Source: Propionispora vibrioides
GTDB lineage: Bacteria > Bacillota > Negativicutes > Propionisporales > Propionisporaceae
Length of the DNA stretch: 64,000 nucleotides
Direction: 5' to 3'
NCBI RefSeq assembly: GCF_900110485.1
Contig: NZ_FODY01000001.1
Coordinates: 1-64,000, forward strand
Shown here: piece after piece, positions 1 to 64,000 of the stretch
How positions within the stretch are numbered: position 1 is the first letter of the stretch
Layout of the letters: every line of letters starts with the position of its first letter
The notes under the pieces: generated by a model
Told to the model about the DNA's origin: nothing
What the model saw: only the letters and a program-made list of their open reading frames with translations
Database searches by the model: none
Program-made: the position numbers and the translations under genes

Positions 1-201
1 CAATGCGCACTTTCTTCTGTGAAGTTTTCAGGGAATGAAGCCCGTAAGGGAGAATTCACCTGAATAAATATATAGATGATTGTTCAGCATGCTACAGATG
101 CAAGGCGGAGCGAGGACGAGACGGGAGCAGTACTGGTAAGTACGCGAAAGGATCGCCCGGAGCGACAACGAAGCAGATGGGGCATGATCAACAATCGGAT
201 A
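1..201 (+). other. spacer upstream of 5S rRNA
   Basis: No gene is supported here. Position directly before 5S suggests the 23S-5S spacer of an rRNA operon whose large subunit genes lie outside the window. An open frame across 76-309 runs into the 5S gene and is not credible. The second half holds an inverted repeat described separately. Confidence 0.6.
78..196. repeat. palindromic element in rRNA spacer, resembles family A core
   Basis: Imperfect 15-nt arms at 78-92 and 182-196 (12 of 15 positions pair) bracket a segment containing AAGGCGGAG and CGACAACGAAGC, both typical of the core of the family A repeats elsewhere in the window. It may be a divergent family A copy or part of the rRNA processing stem. 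The similarity is by eye. Confidence 0.4.
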
Positions 202-317
202 TCCAGTGACGATAGCTGTGGGGTCCCACCTGTTCCCATACCGAACACAGTAGTTAAGCCCACATACGTCGAAAGTACTTGGTTGGAAACGGCCCGGGAG
301 GATAGATAGTTGCTGGT
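202..317 (+). rRNA. rrf: 5S ribosomal RNA
   Basis: Typical 5S sequence including CCATACCGAACAC and GAAAGTACTTGG. The terminal helix I pairs 203-210 with 309-316, allowing G-U wobbles. It is immediately followed by tRNA-Asn, a common rRNA operon ending. Ends are placed from the helix and may be off by one or two bases. Confidence 0.95.
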
Positions 318-322
318 TTTAT

Positions 323-398
323 TCCTCGATAGCTCAGTTGGTAGAGCAATCGGCTGTTAACCGATCGGTCGTAGGTTCGAGTCCTACTCGAGGAGCCA
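323..398 (+). tRNA. tRNA-Asn(GTT)
   Basis: 76-nt cloverleaf with acceptor 323-329 pairing 388-394, anticodon GTT at 356-358 within a 7-nt loop, T arm GGTTCGAGTCC, and encoded CCA at 396-398. It lies 5 nt after 5S and is probably transcribed with the rRNA operon. Confidence 0.97.
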
Positions 399-401
399 AT
401 T

Positions 402-452
402 GTCAAATATAAAAACAGACCTTTCCGAGAAAGGTCTGTTTTTATATTTGAC
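402..452. terminator. bidirectional terminator of the rRNA-tRNA operon
   Basis: A perfect 24-bp inverted repeat (402-425 and 429-452) has a 3-nt loop. A-rich and T-rich stretches on both sides of the GC core give a U-tract in either direction. It starts 4 nt after the tRNA CCA. Confidence 0.9.
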
Positions 453-510
453 GGCTTGTATTTTAAAGAAAACTTAGATGGAATAAAGGCAAAAAAGATA
501 ATTTAATATC

Positions 511-538
511 TAGACAAAACCTACTTTTATGTTATAAT
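511..538 (+). promoter_or_regulatory. promoter of glnN leader
   Basis: TAGACA (511-516), 16-bp spacer, TATAAT (533-538). The -10 context ATGTTATAATAAG is repeated almost exactly before the second glutamine synthetase (3008-3013). Expected start of transcription is near 545, giving a leader of about 270 nt. Confidence 0.75.
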
Positions 539-550
539 AAGAAATGTAAT

Positions 551-612
551 TGATAAGACTGAGTCAACGATGACTCCTATCACTAGATAAGTGGGGGGAG
601 TCTATTTTTTTT
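551..612 (+). promoter_or_regulatory. glnN leader attenuator (antiterminator/terminator switch)
   Basis: Two mutually exclusive hairpins share 572-576. The upstream one pairs GAGTC (561-565) with GACTC (572-576) around the hexaloop AACGAT, with possible extension GATA/TATC. The downstream one pairs GACTCC (572-577) with GGAGTC (597-602), has an inner CACT/AGTG stem, and is followed by eight T (605-612), so it is an intrinsic terminator. The loop has A at position 1 and G at position 4, the pattern known for ANTAR-protein RNA targets. ANTAR proteins control glutamine synthetase in some clostridia. Regulation by an ANTAR protein is inferred; none is encoded in the window. Confidence 0.6.
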
Positions 613-817
613 GCGAAAAATAGGCTTAAGGTTATTGGAATTTATATGGTAAGTAAGATTTTTGTTTGATTTACAGGGAGATCGCGTAAACTAGTATTTG
701 TTCAGTCAATGTGCTTGAAATCTTTCCATTTTTTAGCTCTAACAAATTTATACTGGATTTATAACACGAATTGTTCAAAGTTTAAATGCAATATGAAAAA
801 TTGAGAGGGGTTATTTT

Positions 818-2911
818 ATGAGTAATCTAGGACAAATTTTTGGATCAAATGTATTTAATGATGCTGTTATGAGGGAGCGTCTTCCCAAAGCCACCTATAA
901 AGCTTTAAAGAAGACAATTGAAGAAGGACGTCCGTTAGATCCGGCGGTTGCCGATGTGGTGGCCAGTGCTATGAAAGATTGGGCGCTCGAACTTGGTGCA
1001 ACTCATTTTACTCATTGGTTCCAACCTATGACAGGAATTACTGCTGAAAAGCATGACGCATTTATATCTCCAACTGCTGATGGTAAAGCTATTATGGAGT
1101 TTTCTGGTAAAGAGTTAATTAAAGGAGAGCCGGACGCGTCTTCTTTTCCTTCCGGTGGTCTGCGGGCTACTTTTGAGGCCAGGGGTTATACTGCATGGGA
1201 TTGTACTTCTCCGGCATTTCTTAAAGATGACTCTTTGTGTATTCCTACTGCTTTTTGCTCCTACACAGGTGAAGCACTGGATAAAAAAACTCCGTTATTG
1301 CGTTCGATGGAAGCATTATCCAAGCAGGCATTGCGTGTATTGAAAGCTCTTGGCAATACAACGACCAATAAAGTTATTACGACCGTTGGTCCGGAACAAG
1401 AATACTTTATTATTGACAAAAAACTGTATGATCAAAGAAAAGATTTGATTTTTACCGGCAGAACTCTTTTTGGAGCAAAACCGCCTAAAGGTCAAGAATT
1501 AGAAGATCACTATTTTGGTTCTATAAAAGAAAGAATTTCAGCTTATATGAAAGAGTTGGACGAAGAACTCTGGAAACTTGGAATTTCTGCAAAAACAAAA
1601 CATAACGAAGTTGCTCCTGCGCAACATGAGTTAGCTCCTATATTTAGTACAACCAATATAGCTACAGATCATAATCAATTGACGATGGATACAATGAAAA
1701 AGGTTGCTTTGCGCCATGATCTTGTATGTTTGTTGCATGAAAAACCGTTTGCGGGAATCAATGGTTCCGGCAAGCATAATAACTGGTCCATGGGAACAGA
1801 TGACGGCATGAACCTACTGGAACCAGGTCATACTCCCCATGAGAATGAACAATTTCTCGTATTCTTATCTTCTGTCATAAAGGCTGTAGATGAATATGCA
1901 GATTTACTGAGAGTTTCTGCTGCTAATCCGGGCAATGATCACCGTCTGGGAGCTAATGAAGCGCCTCCGGCTATTATATCGATATTCCTGGGTGAGCAAT
2001 TGCAAGATATATTGGAACAAATTGAAAATGGTGGTGCAACCCGTTCTAAGACTGGCGGTCATATGGAAATTGGTGTGACTACGCTTCCTTCTTTACCGAA
2101 GGATGCAACTGACAGAAATAGAACTTCTCCGTTTGCATTTACAGGTAATAAGTTTGAATTTAGAATGTGCCCTTCTTCTGCTTCTATTGCCGGTCCGAAT
2201 TTTGTCTTAAATACTATTGTAGCTGAAGTGTTAAGCGAAGTTGCTGATCGTTTGGAAAAGGCTAAGGACGTGAATTCTGAGGTTAAAGCAATTCTTGCTG
2301 AATACGTAACTAAACATAAAAGAGTAGTATTTAATGGAAACGGATACTCTGACGAATGGGTAGCTGAAGCTGAGAAGAGAGGCCTTCCTAATATAAAAAC
2401 TACTGTAGAATCCATCAAAGCATTAATCTCTGAAAAGAATATAGCAGTAATGGAAAAACATGGTGTATTGAGTAAAGTAGAATTGGAATCTCGGTACGAA
2501 ATATCTCTTGAAAATTATATCAAAACAATCAATATTGAGGCTTTAACGATGATAGAAATAGCTAAGAGACAAATCCTCCCTGCTGTTATTAAGTTTGCTA
2601 CGAATCTTGCTGCTTCAATAAACACAATCAAAGCTACAGGCTTGGCTGTTGATTTAACAGTTCAAACTGAACTGTTAACCGAGGTATCTTCACTGGCTGC
2701 GGCATTAAAGAAGAACATTGCTGTTCTTGAAGATGCAGTAGAGAAAGCTTCAAATGCCCACGGGGATACTTACAAACAAGCAGAATTGTTCAGATTTGAT
2801 GTGTTTGAAAAAATGGGAACGTTAAGAGATGTTGCAGATACACTTGAAACGTTAGTGGATAAAGATGTATGGCCAATGCCGACCTATGGAGATTTGTTAT
2901 TTAATATATAG
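818..2911 (+). CDS. glnN: glutamine synthetase, type III (GlnN)
   Basis: ATP-dependent synthesis of glutamine from glutamate and ammonium in the cytoplasm. The 697-aa length matches type III enzymes (about 700 aa), far longer than type I. Type III signatures are visible: HWFQPMTG near residue 66, [12 protein letters not shown] near 103, the glutamate/ATP motif [11 protein letters not shown], and [10 protein letters not shown]. The ATG at 818 follows the Shine-Dalgarno GAGAGGGG. The gene is monocistronic, with its own promoter, a leader attenuator and a strong terminator. It sits next to a second, unrelated-class glutamine synthetase with a similar promoter, suggesting joint nitrogen control. 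Confidence 0.97.
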
Positions 2912-2921
2912 TCTACGAGAT

Positions 2922-2957
2922 AGAAAGCCTGACCGGTGGTCAGGCTTTCTGTTTTTA
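2922..2957 (+). terminator. terminator of glnN
   Basis: Perfect 13-bp stem (2922-2934 with 2938-2950), 3-nt loop, followed by GTTTTTA. Confidence 0.9.
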
Positions 2958-2984
2958 CTACCGAAAGAAATATTCTCCATAGAT

Positions 2985-3013
2985 ATGAGAAAAGCAATAA
3001 TTTATGTTATAAT
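2985..3013 (+). promoter_or_regulatory. promoter of second glutamine synthetase
   Basis: ATGAGA (2985-2990, 4 of 6 to consensus), 17-bp spacer, TATAAT (3008-3013). The stretch TTATGTTATAATAAG is shared with the glnN promoter, implying co-regulation or duplication of the regulatory region. Confidence 0.6.
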
Positions 3014-3026
3014 AAGGTCATGTTTG

Positions 3027-3071
3027 AAACCGCCCTTTGCATTGCAATAAAGGGGGGAGTTTGTTTTTTTT
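3027..3071 (+). terminator. leader terminator upstream of second glutamine synthetase
   Basis: AAAC/GTTT closes a stem whose core is CCCTTT (3033-3038) with AAAGGG (3049-3054). A T-tract follows at 3064-3071. It lies between promoter and start codon, so it must be read through for expression. The tail GGGGGGAGT plus T-run resembles the glnN leader. No competing ANTAR-type hexaloop hairpin was found here. Confidence 0.6.
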
Positions 3072-3135
3072 ATAGGTATTGATCATAGTCTGTGGAGAGA
3101 ACCTAGATAGTAATATTTGTGATGAGGTGAAGGAA

Positions 3136-5040
3136 ATGGTTAAAGATTTAGTGTATTTAATTCCTGCTGGTAAATATGGTAAAGAAGAACTTTTAAATCT
3201 TCTCAAAAACCACTCTGAAATTAAGTTTGCTTCATTAGTGGGTATTGACCTGGCTGGTAATGATACTGATGAAAAAATTCCTATTGGTTTATTTATTAAA
3301 GATATTGATAGTTTCTATAATGGTGGCGCTGTGCAGACCGATGGATCTTCCGTTGTTTTAACAGGCATTGCAATTTTGAATAATGCAAAAGTAGATATGC
3401 TTGCCGATCCTGATGTTAACTGGTTTGTTGATTATAATTTCGAACATATTGATGAGGAGACAGGCAAACCTGTCGGTACTCTTCGCATTCCTGCTTTCTT
3501 GGTACATAATGGTTTACGCGTTGATTCCCGGTCAATTTTGGTGCAGTCACTTGAATATATCAAATCCGAGCTTAAAGAGCTCTTCAAATCAAAGGGGAAA
3601 GTTGCCGGACTTGAGCATATTGATGGAGCCGATGTCGAAGACATTATCTTTACTTCGGCTACAGAACTTGAATTTTGGGTGAAAACGCCTGCTAATAAGG
3701 CGGAAGTTGAGGAATTATCGGCTTCTCAAGTTATGCAGGAACAGTATTGGCAACGTACCCGTGGAAGTGTTCGTACGGCTATGGAGCAAGCCTTGTTAAT
3801 GTTAGGTAAATATGGCTTAGAACCGGAAATGGCTCATAAAGAAGTTGGCGGAGTAAAAGCAAAAATTGATGAAGCAGGTCACTTGAGCCATGTCATGGAG
3901 CAATTGGAAATAGATTGGAAGTTTGCCGACGCAGTTCAGTGTGCCGACAATGAGCTTCAAGCAAGAATTGTTGTCAAAGAGGCATTTCGTGCAAATGGTC
4001 TTGAAGTAACTTTTAAAGCTAAACCGATCATTGGTGTAGCGGGCAATGGTGAGCATACTCATATCGGTATGGCAGCTAAACTGAAATCGGGAAAACTCAT
4101 TAACTTATTTTCACCAAGTGAAATGACAAAAGACTTTTTAAGCGCTGTAGGATATGGCAGTATTATGGGTTTATTAAAGAACTACGAAGTAGTCAATCCG
4201 TTTATTACTTCTACCAATGATGCGTTAAATCGCTTGAAACCAGGATTTGAAGCTCCTATTTGTATTGTTACTTCTTTGGGGCATACTCCGGAAATACCAT
4301 CAAGAAATAGAACGATTTTAGCCGGCTTAATACGCGATATAAATAATCCCTTAGCCACTCGCTTTGAAGTTCGTGCGGCAAATCCATATACTAATACGTA
4401 TATTGCTATAGCTGCTATCTATATGTCTATGCTGGATGGCATAAAGGCAGCCGTTAATTCTGGGAAAACTACGAAAGAATTAGAGGCGGAGCTTTCTAAG
4501 GAAGCCGGTACTCCGGGCTTCTATCTGGAAAAGGGTCGTGCTTATCGTAGTGAACACGATGTGTTTGATGACTATTCAGCAGAGGATCGTGATCGCTTAT
4601 TTGGTAAACCTCCAACTACCGTATGGGAAAATATGGAGGCTATCAGAAAGTATCCTGAGAAATTGGAGGCTATTAAAGCTGGAAACATTTTATCTCAGGA
4701 AATTATTAATGCTTTTGTTGCAGGTGCGCTTATTCGCTGGAAAACCGAGTTATCAAAACGCATAATCCCGGATAATCTTACCTTGGTTAATAGCTGCACA
4801 ATTTTGCATTGTGCAGAAACTGCTGTTGATCTTGATTTAACCAATTGGGAAAAGGTTAATGAGCTGCGAACCTATCTGGCAAAAGACAGTGTTTCCCATA
4901 AGAGCTTATTCACCCGTATTAATAATGCTATCAATTCGGGTGACTATGCTACAGCTTCCAATTTACAAATCGAAATGTCAGATAAAATTGATGAACTAAA
5001 AGCAGCTTACGCTCAGTATAAACAAAATATCTTACTCTAA
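3136..5040 (+). CDS. glutamine synthetase family protein, about 630-aa clostridial class
   Basis: 634 aa. The ATG at 3136 is preferred over the in-frame TTG at 3079 because GAGGTGAAGG lies just upstream and the protein then starts MVKDLVYLIPAG, like relatives. It has an N-terminal beta-grasp-like segment with VQTDGSSVVL. The catalytic domain shows ATELEFWV (first metal/glutamate motif), GNGEHTHIG (ATP/glutamate loop) and SRNRTIL. The C-terminal extension is helical. This long type I-like class is distinct from type III GlnN. Members are annotated as glutamine synthetase, but activity is less well tested, so gamma-glutamyl ligase activity on another amine is possible. The gene is monocistronic behind an attenuator. 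Confidence 0.85.
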   Translation: MVKDLVYLIPAGKYGKEELLNLLKNHSEIKFASLVGIDLAGNDTDEKIPIGLFIKDIDSFYNGGAVQTDGSSVVLTGIAILNNAKVDMLADPDVNWFVDYNFEHIDEETGKPVGTLRIPAFLVHNGLRVDSRSILVQSLEYIKSELKELFKSKGKVAGLEHIDGADVEDIIFTSATELEFWVKTPANKAEVEELSASQVMQEQYWQRTRGSVRTAMEQALLMLGKYGLEPEMAHKEVGGVKAKIDEAGHLSHVMEQLEIDWKFADAVQCADNELQARIVVKEAFRANGLEVTFKAKPIIGVAGNGEHTHIGMAAKLKSGKLINLFSPSEMTKDFLSAVGYGSIMGLLKNYEVVNPFITSTNDALNRLKPGFEAPICIVTSLGHTPEIPSRNRTILAGLIRDINNPLATRFEVRAANPYTNTYIAIAAIYMSMLDGIKAAVNSGKTTKELEAELSKEAGTPGFYLEKGRAYRSEHDVFDDYSAEDRDRLFGKPPTTVWENMEAIRKYPEKLEAIKAGNILSQEIINAFVAGALIRWKTELSKRIIPDNLTLVNSCTILHCAETAVDLDLTNWEKVNELRTYLAKDSVSHKSLFTRINNAINSGDYATASNLQIEMSDKIDELKAAYAQYKQNILL

Positions 5041-5065
5041 AATGAATCTGCCGTGAATGCTGCAG

Positions 5066-5097
5066 AATCCCTCACAGTTTAGACTGTGGGGGATTTT
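5066..5097 (+). terminator. terminator of second glutamine synthetase
   Basis: AATCCC..CACAGT pairs with ACTGTG..GGGATT around a 4-nt loop and is followed by TTTT. Confidence 0.85.
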
Positions 5098-5165
5098 AGT
5101 TGTAAGCAGAAAGCATAATATTTTAGTTTAAAACCAAAATAATATTCAGGATCGTAAATTGAATT

Positions 5166-5194
5166 TTGACAACCAAGAGGTTTTTTGGTATATT
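5166..5194 (+). promoter_or_regulatory. promoter of iscR operon with internal palindrome
   Basis: TTGACA (5166-5171), 17-bp spacer, TATATT (5189-5194). The spacer contains ACCAA..TTGGT (5172-5189), a small inverted repeat in the right place for an autoregulatory Rrf2-family operator. The operator role is inference. Confidence 0.7.
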
Positions 5195-5245
5195 TAATTC
5201 AGATAAAACCTATCATATTACTCGGAAAAGCAGGAGAGGTTACTT

Positions 5246-5684
5246 GTGAAGTTATCGACAAAAGGACGTTATGGTGTTGCTGCCATGTATGATCTGGCTT
5301 TGCATTATGGGCAAGGTCCTATATCGTTGAAAAGTGTGGCCGAACGCCAAAAAATTTCTGAGCATTATTTAGAACAACTTATGGGCACACTGCGTAAAGC
5401 AGGCTATGTGCAGAGTATTCGTGGTGCTCAAGGTGGCTATACCCTTGCTCAGCATCCTGATACCATTTCTGTGGGGGATATTATCCGCATAATGGAAGGT
5501 CCGATAGCGCCGGTAGATTGCGTTTTAACTGATAATAAAGACAATAATCAATACTGTGACCGTGCCAGTCATTGTGTTACATGGGGAGTATGGGCCAAGG
5601 TTCGTGACAGCATAAATGACGTATTGGATTCCATTTCTCTCACAGATCTATGCCATGAAGCAAAAGTAGAAGGAGATGACGTTG

Positions 5685-5704
<20 letters not shown>
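5246..5704 (+). CDS. iscR: Rrf2-family Fe-S regulator IscR
   Basis: 152-aa transcription factor that senses Fe-S cluster status and controls the downstream cluster-assembly genes. An N-terminal winged helix (residues 1-65) carries the recognition segment EHYLEQLM and the wing RGAQGGY. Three cysteines, C92, C104 and C110, sit in the spacing used to ligate a [2Fe-2S] cluster. GTG start after AGGAGAGG. The 3' end overlaps the start of iscS, so the two are translationally coupled. A CymR-like role in cysteine regulation is the main alternative, but the three cysteines and the neighbours favour IscR. Confidence 0.92.
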
Positions 5705-6890
<1,186 letters not shown>

Positions 6891-6909
6891 TTTTTGAGAG
6901 GAGATTATT

Positions 6910-7281
6910 ATGTATACGGATAAAGTAATGGATCATTTTACAAATCCTCGCAATGTTGGTGAAATAAAAAACGCCAGTGGAATTGGTGAGGTTGGCAACG
7001 CTAAATGCGGCGATATTATGAGGATATATCTTGATGTTGAGAACGATATCATTAGAGACGTTAAATTTAAGACCTTCGGCTGTGGTGCGGCCATCGCGAC
7101 TAGCAGTATGGTGACCGAATTGGTTAAGGGAAAAAACTTAGATGAGGCGTTGAAGATTTCTAATGAAGCGGTAGCGGAAGCGTTAGACGGGCTACCACCT
7201 GCAAAAATGCACTGTTCTAATTTAGCTGCCGATGCTTTACATGAAGCAATTAAAGACTATATGCAGAAAAAAGGAAAGTGA
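6910..7281 (+). CDS. iscU: Fe-S cluster scaffold IscU/NifU N-terminal type
   Basis: 123-aa scaffold on which [2Fe-2S]/[4Fe-4S] clusters are built from IscS sulfur. The three ligand cysteines are C33 (AKCGD), C58 (FGCGAA) and C102 (MHCSN), with the expected aspartate after the first. Start follows GAGAGGAG. No hscA/hscB or fdx follows, so this is the short Firmicute-type ISC operon rather than the proteobacterial one. Confidence 0.95.
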   Translation: MYTDKVMDHFTNPRNVGEIKNASGIGEVGNAKCGDIMRIYLDVENDIIRDVKFKTFGCGAAIATSSMVTELVKGKNLDEALKISNEAVAEALDGLPPAKMHCSNLAADALHEAIKDYMQKKGK

Positions 7282-7288
7282 TTAATTC

Positions 7289-8395
7289 ATGTGTGCTAAA
7301 ACCAGAGTGGTTGTAGCCATGAGTGGAGGGGTGGACAGTTCTTTAACTGCCGCCCTTCTTGTTCGTCAAGGCTATGATGTAATTGGCATAACTATGCAAA
7401 TTTGGGACAAAGATGCTCCCGTAGATGATGCGGATGACCGGGGATGCTGTTCTTTAACTGCTGTTGACGATGCGCGGCGTGTGGCTGAGAAAATTGGCAT
7501 TCCCTACTATGTGCTTAATTTCCGGCAATTGTTTGAAGAAACGGTTATTGATTATTTTATCAAAGAATATAGCGTCGGCAAAACACCCAATCCGTGTATA
7601 GCCTGTAACCGTTTTGTAAAATTTGAGGGATTGTTAAACAAGGCCAAAGGCTTAGGGGCTGAATATGTGGCGACCGGTCACTACGCCCGGATCCAGTATG
7701 ATGAAGATAATCAAAGGTATTTGCTCCGCAAGGGACTTGATACTACAAAAGACCAATCTTACGCCCTGTATCATTTAAATCAGAATACCTTGAAGCATTT
7801 TCTTATGCCGCTTGGTGAATATACTAAAGTTCAGACCAGGGAAATGGCCAAAGAATTTGGTCTGGCTGTCGCCAATAAACCGGATAGTCAGGAAATCTGC
7901 TTTATTCCGGATGATGATTATAAGGGATATCTGGAAGAGAAAGTTCCCCATGCCTTAAAGCCGGGAAACATTGTGGATGTGGAAGGACGAGTGGTGGGAA
8001 GACATAAAGGCTTGCCGCTCTATACGGTCGGACAGAGAAAAGGCTTGGGATTGGCGGTCGGAAAACCTCTGTACGTTGTTGCCCTTGACACAAAACGCAA
8101 TGAGGTTGTTGTTGGTTCAGACAAGGATGTCTTTGGCAGTTCCTTGATTGCCGGGGATCTCAATTTTATTACTATGGACGATTTACGGGCTCCTTTGGAA
8201 GTAACTGCGAAGATTCGTTATGGGACGCGAGAAGCTGGCGCGATAATATCTCCCTTACCTAACGGGAGAGTTTATGTACATTTTACTGAAAAGCAGAGGG
8301 CCATTACTCCCGGGCAATCGGTTGTTTTTTATGATGGCGATATTGTTATTGGTGGAGGGATTATTTTAGAGTCCGTTGACAAAAATAAAGCCTAA
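7289..8395 (+). CDS. mnmA: tRNA-specific 2-thiouridylase MnmA
   Basis: Puts the 2-thio group on U34 of tRNA-Lys, -Glu and -Gln using sulfur from IscS and ATP. 368 aa, usual length. It shows the PP-loop SGGVDSS (residues 12-18), catalytic C103 in NPCIACNR and the partner C204 in QEICFIP. Starts 7 nt after iscU in the same operon, which fits sulfur delivery from the upstream desulfurase. No clear terminator follows. Confidence 0.96.
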   Translation: MCAKTRVVVAMSGGVDSSLTAALLVRQGYDVIGITMQIWDKDAPVDDADDRGCCSLTAVDDARRVAEKIGIPYYVLNFRQLFEETVIDYFIKEYSVGKTPNPCIACNRFVKFEGLLNKAKGLGAEYVATGHYARIQYDEDNQRYLLRKGLDTTKDQSYALYHLNQNTLKHFLMPLGEYTKVQTREMAKEFGLAVANKPDSQEICFIPDDDYKGYLEEKVPHALKPGNIVDVEGRVVGRHKGLPLYTVGQRKGLGLAVGKPLYVVALDTKRNEVVVGSDKDVFGSSLIAGDLNFITMDDLRAPLEVTAKIRYGTREAGAIISPLPNGRVYVHFTEKQRAITPGQSVVFYDGDIVIGGGIILESVDKNKA

Positions 8396-8458
8396 AATAC
8401 TTATAAAAGCAAGTCGGATTGGTTATATTAACAGTATAATCTGTTCAGGAGGCCGGGT

Positions 8459-8974
8459 ATGAAAGCACTGTATTCGTTAATCGGCCTGCCGGTGATGGAA
8501 ATAGAAACAGGCTTGCAGGTTGGGGAAGTAAAAGATATTGTTTTGAATCTTGAAAAAGTAACTGTCTGCGGGATTTTAGTCAGCCAAACGGGCTGGTTGA
8601 ATGATTGCGCCTATATTTCCTTTGCCAGCATATATAACATGGGACGCGATGCTGTCATGATACGCAATAAGGCTGTGCTGGAGGAATTTAGTGTAGCAAG
8701 CTCAGACAATTGTTATTTAACCAGTCTATGTACAAAACAAATCTTTACCGAAACCGGTTTGCAGCTTGGCGTACTTACAGATATCTGTTTTGATCAATCA
8801 ACAGGTGAATTAAAAGCGTACTTATTATCTGATGGAATCATAACCGACTTGCTATATGGGCGCATGGCTATGCCGATACCTCAAGTACAAGTAATAGGTC
8901 AAGACCGCCTTATTGTTCCTGAAAGCATGAGTGATCTTGTACAGAGCGAAGTACGCAAGTTAGGTGAGGTGTAG
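8459..8974 (+). CDS. PRC-barrel domain protein
   Basis: 171 aa with two PRC-barrel-like repeats: residues 1-80 start LIGLPVMEIETG and 85-171 start QIFTETGLQLGVLTDI. PRC barrels are small beta-barrels found in RimM and photosynthetic reaction centres. Tandem forms in sporeformers include YlmC/YrrD-like proteins of unclear role. Start ATG after AGGAGG. TATAAT at 8435-8440 may be its -10, but no good -35 is seen. It is followed closely by two tiny genes and then a terminator, so 8459-9383 looks like one operon. Specific function unknown. Confidence 0.75.
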   Translation: MKALYSLIGLPVMEIETGLQVGEVKDIVLNLEKVTVCGILVSQTGWLNDCAYISFASIYNMGRDAVMIRNKAVLEEFSVASSDNCYLTSLCTKQIFTETGLQLGVLTDICFDQSTGELKAYLLSDGIITDLLYGRMAMPIPQVQVIGQDRLIVPESMSDLVQSEVRKLGEV

Positions 8975-8979
8975 CTGTG

Positions 8980-9183
8980 ATGAATCATTGTCCTGTATGC
9001 GGGCAAAGATCAATTGGTAAAGTTGGAACAGGGCAGTATTTTTGCTGGGATTGTTGTGTGGAGTTCACGGTAAAAGATAATGATATTAAAGTATTTGATG
9101 TGCAGGCTGACGGCTCTCTGCTTTTAGCAGATGATTATGTATTGGAGCAGCACGTAATCTTACACCAGGAAGGAGTGACATAA
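8980..9183 (+). CDS. small zinc-ribbon protein
   Basis: 67 aa from ATG 8980 (a GTG directly before is possible), after AGGTGAGGTG. Two CxxC pairs, CPVCGQ near residue 4 and CWDCC near residue 25, form a zinc-ribbon-like knuckle. The rest is an acidic, hydrophobic tail. No partner or substrate can be named. The stop overlaps the next start as TAATG, showing translational coupling. Confidence 0.7.
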   Translation: MNHCPVCGQRSIGKVGTGQYFCWDCCVEFTVKDNDIKVFDVQADGSLLLADDYVLEQHVILHQEGVT

Positions 9184-9383
9184 TGCGCAGCAATTTTTGG
9201 CAGGGTTTATTCTGGGGAGGTATGGTTGGTACTGCCTTAGGGCTGTTTATTAAGCCTATGGTGGACCGGCCGGCCAGGAAGCCTTTGGCAGACTACAAAG
9301 CCAATGACGTAGTAGCCAAAACACGTAATTTTATGAGGGAAGCTCGCCGGAGCCGGAAAAAACTATTAAGAAGAGTAGATTAA
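9183..9383 (+). CDS. small membrane protein, YtxH-like
   Basis: 66 aa. Residues 6-23 (GLFWGGMVGTALGLFIKP) form one glycine-rich membrane helix, followed by a strongly basic tail ending RRSRKKLLRRVD. This layout resembles YtxH-type general stress proteins, but it is too short for a firm family call. Last gene of the 8459-9383 unit. Confidence 0.6.
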   Translation: MRSNFWQGLFWGGMVGTALGLFIKPMVDRPARKPLADYKANDVVAKTRNFMREARRSRKKLLRRVD

Positions 9384-9386
9384 TTT

Positions 9387-9417
9387 AAGGGAGACCGGTC
9401 AGGTCTCCCTTTTTTAT
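9387..9417 (+). terminator. terminator after the PRC-barrel operon
   Basis: 10-bp stem AAGGGAGACC/GGTCTCCCTT, 5-nt loop, T-run. Confidence 0.9.
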
Positions 9418-9453
9418 TAATTGCCAGTCAATTTGTTATTTGAGGTGTACGGC

Positions 9454-10479
9454 ATGCCTAGCCATAAGCAAGGAATAAGAATAGCCATTCTGCTGGGACT
9501 GTTATTAACCGGATTGTACTATCTATGGCTTACACGAAATGTATTGTATCCTTTCTTGCTGGGATTTCTTATCGCGTATCTGCTAAATCCTTTGGTTTGT
9601 CTATTAGAGAGACAGAAAATTAAACGGCTTTGGGGAATTTCCCTTATTTATGCTGTTCTGCTGGGAATTATTCTTTTAGGGATTATTTACCTTTTTCCTA
9701 TACTAATGAAAGATATTGATGATTTTTCCGCGCGGCTTCCTCAAATCATGATTAAAGTAGATTTGGCGCAACAGCAGATATATAGTCAGTACCAGAACTC
9801 CTTGCTTCCTCTTGTGATAAAAAAAGCTTTGGATAATTTGTTATTATCTTTAGAAACCGGTGTCAATGATTTTATAGCAGCTATTCTTCAGACCTGCTTG
9901 ACGCTCATCAGTCATTCGTTAGGTATTTTAATCAGTCCCATATTAGCTTTCTATATGCTATATGACTGGTATCCAATAAAAGATAAAATTCTTGGTGCTT
10001 TACCGGGACGCTGGCGACCGGAAGTTGTTGCTGTGGCCAAAGATATTGATAAAGTATTGAGCGGTGTTATTCGCGGACAAATCCTGACTGCTATGATTGT
10101 CGGTACCGTGGTTACAGGCGGGTTAAGCCTGCTACATGTGGAATTTCCGCTGATTATCGGTATTTTCGCCGGTATGTTGGATGTAATTCCCTATTTCGGC
10201 GCCTTTTTAGGAGCTGCGCCGGGGATTGTCCTGGCGCTATTGCAGTCACCGCTGACGGCCATCCAGGTGAGTATTTTGTTTTTTATCATTCATCAATTAG
10301 AGGGGTCGGTTATTCAACCTAAAATATTGGGAGAAAGCGTGGGTCTTCATCCCTTATCGGTCATTTTTTTTGTATTTGTCGGCGGTGAATTAGGCGGCAT
10401 TACCGGCATGCTGTTAGGAGTTCCCATCGCTGCAATAGGTAAGGTAATCGGCAAACATCTTATGAATTTGCTCCTTTAA
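9454..10479 (+). CDS. AI-2E family transporter (YrrI/PerM-like)
   Basis: 341-aa polytopic membrane protein with about seven to eight hydrophobic segments: two helices in residues 8-65, a soluble loop around 80-150, and a C-terminal group with the family-typical GMLDVIPYFGAFLGAAPG and IQPKILG motifs. ATG 9454 has GAGGTG 6 nt upstream; a TTG at 9421 lies inside the preceding terminator's tail. The family exports varied small molecules or ions. The name does not prove autoinducer-2 export. In B. subtilis the homologue yrrI is also next to alaS. Confidence 0.85.
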   Translation: MPSHKQGIRIAILLGLLLTGLYYLWLTRNVLYPFLLGFLIAYLLNPLVCLLERQKIKRLWGISLIYAVLLGIILLGIIYLFPILMKDIDDFSARLPQIMIKVDLAQQQIYSQYQNSLLPLVIKKALDNLLLSLETGVNDFIAAILQTCLTLISHSLGILISPILAFYMLYDWYPIKDKILGALPGRWRPEVVAVAKDIDKVLSGVIRGQILTAMIVGTVVTGGLSLLHVEFPLIIGIFAGMLDVIPYFGAFLGAAPGIVLALLQSPLTAIQVSILFFIIHQLEGSVIQPKILGESVGLHPLSVIFFVFVGGELGGITGMLLGVPIAAIGKVIGKHLMNLLL

Positions 10480-10504
10480 TTTGCGTCAGGTTAACCGCCA
10501 ATTA

Positions 10505-10533
10505 TTGACAACCTGAGATAAATTATGTATAAT
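10505..10533 (+). promoter_or_regulatory. consensus sigma-A promoter of alaS
   Basis: Perfect TTGACA (10505-10510), 17-bp spacer and TATAAT (10528-10533). The predicted transcript starts near 10540, leaving a leader of only about 35 nt, too short for a T-box. Confidence 0.9.
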
Positions 10534-10574
10534 TCCAAAAGAATGTGCCTATACGCCAGTGGAGGTTGATTACT

Positions 10575-13193
10575 TTGAATTATATGACAGGTAGTGAATT
10601 GCGCAAAAAGTTTTTGGAATTTTTTGCAAGCAAAGACCATCTAATTTTACCCAGTTATCCTTTAATACCTGAAGACGATCCGACGTTACTTTTAATAGGA
10701 GCTGGTATGGCTCCCTTTAAACCTTTTTTTACAGGAAAAATGAAACCGCCGCGTGTGCGGATTTCTACTAGTCAGAAGTGTGTACGTACGGGTGATATAG
10801 AAAATGTAGGACGTACAGCCCGGCATCATACCTTTTTTGAAATGCTGGGTAATTTTTCTTTTGGTGATTATTTTAAGAAAGAAGCAATTGCCTGGGCTTG
10901 GGAGTTTCTTACCGAGCATATTTATTTACCCAAAGACAAGTTGTGGGTGACTATCCATCCGAAGGATGAGGAAGCTTTTGAAATTTGGAAGAACGACATT
11001 GGTTTACCGGTGGAGCGGATTATAAGACTGGAAGATAATTTCTGGGAAATTGGCCCGGGTCCCTGTGGTCCTTGTTCGGAAATCTATATTGATTTGGGCG
11101 AGGAACGTGGCTGTGGCAGTGAGGAATGTGGTGTAGGTTGTAACTGTGACCGTTTTCTGGAGATTTGGAATCTGGTCTTTACACAATATGATCGTGACGA
11201 AGCAGGCAATTATACTCCCTTAGCCAAAAAGAATATTGATACCGGTGCGGGCTTGGAAAGAATCGCTTCTGTTTTGCAAAATAAAAAATCAAATTTTGAA
11301 ACAGATTTGCTGTTTCCTATTATTGAACATACAGCTAAAGTTGCCGGCGTCACTTACGGCCGGTCGGCTAAAACCGATGTTTCATTGAAAGTGATTGCTG
11401 ACCATGGCCGCAGTATGACGGTTATGATTGGCGACGGGATTCTTCCTTCCAATGAGGGGCGCGGCTATGTGCTCAGACGTATCTTACGCCGCGCGGTGCG
11501 TCACGGTCGTCTGATGGGAATAGAGAAAACCTTTTTGGTTGATATTGTTGATATAGTAGCTGCTATATTTGCCGAAGCTTATCCTGATATTACGGATAAG
11601 AAGGAATATATTAAAAAGGTAATCCGGCAGGAGGAAGAACGGTTTCAGACTACCTTGGCGCAAGGCATGGAATTGCTTAACGGTCATATTACCGAGATGG
11701 TGAAATCAGGCAATAAAACGCTGAATGGTACGATTGCTTTCCAGCTATATGATACCTTTGGCTTTCCCTGGGAACTGACACTTGAGATTTTACTGGAGCA
11801 TGATTTAGAACTGGATAAAGCCGGTTTTGATCAGGCTATGAGTATCCAGCGGGAGCGGGCAAGAGCGGCAAGGCAGGATAATGAGGAGAAGATTGTACTG
11901 CCTGATTTGTCACGGTTGTCCGGTGAAAAGTTATCCCATGATTTCGGTGCGTCTAATGCCAAGGTGGTATTGCTCTGGAAAGACGGCAAAGTAATGGAAG
12001 CTGCCCACGATGATGAGGAAATTGGTGTGATTCTTAGTGTAACACCTTTCTATGCAGAGGGTGGTGGTCAAATCGGTGACACCGGAACCTTGACCGGCCC
12101 CATGGGAAGGGTGCAAATTGCTACTGCCAAGAAATTGCCTGACGGAACAATTTACCATTGGGGACGAATTATTGAAGGAACTTTAAAGACCGGTGATATG
12201 GTTGCTATAGAAGTTGATGAAACCAGACGTGGCAGTACGGCACGAAATCATACGGCTACTCATTTACTGCAAGCTGCGCTGAGAAGTGTATTGGGTGATC
12301 ACGTGAATCAGGCCGGCTCAATGGTGACTCCGGAACGGTTGCGGTTCGACTTTACCCATTTTGCACCTGTTACACAGGAACAGGTGTCAGAAATCGAAAA
12401 AATTGTCAATCATCAAATTCTTAAAAATAGTCAGGTTCAAAAACGTGAGATGCCTCAGGATGAAGCGAAAAAGCTGGGAGCAACCGCTTTATTTGGTGAA
12501 AAGTACGGAGATATTGTGCGTGTAGTTCTTGTTGATGATTTTAGTAAAGAACTGTGCGGTGGCGTCCATGTGTCCAGTACTGGCGAAATTGGTGTATTTA
12601 AGATTGTAGCTGAAGCCGGTATCGGTTCCGGAGTACGGCGGATTGAGGCCGTAACCGGTTTTGGGGCGCTGGAATATATCAGAGACCGCGAAACTACTCT
12701 TTTGCAGGCGGCACATGCGCTAAAGACGAGACCGGAAGAGCTGTTAACCAGGATTGACGCTCTGCAAACCGGGATAAAAGAGCTTGAACAGGAATTGAAT
12801 GCTGTAAAGGCCAAGCTGGCAAAGGGCGAAGTGGAAGAACTACTGAGTGGGGTGGAAACCATTCAGGGGGTCAAGGTGGCAGTCGGCGTGGTAGCTGCAA
12901 ATGATATGGATGCTTTGCGTTCTGTTGCCGACATGGTCCGAGACCGTTTGGGATCCGGTGTTGTCGGAATCGGGGCTGTCAATCATGATAAAGTTAATTT
13001 TGTTGTCATGGCTACGAAAGATGTGGTGGCGAAAGGCGTGCATGCCGGCAATATTGTAAAAGAAGCGGCTAAGGTGGCTGGCGGCGGTGGTGGCGGCCGT
13101 CCTGATATGGCTCAGGCCGGTGCCAAACAAGCTGACAAAATTGGCGAATCGTTGGAAACGATGAAGAATGTAATTCGTCAACAAATAAAATAA
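10575..13193 (+). CDS. alaS: alanyl-tRNA synthetase
   Basis: Charges tRNA-Ala and edits mischarged Ser/Gly. 872 aa from TTG 10575, which has GGAGG 9 nt upstream. The in-frame GTG 10545 lies before the ribosome site and ATG 10584 is too far from it. Domain order is class II catalytic core (motif FLASK-like start, KCVRTGDIENVGRTARHHTFFEM), tRNA-recognition domain, editing domain with zinc motifs HTATH and CGGVH, and a C-terminal domain with the glycine-rich run GGGGGGRPDMAQAG. A cysteine-rich insert near residue 180 is common in this family. Transcribed alone from a consensus promoter. Confidence 0.97.
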   Translation: MNYMTGSELRKKFLEFFASKDHLILPSYPLIPEDDPTLLLIGAGMAPFKPFFTGKMKPPRVRISTSQKCVRTGDIENVGRTARHHTFFEMLGNFSFGDYFKKEAIAWAWEFLTEHIYLPKDKLWVTIHPKDEEAFEIWKNDIGLPVERIIRLEDNFWEIGPGPCGPCSEIYIDLGEERGCGSEECGVGCNCDRFLEIWNLVFTQYDRDEAGNYTPLAKKNIDTGAGLERIASVLQNKKSNFETDLLFPIIEHTAKVAGVTYGRSAKTDVSLKVIADHGRSMTVMIGDGILPSNEGRGYVLRRILRRAVRHGRLMGIEKTFLVDIVDIVAAIFAEAYPDITDKKEYIKKVIRQEEERFQTTLAQGMELLNGHITEMVKSGNKTLNGTIAFQLYDTFGFPWELTLEILLEHDLELDKAGFDQAMSIQRERARAARQDNEEKIVLPDLSRLSGEKLSHDFGASNAKVVLLWKDGKVMEAAHDDEEIGVILSVTPFYAEGGGQIGDTGTLTGPMGRVQIATAKKLPDGTIYHWGRIIEGTLKTGDMVAIEVDETRRGSTARNHTATHLLQAALRSVLGDHVNQAGSMVTPERLRFDFTHFAPVTQEQVSEIEKIVNHQILKNSQVQKREMPQDEAKKLGATALFGEKYGDIVRVVLVDDFSKELCGGVHVSSTGEIGVFKIVAEAGIGSGVRRIEAVTGFGALEYIRDRETTLLQAAHALKTRPEELLTRIDALQTGIKELEQELNAVKAKLAKGEVEELLSGVETIQGVKVAVGVVAANDMDALRSVADMVRDRLGSGVVGIGAVNHDKVNFVVMATKDVVAKGVHAGNIVKEAAKVAGGGGGGRPDMAQAGAKQADKIGESLETMKNVIRQQIK

Positions 13194-13220
13194 TAATCAG
13201 GCGGGTTACCCGCCTGATTA
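13194..13220 (+). terminator. stem-loop after alaS
   Basis: Perfect 12-bp stem (13194-13205 with 13209-13220) and 3-nt loop. The following bases are only moderately T-rich, so termination strength is uncertain. Confidence 0.65.
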
Positions 13221-13342
13221 CTACTTTCTAAAGATTCTCTCTTAAAATTTAATAACTACTAGCTCTAATTTGGAGGAAAAATCTAGCCTAAGCCGAATAT
13301 ATGGTATATACAGGGAGATAATAAAAGAGAGGAGGATGCCCA

Positions 13343-13600
13343 ATGCCTAATGTATCGCAAGAGACGATGATGTTTCGTGTAGACAATGATGAAAACATGG
13401 CAGCTGCAGCTATTATTGCCACGGTAAATAAAGCTTTAAAAGATAAAGGATATAATCCTGTCAACCAAATTGTAGGTTATCTTTTATCCGGGGATCCTAC
13501 ATATATTACCAGTTTTAATAATGCAAGAGGTCTTATCAGAAAACTGGAGCGCGATGAATTGTTGGAAGAATTTGTGAGAGCTTACCTTAAAGACAAATAA
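13343..13600 (+). CDS. ireB: IreB family regulatory phosphoprotein (UPF0297)
   Basis: 85 aa, near-identical in layout to YrzL/IreB: TMMFRVD near the N-terminus, [19 protein letters not shown] in the middle. In Enterococcus IreB is phosphorylated by the PASTA kinase IreK and affects cephalosporin resistance. The role here is inferred. Good ribosome site GAGAGGAGG. In Firmicutes it is regularly between alaS and ruvX, as here. Confidence 0.93.
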
Positions 13601-13636
13601 AAGGTAGCGTATTGTAATGTAGTATGTGAGGGTAGT

Positions 13637-14056
13637 ATGCGTATATTAGGACTTGATGTTGGAGACAAAACAATTGGTGTGGCGGCAAGTGATTTAATGC
13701 TGCTGACCGCGCAGGGGGTGGAGGTAATCCGCCGGACTTCGCTTGAGCGTGACTTTGTACGACTGGGAGAAATCATTTGCCAGTATGACGTGAATACAGT
13801 TGTCGTAGGATTGCCGAAAAATATGAATGGCAGTATCGGCCCCAGAGGTGAATACACACAGCAATTTGCCGAAGAGTTGAAAACTCGTTTTTCTCACATT
13901 GCAATTAAATTCTGGGACGAACGTCTTTCTACAGTGGCGGCTGAGAAATCTTTAATTGCCGCCGATGTCAGCAGAACAAAACGCCGTAAGGTTATTGACA
14001 AAATGGCAGCAGTTTTTATTCTTCAGGGCTATCTGGACAGTTTGCCCCGTCATTAA
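13637..14056 (+). CDS. ruvX: Holliday junction resolvase-like / pre-16S rRNA nuclease YqgF
   Basis: 139-aa RNase H-fold protein that matures the 16S rRNA 5' end. It has the first acidic strand [12 protein letters not shown], the conserved [18 protein letters not shown] and [14 protein letters not shown] at the C-terminus, all standard for YqgF. It starts 36 nt after ireB in the same probable operon. Junction-resolving activity is claimed for some members only. Confidence 0.95.
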
Positions 14057-14061
14057 TTTCC

Positions 14062-14090
14062 TTGACAGGGTAAGTTTTCTAGTATAGAAT
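14062..14090 (+). promoter_or_regulatory. promoter of DUF1292 gene
   Basis: TTGACA (14062-14067), 17-bp spacer, TAGAAT (14085-14090), starting 5 nt after the ruvX stop. Confidence 0.75.
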
Positions 14091-14123
14091 TTACAAGATA
14101 CTAATTTAAAAGAGGTGAAATGA

Positions 14124-14465
14124 ATGGCTGATTTTGAAAATGATGATTTTGATGAGTTTGATGAAGATTCTGTTGTTGTTATGACTGACGAAGAAGGTAA
14201 TGAATATTATTATCGAGAAGATATGATTATTCCTGTTGGTGAAAAACGGTATGCGATTTTAATCCCGATTGATATTGATGATTGTGAAGACGAGTCTTGC
14301 GATTGTCATAGTCATGACGATGAGGAAATTGATGTATTTATCGCTCGCATTGACGTTGACGAGAATGGCGAAGAAGTATATGTTGATCCAACTGATGAAG
14401 AGTTTGAAGAAGTTCGCAAGGCCTATGAAGAGCTTATGGAAGATGAGGATTATGAAGCTGAATAG
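14124..14465 (+). CDS. DUF1292 protein (YrzB-like)
   Basis: 113 aa, extremely acidic, with long Asp/Glu runs at both ends and a central DEEGNEYYY..RYAILIPID segment that defines DUF1292. CEDESCDCHSHDDEEID adds three cysteines and histidines that could bind metal; I infer this only from composition. Start after AGAGGTGA. Its conserved place between ruvX and mltG supports the family call. Function unknown. The stop codon lies inside the terminator hairpin. Confidence 0.88.
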   Translation: MADFENDDFDEFDEDSVVVMTDEEGNEYYYREDMIIPVGEKRYAILIPIDIDDCEDESCDCHSHDDEEIDVFIARIDVDENGEEVYVDPTDEEFEEVRKAYEELMEDEDYEAE

Positions 14466-14479
14466 GCTTCATTTTTTTT
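14452..14479 (+). terminator. terminator overlapping the DUF1292 stop codon
   Basis: ATGAAGC (14452-14458) pairs with GCTTCAT (14466-14472), loop of 7 nt containing the TAG stop, then a T-run. Confidence 0.8.
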
Positions 14480-14511
14480 GTCTTTTTGTGTATAATAGAT
14501 AAACAGTAAGT

Positions 14512-14659
14512 GGTCTGTCTATTTTAAAGGCGTAAAAGAATTGGCGGGAATTTTTTCGCAAGGCCAGGCGGCTTAGATAGCGGACCTATGTAAGCCGGCC
14601 ACAACGAAGCATTGCGGGAAAGGCCCGTGAAGTCATTATGATTTTAGAGTAGACAGGCC
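14512..14659. repeat. family A palindromic repeat, copy A4
   Basis: 148 bp between DUF1292 and mltG. Outer arms GGTCTGTCTA (14512-14521) and TAGACAGGCC (14650-14659) pair but differ in sequence from other A copies. The core GGGAATTTTTTCGCAAGG..CCAGGCGG..GTAAGCCGGC..ACAACGAAG..GGAAAGGCCCG matches family A. It fills most of the 225-bp gap. Confidence 0.75.
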
Positions 14660-14690
14660 AATAGGGTATAGCTAGGCAGGTGATAAATAA

Positions 14691-15704
14691 ATGCAGCAAT
14701 ATACTTGGTTTACAGCCCGATGGTCTACCTGGATGATTCTGGCCATATTTTCTTTTTGCGTTTTCTTCTATGGTTTTACTATACCGGTACCTGCTACCAG
14801 TGGTGAAAATGTCATCATTGAGGTTAAACAGGGGATGACATCCGACCAAATTGCCCGGATGCTTTATAACCGGGGGTTAATTAGCAGTCCGGGGATGTTT
14901 CAGCTAGTAGCGAAATGGAAGGGACTGGGCAGCTCTTTGCAAGCCGGTGAATATGCCATTCAGCGAGGCACAACTGTAACCCGCATAGTTGATATGATGG
15001 CTAAAGGTGAGACCAATTATCTGCAATTGACAATTCCCGAGGGATATACGGTCAATCAGATTGCTAAGCTAATAGAAAATCAGCACATCGGCAGCGGGAC
15101 AAAATTTAAGGAACTGGCAAAACAGGTTCCTTCTGATTATGATTATATGAATGGTACGTCCTCTTCCGTCGTGTACGCTGCCGAGGGATTTTTATTTCCC
15201 GATACGTATAAGCTTTCCAAAGGAATAACGGAAGAACAGTTAATTGCCATGCTAACCAGGCAATTTGATGAAAAGTTTACACCCGAGATGCGAGCACAAG
15301 CAGCAGCAATGGGGCTATCGACTCGTGAGGTTATTATTTTGGCGTCATTAGTGGAAAAAGAAGCCCAAGTGGAAGCTGATCGTCCGGTTATTGCCGGTGT
15401 CTTTCTAAACAGATTGAAAGAGGACATGCCTTTGCAGTCCTGTGCTACCATTCAGTATATTTTGGGGTATCCTAAGGAAGAACTGTCCGTGGAGGATACG
15501 GAAATAGCTTCACCATTCAATACCTATTTGCATAGGGGACTGCCACCAGGCCCGATTGCTAATCCGGGAATTGCCTCGATTCGTGCGGTGCTGCATCCGA
15601 CCGTAACAGATTACTTGTATTTTGTGGCCGACAAACAGGGCGCGCATCATTTCAGCCGGACCTATGAGGAGCACTTGGCAGAAATTGAAAAGGTACGCAA
15701 TTAG
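14691..15704 (+). CDS. mltG: endolytic murein transglycosylase MltG (YrrL)
   Basis: 337-aa membrane-anchored lytic transglycosylase that cuts nascent glycan strands and sets their length. A single N-terminal membrane helix spans about residues 12-29. A LysM-like region follows, then the YceG domain with the catalytic glutamate in LASLVEKEAQ and LNRLKEDMPLQSCATIQY. Ends with the typical HPTVTDYLYFVADKQGAHHFS. Start ATG after CAGGTGATA. It leads a run with trmR and trhP, 1-nt spacing to trmR. Confidence 0.95.
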   Translation: MQQYTWFTARWSTWMILAIFSFCVFFYGFTIPVPATSGENVIIEVKQGMTSDQIARMLYNRGLISSPGMFQLVAKWKGLGSSLQAGEYAIQRGTTVTRIVDMMAKGETNYLQLTIPEGYTVNQIAKLIENQHIGSGTKFKELAKQVPSDYDYMNGTSSSVVYAAEGFLFPDTYKLSKGITEEQLIAMLTRQFDEKFTPEMRAQAAAMGLSTREVIILASLVEKEAQVEADRPVIAGVFLNRLKEDMPLQSCATIQYILGYPKEELSVEDTEIASPFNTYLHRGLPPGPIANPGIASIRAVLHPTVTDYLYFVADKQGAHHFSRTYEEHLAEIEKVRN

Positions 15705-15705
15705 C

Positions 15706-16329
15706 ATGAATAGCATTGATGATAAAGTGTTAGAACTACTGCAAGAAATGCGGGCATATGCGGTGGAACGAAAAATACCAATTATTTCATCGGCTGGCGG
15801 CGAACTTTTATCCCGGACAGTTGCTAACTGTAAGCCGTATTCTATTTTGGAAATCGGGTCGGCTATTGGTTATTCAACTTTGCTTATGGCAAGTCAGGCA
15901 GCGCCCAATATTTCGATTGTATCTATTGAAATAAATCCGGACAGACTGTTTGTGGCGAGGCATTACTTTGAGCGGGTCGGCTTGTTGGACCGTGTTCAGT
16001 TTCTTGAGGGCGATGCGGCACAAATATTGCCTAACCTTGCCGGAAACTTTGATTTTGTTTTTATTGATGCTGCCAAGGGGCAGTATTTGGATTATCTTTT
16101 AAAAATTACCAACAAACTTGCTCCGGCCGCAACGATTGTTTCCGATAATGTTCTTTTTAGAGGTTTGGTCTTATCGGAGGAACAACCGCCGCGGCGCTAT
16201 AAAACCATTGTCAAACGGCTACGGGAATATTTGCAATTTATTACCGGCAATCCCCATTTTTCTACAACCATTCATGCGGAAGGCGATGGGCTGGCAATTT
16301 CTTATTATCAAAGGGGCGAATCATATTGA
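15706..16329 (+). CDS. trmR: tRNA 5-hydroxyuridine methyltransferase TrmR (YrrM)
   Basis: 207-aa SAM-dependent O-methyltransferase. Motif I is ILEIGSAIGYSTLLMA (about residues 47-62), motif IV DFVFIDAAKGQY, with SDNVLFRG following. In B. subtilis the homologue methylates 5-hydroxyuridine at tRNA position 34. ATG 15706 starts 1 nt after the mltG stop with AAAAGG upstream; a longer frame from 15622 overlaps mltG and is rejected. The gene next door supplies the hydroxyuridine substrate, supporting the assignment. Confidence 0.88.
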   Translation: MNSIDDKVLELLQEMRAYAVERKIPIISSAGGELLSRTVANCKPYSILEIGSAIGYSTLLMASQAAPNISIVSIEINPDRLFVARHYFERVGLLDRVQFLEGDAAQILPNLAGNFDFVFIDAAKGQYLDYLLKITNKLAPAATIVSDNVLFRGLVLSEEQPPRRYKTIVKRLREYLQFITGNPHFSTTIHAEGDGLAISYYQRGESY

Positions 16330-17552
16330 AAACACCAGAGCTGTTAGCTCCGGCGGGAAATCTAGAAAAGTTGAAAATGGCACTGATCTATGGTGCTGAT
16401 GCAGTTTATATGGGTGGGAAGGCCTTTGGACTTAGAGCGTTTGGCGGCAATTTTGATGATAATGAATTGCGGGAAGGAGTCAGCCTTGCCCATAGTTTAA
16501 ATAAGAAAGCCTATGTAACGGTTAATATCTTTCCCCATAATGATGATTTAGTGGATTTACCTGATTATATAAAATATCTGGCAGAGATCTCGGTTGATGC
16601 GGCAATTGTATCTGATTTGGGCGTTTTTCGTTTATTTCGGAATATTGCGCCTGACATAGAACTGCATGTCAGTACACAAGCCAATAATGTGAATTGGTCA
16701 TCTGTCCTGGCCTGGCAGGAGTTGGGCGCCAGCCGGGTCGTGCTGGCACGGGAACTATCTTTTCGTGAAATTGCGCGGATTCGCTCCCAGACCCAGGTTG
16801 AACTGGAGGCGTTTGTGCATGGTGCTATGTGCATTTCTTATTCCGGGCGTTGTTTATTAAGTAACTATTTTACAGAACGCGATGCCAACCGCGGTGCGTG
16901 TTCCCAACCTTGCCGTTGGAAGTACGCTCTTGTGGAAGAAAAGCGTCCGGGACAATATTTTCCAGTGGAAGAGGACGAACGGGGAACCTATATTTTTAAC
17001 TCCAAGGATTTATGTCTCGTTCCACATATTCCTGAATTGGTGGAGGCCGGAGTGAATAGCTTAAAGATAGAAGGCCGCATGAAAAGTGTTCACTACGTTG
17101 CTACCGTAGCGAAGGTCTATCGGGAAGCATTAGATTGTTTTGCTGCTGATCCCGATCATTTTGTCATGCAACCGGAATGGTTGGAGGAATTGAACAAAGT
17201 ATCACACCGGGAGTATACCACTGGTTTTTACTTTAATAAAACTACTTCCGACGATCAAATCTACGGGTCTTCTTCTTATACCCAGACCCATGATTTTATC
17301 GGGTTAATTAAAGAGTATCAGCCTGAAAAGCAGATGGCTGTCATTGAACAGCGCAACCACATGAAGGTAGGCGATGAAATTGAAATTGCCCAACCTGGTC
17401 AGCGTAATTTTACGCAAAGAATTGAACGTATGTATGACGCGGAGGGCAATGAAATTATAGCTGCGCCACATCCCCAGCAAATTGTTGCCATTCCGGTCCG
17501 CGAGCCGGTTGTGCCGTATGGTATGTTGCGGCGTAGGATAGGTGAAGCATGA
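16326..17552 (+). CDS. trhP: U32 family protein TrhP, tRNA hydroxylation
   Basis: 408 aa, historically called peptidase U32, now known in E. coli and B. subtilis to act in prephenate-dependent 5-hydroxyuridine formation on tRNA. It has PELLAPAGNLEKLK at the N-terminus, the conserved HGAMCISYSGRCLLSNY and RGACSQPCRW with cysteines for a probable Fe-S cluster, and LKIEGRMKS. Start TTG overlaps the trmR stop by 4 nt after AAAGGGG. B. subtilis has two tandem copies; here there is one. Confidence 0.9.
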   Translation: MKTPELLAPAGNLEKLKMALIYGADAVYMGGKAFGLRAFGGNFDDNELREGVSLAHSLNKKAYVTVNIFPHNDDLVDLPDYIKYLAEISVDAAIVSDLGVFRLFRNIAPDIELHVSTQANNVNWSSVLAWQELGASRVVLARELSFREIARIRSQTQVELEAFVHGAMCISYSGRCLLSNYFTERDANRGACSQPCRWKYALVEEKRPGQYFPVEEDERGTYIFNSKDLCLVPHIPELVEAGVNSLKIEGRMKSVHYVATVAKVYREALDCFAADPDHFVMQPEWLEELNKVSHREYTTGFYFNKTTSDDQIYGSSSYTQTHDFIGLIKEYQPEKQMAVIEQRNHMKVGDEIEIAQPGQRNFTQRIERMYDAEGNEIIAAPHPQQIVAIPVREPVVPYGMLRRRIGEA

Positions 17553-17755
17553 AGGAAAAAGAAGTCATTTTCATAAAGGTAGAACCCAGCAATATAAATT
17601 ATGTTAATCGTATCATGGAAGGCTATGAGTATTTGGGAGTAGTAACGACGGTTAACCCGGCAGAAGGAAAATTGATGGTCCGGGTTACCTCTGATACTTA
17701 CCATGAGGTTGAAGAAATATTGAGAAAACTGCCCATATGGTTAGAATTTGTCTGA
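17549..17755 (+). CDS. DUF4911 protein
   Basis: 68 aa, overlapping the trhP stop as ATGA. Pattern FIKVEPSNINYVNRIMEGYEYLG..VRVTSD..EVEEILRKLP matches DUF4911, a small alpha/beta domain of unknown role often placed after U32 genes in Clostridia and Negativicutes. Probably co-translated with trhP. Confidence 0.75.
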   Translation: MKEKEVIFIKVEPSNINYVNRIMEGYEYLGVVTTVNPAEGKLMVRVTSDTYHEVEEILRKLPIWLEFV

Positions 17756-17780
17756 GCTGCTGCTTAAAACTATGATTAGA

Positions 17781-17815
17781 GTGCCATACTACCACCAGGA
17801 GGAGTAGTATGGCAC
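17781..17815 (+). promoter_or_regulatory. hairpin enclosing the PBP ribosome site and start codon
   Basis: Perfect 12-bp inverted repeat GTGCCATACTAC (17781-17792) and GTAGTATGGCAC (17804-17815). The 11-nt loop contains AGGAGGA, and the ATG (17809-17811) lies inside the 3' arm. Folding would expose the Shine-Dalgarno but bury the start codon, suggesting translational control. Confidence 0.6.
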
Positions 17816-19485
17816 TTTATGTTAGTCGTATTCATAAAATAGCATGGGCTATTCTTTTTATCGGGACTCTGTTGATTGTCCGTTTGGTATACCTGCAAGT
17901 GCTGGAAAGTCCGAAGCTGGCGATTGAGGGGTTAAGCGGACGGGTTGCGGAGGTTTCTTTGGGGCCGGAACGGGGCGATATATTTGACCGGAATGGCATT
18001 TTACTTACTAATACCGTACAGACGTTTTGCATCATCATTTTTCCCGCCCAGGTGGTGGACCCTTATGAAACGGCAAGTCAATTGGTTGCTTTTAGTGGCA
18101 TTGATGAGAATGAATTGATGAAAAGGATGCGGCAAGCGCAGAGACCGTTTAAGCTTCAGGCCAATATAACGGAGAAGGTGGCGGAGACTATAAATCAGCT
18201 GCAGATTCCCGGTGTGCTGGCTGTGGCCGAAAAAAGCAGATACAGCTATAGTTCTCTAGCTGTGCATACAACCGGATATATAAACGTAGCCGACAATCAA
18301 GGCGTAAGTGGAATTGAGCGTATGTACGACGACATTTTGAAAGGAGAGCAAACTGAACACGTGGCAGCCTTAGTGGATGCCGGACAGCAAATTATTCCCG
18401 GGTTAGGATATACCCGGCTGAAACTAGGCAACAACCTGGGGCCTGGTAATATTATATTAACTATTGACAGCAGAATACAAAAGATTGTTGAAAATATTAT
18501 GGATAAGCATGAAATAAAAGGGGCTGTTGTCATTATGAAACCTTCCACCGGTGAAATATTGGCTATGGCCTCAAGACCGAAATTTGATCCCACACAGATT
18601 GAAAACTATTTAACCATGAAAACAGCTCCATTCTTAAACAGAGCTCTATCTGCCTATCAGCCGGGGTCGATTTTTAAATTAGTCGTAGCGGCAGCAGCAT
18701 TGGAAAACAAAGTGGTCCGTCCAGATGATATTTTTTTTGATCCGGGATATGTTGATGTGAGTAACCGGCGATTTTATGGCTGGGATTATGAACAGGGAGG
18801 ACGCGGGAATATAACTTTTACCGATGCCATGGCGTACTCCAGCAATCCTGCCTTTATTACCGTGGGGTTGAAATTGGGCTCGGATAAATTAATTTCTTTT
18901 GCCAGGCAATTAGGCTTTGGCCAACATACGCAGCTTGCTTTTTATGGTGAGGCGGATGGAAATTTACCCGATAGTAGTCAGCCGATTTATCCAGGAGAAT
19001 TGGCCAATTTAGCGATCGGGCAGGGAAGCTTTGAAGCCACTCCCCTACAATTTGCCTGCTTAGTCTCGACCATTCTCAATGACGGAGTCAAGGTTGAGCC
19101 CTATTTAGTCAGCAGATTGGTCGACACCAGAGGACGAAGCATCAAGAGCTTTTCACCTGCGCCAGGGGTTCGCGTTTTTTCTCACCAAACTGCCGAAGAT
19201 ATGAAAAAGATGATGGCTGCCGTTACCCGGTATGGTACAGGTGAGGAAGCGTATGTTCCGGGAGTGGGTTCGGCGGGTAAAACCGGTTCGGCGGAAACCG
19301 GACGTATGCAGCAGGGAAAGAGTGTAAATCACGCATGGTTTGCCGGATATGCACCGTTGCAAAAACCGCAGTACGCGGCTGTTGTATTTGTAGAGGAAGG
19401 ACACTCCGGCGGTGATGTGGCGGCTCCTATCTTTCGCGAAATTTTTAGCGAGGTTATAGCAAATACGCCGAGTGATGACAAGTAG
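17809..19485 (+). CDS. class B penicillin-binding protein (transpeptidase)
   Basis: 558 aa, cross-links peptidoglycan outside the cytoplasmic membrane. One N-terminal membrane helix (about 11-29), a dimerisation domain with GDIFDRNG, and a transpeptidase domain with the triad PGSIFK, YSSNP and KTGSAE. No PASTA repeats. FtsI/SpoVD-like rather than PBP2; a sporulation role is possible but cannot be decided from sequence. Its start codon is inside a perfect hairpin. It is separate from mrdA at 32853. Confidence 0.9.
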   Translation: MALYVSRIHKIAWAILFIGTLLIVRLVYLQVLESPKLAIEGLSGRVAEVSLGPERGDIFDRNGILLTNTVQTFCIIIFPAQVVDPYETASQLVAFSGIDENELMKRMRQAQRPFKLQANITEKVAETINQLQIPGVLAVAEKSRYSYSSLAVHTTGYINVADNQGVSGIERMYDDILKGEQTEHVAALVDAGQQIIPGLGYTRLKLGNNLGPGNIILTIDSRIQKIVENIMDKHEIKGAVVIMKPSTGEILAMASRPKFDPTQIENYLTMKTAPFLNRALSAYQPGSIFKLVVAAAALENKVVRPDDIFFDPGYVDVSNRRFYGWDYEQGGRGNITFTDAMAYSSNPAFITVGLKLGSDKLISFARQLGFGQHTQLAFYGEADGNLPDSSQPIYPGELANLAIGQGSFEATPLQFACLVSTILNDGVKVEPYLVSRLVDTRGRSIKSFSPAPGVRVFSHQTAEDMKKMMAAVTRYGTGEEAYVPGVGSAGKTGSAETGRMQQGKSVNHAWFAGYAPLQKPQYAAVVFVEEGHSGGDVAAPIFREIFSEVIANTPSDDK

Positions 19486-19525
19486 GCAAGCTTGTGATTT
19501 TTTATTCAAAAAAATGTTTGCCATA

Positions 19526-19554
19526 TAGGCAAATAAACAAAATCATGGTAAAAT
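19526..19554 (+). promoter_or_regulatory. weak promoter upstream of aroQ
   Basis: TAGGCA (19526-19531), 17-bp spacer, TAAAAT (19549-19554). The -35 overlaps the palindrome TTTGCC/GGCAAA (19517-19533), a possible operator. Confidence 0.4.
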
Positions 19555-19585
19555 AATAAAGTTAATAATTTCAGGGTGTGATATT

Positions 19586-20041
19586 GTGGCTGAAGAAAGG
19601 TCTTGTGTATTGGTACTCAACGGTCCTAATTTGAATTTATTAGGAAAACGGGAACCTGAAGTTTACGGCAAACTGACATTAGCGGATATTAACCGGTTAG
19701 TTGCCGAGAAGGCGGCTAGTCTGGGGCTTAGTGTCGATTTTGAACAAACTAACCATGAAGGTGTGCTGATAGACAGGATTCAACAGGCTGTCGGTCACTA
19801 TTCCTGTATTATCTTGAATGCCGCCGCGTATACGCATTATAGTATTGCTATCCGCGATGCCATCGCTGCTGTGGCTGTTCCGGTTATTGAAGTCCATTTA
19901 TCCAACATTTACAAGAGGGAAGAATTCCGGCATCATTCTGTCATTTCTGCGGTAACCTATGGTCAAATCAGCGGGTTCGGAGCCGATAGCTATCTTCTGG
20001 CACTAGAAGGGGCCGCTAGAATGATCCATGGAGGAAAATAA
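19586..20041 (+). CDS. aroQ: 3-dehydroquinate dehydratase, type II
   Basis: Third step of the shikimate pathway. 151 aa, usual length. It has [19 protein letters not shown] at the N-terminus including the catalytic loop, [17 protein letters not shown] and [17 protein letters not shown] with the catalytic histidine. GTG start after AGGGTG. The stop is 1 nt before the next gene's ATG, whose ribosome site lies in the aroQ 3' end. Confidence 0.96.
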
Positions 20042-20042
20042 A

Positions 20043-21125
20043 ATGGGGTATAGGCTGCAAGAGATCAGAAAGACTTTAAGTCAGACCGGGTTGGACGGGA
20101 TACTCATAACCAAACCGGAGAATCGACGATATGTTAGCGGTTTCACGGGTTCGGCAGGGCTGGTCCTTATTTCTCAGCACTCGGCGAAATTATTTACAGA
20201 CTTTCGTTATACGGAGCAAGCGGCGAAACAAGCTGTCGGCTATGAAGTCATTCGCCACGGGACAACGCAGGAGACTAACCTGCAGACAATGCTGGCCAAG
20301 GCAATTGCAGGAGAGCAGCTTCAAACGATCGGCTTTGAGAGTGATTTTGTGACATTTCAGGCTTATACCACACTCAAGAAAAATTTGCCCCACTGTACAT
20401 TGGAGCCTGTAGAGCTTGATCATTTACGCATGGTTAAGGATGAGGCGGAAATCCGTCTGATTCAAAGGGCAGTCGATATTGCCGACACCGCCTTTACTCA
20501 TATTTTGTCCTTTTTAAAACCGGGGATTACCGAATATGAAGTTGCGCTGGAAATTGAGCATAAAATGCGTCAATTGGGAGCGGAAAAACCGGCTTTCGAT
20601 ACGATTGTCGCATCGGGAACCCGCGGCTCCTTACCTCACGCAATGCCTTTGCCAAATAAAAAGCTTACCTATGGTGAATTTGTTACCATGGACTTTGGTG
20701 CGGTTTATCAAGGCTATAGTTCAGATATAACCAGAACGGTTGTTTTAGGAAGGGCAAATGCCAAACAGCAAGAATTATATAACCTCGTATTAAAGGCTCA
20801 GTTGGCGGGAGTGCAAGCTGTTTCTCCCGGAAAGACATGCAGTGAAGTTGATTATGCCGCCAGAAGCATCATTGAACAGGCTGGCTACGGTAAGTTTTTC
20901 GGCCATGGCTTGGGACATGGCGTAGGCCTTGCCATTCATGAAGAACCTAGACTTTCACCGTCTAACGAAACGATGAAACTTGTTTCAGGTATGGTTGTAA
21001 CGGTTGAACCGGGCGTTTATCTGCCTGATTGGGGTGGACTTCGTATTGAAGATACGGTGCTGGTAAGTGCTGAAGGCAGCAAAGTGTTAACTGCCAGTAG
21101 CAAACTATTAATAGAATTAGAGTAA
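20043..21125 (+). CDS. Xaa-Pro aminopeptidase (M24 family)
   Basis: 360-aa dinuclear metallopeptidase removing N-terminal residues before proline. An N-terminal creatinase-like domain precedes the pita-bread domain with ligands in [17 protein letters not shown] (two Asp), [10 protein letters not shown] (His), VEPGVY and RIEDTVLV (two Glu). ATG 20043 has GGAGGAAA 5 nt upstream, better than ATG 20028 inside aroQ. The gene is commonly between aroQ and efp in Firmicutes, as here. Confidence 0.92.
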
Positions 21126-21153
21126 TATACAGTATTGTTGGAGGTTATGTGGA

Positions 21154-21711
21154 ATGATTTCATCGAGTGATTTTCGTACAGGGGTAACGATCGAGATTGA
21201 CAATTCAGTTTGGCAGGTTGTGGATTTTCAGCATGTTAAGCCGGGAAAAGGAGCTGCTTTCGTTCGGGCAAAATTGAAAAATGTCAAAACAGGCGCAGTC
21301 GTGGAAAGAACTTTTAATCCCAGTGAAAAACTGCCGAAGGCTCATATTGATCGACGGGATATGCAATACCTCTACGAAAGTGATGGCTCTTATAATCTGA
21401 TGGATAATGAGACCTTTGAACAAATTGCTTTACCAGCCGAACAATTAGGTGATGCAACCAAGTTCTTAAAGGAAAATATGAATATTGGAGTTATGTTTTT
21501 CCAGGGAATTGTTATTGGTGTTGACTTGCCGACTTCTGTAGAGTTGACGGTTGTTGAAACAGATCCTGGTATCCGTGGCGATACCGCTACCGGTGGTACG
21601 AAGCCGGCTACAATGGAAACAGGCTGTGTTGTTAAGGTTCCGTTGTTTATCAACGTAGGGGAAGTACTGCGGATTGATACGCGAACCGGCGAATATATTG
21701 AAAGAGCATAA
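21154..21711 (+). CDS. efp: elongation factor P
   Basis: 185 aa, rescues ribosomes stalled at polyproline. Three beta-barrel domains. The loop that carries the modified residue is [14 protein letters not shown], with lysine at the tip (about K32), so a lysine-type EF-P. Ends with the standard [16 protein letters not shown]. Good ribosome site GGAGG. Terminator follows. Confidence 0.97.
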
Positions 21712-21720
21712 TGATTTAAG

Positions 21721-21750
21721 AATCCGTTGCCTGCTGGCAGCGGATTTTTT
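21721..21750 (+). terminator. terminator of efp
   Basis: AATCCG..TGCC pairs with GGCA..CGGATT, 4-nt loop, then T-run. Confidence 0.85.
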
Positions 21751-21832
21751 ATTTTAGGTATATTCATTTTTTTTGCTATATTGGACACACTATTTTCAGG
21801 CATAAAAGTAAGAAATCACTGATTCCACAGCT

Positions 21833-21990
21833 AGTGCTTTATGCAGTGGGATTATGGAGTGTAATGCCAGGAATTTTTGGTGTCAGGCGAGGCGGAGGAA
21901 GCGCGCATATCGGACATCTGTAAGCCGAAGACAACAAAGCCTTACAACCAAAAGGCCGACGAACACTTCAGGTTCTCGCGGCTGAAGCAC
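21833..21990. repeat. family A palindromic repeat, copy A3a
   Basis: About 158 bp, 5' end AGTGCT preceded by CT, 3' end GAAGCAC. The core has AGGCGGAGGAAGCGCGC, GTAAGCCGAAGACAACAAAG and CCTTAC. It is the first unit of a head-to-tail pair with A3b. Just before it, AAATCACTGATTCC resembles a family B terminus. Confidence 0.75.
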
Positions 21991-21991
21991 C

Positions 21992-22147
21992 AGCGCTTCG
22001 CCAACTTTGAACGTGTAATTTGACTTGCAGGGATTTTTTCGTAAGACAGGCGGGGGCGCGCCCATCGACGATAGGTAAGCCGACGACAACAAAGCTTACG
22101 GAAAAAGACCCGCGAAGAAATTATAATTTCAGAGTTGGTGGAGTACT
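21992..22147. repeat. family A palindromic repeat, copy A3b
   Basis: About 156 bp, starts AGCGCTTCGCCAA and ends TTGGTGGAGTACT, so the arms pair. The core GGGATTTTTTCGTAAGAC..GATAGGTAAGCCGACGACAACAAAG matches copies A1 and A2. Together with A3a it fills the 539-bp gap between efp and the next gene. Confidence 0.8.
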
Positions 22148-22250
22148 AGGGTCGCAGCAAGTTTTTTCATACTGATTGAAATTCTCTTGCTGTACCGGTG
22201 CGTTCATTAAAGCCGTGCTTTACGGGCTAGTAAAAAAAAGGGGGGTAATC

Positions 22251-22688
22251 ATGGGAAATTTAAAAGAAAGAGTCGCCTATTTGCAAGGACTTACTCAAGG
22301 TCTCAGTATTAATGAACATTCAGCAGAGGGCAAACTGATTCTAAACATTATAGAAGTGCTAGACGAGGTTGCCGATGAGTTTGACGACATGGCCCTGGCC
22401 CATAACGATCTTGAAGAATATGTGGAGACAATTGACGAGGATTTGACGGAACTGGAAGAAGTCTATGATGATGATAAAAATTATGTGGAAGTTGATTGCC
22501 CTCATTGCCATGAACGTGTAAGTTTTGAATCAGATATTTTAGAAGAACCTGGTGAAGTGGAAGTTACCTGCCCCTATTGCGGTGACGTCGTATATAATAG
22601 CTATGATTTTGATGAAACAAATCCCGTTCATATTGGTTCGGTAACTTCCGTGGGCGACATGCGCCAGACAATACATCCCGGTATATAA
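22251..22688 (+). CDS. CD1247-type zinc-ribbon protein
   Basis: 145 aa from ATG 22251, which has GGGGGG upstream; a longer frame from 22176 has no ribosome site. Residues 1-75 form an acidic helical domain (LKERVAYLQGLTQGL..EGKLILNIIEVLDEVADEFDDM) typical of the CD1247 N-terminal family. Residues 85-120 hold CPHCHE and CPYCGD, a rubredoxin-like zinc ribbon. Often found upstream of the spoIIIA operon in Clostridia and Negativicutes, as here. Function unknown. Confidence 0.8.
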   Translation: MGNLKERVAYLQGLTQGLSINEHSAEGKLILNIIEVLDEVADEFDDMALAHNDLEEYVETIDEDLTELEEVYDDDKNYVEVDCPHCHERVSFESDILEEPGEVEVTCPYCGDVVYNSYDFDETNPVHIGSVTSVGDMRQTIHPGI

Positions 22689-22749
22689 AAATTCTCTATA
22701 AGCATAAGCTGTGTTTGAGGAATAGAAAAAATAATATGCCATGATCTTT

Positions 22750-22779
22750 AATCCCGTATAGCGGGATTTTTCTTTTTTA
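22750..22779 (+). terminator. terminator before spoIIIA operon
   Basis: AATCCCG (22750-22756) pairs with CGGGATT (22762-22768), 5-nt loop, T-rich tail. Confidence 0.85.
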
Positions 22780-22801
22780 TAGCATAAAGTTTTTTTTTGT
22801 T

Positions 22802-22840
22802 CATATCTATGTAAAGAAAGGACGGAGTGACATAGATATG
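22802..22840 (+). promoter_or_regulatory. hairpin enclosing spoIIIAA ribosome site and start
   Basis: Perfect 10-bp arms CATATCTATG (22802-22811) and CATAGATATG (22831-22840). The 3' arm ends with the spoIIIAA ATG, and the 19-nt loop holds AAAGGACGGAG. Same architecture as the PBP hairpin at 17781. Confidence 0.5.
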
Positions 22841-23830
22841 CTTACTTCCATTTATCCCATACTCCCACCCAGACTGGCCGAGTTATTCAAGAAAATTTCG
22901 CCGGCCATCGCGCAGCAGATAACAGAAATTCGAATCAGGGCACAACGACCGCTGGTGGCGGTTTTAGGTAACCAAGATATTCTGATTGGTTTAAATGCTG
23001 AGATTGTTGAGAACGGCCGGTTTGCCTATCATTGCGTGCCAGAGGATTTAATGCAACTAGTTCAACTAATCAGTAAGAATTCACTCTATGCCTATGAACA
23101 GGAGCTGCGTTCAGGTTATTTTACCATAGCCGGAGGACACCGGATTGGCGTGGCTGGTCAGGCGATTATGGAAAATGGACGTCTTAAGGCATTGAAATAT
23201 ATTAGTTCTGTCAATATCCGGATTGCAAGAGAAGTAGCCGGCTGTGCAGACGTTATTCTTCCTTATCTTATTGATGGTGAATGTTTAATGAGCAGTCTTA
23301 TTATTTCTCCGCCCCGTTGTGGAAAGACAACCGTATTGCGGGATATCGTCCGGCAAATCAGTGACGGCGTTTATTCAATGCCTTGTAAAGGGGTACAAGT
23401 TGGTATTGTTGACGAACGTTCAGAAATTGCCGCCTGCCAGCAGGGTGTTCCTACCATGAACATCGGTTGCCGCTCAGATGTTTTAGATGGATGTCCTAAA
23501 GCGATCGGAATGCTTATGTTGATCCGCGCTATGTCCCCCACAGTTATTGTTACCGATGAATTGGGGCGGGAGGAAGATGCTTGTGCCGTTAGGGAAGCAC
23601 TGCATGCGGGAATTGCAGTTATCACCACAGTGCATGGTCATGATGAAACCGAGGTATCCCACCGTCCTTATATCGGAGAGCTAATTCGCGAAAGATTTTT
23701 CGATCGCTACATCATTCTTGATAACAAGCCGCAAATGGGCACATTAAAAAAAGTCATAGCGGTAAAAGATGACACAGTTTTATATTCTTGGGAAAAGAGG
23801 GGCGCTTATGTGGTTAAAGCTGGCAGGTAG
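22838..23830 (+). CDS. spoIIIAA: stage III sporulation protein AA (ATPase)
   Basis: 330-aa cytoplasmic secretion-type ATPase made in the mother cell, thought to power the SpoIIIA-SpoIIQ channel into the forespore. Walker A is PPRCGKTT (about residues 153-160). A Walker B-like segment VIVTDELG and the switch TTVHGHDETEV follow. N-terminal half contains EIRIRAQRPL and SLYAYEQELRSGYFTIAGGHRIG. First gene of the spoIIIA operon; the 3' end overlaps spoIIIAB by 23 nt. Confidence 0.96.
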   Translation: MLTSIYPILPPRLAELFKKISPAIAQQITEIRIRAQRPLVAVLGNQDILIGLNAEIVENGRFAYHCVPEDLMQLVQLISKNSLYAYEQELRSGYFTIAGGHRIGVAGQAIMENGRLKALKYISSVNIRIAREVAGCADVILPYLIDGECLMSSLIISPPRCGKTTVLRDIVRQISDGVYSMPCKGVQVGIVDERSEIAACQQGVPTMNIGCRSDVLDGCPKAIGMLMLIRAMSPTVIVTDELGREEDACAVREALHAGIAVITTVHGHDETEVSHRPYIGELIRERFFDRYIILDNKPQMGTLKKVIAVKDDTVLYSWEKRGAYVVKAGR

Positions 23831-24329
23831 TCTGCTGATTATATTGGCCGGAACTTCTATCGGCTGGAAGGCTGCGCAACGTTTCAGTGATCGTCCCAGG
23901 CAGATTCGGCAGATAATCAATTGTCTGGCTTCATTAAAATCTTATATGAATTACGCAGCGCTGCCTTTGCCCGAGGCTTTACGGTTGTGTACCGGGAATA
24001 CCGTGGGAGTCATCAGGGACATATTTCAAAATATGTCTTTTATTTTAGAAGAAAATGGCTGGTTAACACCGCAGGCGGCCATGACGCAAACAATCAACAG
24101 CTTGGAAGGAAAGCTGGCTTTGGAGAACCCGGAGTTGGAAGCATTACGTTTACTCAGTTCCAATTTAGGTTCTGTTGATCAGACCGAACAGGAAAAATTT
24201 CTTCAGGTTGTACAAAATCAATTATTGCAGCTTGAAGAAGAAGCCCTACAGTTACGGGAACGAAATGTAAAGATGTATCGTTATCTGGGAATTTGCGGCA
24301 GTCTGACGGTAGTTATAGTTTTATTATAG
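23808..24329 (+). CDS. spoIIIAB: stage III sporulation protein AB
   Basis: 173 aa from ATG 23808 after GAGGGG; the open frame extends back to 23769 inside spoIIIAA. N-terminal membrane helix (about 2-20), helical body with the GspF-like pattern, and C-terminal hydrophobic helix at 155-173. Part of the mother-cell secretion-like complex. Confidence 0.93.
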   Translation: MWLKLAGSLLIILAGTSIGWKAAQRFSDRPRQIRQIINCLASLKSYMNYAALPLPEALRLCTGNTVGVIRDIFQNMSFILEENGWLTPQAAMTQTINSLEGKLALENPELEALRLLSSNLGSVDQTEQEKFLQVVQNQLLQLEEEALQLRERNVKMYRYLGICGSLTVVIVLL

Positions 24330-24344
24330 AGAGGAGTAGGACAG

Positions 24345-24542
24345 GTGGGATTGGACGTATTGTTTAAAATTGCCGGAGTCGGAATTTTAGTTTCCGTGTT
24401 TCACACAGCCTTAAAACAAGCCGGAAAAGAGGATATGGCCCATTTATGCACATTAGCCGGCTTCACTATGGTACTGCTTTGGGTAGTTCAGCTATTAGGC
24501 CGCTTATTTACAACGGTGCAGGAAGTATTTAAATTGTTCTAG
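24345..24542 (+). CDS. spoIIIAC: stage III sporulation protein AC
   Basis: 65 aa, two membrane helices, with the family pattern LFKIAGVGILVSVFHTALKQAGKEDMA. GTG start after GAGGAG. The coding end VFKLF is normal in length, but its TAG stop is formed by the CTAG that begins repeat B1, which separates this gene from spoIIIAD by over 220 bp. Confidence 0.94.
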   Translation: MGLDVLFKIAGVGILVSVFHTALKQAGKEDMAHLCTLAGFTMVLLWVVQLLGRLFTTVQEVFKLF

Positions 24543-24708
24543 GGAACCGCTGATTTAATGAGTCAGCCGGCCTGGCGAGAGATTTTTTCGGCTGGTAAGG
24601 AAGCAAAAGCGCAGGAATAGCGGTTCCTATTTCAAGGTTTTGCTGAGGCAGCCAGACGGAAAAAGATCCACCAGGATGCGCTGTGTGAATAAATCAGTGG
24701 TTCCCTAG
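24539..24708. repeat. family B palindromic repeat, copy B1
   Basis: 170 bp with terminal inverted repeats CTAGGGAACCGCTGATTTA and AATAAATCAGTGG..TTCCCTAG. The interior has CAGGAATAGCGGTTCCTATTTC and GCAGCCAGACGGAAAAAGATCC. It is inside the spoIIIA operon between AC and AD, and is in opposite orientation to B2 at 48490. No coding capacity. Confidence 0.85.
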
Positions 24709-24765
24709 GCCGAGCCAGTACTTTGTCAGCCTTAATCCAGTGACAAGCATAAGGGGTGTACGGTC

Positions 24766-25152
24766 GTGGATATTGTACAAATCGTCGGCCTGGGATTTGT
24801 TGTAACGCTACTCAGTCTGATTATCAAGAGGGAACGCCCGGAAATTGCTTTGCAATTAAGTTTAGCTTTGGCTGCTATCATTTTTTTACTGGTACTTACC
24901 AAAATCGGTACCGTACTTAATCTGTTTAGGGATCTGGCTGAAAAGGCAAATATTAGCCAGATGTATCTAAATACCATTTTAAAGATTATCGGTATTGCTT
25001 ACATTGCGGAATTTGGTGCACAGGTGTGTAAAGATGCCGGCGAAGGAGCTGTGGCAAGTAAAATTGAGCTGGCTGGCAAGGTCATGGTTATGGTCATGGC
25101 AATCCCTATTATTGTTCTGGTTTTAGATACTGTTATACGGTTAATACCTTAG
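24766..25152 (+). CDS. spoIIIAD: stage III sporulation protein AD
   Basis: 128-aa membrane protein, about four helices, with KIIGIAYIAEFGAQVCKDAGEGAVASKIELAGK, a highly conserved family stretch. GTG start after AAGGGG. It ends right after DTVIRLIP; the B. subtilis protein continues a few residues further. The TAG stop is made of one T plus the first two bases of repeat A2, so the insertion may have trimmed the C-terminus. Confidence 0.94.
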   Translation: MDIVQIVGLGFVVTLLSLIIKRERPEIALQLSLALAAIIFLLVLTKIGTVLNLFRDLAEKANISQMYLNTILKIIGIAYIAEFGAQVCKDAGEGAVASKIELAGKVMVMVMAIPIIVLVLDTVIRLIP

Positions 25153-25311
25153 TGCTTCACCAACTCTGAAACTACAATTCTCCACAGGTCTTTTTTCGTA
25201 AGACTTCGTTGTCGTCGGCTTACCTATAGTCAATAAGCGCGCTTCCTCCGCCTTGCCTTACGAAAAAATCCCCGCAAATTTAATTTGCACTTTTAAAGTT
25301 GGCGGAGCACT
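25151..25311. repeat. family A palindromic repeat, copy A2 (inverted)
   Basis: 161 bp between spoIIIAD and spoIIIAE. Arms AGTGCTTCACCAAC and GTTGGCGGAGCACT pair; inner arms CTTTTTTCGTAAG and CTTACGAAAAAAT flank the conserved core, here reversed (CTTCGTTGTCGTCGGCTTACC). The right end is followed by AG, giving GCACTAG. Confidence 0.85.
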
Positions 25312-25329
25312 AGTACATTAAGGTGGAAT

Positions 25330-26493
25330 ATGATGAAAAAAGCGATCATGGTATTGTTATGGTTAATGCTCTTAAGTTCCACTGTTTGGGGAGCACCGGC
25401 AGACCAGACGGATGTCACACAGCAAGTGCTGGAAAAAATGTCGCTTGAGGATATTAACCAGGTTGTCGATAAGATAAAAGCCGAGCTGCATGAGAATGTT
25501 CCCGGTGTGGAAAATTTGACTATTCAAGAAATGGCTGCCAAGGGTATCCATATAAATTGGCAACAGTGGTGGAAGAACCTTATGGCCAGATTTTTTCAAG
25601 AAATAGCCGCTAATGTACATTTGAGTGGAAAACTATTATTTTTAGCAGTCTTATGTGCGATACTGCAAAACTTGCAAAATTCTTTTGAACGCAGCAATGT
25701 TTCTTTATTAACCTATAGCATATGCTTTAGTTTTTTAGCCGTTATTGCACTTACTTCCATTTATAATGTACTGGAGTTAGCCCGCCAGACTGTGGCACAG
25801 ATGGTTGATTTTATGCAAGCGTTATTACCGGTACTCATTTCCTTACTGGCCGGTGTCGGTGCTGTCACTTCGGCTGCGTTGTTTAGTCCGGTCATGTTAT
25901 TTTTAACAAGTATGGTAAGCCTGCTTGTTAAAGATGTGGTATTACCGCTTTTATTTCTTACGACAGTATTGGAATGTGTTAACTATCTTTCCAATACCTA
26001 CAGGCTGGATAATTTGGCCAGTGTCTTTAAACAGGGCGGAATGGTTGTATTAAGTTTGGCGCTGGTAGTCTTTATTGGAGTTGTTACGATCCAGGGTGTG
26101 TCGGGCAGTGTGTCGGATGGAATCGCCTTGCGAACGGCCAAATATGCTACTGCCACGTTTATTCCGGTGGTGGGGAAAATGTTCTCCGATACGGTCGAGT
26201 TAGTTATGGGAGCATCTTTATTATTAAAAAACACAGTGGGGATTCTTGGAGTCTTGGCAGTCTTAATGATATGTGTCTGGCCTCTGCTCAAGATACTGGC
26301 CTTAATTGTGGTAATTAAGCTGACTGGTGCGCTTATACAGCCGATGGGTGATGACCGGATGGCAAAATGTCTGGATATGATGGGAAACAATCTTCTTCTG
26401 ATTTTTGGCGCGGTGCTAACGGCGGCGCTGATGTTTTTTTTAGGTATAACGATGATTATTGGCGTGGGTAATGCGACGGTAATGTTACGCTGA
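25330..26493 (+). CDS. spoIIIAE: stage III sporulation protein AE
   Basis: 387 aa with a signal peptide (residues 1-21, cleavage likely after VWG-A), a soluble segment to about 90, then roughly seven membrane helices. Component of the mother-cell side of the feeding-tube channel. ATG 25330 (or the adjacent ATG 25333) follows AAGGTGG. It is separated from spoIIIAD by repeat A2. Confidence 0.94.
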   Translation: MMKKAIMVLLWLMLLSSTVWGAPADQTDVTQQVLEKMSLEDINQVVDKIKAELHENVPGVENLTIQEMAAKGIHINWQQWWKNLMARFFQEIAANVHLSGKLLFLAVLCAILQNLQNSFERSNVSLLTYSICFSFLAVIALTSIYNVLELARQTVAQMVDFMQALLPVLISLLAGVGAVTSAALFSPVMLFLTSMVSLLVKDVVLPLLFLTTVLECVNYLSNTYRLDNLASVFKQGGMVVLSLALVVFIGVVTIQGVSGSVSDGIALRTAKYATATFIPVVGKMFSDTVELVMGASLLLKNTVGILGVLAVLMICVWPLLKILALIVVIKLTGALIQPMGDDRMAKCLDMMGNNLLLIFGAVLTAALMFFLGITMIIGVGNATVMLR

Positions 26494-26517
26494 GCTGATT
26501 TAAAATACGGGAAATGA

Positions 26518-27153
26518 GTGTTGAAAACAATGGAAGCGATAACCCTGTGGGTAAAGAATATTGTTTTAGTTGTTGTATTTGCCTGTTTTCTTGACTTATT
26601 GCTGCCTAATAACAGCATGCAAAGATTTATCAAAGTAATTGTCGGCTTATTTATTATGCTGGCCATACTTAATCCACTTGTTGGTTTTTTTCAGAATAAA
26701 TGGGAAACGGAAGCCGCGCTGGCTAGTAGCACCTTGACAGAGGGGCGGCAATCGGGAGATGTAACAACAACGATTAATAATACGGTGGTTGAACGGGAAG
26801 TGTTAGCCAAAGAAATATATACAAAAGATTTAAGTAAACAAATAAGAACTCTTGTATTGGCCATTCAAGGCGTGCAAGAGGCCAAAGTAGCGGTAGAACT
26901 TGCTGATGAAAAAACCAGCAATCATAAAGGCGGCATCAGCAAAGTCAAAGTTTATCTGAAACCAGGCAATTATTCCGGCAAACCTGATACGGTAGAAAAG
27001 ATTCATCCTATTTCTGTTTCGAACGGGGAAACTGCCCTGCGACAAGATAGCCAGGAAGAAATAAGAACAGAGCTGAAAAATAGAATAATAAAGACTGTTA
27101 CGGAGTTATATTTACTTTCCCCGGAGCAGGTTGAAGTTTATAAGCTTTTTTAA
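26518..27153 (+). CDS. spoIIIAF: stage III sporulation protein AF
   Basis: 211 aa with two N-terminal membrane helices (about 9-27 and 38-56) containing MQRFIKVIVGLFIMLAILNP, then a soluble domain. Start GTG 26518 or TTG 26521 cannot be told apart. Same operon as AE, 24 nt downstream. Confidence 0.92.
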   Translation: MLKTMEAITLWVKNIVLVVVFACFLDLLLPNNSMQRFIKVIVGLFIMLAILNPLVGFFQNKWETEAALASSTLTEGRQSGDVTTTINNTVVEREVLAKEIYTKDLSKQIRTLVLAIQGVQEAKVAVELADEKTSNHKGGISKVKVYLKPGNYSGKPDTVEKIHPISVSNGETALRQDSQEEIRTELKNRIIKTVTELYLLSPEQVEVYKLF

Positions 27154-27172
27154 AAAAGGAGGGTTGCAGTGT

Positions 27173-27784
27173 ATGCGCAGTTTAGATGAAATTGTAAACA
27201 AAGGAAGAGCACTATGGCCATTTCAATTATTCAGACAAGGCGTTATTACGACAAGGTTAATCTGGTTAGGCGTTTTAGGTGTTGCTTTGTTATTGATCAG
27301 TCACTATTTTGAAGCTGAAACGGTGATTCCGCGCACCAAGGAGCCTGCAGATATAGGAAACCGCATGCCTGTGTCAGTACAAGCCGGAAGTTATGAGGAG
27401 ATGCTGGAAGCAAAGCTGGTTAATCTCCTATCTAAAGTGAATGGCGCCGGCACTGTTACAGTCAGTGTAACCTTGGAAGCTGGCAATACACAAGAATACG
27501 CCCAAAATGTAACCAAAGAGACAAAGACCGTGTCTGAAAAAGATACTACCGGTGGTGTTCGTACAACCACAGAGGTAAAGGAAACGGAACAAGTTTTGCT
27601 TACCCGCGAGGCGGGGGCGGATAAACCTGTTGTAGTAAGGGAAATAAAACCGGCGATTAAGGGCGTTCTCGTCGTGGCTGACGGGGCTTATGATTCAACG
27701 GTAAAGGCGAACCTGATCAAGGCAATTGAAGGTGGTTTGGGAATACCTCCGTATAAAATAACTGTTTTGCCTCAAAAAAGATGA
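27173..27784 (+). CDS. spoIIIAG: stage III sporulation protein AG
   Basis: 203 aa from ATG 27173 after AAAGGAGGG. One membrane helix (about 28-45), then a ring-building motif (RBM-like) domain, KLVNLLSKVNGAGTVTVSVTLE, that forms the large SpoIIIAG ring in B. subtilis. The stop overlaps the next open frame. Confidence 0.93.
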   Translation: MRSLDEIVNKGRALWPFQLFRQGVITTRLIWLGVLGVALLLISHYFEAETVIPRTKEPADIGNRMPVSVQAGSYEEMLEAKLVNLLSKVNGAGTVTVSVTLEAGNTQEYAQNVTKETKTVSEKDTTGGVRTTTEVKETEQVLLTREAGADKPVVVREIKPAIKGVLVVADGAYDSTVKANLIKAIEGGLGIPPYKITVLPQKR

Positions 27785-27795
27785 GGAGGGGTAAC

Positions 27796-28323
27796 ATGAT
27801 TGTATCCATCAAACGCTATAAAATAGCTCTTGTAGTGTGCGGAGTTTTTATTCTTGTTCTGTTATTGGCCTGTGCCGGATTATTGCATCGAAATGATTAT
27901 CAAAGTAAAGCGGACCGTTCCAATTCCATGCAGGTAAATACGACAGTAGCCGTAGATAAAACGACACCGGCGCTTTCTCAGGACTTTTTTACTGAATATA
28001 GGATTGAACGGGACCGGATTCGCAGTGAGCGATCCGAATTATTGCAAACCAGTATAAAAAGTGCTAAAAACGACGAGACTATGCAGCGGGCACAGGAAGC
28101 GGTTCTGAAAATCATTATGGAGAAACAACATGAATCAGAAATTGAGAGCCTAATTAAAGCGCGGGGATTCAGCGATGCCTTGGTTTTTATCTGGGACAAT
28201 TCGGTCAGTGTCGTCATTAAAGCCGCTTCTCTTTCACGGGATGAGGTTGTGCAGATTGCCGATATTGTAAGTCGTGTATCTGGGGCCAAGCCGGAAAATA
28301 TCACCATTAGTGCAAAACCTTAA
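27796..28323 (+). CDS. spoIIIAH: stage III sporulation protein AH
   Basis: 175 aa from ATG 27796 with GAGGAGGGG upstream. One membrane helix (about 9-27), a variable linker, and an extracellular YscJ/RBM-like domain (VLKIIMEKQHESEIESLIKARGF..VSRVSGAKPENITI) that would bind SpoIIQ across the intermembrane space. Last gene of the operon. Confidence 0.93.
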   Translation: MIVSIKRYKIALVVCGVFILVLLLACAGLLHRNDYQSKADRSNSMQVNTTVAVDKTTPALSQDFFTEYRIERDRIRSERSELLQTSIKSAKNDETMQRAQEAVLKIIMEKQHESEIESLIKARGFSDALVFIWDNSVSVVIKAASLSRDEVVQIADIVSRVSGAKPENITISAKP

Positions 28324-28330
28324 TCATAGT

Positions 28331-28366
28331 GACACACTATACTTTATGTACGGTGTGTCTTTATTT
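28331..28366 (+). terminator. terminator of spoIIIA operon
   Basis: GACACAC (28331-28337) pairs with GTGTGTC (28353-28359), then TTTATTTAT. Confidence 0.8.
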
Positions 28367-28382
28367 ATAGGGTTTGTCTGTA

Positions 28383-28531
28383 AACTATCCGAAACGCTCC
28401 CGGAAGGTGCTTTTTGTGCCATAGATCGTTAACATTTCTCGGAATAGGAGCCGCTATTCCTACAACATGTACATCGTCTGGCGCAAAAAGCACGCGCTAA
28501 GATCATTCCGTTAATACAAATAAGCCCTAAA
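28383..28531. repeat. family C palindromic repeat, copy C1
   Basis: ACTATCCGAAACGCTCCC leads in. Arms GTGCTTTTTGTGCCA (28407-28421) and TGGCGCAAAAAGCAC (28479-28493) pair, enclosing the hairpin GGAATAG-GAGCCG-CTATTCC. Trailing GATCATTCCGTTAAT..GCCCTAA matches copy C2. Outer limits are approximate. Confidence 0.75.
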
Positions 28532-28736
28532 TAAAATACCTGGAGGTCATAATTGCATTCATAGCTCTTTTGATGTACAATGGTCTAAGTTAGAACATGC
28601 TGGTGGATAGTTTACTTTTCTGCAAAAGTTTATGCTGAAAGTCCTTGTACACACAAGGATTATTTTGTTTGTTGTCGAAGAGTAACCTTTGGAGTTTTAG
28701 TTGTTTTCACTGGACATCACATATGGGAGGCATAGC
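28532..28736. other. intergenic stretch without a recognised gene
   Basis: No supported gene. A small hairpin TCCTTG/CAAGGA at 28642-28659 followed by TTATTTTG could be a weak terminator. The last bases carry the ribosome site of the DUF4321 gene. Confidence 0.5.
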
Positions 28737-29009
28737 ATGAGAAACAGCAGGAGTAAAAGCTTTGGAGTTTTAGCGTTGTTTCTTGTAACAGGAGCGATTC
28801 TAGGTGGAATATTAGGGGAAATCATTGCTTCGACGGCAATATTTTCCGGAATTGCGCCTTATCTAGTCAAGACGTTTTCCATTTTTGGTCTGCCTCCGAT
28901 TGCTATTAACTTGTATGTGATCAAATTTGTTTTTGGGTTTTCGTTAAATCCGAACCTAATTAGCATCTTGGGACTGATTATTGCAGCCTTACTGTTTAGG
29001 CGCTTTTAG
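28737..29009 (+). CDS. DUF4321 membrane protein
   Basis: 90 aa from ATG 28737 after GGGAGG. Two hydrophobic segments (about 11-32 and 67-88) around FGLPPIAINLYVIKFVFGFSLNPNLIS, the DUF4321 pattern. It regularly sits just upstream of maf in Clostridia and Negativicutes. Function unknown. Confidence 0.82.
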   Translation: MRNSRSKSFGVLALFLVTGAILGGILGEIIASTAIFSGIAPYLVKTFSIFGLPPIAINLYVIKFVFGFSLNPNLISILGLIIAALLFRRF

Positions 29010-29021
29010 GGAGACAAGCTT

Positions 29022-29597
29022 ATGAAGATTGTGCTAGCATCCGCTTCTCTGCGGCGGCAAGAGCTTCTACGGCAAATGGGCTGTGCTTTTGAGGTTTTAC
29101 CCAGTACTGTTCAAGAAGATAATACGTTAAAATTGCCGACCGATGAACTGGTTGTTGCCCATGCAAAAGCCAAGGCTATGGATGTAGCGGGCCGCAGTTT
29201 GGATGGCACGCTGGTCATTGGTGCGGATACGCTAGTCGTATTAAACGGACAGGTGTTTGGTAAGCCTCGCAGCCAGATTGAAGCCAAAGACATGCTTAAC
29301 GCTCTATCAGGACAAGAACATAAGGTCGTTACCGGCTTGGCTGTTATACAGTGTAGTTCCGGACATAGTTGGACTGATTTTTCGATTACGCAAGTTAAAT
29401 TCGGCCATTTATCCCAAGAAGAAATAGACCGTTATGTTGCCAGCGGCGAGCCGATGGACAAGGCCGGCGCTTATGGCATACAGGAAAAGGGAGCGCTTTT
29501 TGTCGAAAGCATTCATGGCTGTTATTTTAATGTTGTGGGACTTCCTATTTACAAACTGGCAAAAATTTTAAAGAAGGCTGGTGTTTTCCTGCCATGA
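29022..29597 (+). CDS. maf: Maf family nucleotide pyrophosphatase
   Basis: 191 aa, hydrolyses dTTP/UTP or modified nucleotides to monophosphates. N-terminal substrate motif LASASLRRQELL, QVFGKPRSQIEAKDML, and EPMDKAGAYGIQEKGALFVESIHGCYFNVVGLP are all family-specific. The stop overlaps radC as ATGA. Also proposed to affect septum formation in Bacillus. Confidence 0.95.
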   Translation: MKIVLASASLRRQELLRQMGCAFEVLPSTVQEDNTLKLPTDELVVAHAKAKAMDVAGRSLDGTLVIGADTLVVLNGQVFGKPRSQIEAKDMLNALSGQEHKVVTGLAVIQCSSGHSWTDFSITQVKFGHLSQEEIDRYVASGEPMDKAGAYGIQEKGALFVESIHGCYFNVVGLPIYKLAKILKKAGVFLP

Positions 29598-30301
29598 CAG
29601 GAAAATTAGAAGCAAAATCTTTAATGATAAAAGAATTGCCGCAGGAGGAACGACCAAGGGAAAAACTTTTGACCAAAGGACCGGAGGCATTAAGTAATGC
29701 AGAATTGCTGGCGATTTTGCTCAGAAGTGGGACAAAACAGGACTCGGTTATGCGAGTGGCTGAGCGTCTCTTAAAGCAATATGAAAGTACAGGAATCGGT
29801 GCCTTTTCTAATATTTCCCCACAAGCAATCAGTAAGATCAAGGGAATTGGTATGGTAAAAGCGGTGACCATCGTTGCTGCCATTGAATTGGGCAAAAGAT
29901 TGCACTCTTCGACAATTCTCGAAAAACCGATCATTCATTCTCCCCGTGATGTTGCTGATTTGATGATGTCCAGGCTTAGATATGAAAACAAAGAACTTTT
30001 TATGATTTTATTGTTATCGACAAAAAACCATGTACTAGCAACTCCAGTCATATCTGTAGGGACTTTGAATGCTTCTTTGGTACATCCAAGAGAAGTTTTT
30101 CGTGAAGTAATACATTATCCGGCCGCTTCGATTATTTTGCTGCACAATCATCCCAGCGGGGATCCCAATCCTAGTATGGATGATATTGCGTTAACCAAAA
30201 AACTAATTGATGCCGGGAAAATTTTGGATATTTCCGTACTGGATCACGTGATTATTGGTGATAACAAGTATGTTAGCCTAAAAGAAAAGGGAATAATATA
30301 A
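29594..30301 (+). CDS. radC: RadC family JAMM-domain protein
   Basis: 235 aa. N-terminal helix-hairpin-helix region (SNAELLAILLRSGTK..ISKIKGIGMVKAV), C-terminal JAB/MPN metalloprotease-like domain with LLHNHPSGDPNPSMDD carrying the zinc ligands His, His and Asp. The once-proposed DNA repair role is not established. Coupled to maf, upstream of mreB as in B. subtilis. Confidence 0.93.
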   Translation: MTGKLEAKSLMIKELPQEERPREKLLTKGPEALSNAELLAILLRSGTKQDSVMRVAERLLKQYESTGIGAFSNISPQAISKIKGIGMVKAVTIVAAIELGKRLHSSTILEKPIIHSPRDVADLMMSRLRYENKELFMILLLSTKNHVLATPVISVGTLNASLVHPREVFREVIHYPAASIILLHNHPSGDPNPSMDDIALTKKLIDAGKILDISVLDHVIIGDNKYVSLKEKGII

Positions 30302-30315
30302 CTAATTGATTTTAG

Positions 30316-31371
<1,056 letters not shown>

Positions 31372-31413
31372 GTAAGGTAATAAACTGAATTGTATTGTTA
31401 GAAGGGAGCCAAG

Positions 31414-32325
31414 ATGGTGCGGAGTTTTCACAAAAAGACGGTCATCTTATTGGTGGCTGTAATTACCGTCTTTTTGCTGTCGAGTTTTGCAGCACAAGGA
31501 AAGTACCATTTTACTATCATGGAAAAAGTTGTTGCTACGGTTTTGGCACCGGTTGAATATGTTTTTAGTAAAGTGGGATATAGCTTACAGCAAGCTGGAA
31601 TGTTTTCCGGTCAGTTGATTACCGTATACCGGGACAACCAGCTCTTAAAAGCGGAAAATGAAAGACTGCGTCAAAATGAGGAAGCCGCAACAGAAGTGTT
31701 GGCGGAAAATACCCGGTTGCGTACTATGCTGGACTATAAAAAGGGAGCTCCCCAGTTCGATTTTGTTCTGGCGAGCATTATTGCCCGTGATCCCGGTTCC
31801 TGGACAAGTACAATTATTATTAACCGGGGTAGTGCAGATGGTATTGCGAAGGACATGCCAGTCGTGACACCGCAAGGACTGGTTGGCAATATCGTCAGTG
31901 TTACGGGAAGTACGGCAAAAGTTCAACTGATTCTTGACCCGCGCAGTGCCGTAGGGGCTTTGGTTCAACGGACTGAATCACGGGTTGCGGCCATTGTGGA
32001 AGGTGCTCCGGCCAATCCTTTAACCCCACGTATGGTAAACATTGCCCGTGACGCGGATATCATCAAGGGAGATAAAATTATTACTTCTGGTTTTGGCGGT
32101 ATCTATCCTAAAGGCTTATCAATTGGGGAAGTTTTGGATGTAATAAATGAAGACGGCGGATTGTTAAAATACGCCGTCTTAAAGCCCAGTGTGGACTTTG
32201 ATAGAATTGAAGAGGTTTTTGTTCTCGTACATTCACGCGAACCGGTTCCACAGCTCCCGGCTCCGGCAACCACGCCGACTCCACAAACAGGTCAGACAGC
32301 TAACCCACAAGGGGTAACCAGATGA
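31414..32325 (+). CDS. mreC: cell shape protein MreC
   Basis: 303 aa. N-terminal membrane helix (about 8-27), coiled coil (about 68-100, LLKAENERLRQNEEAATEVLAENTRL split over two heptad runs), then beta-barrel domains. A Pro/Thr-rich tail PVPQLPAPATTPTPQTGQT is low complexity. Links MreB inside to PBP2 outside. The stop overlaps mreD. Confidence 0.95.
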   Translation: MVRSFHKKTVILLVAVITVFLLSSFAAQGKYHFTIMEKVVATVLAPVEYVFSKVGYSLQQAGMFSGQLITVYRDNQLLKAENERLRQNEEAATEVLAENTRLRTMLDYKKGAPQFDFVLASIIARDPGSWTSTIIINRGSADGIAKDMPVVTPQGLVGNIVSVTGSTAKVQLILDPRSAVGALVQRTESRVAAIVEGAPANPLTPRMVNIARDADIIKGDKIITSGFGGIYPKGLSIGEVLDVINEDGGLLKYAVLKPSVDFDRIEEVFVLVHSREPVPQLPAPATTPTPQTGQTANPQGVTR

Positions 32326-32816
32326 GTATATTAATTTGGGCAGGCATTTTGATCATTACGCTGGTTTTGCAAATTACGATTATTCCATTATTTGCGATTT
32401 ACGGTGTAAAGCCGGATCTATTGCTCATGGTTGTCGTGTCTACGGGATTACTGCAGGGAAAAGAAAAGGGTGTGGGGATAGGTTTTTTTGCCGGACTGCT
32501 GCAAGACCTGGCCATTGGTAATTTATTTGGATTAAATATTCTATCAAAATTGTTGACAGGCTATGTATTCGGTTTGGTCGAAAGAAAAGTTTTTAAAGAT
32601 CATATTTTTCTCCCCATATTGGCCATGGCTGCGGCTACTATTTTCAATAGCCTTATCTTGTTGATTGTTCTGGGTTTTTTAGGCTACACCATTCAGCCTG
32701 TTCCCATCCTGGTTAATTATATACTACCATTGTTAGGTTATAATATGATCATATCTGTTCCTATTCACCAAGTGGTTAGCCGTGTCCTGACAATTAAACG
32801 GGATTCCAGATTTTAA
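32322..32816 (+). CDS. mreD: cell shape protein MreD
   Basis: 164-aa integral membrane protein with about five helices and the pattern GKEKGVGIGFFAGLLQDLAIGNLFGLNILSK-like split around residues 45-75. Overlaps mreC by 4 nt (ATGA). Part of the elongasome. Confidence 0.93.
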   Translation: MSILIWAGILIITLVLQITIIPLFAIYGVKPDLLLMVVVSTGLLQGKEKGVGIGFFAGLLQDLAIGNLFGLNILSKLLTGYVFGLVERKVFKDHIFLPILAMAAATIFNSLILLIVLGFLGYTIQPVPILVNYILPLLGYNMIISVPIHQVVSRVLTIKRDSRF

Positions 32817-32852
32817 GACGGCCGGCAGACCTTTGGCAACAGGCAAGGTATT

Positions 32853-34709
32853 ATGCTTAGAAAGAAGGCTGTTGGTGTGCTTCTTAAACGTTCGACATAC
32901 CGTCTTGATATACTGGGAATGATTGTAGTGTTGGTCTTTATAGCACTTATTAGCCGATTGGGTTACTTGCAAGTGGCGCAAGGTAAGTTCTATGAAGACC
33001 TGGCAGACGGTAATAGAATTAGACTGATTCCTATTATGGCCCCTCGGGGCATATTTTATGACCGCAATGGCGTTGCCTTAGTATCAAATCGTCCGGGCTT
33101 TGCCGTCTCGTTACTGCCGATTACCGGTCCCGTACCGGATGAAGTCATTCATAAGCTATCGGAAATCCTGAATATGAGCGTAGTTGATATTCAAAATAAG
33201 TTAAAACAAAATTCGGGAAATTTCGAACCGATTCGGATAAAAACGGATATCGGTCCGGATATTGTTACTAAGATTGAGGAACGTCGCAGTGAACTTCCCG
33301 GAGTGGTTATCGAGATACAACCAATTCGCAATTACATCAACAATGAACTTGGCGCCCATATTTTTGGTTATGTCAGTGAAATTAATGATGTTGAATTAGA
33401 GCAAGGCAAGGCGAACGGCTACAAATCCGCTGATATTATTGGCAAGTTCGGTTTGGAAAAGGTATATGACCGTGATCTGCGTGGTATTGATGGTGGTGGT
33501 CAGGTCGAGGTAGATGTTACCGGCCGGCCAGTACAGGTATTAGGGAAAAAAGAACCTGTACCTGGCAGTAATATGGTGTTGACGATTGATTACCGGATTC
33601 AAAAGGCGGCTGAAGCAGCTATTGACGAGCAGTTAATATATCTGCAGACTAAGACGGAGTTTACCAAGGCGAAGGCAGCTGTCGCCATTGCCATGAATCC
33701 CAAGAATGGTGAAATACTGGCTATGGTTAGCCGGCCAGCTTTTAATCCCAATCTTTTTTCACGTGGTATCTCTTTAAAAGAGTGGAAAGAAATTAATGAA
33801 AATCCTAATCATCCTATGGATAATAAAGCGATATCCGGCGAATATCCGCCCGGGTCCACCTTTAAAATTATCACCGGTGCTGCTGCATTGGAGTTGGGCA
33901 AAGTGACTCCGGAAGAAAAGATACTGGATACGGGTAAGCACTGGATTATTCCAAAAGGAAATGCCATGGGGGAAGCGTTAGGGTGGATTGATTTTAAGCA
34001 GGCTCTGGCAAAATCAGACAATGTATACTTCTATGAAATGGGTAACCGGCTGGGTATTGACAATCTGGAAAAGTATGCCCGTATGTTTGGGCTGGGAGCT
34101 GTTACCGGGATTAATCTTCCCGGTGAGTCAGACGGCTTGGTAGCCAATCGTCGTTATAAGGAAAAGGTATATGGTGAAGACTGGTACTTGTCGGAAACCT
34201 TTGACGCTGCGATTGGGCAGGGCTTTCAATTGGCGACGCCGTTACAAATGCTGCAGATCATTAGCCAGGTAGCTAACGGCGGACACCGTTTTAAGCCGCA
34301 TTTAGTAAGCAAGATTCTTGCTCCCGATGGTAATGTTGTGAAAACTTTTGAACCGGAAGAAGTCGGACAGGTTCAGCTTTCAGAGCGTACGCTATCTTTA
34401 ATTCGTCAATCATTGCGGGAAGTGGCTGCTGAAGGCGGAACAGCCTCGGATGCTTTCGGCGACTTTCCGGTACCTATTGCCGGTAAGACCGGTACAGCCG
34501 AGAACTCCCATGGCGATGATCACGGCTGGTTTGTCGCCTATGCACCTTATGATGATCCTCGGATTGCTGTTGTTGTTATTGTTGAACAAGGTGGTTTCGG
34601 CGCCTCTTCTGCTGTTCCAATAGCCAAAAAAATTATGGAGGCGGCCTTTAATATTAATCAGACGGCCACGGAAGCCCCAAAAATTTATAGAACGAGGGTT
34701 GCTTTATAA
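32853..34709 (+). CDS. mrdA: penicillin-binding protein 2 (MrdA)
   Basis: 618-aa transpeptidase for cell elongation, partner of RodA. Membrane helix about 21-40, pedestal domain with APRGIFYDRNG, transpeptidase triad PPGSTFK, KSDNV and KTGTAEN. Typical PBP2 length. Follows mreBCD; rodA is downstream of minCDE. The TAA stop lies in the 5' arm of a very long terminator stem. Confidence 0.95.
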   Translation: MLRKKAVGVLLKRSTYRLDILGMIVVLVFIALISRLGYLQVAQGKFYEDLADGNRIRLIPIMAPRGIFYDRNGVALVSNRPGFAVSLLPITGPVPDEVIHKLSEILNMSVVDIQNKLKQNSGNFEPIRIKTDIGPDIVTKIEERRSELPGVVIEIQPIRNYINNELGAHIFGYVSEINDVELEQGKANGYKSADIIGKFGLEKVYDRDLRGIDGGGQVEVDVTGRPVQVLGKKEPVPGSNMVLTIDYRIQKAAEAAIDEQLIYLQTKTEFTKAKAAVAIAMNPKNGEILAMVSRPAFNPNLFSRGISLKEWKEINENPNHPMDNKAISGEYPPGSTFKIITGAAALELGKVTPEEKILDTGKHWIIPKGNAMGEALGWIDFKQALAKSDNVYFYEMGNRLGIDNLEKYARMFGLGAVTGINLPGESDGLVANRRYKEKVYGEDWYLSETFDAAIGQGFQLATPLQMLQIISQVANGGHRFKPHLVSKILAPDGNVVKTFEPEEVGQVQLSERTLSLIRQSLREVAAEGGTASDAFGDFPVPIAGKTGTAENSHGDDHGWFVAYAPYDDPRIAVVVIVEQGGFGASSAVPIAKKIMEAAFNINQTATEAPKIYRTRVAL

Positions 34710-34762
34710 AATAAAATGAGGAATATGAGTTATGCTCATATTCCTCATTTTATTTTATAAAG
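34702..34762. terminator. 28-bp perfect bidirectional terminator after mrdA
   Basis: 34702-34729 pairs perfectly with 34735-34762, 5-nt loop TTATG, A/T-rich outer ends give U-tracts in both directions. Overlaps the mrdA stop codon. Confidence 0.9.
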
Positions 34763-34822
34763 TATAATTTTTGTAAATCATTTTTTATTGCAGGAAATTT
34801 TGCCAATTGTCGCGAAATATGA

Positions 34823-34852
34823 TTGTAATTGGCAGTTAATTCATGGTAAAAT
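34823..34852 (+). promoter_or_regulatory. possible minC promoter
   Basis: TTGTAA (34823-34828), 18-bp spacer, TAAAAT (34847-34852), just before the TAGGAGA ribosome site of minC. Confidence 0.4.
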
Positions 34853-34865
34853 TTAGGAGAATAAT

Positions 34866-35489
34866 ATGCAGGAAGATGTAATATTTAAAGGAAGTAAAAC
34901 CGGGCTACAGTTATTATTAAATGAATCCGCTGACTTTGGCGAAATTATGCAGCAACTCAGGAGAAAGCTGGAATCAGCGGCGAAATTTTTTAGTAATGGT
35001 GCTGTGGTGAATATTTCATCTGCCGTACGCATACTCACACCGGAACAACAGGGGCAATTAACTGAGCTGTTTACAAGTCATGGCCTTTCCTGGAGCATAA
35101 CGGAATCCGCCCTTTCTGTTGGCGTTGATACGGCCTTGGCGGAAGCGACTCAGGCGTCTGTTCCAGAGGAATTGGTGATAAAAAAGACATTGCGTAGTGG
35201 ACAGGAGATCGTGTATAGCGGAAACATTATCGTTTTTGGCGATATCAATCCAGGGGCTCAACTAATTGCCGGCGGTGATGTTATTATCTACGGCACTTGT
35301 CGCGGTGTGGTACATGCCGGAGCTTATGGAGATGAACAGGCAACCATTACCGCCAATAAACTGATGGCTTCACAGATTAGAATCGCCGGACTCATTGCAA
35401 GGGCTCCAGATCATATTGATTATCCTGAATATGTTGAAACTGCACGCGTCAAAGATGGTGCGGTAATCATTGAACCAGCTATTCTCTAG
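34866..35489 (+). CDS. minC: septum site-determining protein MinC
   Basis: 207 aa, inhibits FtsZ assembly away from midcell. Weakly conserved N-terminal FtsZ-binding domain, then the C-terminal beta-helix VIKKTLRSGQEIVYSG..VVFGDINPGAQLIAGGDVIIYGTCRGVVHAGA (seen from about residue 106), which binds MinD. Followed by minD and minE. Confidence 0.95.
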   Translation: MQEDVIFKGSKTGLQLLLNESADFGEIMQQLRRKLESAAKFFSNGAVVNISSAVRILTPEQQGQLTELFTSHGLSWSITESALSVGVDTALAEATQASVPEELVIKKTLRSGQEIVYSGNIIVFGDINPGAQLIAGGDVIIYGTCRGVVHAGAYGDEQATITANKLMASQIRIAGLIARAPDHIDYPEYVETARVKDGAVIIEPAIL

Positions 35490-35500
35490 GAGGTTAATTC

Positions 35501-36292
35501 ATGGGAGAAGTGATCGTAATTACATCTGGTAAAGGTGGCGTCGGCAAAACGACTACCACTGCCAATTTAGGGACAGGTTTTGCGTTGCAAGGTAAAAAGG
35601 TTGTTTTAATTGATGCCGACATCGGACTTAGAAATTTAGATGTTGTCATGGGACTTGAAAATCGGATTGTATATGATTTAGTGGATGTTACAGAAGGAAA
35701 TTGCCGCTTAAAACAAGCTTTAATCCGGGACAAGCGTTATGAGACGCTTTACCTGCTTCCGGCGGCGCAAACCAGAGATAAGAATGCGGTCAGTCCCGAA
35801 CAAATGCGTCAATTATCCCAGGAATTAGCGGAGCAGTTTGATTATGTTATCATTGATTGTCCGGCGGGAATTGAACAGGGCTTTAAGAATGCCATTGCCG
35901 GCGCCGACCGGGCGGTTATTGTTACAACGCCGGAAGTATCGGCGGTTCGGGATGCGGACAGGATTATCGGATTGTTGGAATCAGAGGGAAAGCATAATCC
36001 CAAACTGATTGTCAATCGTATACGGCCCAGCATGGTAAAGAAGGGCGATATGATGAATATTGATGATATTATAGAAATCCTGGCTATTGATTTGCTGGGA
36101 ATTATCCCGGAAGACGAGTATATTGTTATTTCAACCAATCGCGGCGAACCGGCTGTAGCAAATCCGATTTCCTTGGCCGGAACGGCTTATAGTAATATTG
36201 TGCGCCGGCTTATGGGGGAAAATATCCCCTTAATGACATTGGAAACCAATGATGGCTTTATGAAGAAACTAAAGAAAATTTTTGGCTTTTGA
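35501..36292 (+). CDS. minD: septum site-determining ATPase MinD
   Basis: 263-aa ParA-type ATPase. Deviant Walker A GKGGVGKTT (residues 10-18), switch II YVIIDCPAGIE. The C-terminal amphipathic helix FMKKLKKIFGF (253-263) anchors it to the membrane when ATP-bound. Ribosome site AGGAGG. Confidence 0.97.
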   Translation: MGEVIVITSGKGGVGKTTTTANLGTGFALQGKKVVLIDADIGLRNLDVVMGLENRIVYDLVDVTEGNCRLKQALIRDKRYETLYLLPAAQTRDKNAVSPEQMRQLSQELAEQFDYVIIDCPAGIEQGFKNAIAGADRAVIVTTPEVSAVRDADRIIGLLESEGKHNPKLIVNRIRPSMVKKGDMMNIDDIIEILAIDLLGIIPEDEYIVISTNRGEPAVANPISLAGTAYSNIVRRLMGENIPLMTLETNDGFMKKLKKIFGF

Positions 36293-36306
36293 GGGGGGAT
36301 TGAAAA

Positions 36307-36585
36307 GTGTTTGAAATGATTCAACGGTTATTTGGCAAGGATAGCACAGGGTCAAAGGATATTGCAAAAGAACGGCTACGGTTGGTTTTGGTGCATGACC
36401 GGGCCAATGTTTCTCCTCAATTCATGGAAATATTAAAAGATGATATGATCCGGGTCATTTCTAATTATATGGAGATTAATGAAAGGGATATGGAGGTCAA
36501 TCTAACTAACACCAACTCATCGGTGGCATTAGTGGCTAATATTCCTGTCAACCGGATGAAACGCGGTGCATGGTCCCAGGACTAA
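36307..36585 (+). CDS. minE: cell division topological factor MinE
   Basis: 92 aa. N-terminal membrane-targeting segment MFEMIQRLFG, MinD-binding stretch AKERLRLVLVHDRANVSPQ, and C-terminal topological domain. GTG start after GAGGGGGG. Its presence means pole-to-pole oscillation rather than the DivIVA/MinJ system of B. subtilis. Confidence 0.95.
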   Translation: MFEMIQRLFGKDSTGSKDIAKERLRLVLVHDRANVSPQFMEILKDDMIRVISNYMEINERDMEVNLTNTNSSVALVANIPVNRMKRGAWSQD

Positions 36586-36596
36586 TGACTGGAATT

Positions 36597-36648
36597 TAGA
36601 AGCAAGGCATAGCAGACTCATAAGGCTATTCCTTGCTTCTATGCTTTT
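36597..36648 (+). terminator. stem-loop after minE
   Basis: TAGAAGCAAGG..ATAGC (36597-36613) pairs with GCTAT..CCTTGCTTCTA (36625-36641) with one bulge on each side; ATGCTTTT follows. Confidence 0.7.
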
Positions 36649-36720
36649 ACTGGACTGAAAGTAAAAATGCTATTATAATAAATTAGTGCTCATCAATAGG
36701 GAAAGGTAAGTGTAATATGA

Positions 36721-37827
36721 ATGCTTAGTCGGCGTCTTTTGAAAAATCTGGATTTTAGTGTAATCATCGTAACAAGTCTTATTATTCTGGTCAGCTTAAT
36801 TATCATCGGTAGCGCCACCCATATTAACACCCCCAGTGAGGACCGGTACTGGTATGTGCAACGGCAGGGGATTTTTGCACTAATGAATGTCATTTTCATA
36901 TTTGTTATGCTGCATTTTGATTACAAGTCTCTGGCTAAATTTGGCAATACACTGTATGGGATCAATCTGGTTATGTTATTGGCAGTTATGTTTGTCGGCC
37001 AATCTGCCTTGGGCGCACAGCGCTGGATTCAAATCGGTCCGATTAGTTTGCAGCCTTCGGAATTCTCCAAACTGATTATGATTATCTCACTCGCCAGTCT
37101 ATTAGATAAGAAGATGGGGAAACTTAACTCTTTTAAAGAAATTATACCGGTTTTTCTCTATGTTGGTATCCCTTTTCTACTGGTTCTAAAACAGCCGGAC
37201 CTGGGAACCTCACTGGTTTTTCTTGCTATTTTATTCGGAATGATCTTTGTTGCAGGGATTAACAGCAAGCATTTACTACTCATTTTTTCAGCGGCAGCTG
37301 CCTTCATGCCAATTTTCTGGCATTTTTTAAAGGACTATCAGAAAATGCGGCTTACTGTGTTTATTGATCCCAATGTCGATCCTTTGGGTTCCGGTTATCA
37401 TATCATTCAATCTAAAATTGCGATTGGTTCAGGAATGTTATTTGGCAAGGGCCTGTTTGCCGGAACGCAAAGTCAATTGAACTTTCTGCCGGAAAACCAT
37501 ACGGATTTTATCTTTGCGGTTATTGGCGAAGAATTGGGCTTTGTTGGGGCCGTTATTATACTCCTTTTATATTTTTTCCTGTTGTACCGTGGAATAAAGA
37601 TAGCTGGCTTGGCCAAAGATAATTTTGGAACTCTGTTGGCTACCGGCATTACCTCCATGTTGACCTTTCACGTATTGGTTAATGTAGGGATGACGGCTGG
37701 CATCATGCCGGTTACCGGCATTCCTTTGCCACTTATGAGCTATGGTGTTAGCTCGCTGACTACCAATATGATCAGTATCGGTATTCTTTTGAATATTTAC
37801 ATGAGGCGGCAAAAAATTTTGTTTTAG
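36721..37827 (+). CDS. rodA: rod shape glycosyltransferase RodA
   Basis: 368-aa SEDS-family peptidoglycan polymerase with about ten membrane helices. Family motifs GAQRWIQIGPISLQPSEF, KQPDLGTSLVF, and FLPENHTDFIFAVIGEELG including the catalytic aspartate region, and LPLMSYGVSS. The ribosome site AAAGGTAAG is rather far from ATG 36721. Works with MrdA. Confidence 0.95.
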   Translation: MLSRRLLKNLDFSVIIVTSLIILVSLIIIGSATHINTPSEDRYWYVQRQGIFALMNVIFIFVMLHFDYKSLAKFGNTLYGINLVMLLAVMFVGQSALGAQRWIQIGPISLQPSEFSKLIMIISLASLLDKKMGKLNSFKEIIPVFLYVGIPFLLVLKQPDLGTSLVFLAILFGMIFVAGINSKHLLLIFSAAAAFMPIFWHFLKDYQKMRLTVFIDPNVDPLGSGYHIIQSKIAIGSGMLFGKGLFAGTQSQLNFLPENHTDFIFAVIGEELGFVGAVIILLLYFFLLYRGIKIAGLAKDNFGTLLATGITSMLTFHVLVNVGMTAGIMPVTGIPLPLMSYGVSSLTTNMISIGILLNIYMRRQKILF

Positions 37828-37828
37828 A

Positions 37829-37856
37829 AGGCGCACCTTAACGGTGCGCTTTTTGT
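37829..37856 (+). terminator. terminator of rodA
   Basis: GCGCACC (37831-37837) pairs with GGTGCGC (37843-37849), then TTTTTG. Confidence 0.88.
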
Positions 37857-37918
37857 TATATTTATCCATATTCGGTCATATAGTTTGTTATAGGACTTAC
37901 ATGGTCTAGGGGGAACAT

Positions 37919-38623
37919 ATGGCTAATATATGGAATCGCTGGTCAGACGCCCGGACAACGCGAGATAATTGGCGCTACACGGAACATGAATATAATTATA
38001 GCTGGCTGAAACGCCCTGCTATTGCTATTCTTTTATTCACTGCTGTATACGGGGCTCACATATCAGAAACTTATGTGGGACAAATCATGGATAAAGGAAT
38101 TCGCTATATATTGACGACCGAAACCGATTTTACCTATGTAGCAACGCAAATAAGCCAACACCTTCCTAATGATTTAGATTTAGCAGTTTTTAAGAATATG
38201 GCAAAGGAAATGCCCAAACCACCGGATCCTCTGGCTTACATGACAAAGCCGGCAGAAGGAAAAATCGTCAGTTTCTTTGGCTGGAATAAAAATCAGGTAA
38301 GTCAGGGTGAGCTTCAGCAAGGCATTGAGATAGAAGTCGTTCCCGGTTCGACAATAAAAGCCGCCGCCGCAGGCAGTGTAAAATTGATTGCCGACAGTCA
38401 AGTTTACGGGAAAACAGTTATTATTGAACATGGTAATGGGCTGGATACTATGTACGGATATTTAGGTGAAGTCATTGTCGGTCAGGGGGAAAAAGTCAGC
38501 CAGGGACAGGTCATTGCCCGTTCAGGCAATAAAAAAGTATATTTTGAATTACGTGAACAGGGAAAAGCGGTAGATCCGTTAACAAGAATTAAAAATGAAG
38601 CCCAAACCAAAGAAGGGAAGTGA
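37919..38623 (+). CDS. spoIVFA: M23-like protein, SpoIVFA
   Basis: 234 aa with one membrane helix (about 33-49) and a C-terminal LytM/M23 fold (residues 110-225). The peptidase motifs are degenerate: the usual HxxxD position reads QGIEIE and the final HxH reads VYFE, so it is probably not a hydrolase. This, and spoIVFB starting 4 nt later, supports SpoIVFA, which tethers and regulates the pro-sigma-K protease. Ribosome site AGGGGG. Confidence 0.85.
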   Translation: MANIWNRWSDARTTRDNWRYTEHEYNYSWLKRPAIAILLFTAVYGAHISETYVGQIMDKGIRYILTTETDFTYVATQISQHLPNDLDLAVFKNMAKEMPKPPDPLAYMTKPAEGKIVSFFGWNKNQVSQGELQQGIEIEVVPGSTIKAAAAGSVKLIADSQVYGKTVIIEHGNGLDTMYGYLGEVIVGQGEKVSQGQVIARSGNKKVYFELREQGKAVDPLTRIKNEAQTKEGK

Positions 38624-38626
38624 CAC

Positions 38627-39505
38627 TTGTTGCGGATTGGCTGTATTCAGGGAATCAAACTAAAGCTTAACAACTGGTTTTTAATAGTCCTGCTGCTTTT
38701 TGTACTGGCAGGTTTAAGCAGTAAAATTATACTCTTGTTTAGCGCTGTGTTATGGCATGAGCTTGCTCATGCCATTGCTGCACGTATTGCCGGATTAAAG
38801 GTCAGGGAAATTGAACTATTGCCTTTTGGCGGGGTGGCAAAAATAGATTGCTTAAGTGAAGCGGGAACAAGAAGCGAAATATTTATTTCTTTTGCCGGCC
38901 CTGCTGCCAGTCTCGCATTGGCAGCCTGTTGCTACCTGGCTATCCCGATGATAACAACCTGGCAAGAAGTTCTGCTTTTTTATTATTACGTCAACCTTGT
39001 TCTGGCGGTCTTTAACCTGCTTCCGGCGCTGCCGCTCGACGGAGGAAGAGTACTGCGGGCCTATCTAACCTCTTACTATGGGTATAAAAAGGCAACAGCC
39101 GTTACGATTAGAATCAGTAGATTGGTCAGTGCCGGGCTTTTATTCGGAGCATTTTGGTATTACTTATATTTTAATGAAATTAACTTAACTTTTATTGTCA
39201 GCGGGGTATTCATTTATGTAGCCTCACAGAAAGAAGCCATTATCACAGGCTTTCGCACAATGCGAATCTTAGCAGGCAAAAAGGCAAAGTTGACCTCGCG
39301 CGGTTTAATGCCCACTACGCATTTTACCGTTATCGAACAACTTCCTGTTCAGGAACTGATTCATAACTTCGGACCCAATGAATATTATGTCGTGCTGATT
39401 GTTCAGCAAGATAAGCTGAAGTACCGGGGAATGCTAACGGAAACGGAAATTTGGGAACAGTTACCGGAAAAGGGACTGCATGTTCCCATTGGTCATTTTT
39501 TATAA
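38627..39505 (+). CDS. spoIVFB: intramembrane metalloprotease SpoIVFB
   Basis: 292-aa site-2 protease that cleaves pro-sigma-K in the mother cell. HELAH at residues 44-48 and the second zinc motif LPLDGG with D138 match the catalytic residues of the B. subtilis enzyme. About six membrane helices; C-terminal CBS-like soluble region from about 220. TTG start (38627 or 38630) after GAAGGGAAG. No sigK is in the window. Confidence 0.93.
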   Translation: MLRIGCIQGIKLKLNNWFLIVLLLFVLAGLSSKIILLFSAVLWHELAHAIAARIAGLKVREIELLPFGGVAKIDCLSEAGTRSEIFISFAGPAASLALAACCYLAIPMITTWQEVLLFYYYVNLVLAVFNLLPALPLDGGRVLRAYLTSYYGYKKATAVTIRISRLVSAGLLFGAFWYYLYFNEINLTFIVSGVFIYVASQKEAIITGFRTMRILAGKKAKLTSRGLMPTTHFTVIEQLPVQELIHNFGPNEYYVVLIVQQDKLKYRGMLTETEIWEQLPEKGLHVPIGHFL

Positions 39506-39616
39506 TATTGGCAGGATTTTTTTTATATACGTAGAACGTAGGGTTAAATATGGTTTTATATAGGAAATATACTAGGAGAAGCGCAACGCTATTTGCTGTA
39601 ATTTTTGGAGGTAAGC

Positions 39617-41476
39617 ATGGTCAAGATAAGCCAATCCATTCTGACACAAGTTGTCAAACCCGGCCGTTATACCGGTAATGAGTTGAACAGTATAAAAAAG
39701 GATCATTCCCAAGTGGGTGTTACGATAGCTCTGGCACTGCCGGATGTGTACGAAGTAGGCATGTCCAATCTGGGTTTAAAGATTCTTTATCAAATTTTGA
39801 ACGATCACGCTTCGATCGCTGCCGAGCGGGTTTATGCCCCGTGGGTAGATATGGAAGCGCAAATGAGAGAACACAATATACCATTATATACGCTGGAGAC
39901 TTTTACACCGCTAAAAGAGCTTGATTTCGTCGGCTTTTCACTGCAATATGAATTAAGCTATAGTAATATTTTGAATATGCTGGATTTAGCGCATATTCCC
40001 GTTCTGGCAGAGGAACGGGATGATTCTTTTCCGCTGATTATCGGCGGTGGTCCCTGTGCGTTCAATGCCGAACCTGTTGCCGATTTTTTTGATCTGTTGG
40101 TTTTAGGTGAAGGGGAGGAGGTTGTGCTGGATGTCCTTAATGCCTATTCAGCCTGGAAGCGTTCGGGAAAAGCAGGTGGCAAACCGGCCTTCCTTAAGCA
40201 AGCGGCTCTGATAGCTGGCGTATATGTTCCTTCTTTGTATCAGGTTGTTTATCAGGCAGACGGTACAATTCTGGCGATTACGTCGAAAGAAGAAGGTGTA
40301 CCGCCAACAGTAACCAAAAGAATAGTTCATGATTTGGATGCTGCCATGTTTGCAACGAAACCGGTCGTACCCTTCTTAGATATTGTTCATGACCGGATTA
40401 TGCTGGAATTGTTCCGTGGCTGTACACGGGGCTGCCGCTTTTGCCAGGCCGGAATGATTTACCGGCCGGTACGGGAGCGACAACCCGACACATTGCTGAA
40501 GCTAGCTCAGGAATTGGTCAAAAATACCGGGTACAGCGAAATTTCCCTCACTTCGTTAAGCTCGGCCGATTATTCTTGCCTGCACGACACGATTCGTACG
40601 TTGATAACAACTTTTAAGGAACAGGGAGTCAGTGTTTCCTTGCCGTCGCTTAGAATTGACAGCTTTTCTATTCAGTTGGCGCAGGAGGTTCAGCAAGTCC
40701 GTAAAAGCGGTCTGACTTTTGCACCGGAAGCGGGTACGCAGCGAATGCGGGATGTTATCAACAAAGGGGTTACCGAGAACGATTTGCAGGATGCTGTCAG
40801 TGCAGCATTTACTGCCGGATGGTCGACTGTCAAGCTGTATTTTATGATTGGTTTGCCGACTGAGACGGAAGAGGACGTGCGGGGGATTGCCGATATGGCC
40901 CGCCGGGTGATGGATTGTTATAAGCGGCTTAAAGGACGTCGCGGGGCAAAAGTTACAGTAAGTGTATCTTCGTTTGTGCCCAAACCGCAGACGGCCTTTC
41001 AATGGTTCGGTCAGAATAAGATAGAGGAAATAGAAGAAAAACAAGAATTATTGAAATCCTTATTAAAACAAAGCGGCATCTCTTTTAACTGGCACGACGC
41101 AAAAACCAGTTTCTTAGAGGGTGTTTTTGCCCGGGGTGACCGCCGTTTAGGCAAGGTTATCCACCGGGCCTGGAAGAACGGTGCTAAATTTGACGGCTGG
41201 TCGGAACACTTTAATTTCAACATATGGATGCAGGCTTTTCAGGCAGAAGGGATCGATCCTCATTTTTATGCCGGGCGAAACCGGCCAGAAAATGAAGTAT
41301 TGCCGTGGGATCATTTAAACTCCGGCGTGCATAAGGCATTTTTATTGCGTGAATATGACCAAGCGATAGCTGCAGCCTACACAATAGACTGCCGGCGTGA
41401 TCGCTGTGAAGCCTGTGGCGTATGCCCCCAGTTAACAGCAAAGGTAATTGATTGGAGGCAAGAAGCCCATGCCTAA
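39617..41476 (+). CDS. TIGR03960 family B12-binding-like radical SAM protein
   Basis: 619 aa from ATG 39617 after GGAGG. N-terminal B12-binding-like domain (DVYEVGMSNLGLKILYQIL, GGGPCAFNAEP), then the radical SAM core with CTRGCRFCQAG (about residue 275) for the [4Fe-4S] cluster, and a C-terminal CRRDRCEACGVCPQ cysteine cluster. Always paired with TIGR03936, as here. The substrate is unknown; a tRNA or protein modification has been suggested from context only. Confidence 0.88.
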   Translation: MVKISQSILTQVVKPGRYTGNELNSIKKDHSQVGVTIALALPDVYEVGMSNLGLKILYQILNDHASIAAERVYAPWVDMEAQMREHNIPLYTLETFTPLKELDFVGFSLQYELSYSNILNMLDLAHIPVLAEERDDSFPLIIGGGPCAFNAEPVADFFDLLVLGEGEEVVLDVLNAYSAWKRSGKAGGKPAFLKQAALIAGVYVPSLYQVVYQADGTILAITSKEEGVPPTVTKRIVHDLDAAMFATKPVVPFLDIVHDRIMLELFRGCTRGCRFCQAGMIYRPVRERQPDTLLKLAQELVKNTGYSEISLTSLSSADYSCLHDTIRTLITTFKEQGVSVSLPSLRIDSFSIQLAQEVQQVRKSGLTFAPEAGTQRMRDVINKGVTENDLQDAVSAAFTAGWSTVKLYFMIGLPTETEEDVRGIADMARRVMDCYKRLKGRRGAKVTVSVSSFVPKPQTAFQWFGQNKIEEIEEKQELLKSLLKQSGISFNWHDAKTSFLEGVFARGDRRLGKVIHRAWKNGAKFDGWSEHFNFNIWMQAFQAEGIDPHFYAGRNRPENEVLPWDHLNSGVHKAFLLREYDQAIAAAYTIDCRRDRCEACGVCPQLTAKVIDWRQEAHA

Positions 41477-42170
41477 AACTCGTTTGGAATTAACCAAGGA
41501 AGAAGAAATCCGTTATATTTCACATTTAGACTATGCCCGGACACTGGAGCGAACAATACGGCGGGCTAATTTGCCAGTCGCTTATTCGGAAGGCTTTAAT
41601 CCTCATATGAAGATTTCCTTTGCGTCGGCTTTGGCGGTAGGTGTTACCAGCAGTGCGGAATATTTGGATATTGAATGGAAAGAAACAGTTGAATCCGATA
41701 CAGTGATTGCCAGATTGATGCAGTGTTTACCTTCTGGCATACGGATAAGACGGGCAAAAGAAGCGGCAGAAAAAAGCCCGGCCCTTATGGCGGTTGTAAA
41801 CCTGGCAACATATAAGCTTTTGGTAACTTTGCCGTCGGCAGCTATGTTGGACAAGGCCTATGAAAGTATTGAGCAGTTTAATGGAGCTGAACATATTAAC
41901 TTTGTAAAAGAGACCCCTAAGGGAAAGAAGGAAGTTCTTATAAAGGACTTTTTACTGCATGACCTTAAGCTAAGCAATAATGGAAATGAAGTTATAATCG
42001 AAGCGGCTATCAAAATTACACCGACAGGCAGTATAAAACCGGGTGATGTTTTTTCAGTTCTGGTCGATCAATTTTCATTTCCTGCCGGCAAAGAAGCGGC
42101 TTTAATTCACCGTACCGGTCTTTATATTACCGGACAGGATCAGGTGATAACGCCACTGGAGTTATCTTAA
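41469..42170 (+). CDS. TIGR03936 / DUF2344 protein
   Basis: 233 aa from ATG 41469 after GGAGG; overlaps the radical SAM gene by 8 nt. It shows RYISHLDYARTLERTIRRANLPVAYSEGFNPHMKI (seen across residues 14-50), the hallmark of DUF2344. In some bacteria it is fused to the partner above, so the two probably act in one reaction. RNase G follows 16 nt later. Confidence 0.88.
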   Translation: MPKTRLELTKEEEIRYISHLDYARTLERTIRRANLPVAYSEGFNPHMKISFASALAVGVTSSAEYLDIEWKETVESDTVIARLMQCLPSGIRIRRAKEAAEKSPALMAVVNLATYKLLVTLPSAAMLDKAYESIEQFNGAEHINFVKETPKGKKEVLIKDFLLHDLKLSNNGNEVIIEAAIKITPTGSIKPGDVFSVLVDQFSFPAGKEAALIHRTGLYITGQDQVITPLELS

Positions 42171-42186
42171 GCGAGGAGGGCGATTT

Positions 42187-43632
42187 ATGCTAAAGACCAT
42201 TGTCGCCAATATCGATCCGGAAGAAACAAGAATGGCACTGCTGGAAGACGGAGAATTAGTGGAAGTGTCGGTGGAACGTACAGAAAGTTCCAATATTGTC
42301 GGCAACATATATCTAGGGAAAGTAAAAAATGTATTGCCAGGCATGCAAGCTGTTTTTGTTGATATCGGGCGGGATAAAAATGCGTTCTTATATACGGGAG
42401 ATGTTATTCCCAAAACATCCGGTGCGTCCCCGACAGCAAATCATCCATTGACAGTTGGTCAGGATATCATGGTTCAAATTATCAAGGATGCTCTCGGCAG
42501 TAAGGGACCTCGTGCCACGACACATTTGACTTTGCCTGGGCGTTATGTTGTGCTTATGCCCACGGTAGACTATATCGGCATATCCCGCAGGATTGCCAAT
42601 GATGCCGAACGGGAGCGGTTAAAGCGGCTGGCCGAAAACGTACGACCACCCGGTATGGGAATTATCGTAAGGACTGTGGCGGAAGGGAAAAGTGAAGAAG
42701 ACTTACATAAAGATGTAAAATATTTAAGTGATCTTTGGGCTACCTTATTATCCAGGGCTAAAATAGCGCATGCTCCCCTGCTTTTATACCGCGATGTAAA
42801 TCTGGTCATACGGATCGTACGGGACTACTTGACTGCGGATGTAGATAGTTTTGTTTTGGATGATCAGGACGCTTATGACCGAGTGTGTGATTTATTGAAA
42901 TTTAGTTCGCCTGATTTAATACCCAAGGTACGGGTACATAAGGGAAAGGGAGATGTCTTTTCTCATTTTGGAATAGACGATGCATTGGAACAAATAAGCC
43001 AGCGGCAAGTATGGCTTAAATGCGGCGGCTATATTGTTATCGACCGCACAGAAGCACTAACGGTCATTGACGTAAACACAGGCAAATTTGTCGGGAATAC
43101 CAACTTGTCGGAAACCGTGCTTAAAACGAATTTGGAGGCGGCCGCCGAGATTGCCCGGCAGGTGCGCTTGCGGGATATTGGCGGCATTATCATTATTGAT
43201 TTTATTGATATGGATAAAGAAGAGCATAAGAAAAATGTTCTGGCTACATTGGAAGCTACCTTGCAAAGGGACCGGACCAAAAGCAATGTTCTCGGCTTAA
43301 CAGCCTTGGGCTTGGTGGAAATGACGCGAAAAAAAGCAAGGCAAAATATCGAAAGCTTATTGTATATGGATTGTCCTTGCTGTCAGGCACGGGGGAGGAT
43401 ACAGTCACCGGAAACCGTCTGCATTCAAATTTGCCGGGAGCTTAGAAAAATTGCTGCCCGGCCGAGGCTGCAAGGCAGACTGGTAATTCAGACCAGTCCA
43501 AGAGTTGCCGGTGTATTGGAAAAGCGGGAAGATCTGCAAAAAATGGAACAAGAGTTGAATCGAAAGTTAATTAGTGAAGCGGTACCAGCTATGCATGATG
43601 AAGTTTTTTCAATTCTACATCAAGATGAATAA
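42187..43632 (+). CDS. rng: ribonuclease G/E family
   Basis: 481-aa endoribonuclease for rRNA maturation and mRNA decay. S1 domain at the N-terminus (VGNIYLGKVKNVLPGMQAVFVDIG from about residue 37), DNase I-like catalytic aspartates in VIDVNTGKFVG and IIDFIDM, and the zinc-link cysteines in CPCCQARG (about residue 398). Lacks the long RNase E C-terminal scaffold. Start after GAGGAGGG. Confidence 0.95.
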   Translation: MLKTIVANIDPEETRMALLEDGELVEVSVERTESSNIVGNIYLGKVKNVLPGMQAVFVDIGRDKNAFLYTGDVIPKTSGASPTANHPLTVGQDIMVQIIKDALGSKGPRATTHLTLPGRYVVLMPTVDYIGISRRIANDAERERLKRLAENVRPPGMGIIVRTVAEGKSEEDLHKDVKYLSDLWATLLSRAKIAHAPLLLYRDVNLVIRIVRDYLTADVDSFVLDDQDAYDRVCDLLKFSSPDLIPKVRVHKGKGDVFSHFGIDDALEQISQRQVWLKCGGYIVIDRTEALTVIDVNTGKFVGNTNLSETVLKTNLEAAAEIARQVRLRDIGGIIIIDFIDMDKEEHKKNVLATLEATLQRDRTKSNVLGLTALGLVEMTRKKARQNIESLLYMDCPCCQARGRIQSPETVCIQICRELRKIAARPRLQGRLVIQTSPRVAGVLEKREDLQKMEQELNRKLISEAVPAMHDEVFSILHQDE

Positions 43633-43638
43633 CATTTA

Positions 43639-43667
43639 TTGACAAGATACTCCTTATATGCTAATAT
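43639..43667 (+). promoter_or_regulatory. promoter of rplU operon
   Basis: TTGACA (43639-43644), 17-bp spacer, TAATAT (43662-43667), beginning 7 nt after the rng stop. Confidence 0.85.
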
Positions 43668-43673
43668 TTTATG

Positions 43674-43785
43674 ATGTAAGCGATTAGGCTTACAGCCCCA
43701 ACCGCACGAAAAGGTTTATAAACGTTTCCGGTTTAAAACCGTGACGTACCAAATTCGGCGAGTATTTAGGCAGGGAGGTGTATTC
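43674..43785 (+). ncRNA. L21 leader candidate
   Basis: About 110-nt structured 5' leader before rplU, with hairpins GTAAGC..GGCTTAC and CGGTTT..AAACCG. Firmicutes often have an L21-binding autoregulatory leader in this position. Assigned from place and hairpins; not checked against the Rfam model. Confidence 0.55.
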
Positions 43786-44097
43786 ATGTACGCAATTATT
43801 CAAACTGGCGGAAAGCAGTACCGTGTTGCAGAAGGCGATGTAGTTCTTGTTGAAAAGCTGGAAGCGGCAGAAGGCGATGTAGTAGAATTCGATCGTGTGC
43901 TTACAGTGGTAAAGGACGGTGCCGTACTGGTTGGCAAACCTGTACTGGAAGCTGTAAAAGTAACCGGTAAAGTTATGGCTCAAGGCAAAGGCAAAAAGAT
44001 TTTAGTTTTCAAATACAAAGCTAAATCCAATTATCGCAAGCGTCAAGGTCATCGTCAACCGTTTACTAAAGTGGTTATCGAAAAAATTAACGCATAA
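43786..44097 (+). CDS. rplU: ribosomal protein L21
   Basis: 103 aa, 50S subunit protein. [20 protein letters not shown] and the C-terminal [22 protein letters not shown] are diagnostic. ATG 43786 after GGGAGGTG; the upstream extension of the open frame is leader RNA. First gene of rplU-prp-rpmA. Confidence 0.98.
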
Positions 44098-44100
44098 CTT

Positions 44101-44409
44101 ATGATTACAATCATTCCAATTCGAAATGACAACCAAACGCTTTTAGGTTTTTCGGTCACAGGACATGCTAATTCCGGACGACATGGACAGGATATTGTCT
44201 GTGCGGCTGTATCGGTACTGGCCCATACAGCGGTTTTCGGACTGGAGCGGCAGCTTGAGCGGGCGATAAGTCTGGAAATAGCTGAGGGGAAAATGGTTTT
44301 TGAATTAATGGAACCACCGGATACGTTGACCGATGCTATTTTGGGAACGATCTTGTTGGGTTTTGAGGAAATTGCTAAGAATTATCATAAATTTGTGCGG
44401 ATTTTATGA
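44101..44409 (+). CDS. prp: ribosomal-processing cysteine protease Prp
   Basis: 102 aa. Trims the N-terminal extension of L27. The catalytic pair is the histidine in VTGHANSG (about H22) and the cysteine in DIVCAAVS (about C34). Lies between rplU and rpmA 3 nt after rplU, as in other Firmicutes. Confidence 0.94.
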   Translation: MITIIPIRNDNQTLLGFSVTGHANSGRHGQDIVCAAVSVLAHTAVFGLERQLERAISLEIAEGKMVFELMEPPDTLTDAILGTILLGFEEIAKNYHKFVRIL

Positions 44410-44427
44410 TACGGGAGGTGAATTGTA

Positions 44428-44727
44428 ATGTTTAAGCTTAATTCGCTTAACCTGCAATTGTTTGCTCATAAAAAAGGTGTAGGTAGTTCTCGTAATGGAC
44501 GGGATAGTGAATCAAAGCGGCTTGGTGTTAAGCGGCACGCCGGTGAAGTTGTTACTGCCGGCAGCATCTTAGTCCGTCAGAGAGGAACTCACTTCCATCC
44601 CGGACAAAATGTAGGCATCGGCCGAGATGATACCTTGTACGCAAAGGTTGCCGGTCGTGTGGCCTTTGAGCGTAAAGGCCGTGATGACAGGCAAGTTAGT
44701 GTTTACGCTATAGAAGAAGCTATGTAG
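44428..44727 (+). CDS. rpmA: ribosomal protein L27 with cleavable extension
   Basis: 99 aa. Starts [12 protein letters not shown] followed by [14 protein letters not shown]. The first 12 residues are the extension removed by Prp so that the mature N-terminus reaches the peptidyl-transferase centre. RBS GGGAGG. Confidence 0.98.
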
Positions 44728-44733
44728 CATATT

Positions 44734-44765
44734 CACCTGCGGACATTCCGCAGGTGTTATTTTCA
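44734..44765 (+). terminator. terminator of rpmA
   Basis: CACCTGCGGA (44734-44743) pairs with TCCGCAGGTG (44747-44756), then TTATTTT. Confidence 0.88.
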
Positions 44766-44782
44766 TTTACCCTTAAATTTTA

Positions 44783-44854
44783 TTAGGGTATGTCTTCAAA
44801 ATTAGCGAACTGATCAATGTCTGGTGATTTTTATGCAGACAAGGCATACCCTAA
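44783..44854. repeat. short palindromic element E1
   Basis: Arms TTAGGGTATGTCTT (44783-44796) and AAGGCATACCCTAA (44841-44854) pair at 13 of 14 positions, with an inner hairpin GTCTG/CAGAC. It looks like a small MITE. Single copy in the window, so the family is unproven. Confidence 0.5.
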
Positions 44855-45060
44855 AGGGCACGCGAAATTTTGCAGGAATAATGGCTCTTATTTCAAAAAA
44901 TTTTAATGCAGTATGCCGTGAAAAGCGCTGCCAGTGGACGTTTTGATAATTTAAAGATATGTCTAGATTGCTGGCAGCACTGATTATAAATTTGAAGTTG
45001 AGATCCATATGGCCGGAACGGGTCATTTTGATATAAATTAGTCGAAAGATAGTATCAGAA
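44855..45060. repeat. rest of rpmA-spo0B gap with inverted repeat E2
   Basis: No gene seen. Inverted repeat AGCGCTGCCAG (44925-44935 region) and CTGGCAGCACT (44971-44981), spaced by about 36 bp. AATAATGGCTCTTATTTC faintly recalls the family B/C hairpin module. Origin unclear. Confidence 0.35.
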
Positions 45061-45076
45061 TAGGGAGGACTCTTGT

Positions 45077-45316
45077 ATGGCTAATGAATCATCGGAGGAT
45101 AATCAGGTTTGTGAGGAACTACTCAGACTATTACGGATGCAACGCCATGATTTTATAAACCATATACAAGTTATTCATGCCATGCTTCAGCTTGGTCGGA
45201 CGGAAAAAGCTATGAAATATATCGAAGACTTAGCTAAGGACCCATCTTTGCTCTCTGATGCTGTGCGCCTGCATATTAAGCAAACTGAATGCCGGGGAAC
45301 GGTTAACCGCGTTTAA
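45077..45316 (+). CDS. spo0B: minimal Spo0B-like phosphotransferase domain
   Basis: 79 aa. LLRMQRHDFINHIQVIHAMLQLGRTEKAMKYI is an H-box helix with the phospho-accepting histidine candidate in RHDFINH (about H25), matching the Spo0B alpha-hairpin. B. subtilis Spo0B has about 190 aa with a C-terminal ATPase-like lobe. Here only 64 nt separate the stop from obgE, so that lobe is absent. The position between rpmA and obgE is exactly that of spo0B. It may still dimerise and relay phosphate to Spo0A, or may be a remnant. Ribosome site GGGAGG argues for expression. Confidence 0.75.
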   Translation: MANESSEDNQVCEELLRLLRMQRHDFINHIQVIHAMLQLGRTEKAMKYIEDLAKDPSLLSDAVRLHIKQTECRGTVNRV

Positions 45317-45380
45317 GTTTCATTTTAAATGCGCATATTACATAAAGATTTGATCTAAAAAGAGTCAGAGGAGAGTTTAC

Positions 45381-46652
45381 ATGTTTATAGACCGAGCGAA
45401 GATTACGGTAAAAGCAGGTGACGGCGGACATGGAATGTCCAGCTTTCGTCGGGAAAAATTTGTCCCTAAAGGCGGCCCCAGTGGTGGTGACGGCGGTCGG
45501 GGCGGCGATATAGTATTGGTTGTAGATTCTAACATTAATACTTTGGTGGACTTTCGTTACAAACGAAAATTTGCTGCTGATAACGGGGTAAATGGACAGA
45601 CCAAAAATATGCATGGGCGGAATGCCAATTCACTCGTGATTAAAGTTCCTCCCGGAACGATTGTAAAGGATGAGCTGACCGGTGATCTCCTTGCCGACTT
45701 GACTGCCGAAGGGCAGGAAGCGGTGATTGCCCATGGCGGCCGTGGCGGTCGTGGTAATGCCCGCTTTGTCAACAGCGTGCACCGTGCTCCGACCTTTGCC
45801 GAGCAAGGAGAGCCTGGTGAGGACCGGTCACTTCTTTTGGAGCTTAAACTTTTAGCTGATGTTGGTTTAGTTGGGTATCCCAGTGTAGGCAAATCAAGTA
45901 TTATTTCTAAAGTATCGGCTGCTAAACCAGAGATTGCAGCCTATCATTTTACTACGCTTAGTCCTGTGCTGGGGGTTGTCAGTCTGGCTGAGGGCAAGAG
46001 CTTTGTATTAGCCGATATTCCCGGTTTGATTGAAGGTGCTCACGAGGGCGTTGGTCTAGGCCATGATTTTCTCCGGCATATTGAACGTACCAGGATTATT
46101 ATTCACGTCCTGGATGTATCCGGCTTAGAAGGCAGAGATCCTCTCGAAGACTATCATAAAATCAATAATGAACTTACTCTGTATAGTGAACGCTTGGCTA
46201 AACGTCCACAAATTATAGCAGCTAATAAGATGGATTTGCCGGAGGCTCAGGAAAACTACAACCGTATTGTTGAATTTATGGAAAAAGAGAAGCGGGAAGT
46301 CTATCCTGTTTCAGCGGCAACGGGAGAAGGCTTGGAAAAACTCATGTGGCGCACCATGCAACTGCTGGAAGAATATGTGGAAGAGCCGGAACAAGAAGCC
46401 GAAAAGAAAATCTATGAAGCAAAACCTGAACCGGAATTTATGATAAGCCGTGATGATGACGGCGCTTTTGTGGTAAAAGGAAAAGAAATTGAAAAAGTTG
46501 TAGCTATGATTAACTTTGATAATGATGAGGGAACACGGCGTTTCCAGGCTATCTGGCGACGGATGGGTATTGAGGAAGCATTAAAAGAACGGGGAATACA
46601 AGAAGGCGATACGGTGCGTATAAGACATATGGAATTTGAGTTTAAGCTGTAG
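45381..46652 (+). CDS. obgE: GTPase Obg
   Basis: 423-aa ribosome-associated GTPase. Glycine-rich Obg fold (1-158), G domain with GYPSVGKSS (G1, about 166-174), DIPGLIEGAHEG (G3) and NKMD (G4), then a C-terminal OCT domain (from about 350). Start ATG after AGAGGAGAG. The 3' end is followed directly by yhbY. Confidence 0.97.
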   Translation: MFIDRAKITVKAGDGGHGMSSFRREKFVPKGGPSGGDGGRGGDIVLVVDSNINTLVDFRYKRKFAADNGVNGQTKNMHGRNANSLVIKVPPGTIVKDELTGDLLADLTAEGQEAVIAHGGRGGRGNARFVNSVHRAPTFAEQGEPGEDRSLLLELKLLADVGLVGYPSVGKSSIISKVSAAKPEIAAYHFTTLSPVLGVVSLAEGKSFVLADIPGLIEGAHEGVGLGHDFLRHIERTRIIIHVLDVSGLEGRDPLEDYHKINNELTLYSERLAKRPQIIAANKMDLPEAQENYNRIVEFMEKEKREVYPVSAATGEGLEKLMWRTMQLLEEYVEEPEQEAEKKIYEAKPEPEFMISRDDDGAFVVKGKEIEKVVAMINFDNDEGTRRFQAIWRRMGIEEALKERGIQEGDTVRIRHMEFEFKL

Positions 46653-46665
46653 GAGGATAGATATT

Positions 46666-46968
46666 TTGTTGGAAAGTAACTTAACAGGCAAGCAGAAACG
46701 TTATTTAAGAGCCATGGGTAGCACGCTGGACCCTGTTATACAAATTGGCAAGGCCGGTGTAGTTGAGGCCGTAGCTGATAGTGCACGAGATGCGCTGTTG
46801 GCCCGGGAACTTATTAAGGTTCGCGTACTGCAGAACAGTCCGTCCGATCCGAAAGAGGCGATAGCTGACTTGTCAGCTCTACTGCAGGCAGAATTAGTAC
46901 AAGTAATCGGTAGAAACGGATTATTGTACAAATGTAATCCTGATAACCGGAAAATAGAATTGCCTTAA
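46666..46968 (+). CDS. yhbY: CRM-domain RNA-binding protein YhbY
   Basis: 100 aa from TTG 46666, which has AGGAGG 9 nt upstream. LTGKQKRYLRAMGSTLDPVIQIGKAGV and the GxxG loop IGRNGLLYK define the CRM domain, which binds pre-50S particles. Located after obgE as in many Firmicutes. Confidence 0.93.
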   Translation: MLESNLTGKQKRYLRAMGSTLDPVIQIGKAGVVEAVADSARDALLARELIKVRVLQNSPSDPKEAIADLSALLQAELVQVIGRNGLLYKCNPDNRKIELP

Positions 46969-46988
46969 TAATAGAGTGGGTGGAGACG

Positions 46989-48113
46989 ATGTTTACCAGA
47001 AATAACCTGAAGGATGCCAAAAGAATTGTAGTCAAAATAGGTACCAGTACCTTGACTCATGATACTGGAAAAATGAATTTTTTTCGCATCGAAAAACTGG
47101 TAAGAGAATTATCGGATTTGGTCAATCAAGGAAAAGAAATCATTCTGGTTACTTCTGCTGCAGTCAGTGCCGGAATGGACCGCCTGGGACTGAAGGAAAG
47201 GCCGAAAACAATTCCCGAAAAGCAGGCTGTCGCTGCCATTGGGCAGGGAATTCTAATGCATACCTATGAAAAATTATTCGGGGAATATGGCCAGATTGTC
47301 GCGCAAGTGCTGCTAACAAGAGAGGATTCGGTAAAACGCACCCGTTACGCTAATTCGCGCAATACCTTATTAACCCTGCTAAACATGGGGGTTATTCCCA
47401 TTGTTAATGAAAATGATGCGGTAGCGATTGATGAATTAAAAATTGGCGATAACGACACCCTGTCGGCCATGGTCGCCAGTATTGTGGATGCAGATATTCT
47501 GATCATTTTATCCGATGTAGAAGGTGTGTTTACCGATAATCCGCAAAAAAATCCTAATGCCTGTTTGCTTAGTGAAATTGGTGATATTACACCGGAGATT
47601 GAAGCCTTATCAGGTGAAACCGGGAGTCTGCGGGGTACCGGGGGAATGTATACCAAAATACAGGCAGGCAAAATAGCGGTTAATTCCGGTGTTACCATGC
47701 TTATCGCCTCCGGTTCAAGAGATGGCGTATTGCGAGAGATATTAAACGGTCTAAATATAGGTACTATATTCATTTCCAAAGAAAATCGCCTGCAAATTCG
47801 CAAGCGTTGGTTGGCTTTTGGCGCCCGTATTCATGGCAGCGTTATCGTTGATTCCGGTTGTGAGCAGGCCTTGGCAGCCGGCTCGAGTTTGCTTGCGGCA
47901 GGAATCAAGCAGGTTGAAGGAGAATTTGAACAAGGTAAAACGATTCGTATCCTATCTCTGGCCGGCCGGGAAATTGCCAGAGGGCTGGCCAATTACAACG
48001 CGGAAGAGACCAGACGTATCATGGGACTGCATACCAATGAAATTGCGGAAGTATTAGGACATAAGCCTTATGATGAAGTTATCCACCGGGATAACATGAC
48101 TTTACTGGTATAA
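46989..48113 (+). CDS. proB: glutamate 5-kinase
   Basis: First enzyme of proline synthesis, phosphorylating glutamate. 374 aa from ATG 46989 (GGTGGAG upstream). Amino-acid kinase domain (1-260) with IVVKIGTSTLT, NENDAVAIDELKIGDNDTLSA and GTGGMYTKIQA, then a C-terminal PUA domain (about 275-365). No proA follows; the usual place holds repeats and a tiny ORF. Confidence 0.95.
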   Translation: MFTRNNLKDAKRIVVKIGTSTLTHDTGKMNFFRIEKLVRELSDLVNQGKEIILVTSAAVSAGMDRLGLKERPKTIPEKQAVAAIGQGILMHTYEKLFGEYGQIVAQVLLTREDSVKRTRYANSRNTLLTLLNMGVIPIVNENDAVAIDELKIGDNDTLSAMVASIVDADILIILSDVEGVFTDNPQKNPNACLLSEIGDITPEIEALSGETGSLRGTGGMYTKIQAGKIAVNSGVTMLIASGSRDGVLREILNGLNIGTIFISKENRLQIRKRWLAFGARIHGSVIVDSGCEQALAAGSSLLAAGIKQVEGEFEQGKTIRILSLAGREIARGLANYNAEETRRIMGLHTNEIAEVLGHKPYDEVIHRDNMTLLV

Positions 48114-48143
48114 GTTTCAGAATCAATTGTTAGAGCGCGCCTC

Positions 48144-48263
48144 CAAACTATCCGAAATGCTCCCTGACGGCGATTTTTGTATCATACATAATCGCGTACC
48201 CTTATTCGTCTGGCTCAGAAATCGCGCGCTACGATCAATTCCATTAGTTTAAAAACGGCCCTA
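48144..48263. repeat. family C palindromic repeat, copy C2
   Basis: ACTATCCGAAATGCTCCC matches C1. Arms around GCGATTTTTGT and CAGAAATCGC pair; CGTCTGGC and ACGATCAATTCCATTAGTT follow, then GGCCCTAA. The central GAATAG hairpin of C1 and C3 is missing or altered here. Limits approximate. Confidence 0.65.
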
Positions 48264-48331
48264 ACGGATCGGTATAGAAGTCTCAAGATCATGCGATTTT
48301 GGCTGATTGAACACAATGAGGTGGAAGTTGT

Positions 48332-48493
48332 ATGGGATATATTCACGCTTTCTTAGATTATTTAAGGACACCAAAGGGAAGACATGATTTTATCGACTAT
48401 TTGCGAGCTGTCGTTATTATCATTGCTACCATCATTGTGGTCCGCAGCGGGATTGATATCGTCGGCTCCTGGATTAGAGCCTGGTTTAACTAG
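48332..48493 (+). CDS. 53-aa predicted membrane protein
   Basis: ATG 48332 after GAGGTGG. The translation MGYIHAFLDYLRTPKGRHD continues into one hydrophobic helix (about 26-39, VVIIIATIIVVRS) and ends GSWIRAWFN. The TAG stop is the first CTAG of repeat B2. The positive middle before the helix suggests a membrane anchor. No family recognised. It sits alone between repeats C2 and B2. Confidence 0.55.
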   Translation: MGYIHAFLDYLRTPKGRHDFIDYLRAVVIIIATIIVVRSGIDIVGSWIRAWFN

Positions 48494-48673
48494 GGAACCA
48501 CTGATTTATTCACACTGCGCAGCCAGACGGAAAAAGATCCGCTAGTGGATCTTTTTCCGTCTGGCTGCGTCAGCAAAATTTTGAAATAGGGACCGCTATT
48601 CCTGCGGTTTTACTTCTTTGCCAGCCTAAAAAATTTCTCGCCAGGCAGGTTCATTAAATCAGCGATTCCCTAG
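48490..48673. repeat. family B palindromic repeat, copy B2
   Basis: 184 bp with ends CTAGGGAACCACTGATTTA and TAAATCAGCGATTCCCTAG. Contains an internal perfect 23-bp hairpin (48518-48540 with 48547-48569) whose loop is GCTAGT, and the module GAAATAGGGACCGCTATTCCTGC. Opposite orientation to B1. It supplies the stop codon of the 53-aa ORF. Confidence 0.85.
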
Positions 48674-48706
48674 CATTACAAAATTACAATAGGGAGCGGA
48701 CCCATA

Positions 48707-49339
48707 ATGTCGGACAACAGACAGCGGATTGGTATAATGGGAGGAACCTTTGATCCTATCCATATAGGTCATCTTGTTGTAGCAGAAGCAGTACGTATTG
48801 AGTATCATTTGGAGAAAATTTTATTTATACCTGCGGCTGAGCCGCCGCACAAGCAACAAATGCAGATAACGCCCGCACAGCATCGCTACCTGATGACTGT
48901 CATGGCTACATGTTCCAATCCGCATTTTCAGGTTTCCCCCATTGAATTGGAGCGCCAAGGCCCTTCTTACACAGTAGATACGGCTATCGCTTTACGAAAA
49001 ATATATGGAACTGATACAATGTTTTATTTCATTACCGGCGCAGATGCTGTGCTGGAGCTGGCCTCCTGGAAAGATATAGACCTTCTTTTAGAACTTTGCC
49101 ACTTTGTAGCGGTGACCCGCCCGGGCAGTGTAGAGCAGTTAAATGAGGTTATCCATAATTTTGGCACACAAGGGAAAGAACATATTCATCGCTTGGACAT
49201 TCCCCTGTTGGATATTTCATCCACCGATATCCGGGAGCGGATAAAAGATGGACGTTCCATCAAATATATCGTACCGGAGAACGTTGAAAACTATATATTG
49301 AAAGAACGACTGTATCAAAATTCTGCGTTTCCTATATAG
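48707..49339 (+). CDS. nadD: nicotinate-nucleotide adenylyltransferase
   Basis: 210 aa, makes deamido-NAD from nicotinate mononucleotide and ATP. GIMGGTFDPIHIGHL is the (H/T)xGH-type nucleotide motif and ISSTDIRERI the second signature. First gene of a run nadD-(RRM)-yqeK-LCP-rsfS. Confidence 0.96.
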   Translation: MSDNRQRIGIMGGTFDPIHIGHLVVAEAVRIEYHLEKILFIPAAEPPHKQQMQITPAQHRYLMTVMATCSNPHFQVSPIELERQGPSYTVDTAIALRKIYGTDTMFYFITGADAVLELASWKDIDLLLELCHFVAVTRPGSVEQLNEVIHNFGTQGKEHIHRLDIPLLDISSTDIRERIKDGRSIKYIVPENVENYILKERLYQNSAFPI

Positions 49340-49438
49340 CAGGCCATGTCAAATAAAGGCAGGCATAAATATCATCAATTCGCAAATAATGTTAAGGAAG
49401 TCAGTTAAGAACTCATGGAAAGAGAGGTGATTCCCTAG

Positions 49439-49690
49439 ATGGCAAAAACTCTCTACGTTGGCAACCTACCCTGGTCTACTACCGATACAAGCCTTGCAGA
49501 AGCTTTTCGGGAATATGGCGCGGTCATATCTAGTAGGATTATTACGGATAAAGAAACAGGCCGTTCCAGAGGTTTTGGGTTTGTAGAAGTAGAAGATGAC
49601 GATGCTGAAAAAATGATTTCTGCCATGAACGGCAATGATTTTGGCGGACGTCAAATCGTCGTTAATGAAGCCAAGCCACGGCAAGGCTAA
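49439..49690 (+). CDS. RRM-domain RNA-binding protein
   Basis: 83 aa, a single RNA recognition motif: RNP2 TLYVGNLPW (residues 3-11) and RNP1 SRGFGFVEVE (about 42-51). Short bacterial RRM proteins of this type occur in cyanobacteria and some Firmicutes; the RNA targets are unknown. Own terminator. The insertion of this gene between nadD and yqeK is not universal. Confidence 0.9.
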   Translation: MAKTLYVGNLPWSTTDTSLAEAFREYGAVISSRIITDKETGRSRGFGFVEVEDDDAEKMISAMNGNDFGGRQIVVNEAKPRQG

Positions 49691-49726
49691 TTATGCATTG
49701 TAACATTTGATAAGTAAGAAAAAGAT

Positions 49727-49750
49727 GCCTCCGATATAGGAGGCTTTTTG
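49727..49750 (+). terminator. terminator of RRM gene
   Basis: GCCTCC/GGAGGC stem (49727-49732, 49739-49744), 6-nt loop, T-run. Confidence 0.85.
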
Positions 49751-49809
49751 TCTGCTTTGGGAAGGATATCCTAAAAACATGAAGAATTTTACTACACTGG
49801 GTGATCAAA

Positions 49810-50382
49810 GTGGATTATAGGGAACTAATTAAAGGTCTTGAAGCAAGGTTATCTCCTAAACGGTTTAAACATACTCTGGGTGTTAGTGAAACAGCCCTTT
49901 TGCTAGCTGGTAAATATGGAGTGGATCAGGAAAAGGCCAAACTGGCAGGATTACTGCATGACTATGCAAGAGAACTGCCGATGGAAACCTTATTGCACCA
50001 GGCGGTCGTGCTTGCGCTGCCTGTCGATGAGATTGAAAGGGAAGAGCCTGTTTTATTACATGCAAAAATCGGGATGCATTTGGTGAAACAGGAATGTGGG
50101 GTGGAAGATGACGACATTTTACAAGCCATTTCCCTACATACCACTGGCAGCAGTCATATGTCAACGCTTGCTAAGATTATATTTTTAGCCGACTATATTG
50201 AGCCGGGCCGAGACTTTGAGGGGGTGGCTGCCCTGCGAAAAGCCGCCCATACCAATTTGGACAAAGCTATGCTGCTTGCCTATGATTATACGATATCGCA
50301 TATTATAGCCAAGCATGGTTTTATCCATCCCAATACGATAATTGGAAGAAATTATCTATTAATGCAGGAACGAATAAATTAA
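49810..50382 (+). CDS. yqeK: HD-domain Ap4A hydrolase YqeK
   Basis: 190 aa from GTG 49810 (GTG 49801 also possible). HD metal motif AGLLHDYARELP with earlier RFKHTLGVSE and later SLHTTGSSHM and FLADYIEPGRDF. Symmetrically cleaves diadenosine tetraphosphate. Follows nadD in most Firmicutes. Confidence 0.93.
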   Translation: MDYRELIKGLEARLSPKRFKHTLGVSETALLLAGKYGVDQEKAKLAGLLHDYARELPMETLLHQAVVLALPVDEIEREEPVLLHAKIGMHLVKQECGVEDDDILQAISLHTTGSSHMSTLAKIIFLADYIEPGRDFEGVAALRKAAHTNLDKAMLLAYDYTISHIIAKHGFIHPNTIIGRNYLLMQERIN

Positions 50383-50418
50383 TTTTAATGTATAGTTTTT
50401 TTTAGAGGGGGGAGTATC

Positions 50419-51387
50419 ATGGAGACCAGACGTCGCCGTATACGTTGGACAAGAGTATTTTTTCTGTTACTGACCCTGTTGCTTATCATAACATCTTTGG
50501 CAAGTGTTGTAATTTATGCATACAATAATATGTTTCATGCCGCGACGTCTGTAACCGCATCAGTTGGCGGCCGGGAAGCGCCTGCCAATCATATTAATAT
50601 ATTACTGCTCGGGTTAGATGATGCCGATGCGGAAGATCCATCAGGCCCCCGGCGCTCTGATGCCATGCTGGTCGCCAGCATTAATAAGGACACAGGTTCT
50701 GTCAGTCTTATATCCATTCCCCGTGATACAAAGGTAACCATTCCGGGCTATAAAAGCTATGATAAAATCACGCATGCTTACTTTTACGGAGGAGCTGATC
50801 TGGCTAAAAGAACAGTGGAAGATTTATTGAGAATACCGATCAATTATTATGTGGTTGTTGACTGGCAGGCATTTATAAAGGTTATTGATATACTGGGCGG
50901 TGTGGATCTTTACGTAGAAAATGATATGGATTATGAAGATCCTTATGCTAATCTTTACATTCATCTGACCAAAGGATATCAGCATTTAGATGGCAAGGCA
51001 TCCGGCGAGTATGTACGGTTCAGGCATGACGAACTTGGTGATATTGGCCGTGTTCAGCGCCAGCAGCGCTTTCTGAAGGCAATGACTGATCAGGCTTTTC
51101 AAATTGAGACTATCCTCAAAATGCCGTCTATCATAAATACGGTAAACAAATATGTAACTACCGATATGCAGTTTTTTACCCTTTTAAAGCTTGCTAACAG
51201 TTTGAAGAATTTTAAAAAGGGCGATTTACAAGCGGAAATGGTACCTGGAGATTTTGCCACCATTGATGGAGTAAGCTATTGGGTATATGATAAAGAGCAG
51301 ACAAAGCAAGTGGTCGATAAGCTTTTTTTTGATTGCACTTCAGAACCAAGTGAGTCTGCAAAACAAAGCGCTAAGAGCCTGCAGTGA
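50419..51387 (+). CDS. LytR-CpsA-Psr family glycopolymer ligase
   Basis: 322 aa. Membrane helix about 15-36 after a basic N-terminus (METRRRRIRW), then the LCP domain with INILLLGLDD, RRSDAMLVASI, SIPRDTKV and RFRHDELGDIGRVQRQQ, whose arginines bind the lipid pyrophosphate. Attaches glycopolymers to the wall. Start after GAGGGGGGAG. The stop is within a 12-bp stem-loop. Confidence 0.93.
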   Translation: METRRRRIRWTRVFFLLLTLLLIITSLASVVIYAYNNMFHAATSVTASVGGREAPANHINILLLGLDDADAEDPSGPRRSDAMLVASINKDTGSVSLISIPRDTKVTIPGYKSYDKITHAYFYGGADLAKRTVEDLLRIPINYYVVVDWQAFIKVIDILGGVDLYVENDMDYEDPYANLYIHLTKGYQHLDGKASGEYVRFRHDELGDIGRVQRQQRFLKAMTDQAFQIETILKMPSIINTVNKYVTTDMQFFTLLKLANSLKNFKKGDLQAEMVPGDFATIDGVSYWVYDKEQTKQVVDKLFFDCTSEPSESAKQSAKSLQ

Positions 51388-51402
51388 AGTACTGCAGGCT
51401 CT
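51374..51402 (+). terminator. stem-loop at LCP gene end
   Basis: Perfect 12-bp stem AGAGCCTGCAGT/ACTGCAGGCTCT with a 5-nt loop; the TGA stop lies at the stem-loop junction. No strong T-tract. Confidence 0.6.
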
Positions 51403-51405
51403 CTT

Positions 51406-51535
51406 AGGCCCTCTGCCGGTGATTTCGTTAACATGTTTTGAAATAGGAGCCGCTATTTCTGCAACATGGTGCCTCGTCTGGCGCAAAAATCACTCGCAAT
51501 TCATTCTATAGACTTAGAGTTTACAGACCACTGGC
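51406..51535. repeat. family C palindromic repeat, copy C3
   Basis: Arms GTGATTT (51419-51425) and AAATCAC (51487-51493) enclose GAAATAG-GAGCCG-CTATTTC and AACATG..TCGTCTGGCGC, as in C1. It fills the gap between the LCP gene and rsfS. Limits approximate. Confidence 0.7.
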
Positions 51536-51622
51536 AGGAAACTTGTCATCATTACAGAATATAATAAGTCAATATGGAAAATAATTAAAAGAATAAAGTA
51601 ATTCGTTACTAGGAGGAATATA

Positions 51623-51973
51623 ATGTCCGAATCCAATTCTCGTCTATCTGAACTACTAGCCCAAGCTGCAAGTGAAAAAAAAGCAAGAGATATACTTATC
51701 CTTGATGTAAATGGAATATCAATGGTAGCCGATTTCTTCATTATTTGCAGTGCTAATTCAACCACTCAGGTCAAAGCGATTGCTGACAATATAGAGGACA
51801 AGCTGGCGGAACAGGGAATTAAGCTATTACATAAAGAAGGATATCGTGAGGGCCGTTGGATTTTGTTAGACTACGGCTCCTGCGTTATGCATGTATTTGT
51901 CGAGGAAGATCGCATCTTTTACAATCTTGAGCGGCTTTGGGGCGATGCCCCGGTACGCACTTGGGAAGATTAG
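51623..51973 (+). CDS. rsfS: ribosomal silencing factor RsfS
   Basis: 116 aa, binds L14 to block subunit joining when nutrients are low. KKARDILILDVNGISMVADFFIICSANSTTQVKAIADNI (residues 15-53) and GRWILLDYGSCVMHVF are family-typical. RBS AGGAGG. Starts 8 nt before the S1 protein gene's start region. Confidence 0.95.
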   Translation: MSESNSRLSELLAQAASEKKARDILILDVNGISMVADFFIICSANSTTQVKAIADNIEDKLAEQGIKLLHKEGYREGRWILLDYGSCVMHVFVEEDRIFYNLERLWGDAPVRTWED

Positions 51974-51980
51974 GTGACAT

Positions 51981-52865
51981 ATGAAACCGATAAACAGTCA
52001 CTATAAACCTGGTGATGTCGTAACTTTAAAAGTTGCCCGTGTTAATGAATTAGGTGCATTTTTAGATGCCGGAACGGGTAACACTTCCGACGATATTTTA
52101 TTACATAAGGCACAGCAATTACATGAGGTAAAGGTGGATGAAACGGTCGAGGTGTATTTATACCTTGATCCGAAAAGCCGCCTAACAGCTAGTATGCGCT
52201 TGCCACAGATGCGCGAAGGGCAGATTGCAAGAGTAAGAGTTATTAATACTACCCGTGATGGGGCTTTTGTGGATATCGGCGCCGAGCGGGGCGTGTTTTT
52301 GCCTTTTAGCGGGATGCGTGGTAAGGTTCGCAAGGGAGATAAAGTCTGGGCCAAACTGTATCGTGACAAATCAGATCGGCTGGCTGTGACAATGGAAGTT
52401 GAGGAAGAATTACAAAAGGCCGCCAAACCGGCTGAAAATGTAAAACCTGGCGATATGTTAACCGGTACGGTATACAATCTTTTTACAGAAGGCGCTTTTC
52501 TCTTTACCACGGAACGATATATTGCGTTTTTACATGCCAGTGAAATTACAAAAGAACTGCGTGTTGGTGATGAACTTCCTGTGCGAATTACTTATGTAAG
52601 GGAAGACGGCCGTGTTAATGTCTCTATGCGTCCGGTCAAGGAACAGGCTCTGGAAGTGGATGCAAAAAAAATTTTAGAATTACTGGATTCCTGTGATGGA
52701 AAGATTCCCTATACAGACGATACGCCTGCCGATATCATCAAAGAAAAATTTGGCATAAGCAAATCCGCCTTTAAGCGATCCCTGGGAACTTTAATGAAAG
52801 CCCAGTTGGTCAAACAGGAAAACGGCTGGACATATAAAATTGCTTCCGATATACCGGACAAATAG
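51981..52865 (+). CDS. S1 RNA-binding protein, CvfB/YitL-like
   Basis: 294 aa. Three S1-like OB domains (about 5-70, 75-140, 150-220), the second with ARVRVINTTRDGAFVDIGAERGVFLPFSGM, then a C-terminal winged helix (225-290, DDTPADIIKEKFGISKSAFKRSLG). CvfB of Staphylococcus affects virulence gene expression. Here a general RNA-binding role is the most that can be said. Confidence 0.88.
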   Translation: MKPINSHYKPGDVVTLKVARVNELGAFLDAGTGNTSDDILLHKAQQLHEVKVDETVEVYLYLDPKSRLTASMRLPQMREGQIARVRVINTTRDGAFVDIGAERGVFLPFSGMRGKVRKGDKVWAKLYRDKSDRLAVTMEVEEELQKAAKPAENVKPGDMLTGTVYNLFTEGAFLFTTERYIAFLHASEITKELRVGDELPVRITYVREDGRVNVSMRPVKEQALEVDAKKILELLDSCDGKIPYTDDTPADIIKEKFGISKSAFKRSLGTLMKAQLVKQENGWTYKIASDIPDK

Positions 52866-52915
52866 TACACGATCTCATTGCTTACTTCACGAATTTTTTC
52901 TATTCGTGGCGATTC

Positions 52916-52944
52916 TTGGAGGATTTTAGAATATTTAGTATAAT
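52916..52944 (+). promoter_or_regulatory. possible cheV promoter
   Basis: TTGGAG (52916-52921), 17-bp spacer, TATAAT (52939-52944). The -10 is perfect, the -35 poor. A hairpin CACGAA/TTCGTG just upstream may end the previous transcript. Confidence 0.45.
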
Positions 52945-53010
52945 TAATATTATATAGTAAAAGCAATTGGCCTGTTTGTATGGGAGCTACTATGGTAGGG
53001 AGGCGGATAT

Positions 53011-53925
53011 ATGAGTGAAAGTACTTTAGGGAAAAAGGGTATACTATTAGAAACAGGAACAAATGAGTTCGAAATTATTGAATTTACTGTAGGCAATGTT
53101 AGTTATGGAATCAACGTGGCTAAAGTCCGTGAGGTAATTAATCCCGTTTCCGTTACCAAAATGCCGCATTCACATCCCTATGTCGATGGTGTATTTACTT
53201 TGCGTGGCAGAGTGATGCCTTTGGTTAACCTGCCTAGATGTTTGGATGTTGAAGACCAGTCTAATACTAAGAATATTATTGTAAGTGAGTTGAATAACTA
53301 TTATGTAGGTTTCCTGGTAGACAGCGTATCACGCATCTATCGCGTCTCCTGGACGGCGATGGAGCCGCCGCCGGATATCAGTGATTCTGACATGGTTGTT
53401 GGGCTCATAAAGATGTCGGATAAAATCATTGTTTTGCTCGATTTTGAAAAAATAGTTTCGGTGATTAATCCGGAAATTAACGTTAAACTGACTACCATTC
53501 CCAAAACTGGCCCTGACTTGACTAAGATACGGCAAAGCAAGACAGTGCTGGTAGCGGAAGATTCGCCCATGCTTCGTGAGCTGTTGGTTGGTACCTTGCA
53601 TACGGCAGGGTATGAAGATGTACGGGCGTACCATAATGGCAAAGAGGCTTGGGCTGCGCTTGAGGAAATGGGCGCAGACGGAACGCCTATTGCTACCAAA
53701 TTGCAAATCGTGATTACTGATATTGAGATGCCTCAAATGGATGGACATCACTTGCTCAAGAAAATTAGAGAACATCAAATATTGAAGGAATTACCGGTTA
53801 TTATTTTCTCCTCTTTGATCAATGAAGAGATGCGCCGAAAAGGTGAAGCCATTGGAGCGGATGGCCAGATATCAAAACCGGAAATCTCACAGTTAATTGA
53901 TTTGATTGATAAAATTATTTTATAA
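53011..53925 (+). CDS. cheV: chemotaxis coupling protein CheV
   Basis: 304 aa. N-terminal CheW-like domain (about 18-160) couples receptors to CheA. C-terminal receiver (178-304) has acid pocket VAEDS and phospho-acceptor D237 in VITDIEMPQMDG, for adaptation. RBS AGGGAGGCGG. No other chemotaxis genes adjoin it. The organism is therefore probably motile. Confidence 0.94.
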   Translation: MSESTLGKKGILLETGTNEFEIIEFTVGNVSYGINVAKVREVINPVSVTKMPHSHPYVDGVFTLRGRVMPLVNLPRCLDVEDQSNTKNIIVSELNNYYVGFLVDSVSRIYRVSWTAMEPPPDISDSDMVVGLIKMSDKIIVLLDFEKIVSVINPEINVKLTTIPKTGPDLTKIRQSKTVLVAEDSPMLRELLVGTLHTAGYEDVRAYHNGKEAWAALEEMGADGTPIATKLQIVITDIEMPQMDGHHLLKKIREHQILKELPVIIFSSLINEEMRRKGEAIGADGQISKPEISQLIDLIDKIIL

Positions 53926-53939
53926 ATAAATAATTTTTA

Positions 53940-53968
53940 TTGACATAATAGGATAACTCAGATATAAT
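53940..53968 (+). promoter_or_regulatory. consensus promoter of tRNA-Ala
   Basis: Perfect TTGACA (53940-53945), 17-bp spacer and perfect TATAAT (53963-53968), about 32 bp before the tRNA. Confidence 0.92.
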
Positions 53969-53999
53969 TAATAATGTCGGTGAGACAATGAAGTTTTGT

Positions 54000-54075
54000 G
54001 GGGGTATAGCTCAGCTGGGAGAGCGCTTGAATGGCATTCAAGAGGCCAGCGGTTCGATCCCGCTTATCTCCACCA
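54000..54075 (+). tRNA. tRNA-Ala(GGC)
   Basis: 76-nt cloverleaf, acceptor 54000-54006 with 54065-54071 (two G-U pairs), anticodon GGC at 54033-54035, T arm GGTTCGATCC, encoded CCA 54073-54075. Confidence 0.97.
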
Positions 54076-54083
54076 GTAAACTC

Positions 54084-54120
54084 AACCTTTATGGAAAAAT
54101 CCATAAAGGTTTTTTATTTT
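54084..54120 (+). terminator. terminator of tRNA-Ala
   Basis: AACCTTTATGG (54084-54094) pairs with CCATAAAGGTT (54101-54111), then TTTTATTTT. Confidence 0.9.
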
Positions 54121-54170
54121 ATCTTTTGTCTTACCAACTTGATAGTTTGGGGGCTTAAAGGAAAATAATT

Positions 54171-54899
54171 TTAAAATCGGGAAAGCCACTTCCTGCCCAT
54201 ATTAAATATGGGCAACATTTCTCTATGCTGCAATAACTCGCTGACAGTTACAAACTCGTAGCCACGTTCACGCAGGCGGTCGATAATCACACCAAGAGCT
54301 TGCGGCGTAGGAAGGGGATATTGTCCATCGTGAAGCAAAATAATACTCCCCGGTTTCACCTCTTTTAAAACCTTATCAATCACTTCTTGTGTAGGCGGGC
54401 GATTCCAGTCTTGCGGATCGACTGACCATAGAACTACTTGATATCCCTTTTGGTGAGCGAGTGCAAGTACTTGCGAATTATAAAATCCTCCGGGAGGACG
54501 AAACAGCGTCGGCTTGGGAGCTGTTGTTCGGATAACCTTTTCAGCTTTGTCAAATTCTTCGGACAGTTTTTGCGGACTTAATTTTGATAATGTTTTATGG
54601 CTATAAGTATGAGTACCGATCTCATGGCCATCAGCCACTTCCTGCGCGAAGATTTGAGGGCAATGTTCTACATTCTCACCTAAAACAAAAAAAGTAGCTC
54701 TGACCTGTTTCTCTTTAAGAATTGTCAAAATTTGTGGAGTTACTTTATAATGAGGCCCATCATCAATGGTTAAAGCAACGACCTTGTCCGTGGTTGAGAC
54801 TCCCGAAATCGTTTGATCATTAGCTAAGTGATTGGTGGTTAAGCCGCTGATCACTGTTAAAAGAAACGTAGCATACAGCATAATATGAAATCTTTTCAA
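54171..54899 (-). CDS. polysaccharide deacetylase (NodB domain)
   Basis: 242 aa from TTG 54899, which has AAAGGAGG upstream on the minus strand; the longer frame to 55007 crosses that site. Signal-anchor helix at the N-terminus, then a NodB domain with TIDDGPH, HTYSH zinc motif, RPPGG and DPQDW. Likely deacetylates peptidoglycan or another glycan at the cell surface. PdaB/PdaA-like sporulation function is possible in a sporeformer but not provable. Confidence 0.9.
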   Translation of the reverse strand: MKRFHIMLYATFLLTVISGLTTNHLANDQTISGVSTTDKVVALTIDDGPHYKVTPQILTILKEKQVRATFFVLGENVEHCPQIFAQEVADGHEIGTHTYSHKTLSKLSPQKLSEEFDKAEKVIRTTAPKPTLFRPPGGFYNSQVLALAHQKGYQVVLWSVDPQDWNRPPTQEVIDKVLKEVKPGSIILLHDGQYPLPTPQALGVIIDRLRERGYEFVTVSELLQHREMLPIFNMGRKWLSRF

Positions 54900-55004
54900 A
54901 CGGCTTCCTCCTTTGGGTATGTTAAAGTCTTTATTATATATGATAAAAGCTTCTCTTTCATGCCCAAAGTAACGAGTAATCGAAAGGTTTGCTGTTTCAC
55001 TATA

Positions 55005-55042
55005 CAAGCAAGCTGCATATGCTAGGATATGCAGCTTGCTTG
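55005..55042. repeat. perfect 16-bp stem-loop between divergent genes
   Basis: CAAGCAAGCTGCATAT (55005-55020) pairs with ATATGCAGCTTGCTTG (55027-55042) around GCTAGG. It lies upstream of the minus-strand deacetylase and overlaps the first possible ATG of the plus-strand ORF. Could be an operator or an RNA hairpin. Confidence 0.6.
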
Positions 55043-55418
55043 GGTGAGAGGGGGAGTTGTCCTGTCTACAGACATAAAGATTTTAATTTATGGGGCTGTT
55101 ATATTGGTATTTATCAATTTGACAGCCATGATTTTATTTATAGTATTTGCTAAAATACCTAATGGCCGATTAAAGAATATCATACGGGATATTATTTTTG
55201 AACTGGATAAATTAGCCGATACGATGGAAAATTGTCAGAAGCGAGCAGCCGCAATCCAGCAAATTACCAGTATTCTTAGCTGGCGAAGTATTATGATTCC
55301 CAGTGCTTTAATTGGCTGGATTATTGATACGGAGGTGGCAGCTATTCGAAAAATGCAGCAAGCGACCCAAACACCTGATTTACATGAACCGGATAAAAAG
55401 TCCGCCAACGATTGTTAA
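55029..55418 (+). CDS. hypothetical membrane-anchored protein
   Basis: Up to 129 aa. ATG 55029 lies in a strong hairpin without a usable ribosome site; GAGAGGGGGAG at 55046-55056 would fit a later, possibly non-AUG start (GTG 55044 precedes it, CTG 55062 follows). One hydrophobic helix at about 20-42 (ILIYGAVILVFINLTAMILFIVFA), then an amphipathic helical tail LKNIIRDIIFELDKLADTMENCQKRAAAIQQ split in two. No family recognised. Confidence 0.6.
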   Translation: MQLAWVRGGVVLSTDIKILIYGAVILVFINLTAMILFIVFAKIPNGRLKNIIRDIIFELDKLADTMENCQKRAAAIQQITSILSWRSIMIPSALIGWIIDTEVAAIRKMQQATQTPDLHEPDKKSANDC

Positions 55419-55438
55419 TACGAGTCCTGGCATAAACC

Positions 55439-55478
55439 AGCTCCCCTAATAAGCAATAAGCTTATAGGGGAGCTTTAA
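55439..55478. terminator. bidirectional terminator between convergent genes
   Basis: AGCTCCCCTA..TAAGC pairs with GCTTA..TAGGGGAGCT; flanks are A/T-rich. It lies between the plus ORF ending 55418 and the minus ORF ending 55511. Confidence 0.8.
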
Positions 55479-55510
55479 TTTATATAGCCGTTGTTATAAG
55501 CTGTGTACAA

Positions 55511-55702
55511 TTAATCTGTTTTTTTCAGGAATCTTTGCTCAAAATGTTTTGCCCGCTGCATTTGAAATTTCTTCTGAGCGAGTTTATTTTGATCGACCGG
55601 GTCCAATTTACTGCCATATTGGGCTAGTAAGATATCCAATTCCTCTTTTGATACCATATAGGTATTTAATTTGGGTTCATTATTTTTATTAATGCTGATC
55701 AC
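55511..55702 (-). CDS. hypothetical small protein
   Basis: 63 aa. GTG at 55702 is directly preceded by AGAAAGG, leaving almost no spacing, so the start is uncertain (an in-frame ATG gives MVSKEELDILL). Charged, helical C-terminus LAQKKFQMQRAKHFEQRFLKK. No family recognised. Confidence 0.5.
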   Translation of the reverse strand: MISINKNNEPKLNTYMVSKEELDILLAQYGSKLDPVDQNKLAQKKFQMQRAKHFEQRFLKKTD

Positions 55703-55882
55703 CCTTTCTACTAGTAAATAGTTTACCCTAAAAAAAGCAAAACATGTAGTATACTTTCATTTCAATATTTTACATATCTTCCATAAATAAATACCAACCA
55801 AAAAGTACTGGGGATTTAATTTTAAATATGTTTTATACTAAGCAATGAGAAACCTATTCGGACAAGGTAAAGGAGGGATTTT

Positions 55883-56416
55883 ATGAAACATTCCGGTCGT
55901 AAAAAAAGACGTACGAAAGGAAAACTAAAGCATATTGCAGCAGCTGTTGCCGGTGCTGCAATTATGTCCTCCATGGTTTTACCTGGAATCCCTGCAACAG
56001 TCGCTCATGCAGCTAAAAATACCTCAAATCAATCGGCTCACACTAGCCATCATGAGACACGGAAATCAGAGTCCAAACATCAGGCGGCACCGGACAACTA
56101 TGAGGATGTTGTTCATGTGAAAGCTACGGCATATGCCCCGGGACCTCACGATAATGATCAATGGGGCAATAAAACCTATTTGGGTACCCATGTTCGTCCA
56201 GGCATTATTGCGGTGGACCCGGACGTCATTCCGTTGGGGTCAAAAGTTCTTATACAATACCCTGATGGACGGAGTTCCTATGCTGTGGCAGAAGATGTAG
56301 GCGGAGCCATTAAGGGAAATCGAATTGACGTGGCCAAGTGGACGGTGGATGAAGCCAAAGATTTCGGTATGAAAGATGCAAAGGTGTTTATTTTGGAAAA
56401 GGGAGATACTAAATAA
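55883..56416 (+). CDS. secreted 3D-domain protein (lytic transglycosylase-like)
   Basis: 177 aa. A basic N-terminus (KKRRTKGKLK) and signal peptide, cleavage likely after VAHA near residue 43, are followed by a His/Ser-rich linker. The 3D domain (about 78-175) has the conserved acidic residues in AVDPDVIPLGSKV and AEDVGGAIKGNRIDV, as in YuiC/Sps stationary-phase cell-wall enzymes. Probably cleaves peptidoglycan. RBS AAAGGAGGG, own terminator. Confidence 0.9.
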   Translation: MKHSGRKKRRTKGKLKHIAAAVAGAAIMSSMVLPGIPATVAHAAKNTSNQSAHTSHHETRKSESKHQAAPDNYEDVVHVKATAYAPGPHDNDQWGNKTYLGTHVRPGIIAVDPDVIPLGSKVLIQYPDGRSSYAVAEDVGGAIKGNRIDVAKWTVDEAKDFGMKDAKVFILEKGDTK

Positions 56417-56441
56417 CATTGCCAGGTGGCAATGTTTTTTA
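56415..56441 (+). terminator. terminator of 3D-domain gene
   Basis: ACATTGCC/GGCAATGT stem followed by TTTTTT. Confidence 0.88.
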
Positions 56442-56536
56442 GTATCTTCGAAATGAGTATACTCAATCAAGAAGGAAAATTATATATATTCGGATAATTA
56501 TCAAGATAGGAGATGCAATAGAGGAGGAATCTGGTT

Positions 56537-57982
56537 ATGTATGATGTATGTATTATCGGCGCTGGCGTAGTAGGTATGAATATCGCCAGAGAATTAACAA
56601 AATATAATCTGAAAATCTGTGTTTTAGAAAAAGAGGAGGATGTAAGCTGTGGCTGTTCTAAGGCCAATAGCGGCATCGTGCATGGTGGGTATACTGATAA
56701 GCCAGGCACACTAAAGGCAAAACTTTGTATCCAAGGTAATCGAATGTATGATCAATTAAACCAAGAACTTCATTTCGGTTATCGTGAAACCGGTGCTTTT
56801 GTATTAGCTTTTGAGGAAGAAGATCTTCCTCAAATTCAGAATTTGTATGATATGGGGATTCAAAATGGAGTTCAGGATTTAAAAGTTATTAATCGGCAGG
56901 AAGTTTTAAAGCTGGAACCTCATGTGAATGAAAATATTAAAGGAGCCTTATACATAAAACATGTCGGTGTAACATCTCCTTACGAATTTGTTATTGCTCT
57001 CGCTGAAAACGCTATAGCCAATGGAGCTGAAATTAAATTCAATGCGGAGGTTGCTGGCATTACCAAAGAGGATGATGGCAGCTTTACGATTACGACCAGT
57101 GCCGACGACAAAGTAACAGCCCGCTATCTTATTAATGCCGCAGGAATCTTTAGCGACAAAATTTCAGCGATGGTAGGTATTGGGGATTATAAAATTACAC
57201 CTCGCCGTGGGCAGTATTTATTATTGGATAAGGAAGAAAGTTATCTGGTTAATTCGGTTATCTTCCAGGTTCCTACCAAAATGGGGAAGGGAATTTTGGT
57301 AACTACGACCTATCATGGAAATCTTATGATTGGTCCTAATGCCGAAGAAATTGATGACAAAAACGATGTAAGTACCGATGAAAAAACTTTGGATCATATT
57401 ATAGCAACAGCCAGAAAATCTGTTCCTCATTTTAATATGCAAAAAGTATTAAAATCATTTGCCGGCAATCGGCCTGTATCCGGCTTGAAAGACTGGATCA
57501 TTGAAGAAAGTCCGGTAAAGAATTTTATTCATTTAATCGGTGTTGATTCACCGGGACTAACAGCTTCACCGGCGATTGCACAATATGTATTGGCTATCTT
57601 ACAAAACTCCGGGTTGTCTTTAATCAAAAATGAAACATTTGATCCCTATCGTAAACCAATCATTAAAATAAAAGAGCAGGATTTTAAAGGAGATATAAAT
57701 GCCTCAGATCCTCAGGAACATCTTATTTGTCGCTGCGAACGGGTAACGGAAGCAGAAATTGTGGATTGTCTGCAGCGCGGTATTCCGATTCGTTCCCTGG
57801 ATGCTATAAGCCGTCGAACAAGGGCTGGCTTTGGAACCTGCCAGGGCGCATTCTGCGGTCCTCGCGTGAAAAAATTAATAGCGGAAACACTGGGAATCAG
57901 TCCAGAAGAGATCAAGGAAAAAAGTAGCGCATCTTCTTTATTAGCACAGCGTGTGAAGCGGATGAATCTTAAAAAATTGTGA
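56537..57982 (+). CDS. FAD-dependent oxidoreductase, GlpA-like, with BFD-type Fe-S domain
   Basis: 481 aa. FAD Rossmann motif IIGAGVVGMNIAREL (about 6-20), DAO fold to about 380, then a BFD-like [2Fe-2S] domain with CRCERV and CQGAFCGP cysteines. This layout matches the anaerobic glycerol-3-phosphate dehydrogenase-like family found without glpK next to it. Substrate cannot be fixed; L-2-hydroxyglutarate-type and glycerol-3-phosphate oxidation are both possible. RBS AGAGGAGG. Confidence 0.85.
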   Translation: MYDVCIIGAGVVGMNIARELTKYNLKICVLEKEEDVSCGCSKANSGIVHGGYTDKPGTLKAKLCIQGNRMYDQLNQELHFGYRETGAFVLAFEEEDLPQIQNLYDMGIQNGVQDLKVINRQEVLKLEPHVNENIKGALYIKHVGVTSPYEFVIALAENAIANGAEIKFNAEVAGITKEDDGSFTITTSADDKVTARYLINAAGIFSDKISAMVGIGDYKITPRRGQYLLLDKEESYLVNSVIFQVPTKMGKGILVTTTYHGNLMIGPNAEEIDDKNDVSTDEKTLDHIIATARKSVPHFNMQKVLKSFAGNRPVSGLKDWIIEESPVKNFIHLIGVDSPGLTASPAIAQYVLAILQNSGLSLIKNETFDPYRKPIIKIKEQDFKGDINASDPQEHLICRCERVTEAEIVDCLQRGIPIRSLDAISRRTRAGFGTCQGAFCGPRVKKLIAETLGISPEEIKEKSSASSLLAQRVKRMNLKKL

Positions 57983-58025
57983 AAAAATAACTCAAAAGCA
58001 TATCTCATGCTTTTGAGTTATTTTT
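57983..58025. terminator. 19-bp bidirectional terminator
   Basis: 57983-58001 pairs perfectly with 58007-58025, loop of 5 nt, A-run and T-run at the two ends. Serves the oxidoreductase and the convergent small gene at 58032. Confidence 0.92.
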
Positions 58026-58031
58026 AATAAA

Positions 58032-58163
58032 TTAACTACAACCACAAGATTTAGTTTTCGGACGATTGTTTTTATTAGTATTATTGGTATTTTGCGATTC
58101 TTTTACGCTGGGGGATACTTCCTTGGCAAATTCTGCAGATTTATTGGTTTTGCATTTGCTCAT
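58032..58163 (-). CDS. 43-aa protein with CGC tail
   Basis: Reads MSKCKTNKSAEFAKEVSPSV and ends NNRPKTKSCGCS. ATG 58163 has GGGAGGTGATAAA directly upstream, a near-perfect ribosome site. Highly polar Asn/Lys/Ser-rich middle, single Cys near the start (C4) and a C-terminal CGC pair. The position beside a strong shared terminator supports a real gene. No family recognised; metal binding or a modified-peptide precursor are guesses. Confidence 0.6.
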   Translation of the reverse strand: MSKCKTNKSAEFAKEVSPSVKESQNTNNTNKNNRPKTKSCGCS

Positions 58164-58244
58164 TTTATCACCTCCCGTCATGTATATTGTTCCCCTCATT
58201 TTATATAAAATAGCTGTTAAAATTAATTAAACAAAATACCAAAA

Positions 58245-58272
58245 ATAGCAGACAGGGAGCTAATACCCTGTC
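58245..58272 (-). terminator. terminator for the minus-strand hydrolase transcript
   Basis: On the minus strand GACAGGG pairs with CCCTGTC (58251-58257, 58266-58272) and is followed by TGCTATTTTT. It is about 190 bp after the hydrolase stop. Confidence 0.65.
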
Positions 58273-58282
58273 CGGATTAAAC

Positions 58283-58410
58283 TTTGGTTACCCTCACGGT
58301 TCTTTCCTTATTTTACGTTGTTGTCGGCAACTTACCTATGGTTTATGCTTACCTTATCAAAAAAAGAAAGCACAAATTTAATTTGCACTTTCAAAGTAAT
58401 GAATCATTAG
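58283..58410. repeat. degenerate family A repeat, copy A5
   Basis: Reversed relative to A1. TTGCACTTTCAAAGT, CTTACCTATGGT and GTTGTTGTCGGCAACTTACC correspond to the A core, but the inner and outer arms are eroded. It occupies the gap between the 43-aa gene and the hydrolase. Confidence 0.6.
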
Positions 58411-58462
58411 CTAATGCTGCGGTAAGTGGCGCGGCAAAGAACAATTCTCTTTAGTTCTGATA

Positions 58463-59398
58463 TTAACAAGGCACTTTAATAGTGCGGCCATAAGAATGCA
58501 TATAGGAAGTAGCCGGAAGATTGGCTTGATTAAACAAAATAGTGGCGGAATGCAGAAACTGCTGATTGGAACTATAACGAAGATCATATATTTTTATCGC
58601 ATTCTCTTCCGCTTGTTCTTCAAAGTAAACAAAAGGGGAGAATGTTTTAAAAAATTGACCTAAAAATGTTTTTTCGGCTTGCGCCATACGGGAACTCATA
58701 TGAAAGTTGGGCAGCATGGTTATGATCTGAACGGAGCGGAAAAATAATTTGACTTGTCCAATTATATAGTATTCCGGAGTTTGTACGACAAAGTCCCATT
58801 GATGGACTTTACGTAAGGAAGGCATAATCAATATTCGTTCAATTTTATGGGCCGTAAAAAACGTTTTAAGCTGGAGGAAGGCTTTTTGTTTCAAGAAAAG
58901 GCGAAGCATAAGATAGAGGGAGCTTAGTACAACAATACCCCATACCGTCGGGTTTGTAGCCATAAGATCGCTATCCAGCAATAAAAACATCAGCAATAAA
59001 ACTGGATCAAAAACATTCAATAAGTGACAGCTCAAACGTTCTTTTCTGAATGGCCACAATAAAGCTGCACCATGAGTATTCAAATAATCGCAAAGTATAT
59101 GAGATAATCCTCCGATAAAAGACCAGCCAAAGAGAAAATACCAGCTCCATTGATTACAAAAAAAATGCATGCCTGTGGCAATAAGTGCCGAAAAGGCTGC
59201 GATTCCGGGAAACGAGTGCGAAAATGCTCTATGTTGCTTTAGATAAGTCATACTTCCTTTCAATTGAGCGATAATATCCAGGTCAGGCGCCTGAGCCCCT
59301 AAAATCGTTGCGATAAAAACAGGATCGGTGATTGCTGGCGTATGTCCGGACATGCCGGCCAGAGCAAAACCGATGAGCGCGTGAAAAGCTGTATCCAC
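58463..59398 (-). CDS. metal-dependent hydrolase, DUF457/YdjM family
   Basis: 311 aa. GTG 59398 is preferred over GTG 59407 because AGAGGTGA lies just before it. The N-terminal half is a membrane domain (about four helices) with HALIGFAL, GAQAPDLDII, HRAFSHS and SHILCDYLNTHG, the conserved His/Asp of the LexA-binding-type hydrolases. The C-terminal half (from about 180) is soluble and uncharacterised. Biochemical function unknown. A perfect palindrome overlaps its promoter. Confidence 0.85.
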   Translation of the reverse strand: MDTAFHALIGFALAGMSGHTPAITDPVFIATILGAQAPDLDIIAQLKGSMTYLKQHRAFSHSFPGIAAFSALIATGMHFFCNQWSWYFLFGWSFIGGLSHILCDYLNTHGAALLWPFRKERLSCHLLNVFDPVLLLMFLLLDSDLMATNPTVWGIVVLSSLYLMLRLFLKQKAFLQLKTFFTAHKIERILIMPSLRKVHQWDFVVQTPEYYIIGQVKLFFRSVQIITMLPNFHMSSRMAQAEKTFLGQFFKTFSPFVYFEEQAEENAIKIYDLRYSSNQQFLHSATILFNQANLPATSYMHSYGRTIKVPC

Positions 59399-59414
59399 AT
59401 TTGTCACCTCTAAC

Positions 59415-59453
59415 TAATCAACTTTACATAAAATTATAATGTAAAGTTGATTA
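59415..59453 (-). promoter_or_regulatory. operator-like palindrome over hydrolase promoter
   Basis: Perfect 15-bp arms TAATCAACTTTACAT (59415-59429) and ATGTAAAGTTGATTA (59439-59453), 9-bp spacer. On the minus strand a TATAAT -10 (59438-59433) and a TAGACA -35 (59462-59457) flank or overlap it, so a bound dimer would block transcription. No regulator gene adjoins. Confidence 0.65.
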
Positions 59454-59580
59454 TCTTGTCTATGGTAAGTAGTGGCCACAAAATTGCAAGAAAAATAGCT
59501 AATTCTGCCCGAAACTGTTCTTATCTGCAGCTAAGGACCGGATTAGCTTCTTATTTGTTCAAATACATTAAAAACAAGGA

Positions 59581-59610
59581 TTAACATATAGTGCTAATCT
59601 ATGATATGAT
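59581..59610 (+). promoter_or_regulatory. promoter of sulP leader
   Basis: TTAACA (59581-59586), 18-bp spacer, TATGAT (59605-59610). An inverted repeat GATTAGC (59541-59547) / GCTAATC (59593-59599) overlaps it. The predicted leader is about 205 nt. Confidence 0.5.
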
Positions 59611-59650
59611 ATGATTATTCTTTTCATTTTCAAATATGGGTGTGAGTGTA

Positions 59651-59701
59651 ATGGCTGTACAATATGATGAATTTATAAGAAATTTGTTTTTTAGCGACTG
59701 A
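59651..59701 (+). CDS. 16-aa leader peptide candidate upstream of sulP
   Basis: ATG 59651 after GGGTGTGAG, reading MAVQYDEFIRNLFFSD then TGA. It ends 22 nt before an intrinsic terminator and lies within the sulP leader. Translation is not proven. Confidence 0.35.
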   Translation: MAVQYDEFIRNLFFSD

Positions 59702-59722
59702 AAATTAAAATATACATAATTA

Positions 59723-59776
59723 TGCACATAGTGTCTATTCTAGAAAAATTAAGCCGACAACTATGTGCACTTTTTT
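59723..59776 (+). terminator. leader terminator before sulP
   Basis: TGCACATAGT (59723-59732) pairs with ACTATGTGCA (59760-59769); the stem can extend with GTC/GAC. Then CTTTTTTG. It lies between promoter and gene. Confidence 0.75.
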
Positions 59777-59821
59777 GTACATTTTTAGATATTATCTTAT
59801 CTGAGAGGAAGTTAATCTATT

Positions 59822-61564
59822 ATGAACCGCGCTATCCGCATACCGATTAAACGTTACCTTACCCGCTGTTTCAAGAAAGATTTAGTTTCGGGGCTCACAG
59901 TGGGAGTCGTTTCATTACCATTGGCCATGGCTTTTGCCATTGCTTCCGGTGTAAAACCGGAATATGGGATCTACACAACAATTATTGCCGCCTGCCTGGT
60001 TGCGCTGCTTGGCGGAACCAAATTTCAGGTTTCCGGTCCGACCGGAGCCTTTATCCCGATTCTACTTTCCATTGTTTTAACTTACGGTTATGAGAACTTG
60101 CTTGTCGCAGGATTTCTGTCCGGTTTGCTGTTAATTGCCATGGGGCTTTTGGGCATGGGGTCTTTAATAAAGTTTATTCCCCGTTCAGTAACCATCGGCT
60201 TTACAGCCGGTATTGCCGTCACCATTTTTACCGGACAAATCGTTAATTTTCTTGGTCTTAGCGGCGTTGAGCGTCATGAAAGCTTCATTGCTATCATGCG
60301 GGATATCGGTGCTCATCTTTATACCACGAATATCTACAGCGTAATAACAGCGTCTATCTGTCTGGCTGTTATACTCATTACACCGCGTTTTTTCCCCAGA
60401 CTGCCCGGTGCACTTATTGGCATATTGGTTTCTACCACTGTGACCACGATCTTTTATCCCCAGGAAGTGACGACGATCGCTTCGGCCTTTGGCGGTATTC
60501 CCAGCGGCTTGCCGCAATTGGTTATTCCGGAAGTTTCTATCGATAAAATAGAACAGCTTTTTCAACCTGCCCTTACCATTGCCATTTTAGGCGCTATTGA
60601 ATCACTCTTATCGGCGGTTGTTGCCGACGGTATGGCCGGAACTCAACACAATAGCAATAAGGAATTGATTGGACAGGGCATCGCCAATTTGGTAAGTCCT
60701 CTTTTTGGCGGCATTCCCGCCACAGGAGCCATCGCCCGGACTGCCACTAACATTAAAACAGGAGCGGCTACCCGCTATTCTGTTGTTATTTCCGGCATTT
60801 TCGTATTCTTTACTTTATTATTGCTGGCACCGTATGCCGGATTGATCCCGCTATCCAGCATGGCTCCTGTCCTGATGCTCGTTTCTTACAATATGAGCGA
60901 ACATCAGGCCTTCGCCGATATTGTAAAAGTGCGTACATTCAGTAGTGTTGTTTTACTTATTTCTTTCGTTCTCACCGTATTTGTCAATTTAACAATAGCC
61001 GTTGAAGTAGGTTTGCTGTTGGCTATGATGCTGTTTGTAAAACGCATGAGTGAAATCACGGCGGTCAAGCCGGTGGTTTTTGACCGTAGCAGCAACCTGA
61101 TCGAAGTCGTCGACGATGAAGTGCCGGAAGAATACTCCTGTCCGCAAATCAGTATTTATAGCATTGACGGACCTTTATTTTTCGGCGCAGCCCAGATGTT
61201 TTCCCAAAGTGTTATGAAAATGATCAACTACGAACCCAGCATTATTATCTTACGCATGAGTAAAGTATCCATTATTGATATTACGGGGGAAAATCATTTA
61301 AGAAAAATAATCGAACGTTTGAGAATGAGAAAGATCACTGTACTGATTGCCGGCCTGCAGGGACAACCTAAGAAGAAGCTGGAGACCACAGGCTTGTACG
61401 ACGATATTGGAGAGGATCATTTTTTTCCTCATACGGTCAATGCCATCGATTATGCCATGAAGCAAATTGACACCCGTCATTGTTCCCGGTGTCAAAAAGA
61501 CGTCTTTCAACAATGCGTGTTAGCGGGAAAAATACAGCACAATGCCGATAGAAGCAGCAAATGA
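59822..61564 (+). CDS. SulP family inorganic anion transporter
   Basis: 580 aa. A membrane domain of 10-14 helices (about 18-410) with GLTVGVVSLPLAMAFAIASGV and GGTKFQVSGPTGAF, followed by a cytoplasmic STAS domain (about 445-550). Carries sulfate, bicarbonate or related anions; specificity cannot be read from sequence. Unusual cysteine-containing tail HCSRCQKDVFQQC. Transcribed behind a leader terminator. Confidence 0.92.
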   Translation: MNRAIRIPIKRYLTRCFKKDLVSGLTVGVVSLPLAMAFAIASGVKPEYGIYTTIIAACLVALLGGTKFQVSGPTGAFIPILLSIVLTYGYENLLVAGFLSGLLLIAMGLLGMGSLIKFIPRSVTIGFTAGIAVTIFTGQIVNFLGLSGVERHESFIAIMRDIGAHLYTTNIYSVITASICLAVILITPRFFPRLPGALIGILVSTTVTTIFYPQEVTTIASAFGGIPSGLPQLVIPEVSIDKIEQLFQPALTIAILGAIESLLSAVVADGMAGTQHNSNKELIGQGIANLVSPLFGGIPATGAIARTATNIKTGAATRYSVVISGIFVFFTLLLLAPYAGLIPLSSMAPVLMLVSYNMSEHQAFADIVKVRTFSSVVLLISFVLTVFVNLTIAVEVGLLLAMMLFVKRMSEITAVKPVVFDRSSNLIEVVDDEVPEEYSCPQISIYSIDGPLFFGAAQMFSQSVMKMINYEPSIIILRMSKVSIIDITGENHLRKIIERLRMRKITVLIAGLQGQPKKKLETTGLYDDIGEDHFFPHTVNAIDYAMKQIDTRHCSRCQKDVFQQCVLAGKIQHNADRSSK

Positions 61565-61650
61565 TAATATTTTAACAAAAAGACTTTTCAAGTTATGGAA
61601 ATTAATATATGATTAATTGTAAATTAAAGATCATAAGCGAGGGATTGAGT

Positions 61651-62028
61651 ATGAAAACCGTTATAAATACCGACCGTGCGCCACAGGCCATCGGACCCTA
61701 TTCACAGGCGATTAAAGCAAATGGTTTTTTGTTCCTGTCCGGACAAATCCCCTTAGATCCTATTAGCGGGCAAATTGTATACGGTGGTACAGTGATGCAG
61801 ACCTACCAGGTTTTAAATAATATAAAGGTCATACTGGAAAAAGAGGGCTTGACGTTTGCCAATGCAGTCAAAACAACCGTATTTTTGAAAGATATAAGTG
61901 ATTTTGCGGATGTAAATAAAGTGTATGCGGAATATTTTACGGAAGAACCGCCGGCCAGAAGCTGTGTTGAAGTGGCCAGATTGCCGCGGGATGTGCAGAT
62001 CGAAATAGAAGTGATTGCTGCCTACTAA
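61651..62028 (+). CDS. ridA: RidA family enamine/imine deaminase
   Basis: 125 aa from ATG 61651 after GAGGGATTGAG; the frame extends upstream without a better start. Hydrolyses reactive 2-aminoacrylate. [24 protein letters not shown] and [24 protein letters not shown] include the catalytic arginine. Single gene. Confidence 0.95.
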
Positions 62029-62062
62029 TCGGCAAAACGGAAGCGTATAGCTCGGCTTTTCT

Positions 62063-62222
62063 AGTGCTCCGCCAAATTTGAAAGTGCAATTACATTTGCG
62101 GGGATTTTTCACAAAACAAGGCGGAAGAGACGCGCTTATTTGAGCATAGGTAAGCCGCTGACAACAAAGCCTTACGGAAAAGACCTGTAAAGAACCTGTA
62201 GTTTCACAATTGGTGGGGCACT
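62063..62222. repeat. family A palindromic repeat, copy A1
   Basis: 160 bp, best-preserved copy. Arms AGTGCTCCGCCAAATTTG and CAATTGGTGGGGCACT pair, with changes at paired positions relative to A2. The core is CAAGGCGGAAGAGACGCGC, CATAGGTAAGCCGCTGACA and AACAAAGCCTTACGG. Preceded by CT, so the left end reads CTAGTGC. Confidence 0.85.
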
Positions 62223-62232
62223 CGTATGTAAT

Positions 62233-62261
62233 TTGTAAAGATGAGGAATATTTGGTATAAT
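62233..62261 (+). promoter_or_regulatory. promoter of asp23 operon
   Basis: TTGTAA (62233-62238), 17-bp spacer, TATAAT (62256-62261), starting 11 bp after repeat A1. Confidence 0.7.
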
Positions 62262-62345
62262 TATAAGTATTATATACTGATATCCACCTTAAATTGCAGA
62301 TAATATACAGCATTTTCCAATAATCGTAAGATAGGGGGGTTGTGA

Positions 62346-62747
62346 TTGAGTAACCAGAACCATGTCGTAAGAAATGAATCGAGTGATGTGGGGGCTATCC
62401 GGATAGCCGATGAAGTGGTAGGAATTATTGCAGGTATGGCCGCAACGGAAATTTCGGGCGTAGCAGGAATGAGCGGAGGCCTCGTAGGCGGCATTGCCGA
62501 AATGCTAGGGAAAAAAAACCTGGCTAAAGGGGTCAAAGTGGAAGTCGGAGAAAAAGAAGCGGCCGTAGATTTATATATTATTGTAGAGTATGGGGTACGT
62601 ATTCCCGATGTCGCTCTGCAGGTTCAGGAGAATGTGAAACGGGCTATTGAAACGATGACAGGACTGGATGTTGTGGAAATTAATATTCACATTCAAGGGG
62701 TTGGATTTGGGCAAGATAATAAAGATGAGGACATTCGTGTACGGTAA
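62346..62747 (+). CDS. Asp23/Gls24 family envelope stress protein
   Basis: 133 aa, TTG start after AGGGGGG. IRIADEVVGIIAGMAATEISGVAGMSGG..VDLYIIVEYGVRIPDVALQVQENVKRAIE is the Asp23 core. In Staphylococcus Asp23 is membrane-bound through AmaP, whose gene follows here. Probably cell-envelope homeostasis. Confidence 0.93.
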   Translation: MSNQNHVVRNESSDVGAIRIADEVVGIIAGMAATEISGVAGMSGGLVGGIAEMLGKKNLAKGVKVEVGEKEAAVDLYIIVEYGVRIPDVALQVQENVKRAIETMTGLDVVEINIHIQGVGFGQDNKDEDIRVR

Positions 62748-62799
62748 TACACTACCTAAAACAGAACATGGAGCTTAGCTGGCTGGGAAAGGAGCCGTT

Positions 62800-63345
62800 A
62801 TGGGAATCATTGATCGTGTCATTCTTTCAATTTATACACTACTATTAGCGTTCTTATCTTTAGGCGTAATCTTAATTTCTTTACGCCTAATTTCTTTAGA
62901 ATGGGTGCAGACAAGCATTGCCTATCTGTATGGTCATTGGGAAGCCGGTCTGGTTGCTGCTGTCTTTTTTCTTGTAAGTGTCCGGCTTTTATTAGCAGGG
63001 GTGCGTTCACGGGCCGAACGGTCAAAAAACACCATAGTTCACCATACCGACATGGGGGATGTTAACATATCTTTGGATGCCGTTAGGAATCTGGTGGAAA
63101 AGATATCGAGAAACACACGCGGTGTTCGTGGTGTCAAAGTATTTGTTACGCATGACGAACAAGGCCTTAAAGTAATGCTGCGCGCCGTTATTAGTCCGGA
63201 AAGCAATGTTCCCAGTGTATCTGCCGAAGTGCAAAGACGGGTTCATGAATACATCAAAAATACAGTCGGTGTTGAATTATCCCATATACATATCCTGGTT
63301 GAAAATATTTCTAATGAATTTAAGACCAAACATCGTGTGGAATAA
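62800..63345 (+). CDS. amaP: membrane anchor protein AmaP
   Basis: 181 aa. Two N-terminal membrane helices (about 6-28 and 45-67) followed by an Asp23-like domain (GDVNISLDAVRNLVEKISRNTRGVRGVKVFV). Anchors Asp23 at the membrane. Asp23-AmaP-DUF2273-nusB is the conserved order. Confidence 0.92.
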   Translation: MGIIDRVILSIYTLLLAFLSLGVILISLRLISLEWVQTSIAYLYGHWEAGLVAAVFFLVSVRLLLAGVRSRAERSKNTIVHHTDMGDVNISLDAVRNLVEKISRNTRGVRGVKVFVTHDEQGLKVMLRAVISPESNVPSVSAEVQRRVHEYIKNTVGVELSHIHILVENISNEFKTKHRVE

Positions 63346-63359
63346 GATGAGGTGATACG

Positions 63360-63587
63360 ATGAACTCCAAGCTATTGGCAGAAATATGGCAAAATCATAG
63401 TGGGAAAATTTCGGGAGCTGCGATTGGCTTGCTAATCGGAATTTTTATTATTACCTTCGGCTTTTTCCGCACAATTTTCGTATTATTATGTATGATAGCC
63501 GGTTATGTTATAGGAAAACGTATTGATGAAAAAGAAGATATTATGGATATATTGGAAAAATTGCTGCCGCCCGGATATCATCGCTAG
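63360..63587 (+). CDS. DUF2273 membrane protein
   Basis: 75 aa with two close hydrophobic helices (about 17-55) and C-terminal GKRIDEKEDIMDILEKLLPPGYHR. Ribosome site GAGGTGATAC. Part of the AmaP operon. Its TAG stop is the CTAG that begins element D1. Confidence 0.9.
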   Translation: MNSKLLAEIWQNHSGKISGAAIGLLIGIFIITFGFFRTIFVLLCMIAGYVIGKRIDEKEDIMDILEKLLPPGYHR

Positions 63588-63675
63588 ACTCTGCGTCACT
63601 TAAACCAGTAGATAGGGAAGCTGGGCGAAAAAGACTGCAAGAGGATCCATGTGTTTAGGTGACAAAGAAGGCTAG
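63584..63675. repeat. palindromic element D1, distantly related to family B
   Basis: CTAG at both ends (63584-63587, 63672-63675); arms GTCACTTAAAC (63595-63605) and GTTTAGGTGAC (63653-63663) pair. Interior GGCGAAAAAGACTGC resembles ACGGAAAAAGATCC of B1 and B2. About 92 bp, so possibly a shortened B element. Confidence 0.55.
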
Positions 63676-63714
63676 TCACTTAGTTGTATTTAACTTTTAG
63701 AAAAGAGGTATTAT

Positions 63715-64000
63715 ATGAGTCGCCGGAAAGCCAGGGAAATGGCATTACAGACTTTATTTCAACTTGATTTTAATTCTGCCGATTATAACGATGCGCTTGG
63801 ATTGGTATTTGACGAAAATCTGCAGGTAAGTGCCAAAGCAAAAGAATATACCGAGCAGCTTGTCCAGGGAACGCAAGCTCATCTGGAGGAAATAGACAAT
63901 ATCATTTCAAAGGTCTCCAACGAATGGAAGCTGGAACGTATGACAGGTGTCGACCGTAATATCGCTCGCATCGCCGTTTATGAAATGACCTATAGCGAGG
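63715..64000 (+). CDS. nusB: transcription antitermination factor NusB (partial)
   Basis: First 95 codons; the gene runs off the window. MSRRKAREMALQTLFQLDFN is the typical start, followed by the family helix WKLERMTGVDRNIARIAVYEM. Binds boxA RNA with S10 for rRNA antitermination. ATG 63715 after AAAAGAGG. Confidence 0.94.
   Translation, partial: MSRRKAREMALQTLFQLDFNSADYNDALGLVFDENLQVSAKAKEYTEQLVQGTQAHLEEIDNIISKVSNEWKLERMTGVDRNIARIAVYEMTYSE

Follow-up and report, generated by a model that had tools for sequence, protein, structure and literature searches.

The window analyzed here, a 64,000-nucleotide stretch of the Propionispora vibrioides genome, carries a gene for a class B penicillin-binding protein (PBP) behind, in order, mltG-like, O-methyltransferase, U32 peptidase, and DUF4911 genes, with the mltG-like and methyltransferase genes named from reading their sequences. 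The first-pass annotation had called the gene a PBP, and strong Pfam matches to the Transpeptidase and PBP_dimer domains confirmed this identity. The protein scored below the NCBIfam equivalog cut-offs for both spoVD (TIGR02214, 331 vs 688 bits) and mrdA (TIGR03423, 386 vs 455 bits). The features of the locus are as follows.

17549..17755, + strand: upstream gene encoding a DUF4911 protein (Pfam PF16256, E 9.7e-20), with its stop codon 29 nt before CATACTA.
17777..17792, + strand: 5' arm (anti-start arm) TAGAGTGCCATACTAC, detected as an inverted repeat, conserved and covarying.
17785..17791, + strand: CATACTA, proposed -10 box of a sporulation (sigma-F/G-type) promoter, invariant in 30/30 sites and common to spoIIQ of relatives, with an unconvincing -35 box.
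17793..17803, + strand: loop CACCAGGAGGA, 11 nt, with the Shine-Dalgarno (SD) AGGAGGA at 17797-17803, as read in the sequence.
17804..17819, + strand: 3' arm GTAGTATGGCACTTTA, with the start codon ATG at 17809-17811 and codons 2-4, detected as an inverted repeat and in the local fold.
17809..19485, + strand: class B PBP, sporulation-associated, 558 aa (Pfam PF00905, Transpeptidase, E 1.5e-73; PF03717, PBP_dimer, E 5e-15; phyletic match with spoIIIAA, spoIVA, and sigG).

The start of the PBP gene lies in a hairpin that had been described as a perfect 12-bp stem. The hairpin is real and longer than that, with 16 pairs, 15 of them Watson-Crick, and arms scored as 94% complementary by a repeat tool; the earlier placement of the SD in the loop and of ATG inside the 3' arm was correct. 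The local RNA fold reached -39.2 kcal/mol (z -3.95), and none of 200 shuffles was equally stable. When all SD-preceded ORF starts in the window were scanned, this hairpin gave the longest start-codon stem (15 Watson-Crick pairs), with a runner-up of 11 at spoIIIAA. No start-codon stem exceeded 11 pairs among 1568 candidate starts in ~0.39 Mb of further sequence from the same genome, for a total scan of ~0.45 Mb. The region occurred once in its own genome by DNA search, and a covariance model of the element found no other convincing copies there. At the gathering score, the hairpin matched no Rfam family.

We surveyed 60 genomes of the class Negativicutes, which are related to each other, so that the resulting counts are not independent events. 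A clear PBP ortholog was present in 29/30 spoIIIAA-positive genomes and in 0/30 spoIIIAA-negative genomes. The sole spoIIIAA-positive exception, G050, retains the element in a form truncated by the end of a contig, which brings the presence of gene or element to 30/30. Nearly the same set of genomes is marked by spoIVA and sigG. Because orthologs were confined to spoIIIAA-positive genomes, we consider the PBP to be sporulation-associated. In most orthologous loci, 12-59 nt separate CATACTA from the end of a preceding DUF4911 or U32 gene, and at such distances read-through from the U32-DUF4911 genes is to be expected.

The hairpin recurs class-wide upstream of PBP orthologs, where GAGGTGA precedes a start codon that lies within the 3' arm. 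Conservation of the arms in relatives, which the first-pass annotation had named as a check, was observed: the hairpin is mostly kept over 35 distinct orthologous sites, with covarying arms. Propionispora sp. 2/2-37 is a relative at 69% identity. For alignment A2, 30 distinct sites were aligned over a 16-pair helix. Across these sites, 81% of helix cells were paired, compared to 25-46% when the arms were slid, and changes on both sides were found in 39 cells, compared to 20 in the control. The covariation score was 0.233, vs 0.136 ± 0.014 for shuffled alignments (0/500 as high) and ≤0.103 for slid controls, an excess over both that indicates pairing under selection. The outer stem covaries with codons 2-5 of the PBP gene; for example, the outer pair that involves the final base of codon 2 reads A-U in 15 sequences but U-A in 13 others. 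Exceptions were L013 and L016, which lack CATACTA, and L017, L021, and L196, which have a weak lock or none. Upstream of the PBP gene in L013 (G040), another strong hairpin, CCCC-AAACAGCC / GGCTGTTTGGGG, hides the SD.

CATACTA was found in 25 of the 28 relatives first examined. Across the 30 aligned sites, which were gathered by the presence of CATACTA, the motif was invariant within the 5' arm, and the partners of its last bases were lost in up to 13/30. Pairing alone does not explain this invariance despite partner drift, and a function in DNA could. CATACTA looks like a forespore (sigma-F/G-type) -10 box and lies close to the sigma-G -10 consensus, CATNMTA. The predicted transcript start, ~17798, was assigned by analogy at 7 nt beyond the box, and the predicted leader would be unusual, at just 10-12 nt with the SD at its extreme 5' end. 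The -35 region at the PBP gene is weak and poorly conserved, leaving the probable assignment between sigma-F and sigma-G, and its distance of 17-19 nt from CATACTA does not exactly fit one sigma consensus. A sigma-E assignment was considered less likely, as spoIIIAA sites carry CATAAA...CATATCTAT with a different spacing. By eye, the regions upstream of SASP genes and spoIVA had no clean single motif.

Three genes of this genome share the box-SD-ATG layout: the PBP gene, spoIIQ, and an ABC transporter gene, in which it falls within another hairpin. At ~40360-40410 of G000:C27 (L303), a perfect inverted repeat, ATAGTATGAAGCCG / CGGCTTCATACTAT, lies just 5' of a sugar-type ABC transporter ATPase gene.

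We compared the predicted cost of opening the SD-AUG region in RNAs of different origin. In the long RNA, the SD and/or the start codon is paired to the upstream arm, and over 35 sites the opening cost was 18.1 kcal/mol for the read-through RNA vs 4.6 for the predicted promoter-born RNA. When shuffling was confined to the nucleotides preceding the predicted start, the cost was 8.4 kcal/mol, and 29/35 sites exceeded all 60 of their shuffles. At the site in the window, the cost was 19.2 kcal/mol for read-through RNA, compared to 2.4-6.5 for promoter-born RNA. The result was robust over 25-100 nt of downstream context. In the promoter-born RNA of this genome, the SD can pair with codons 14-17, with the opening cost still near 6 kcal/mol.

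Besides PBP sites, the covariance model detected two strong extra sites at the starts of spoIIQ-type M23-peptidase genes (L261, G035:C1, ~3566200; L262, G050:C40, ~17940), each with a start-codon hairpin in the range of 12-17 pairs. One of these genes lies directly behind a gene passing the SpoIID cut-off and is therefore spoIIQ by position. In B. subtilis, spoIIQ is a sigma-F gene. Where spoIIQ follows spoIID, the spacing from box to SD equals that of the PBP gene, and 20-odd relatives share the pattern GGGCATACTG/GGGCATAATG and then GAGGTGAT upstream of spoIIQ, in many cases preceded by GTTTA at a distance of 15 nt. A conserved lock at spoIIQ was rejected, as the hairpin is strong in some genomes only and absent in this genome; L286 is among the loci with a lock.

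Within the window, the start of spoIIIAA (22802-22840) carries a perfect 11-bp hairpin, CATATCTATGT / ACATAGATATG, with ATG in the 3' arm. The same design at all sporulation genes was also rejected, because the spoIIIAA hairpin is kept in the sister genome only and relatives keep the promoter without the hairpin. CATATCTATGTAAAGAAAGG at spoIIIAA is widely conserved, apparently as a promoter. In the same genome, a putative spmA-like ORF (L042, ~18785, minus strand) starts with a GTG that is enclosed in a GU-rich hairpin of 14 pairs, whose stem includes the SD.

PBP homologs from Clostridia, at 36-40% identity, often have GTATA-N15/16-GGAAA upstream, which reads as sigma-F-like. The clostridial hairpin pairs the SD with the spacer between the -35 and -10 elements (for example, L205, L212, L226, L228, L229, L239, L247). 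Among clostridial homologs with such a promoter, 18/24 were more than 5 kcal/mol costlier to open as read-through RNA, in a direct comparison of the two RNA forms over homologs that may include paralogs. We therefore treat the clostridial homologs as supporting evidence only. Long SD-spacer hairpins at a GTATA-N16-GG promoter were also seen at L205, L212, L225, L226, L236, and L250, often followed by T runs in a terminator-like arrangement, and several clostridial homologs with T runs may use termination as well.

We propose, with a probability of about 0.7, that the hairpin acts as a read-through lock and forms part of the promoter of a forespore-type PBP gene. Just a few tens of bases separate the PBP gene from the preceding U32-DUF4911 genes, and polymerase running through the latter would copy the PBP start. 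In the resulting long RNA, the 5' arm would pair with the start codon and first codons, blocking initiation. The same arm would double as the -10 region (CATACTA) of the PBP gene's own sporulation promoter, probably read by sigma-F or sigma-G. RNA from this promoter would begin ~7 nt downstream of the box, at the SD; without the 5' arm, it could not fold and would be translated. Read-through RNA, if made as we infer, would be silent, and the spore protein would be kept silent in growing cells. The strongest extra constraint at the locus, the invariant CATACTA in the 5' arm, points to promoter choice as the switch.

An alternative is a constitutive or trans-regulated translational operator, with a hairpin that is always present in PBP mRNA and is opened by a protein, a small RNA, a helicase, or temperature. 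The stable stem would bury the start codon in any RNA spanning 17777-17819, and the first-pass annotation had similarly suggested translational control by temperature, ribosome, or protein. Control as such is supported by a conserved, covarying hairpin that buries the start codon, but the suggested triggers are not. With an opening cost of ~19 kcal/mol, the stem is very stable for a thermosensor. The SD is the sole conserved sequence in the loop, whose length varies from ~8 to more than 20 nt, and the distance between arms ranges from ~8 nt to tens of nt (in Sporomusa, the arm spacing is ~15 nt longer). An operator would also leave unexplained why CATACTA is fixed where its partners drift, and the hairpin has no Rfam match; we consider this explanation unlikely. 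The variable arm spacing also speaks against a DNA operator, a palindrome bound by a dimeric transcription regulator. Although the near-perfect dyad and conserved core would suit such a site, the outer arms change along with the codons, as expected of RNA pairing and not of a fixed operator, making this the least probable of the alternatives and extremely unlikely.

The stem also stands directly behind the upstream operon and could be its intrinsic terminator, overlapping the PBP start, in which case read-through RNA would end within or just past the hairpin. Of the 8 bases that follow the stem, 6-7 are T in several relatives (for example, L029), and T runs follow the 3' arm in clostridial homologs; however, most Negativicutes sites have just 3-5 T in that stretch. 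A terminator scan, which takes loops of 3-8 nt where the PBP loop has 11 nt, found 0 terminator-like sites in 17400-18200, and the tail at this locus has 5 T in 8. A terminator in place of a lock is thus improbable, although termination could operate alongside the lock as an additional layer. It is very unlikely that the locus is an ordinary compact promoter whose -10 box is complementary to the TATG start context by chance, with unselected RNA structure. The CATA of the box is indeed complementary to TATG, and such coincidences do occur, since the spoIIIAA hairpin (CATATCTATGT) is kept in the sister genome only, but chance does not account for the compensatory changes that fall in codons 2-5, beyond the box.

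The proposed read-through lock has counterparts in known systems. For the phage T4 late genes e, soc, and I-TevI, long early RNAs bury the ribosome-binding site and/or AUG in a helix, and a late promoter in the 5' strand yields short RNAs that lack this strand and are free (PMC3014915, PMC2988022). The PBP gene resembles these in that its start is predicted to pair in a long RNA and its putative promoter lies in the 5' arm, a mechanism we infer from sequence. Unlike the T4 genes, the PBP gene is a chromosomal bacterial sporulation gene with a sporulation-type -10 box and pairing over the start codon and codons 2-5, and its lock is a computational prediction. In B. subtilis sigG (spoIIIG), a hairpin of 20+ bp is proposed to block translation of spoIIGA-sigE read-through RNA and to be absent from PsigG RNA, where it could not form (PMC5942855). 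The PBP lock differs from that of sigG in gene and class, in having a -10 box that is part of the anti-start arm, and in a structure that covaries across many genera.

B. subtilis pbpI (yrrR, PBP4b) is also a sporulation class B PBP gene, likened here by class and regulation and not by orthology. Presumably pbpI also follows an mltG/U32 cluster, and to our knowledge no read-through lock has been described there. PMC3416734 lists this gene under both sigma E and sigma F. RNA thermometers such as fourU and ROSE likewise place a hairpin over the translation start, but unlike them the PBP hairpin is without an Rfam match, has a very stable stem, and holds the SD largely in the loop.

It is possible, at somewhat less than even odds, that spore-formers share a general device in which a forespore -10 box (CATA...) also serves as antisense to the start codon (...TATG), so that genes behind housekeeping or mother-cell operons are expressed from the forespore promoter only. 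On this view, Negativicutes would conserve the device at the PBP gene, Clostridia would have evolved it anew with the arm placed in the -35/-10 spacer, and spoIIQ behind spoIID would carry it sporadically. A class-wide, covarying case at a cell-wall gene, with the -10 box itself antisense to the start codon, looks new. If the read-through lock is correct, one short sequence would be both a DNA promoter element and an RNA off-switch, and cell-type specificity would be enforced at transcription and again at translation. This arrangement would explain how forespore genes avoid leaky expression despite lying immediately behind housekeeping or mother-cell genes. It would also extend the phage T4 control scheme to bacterial development, with a sequence signature available for finding other genes locked in this way.
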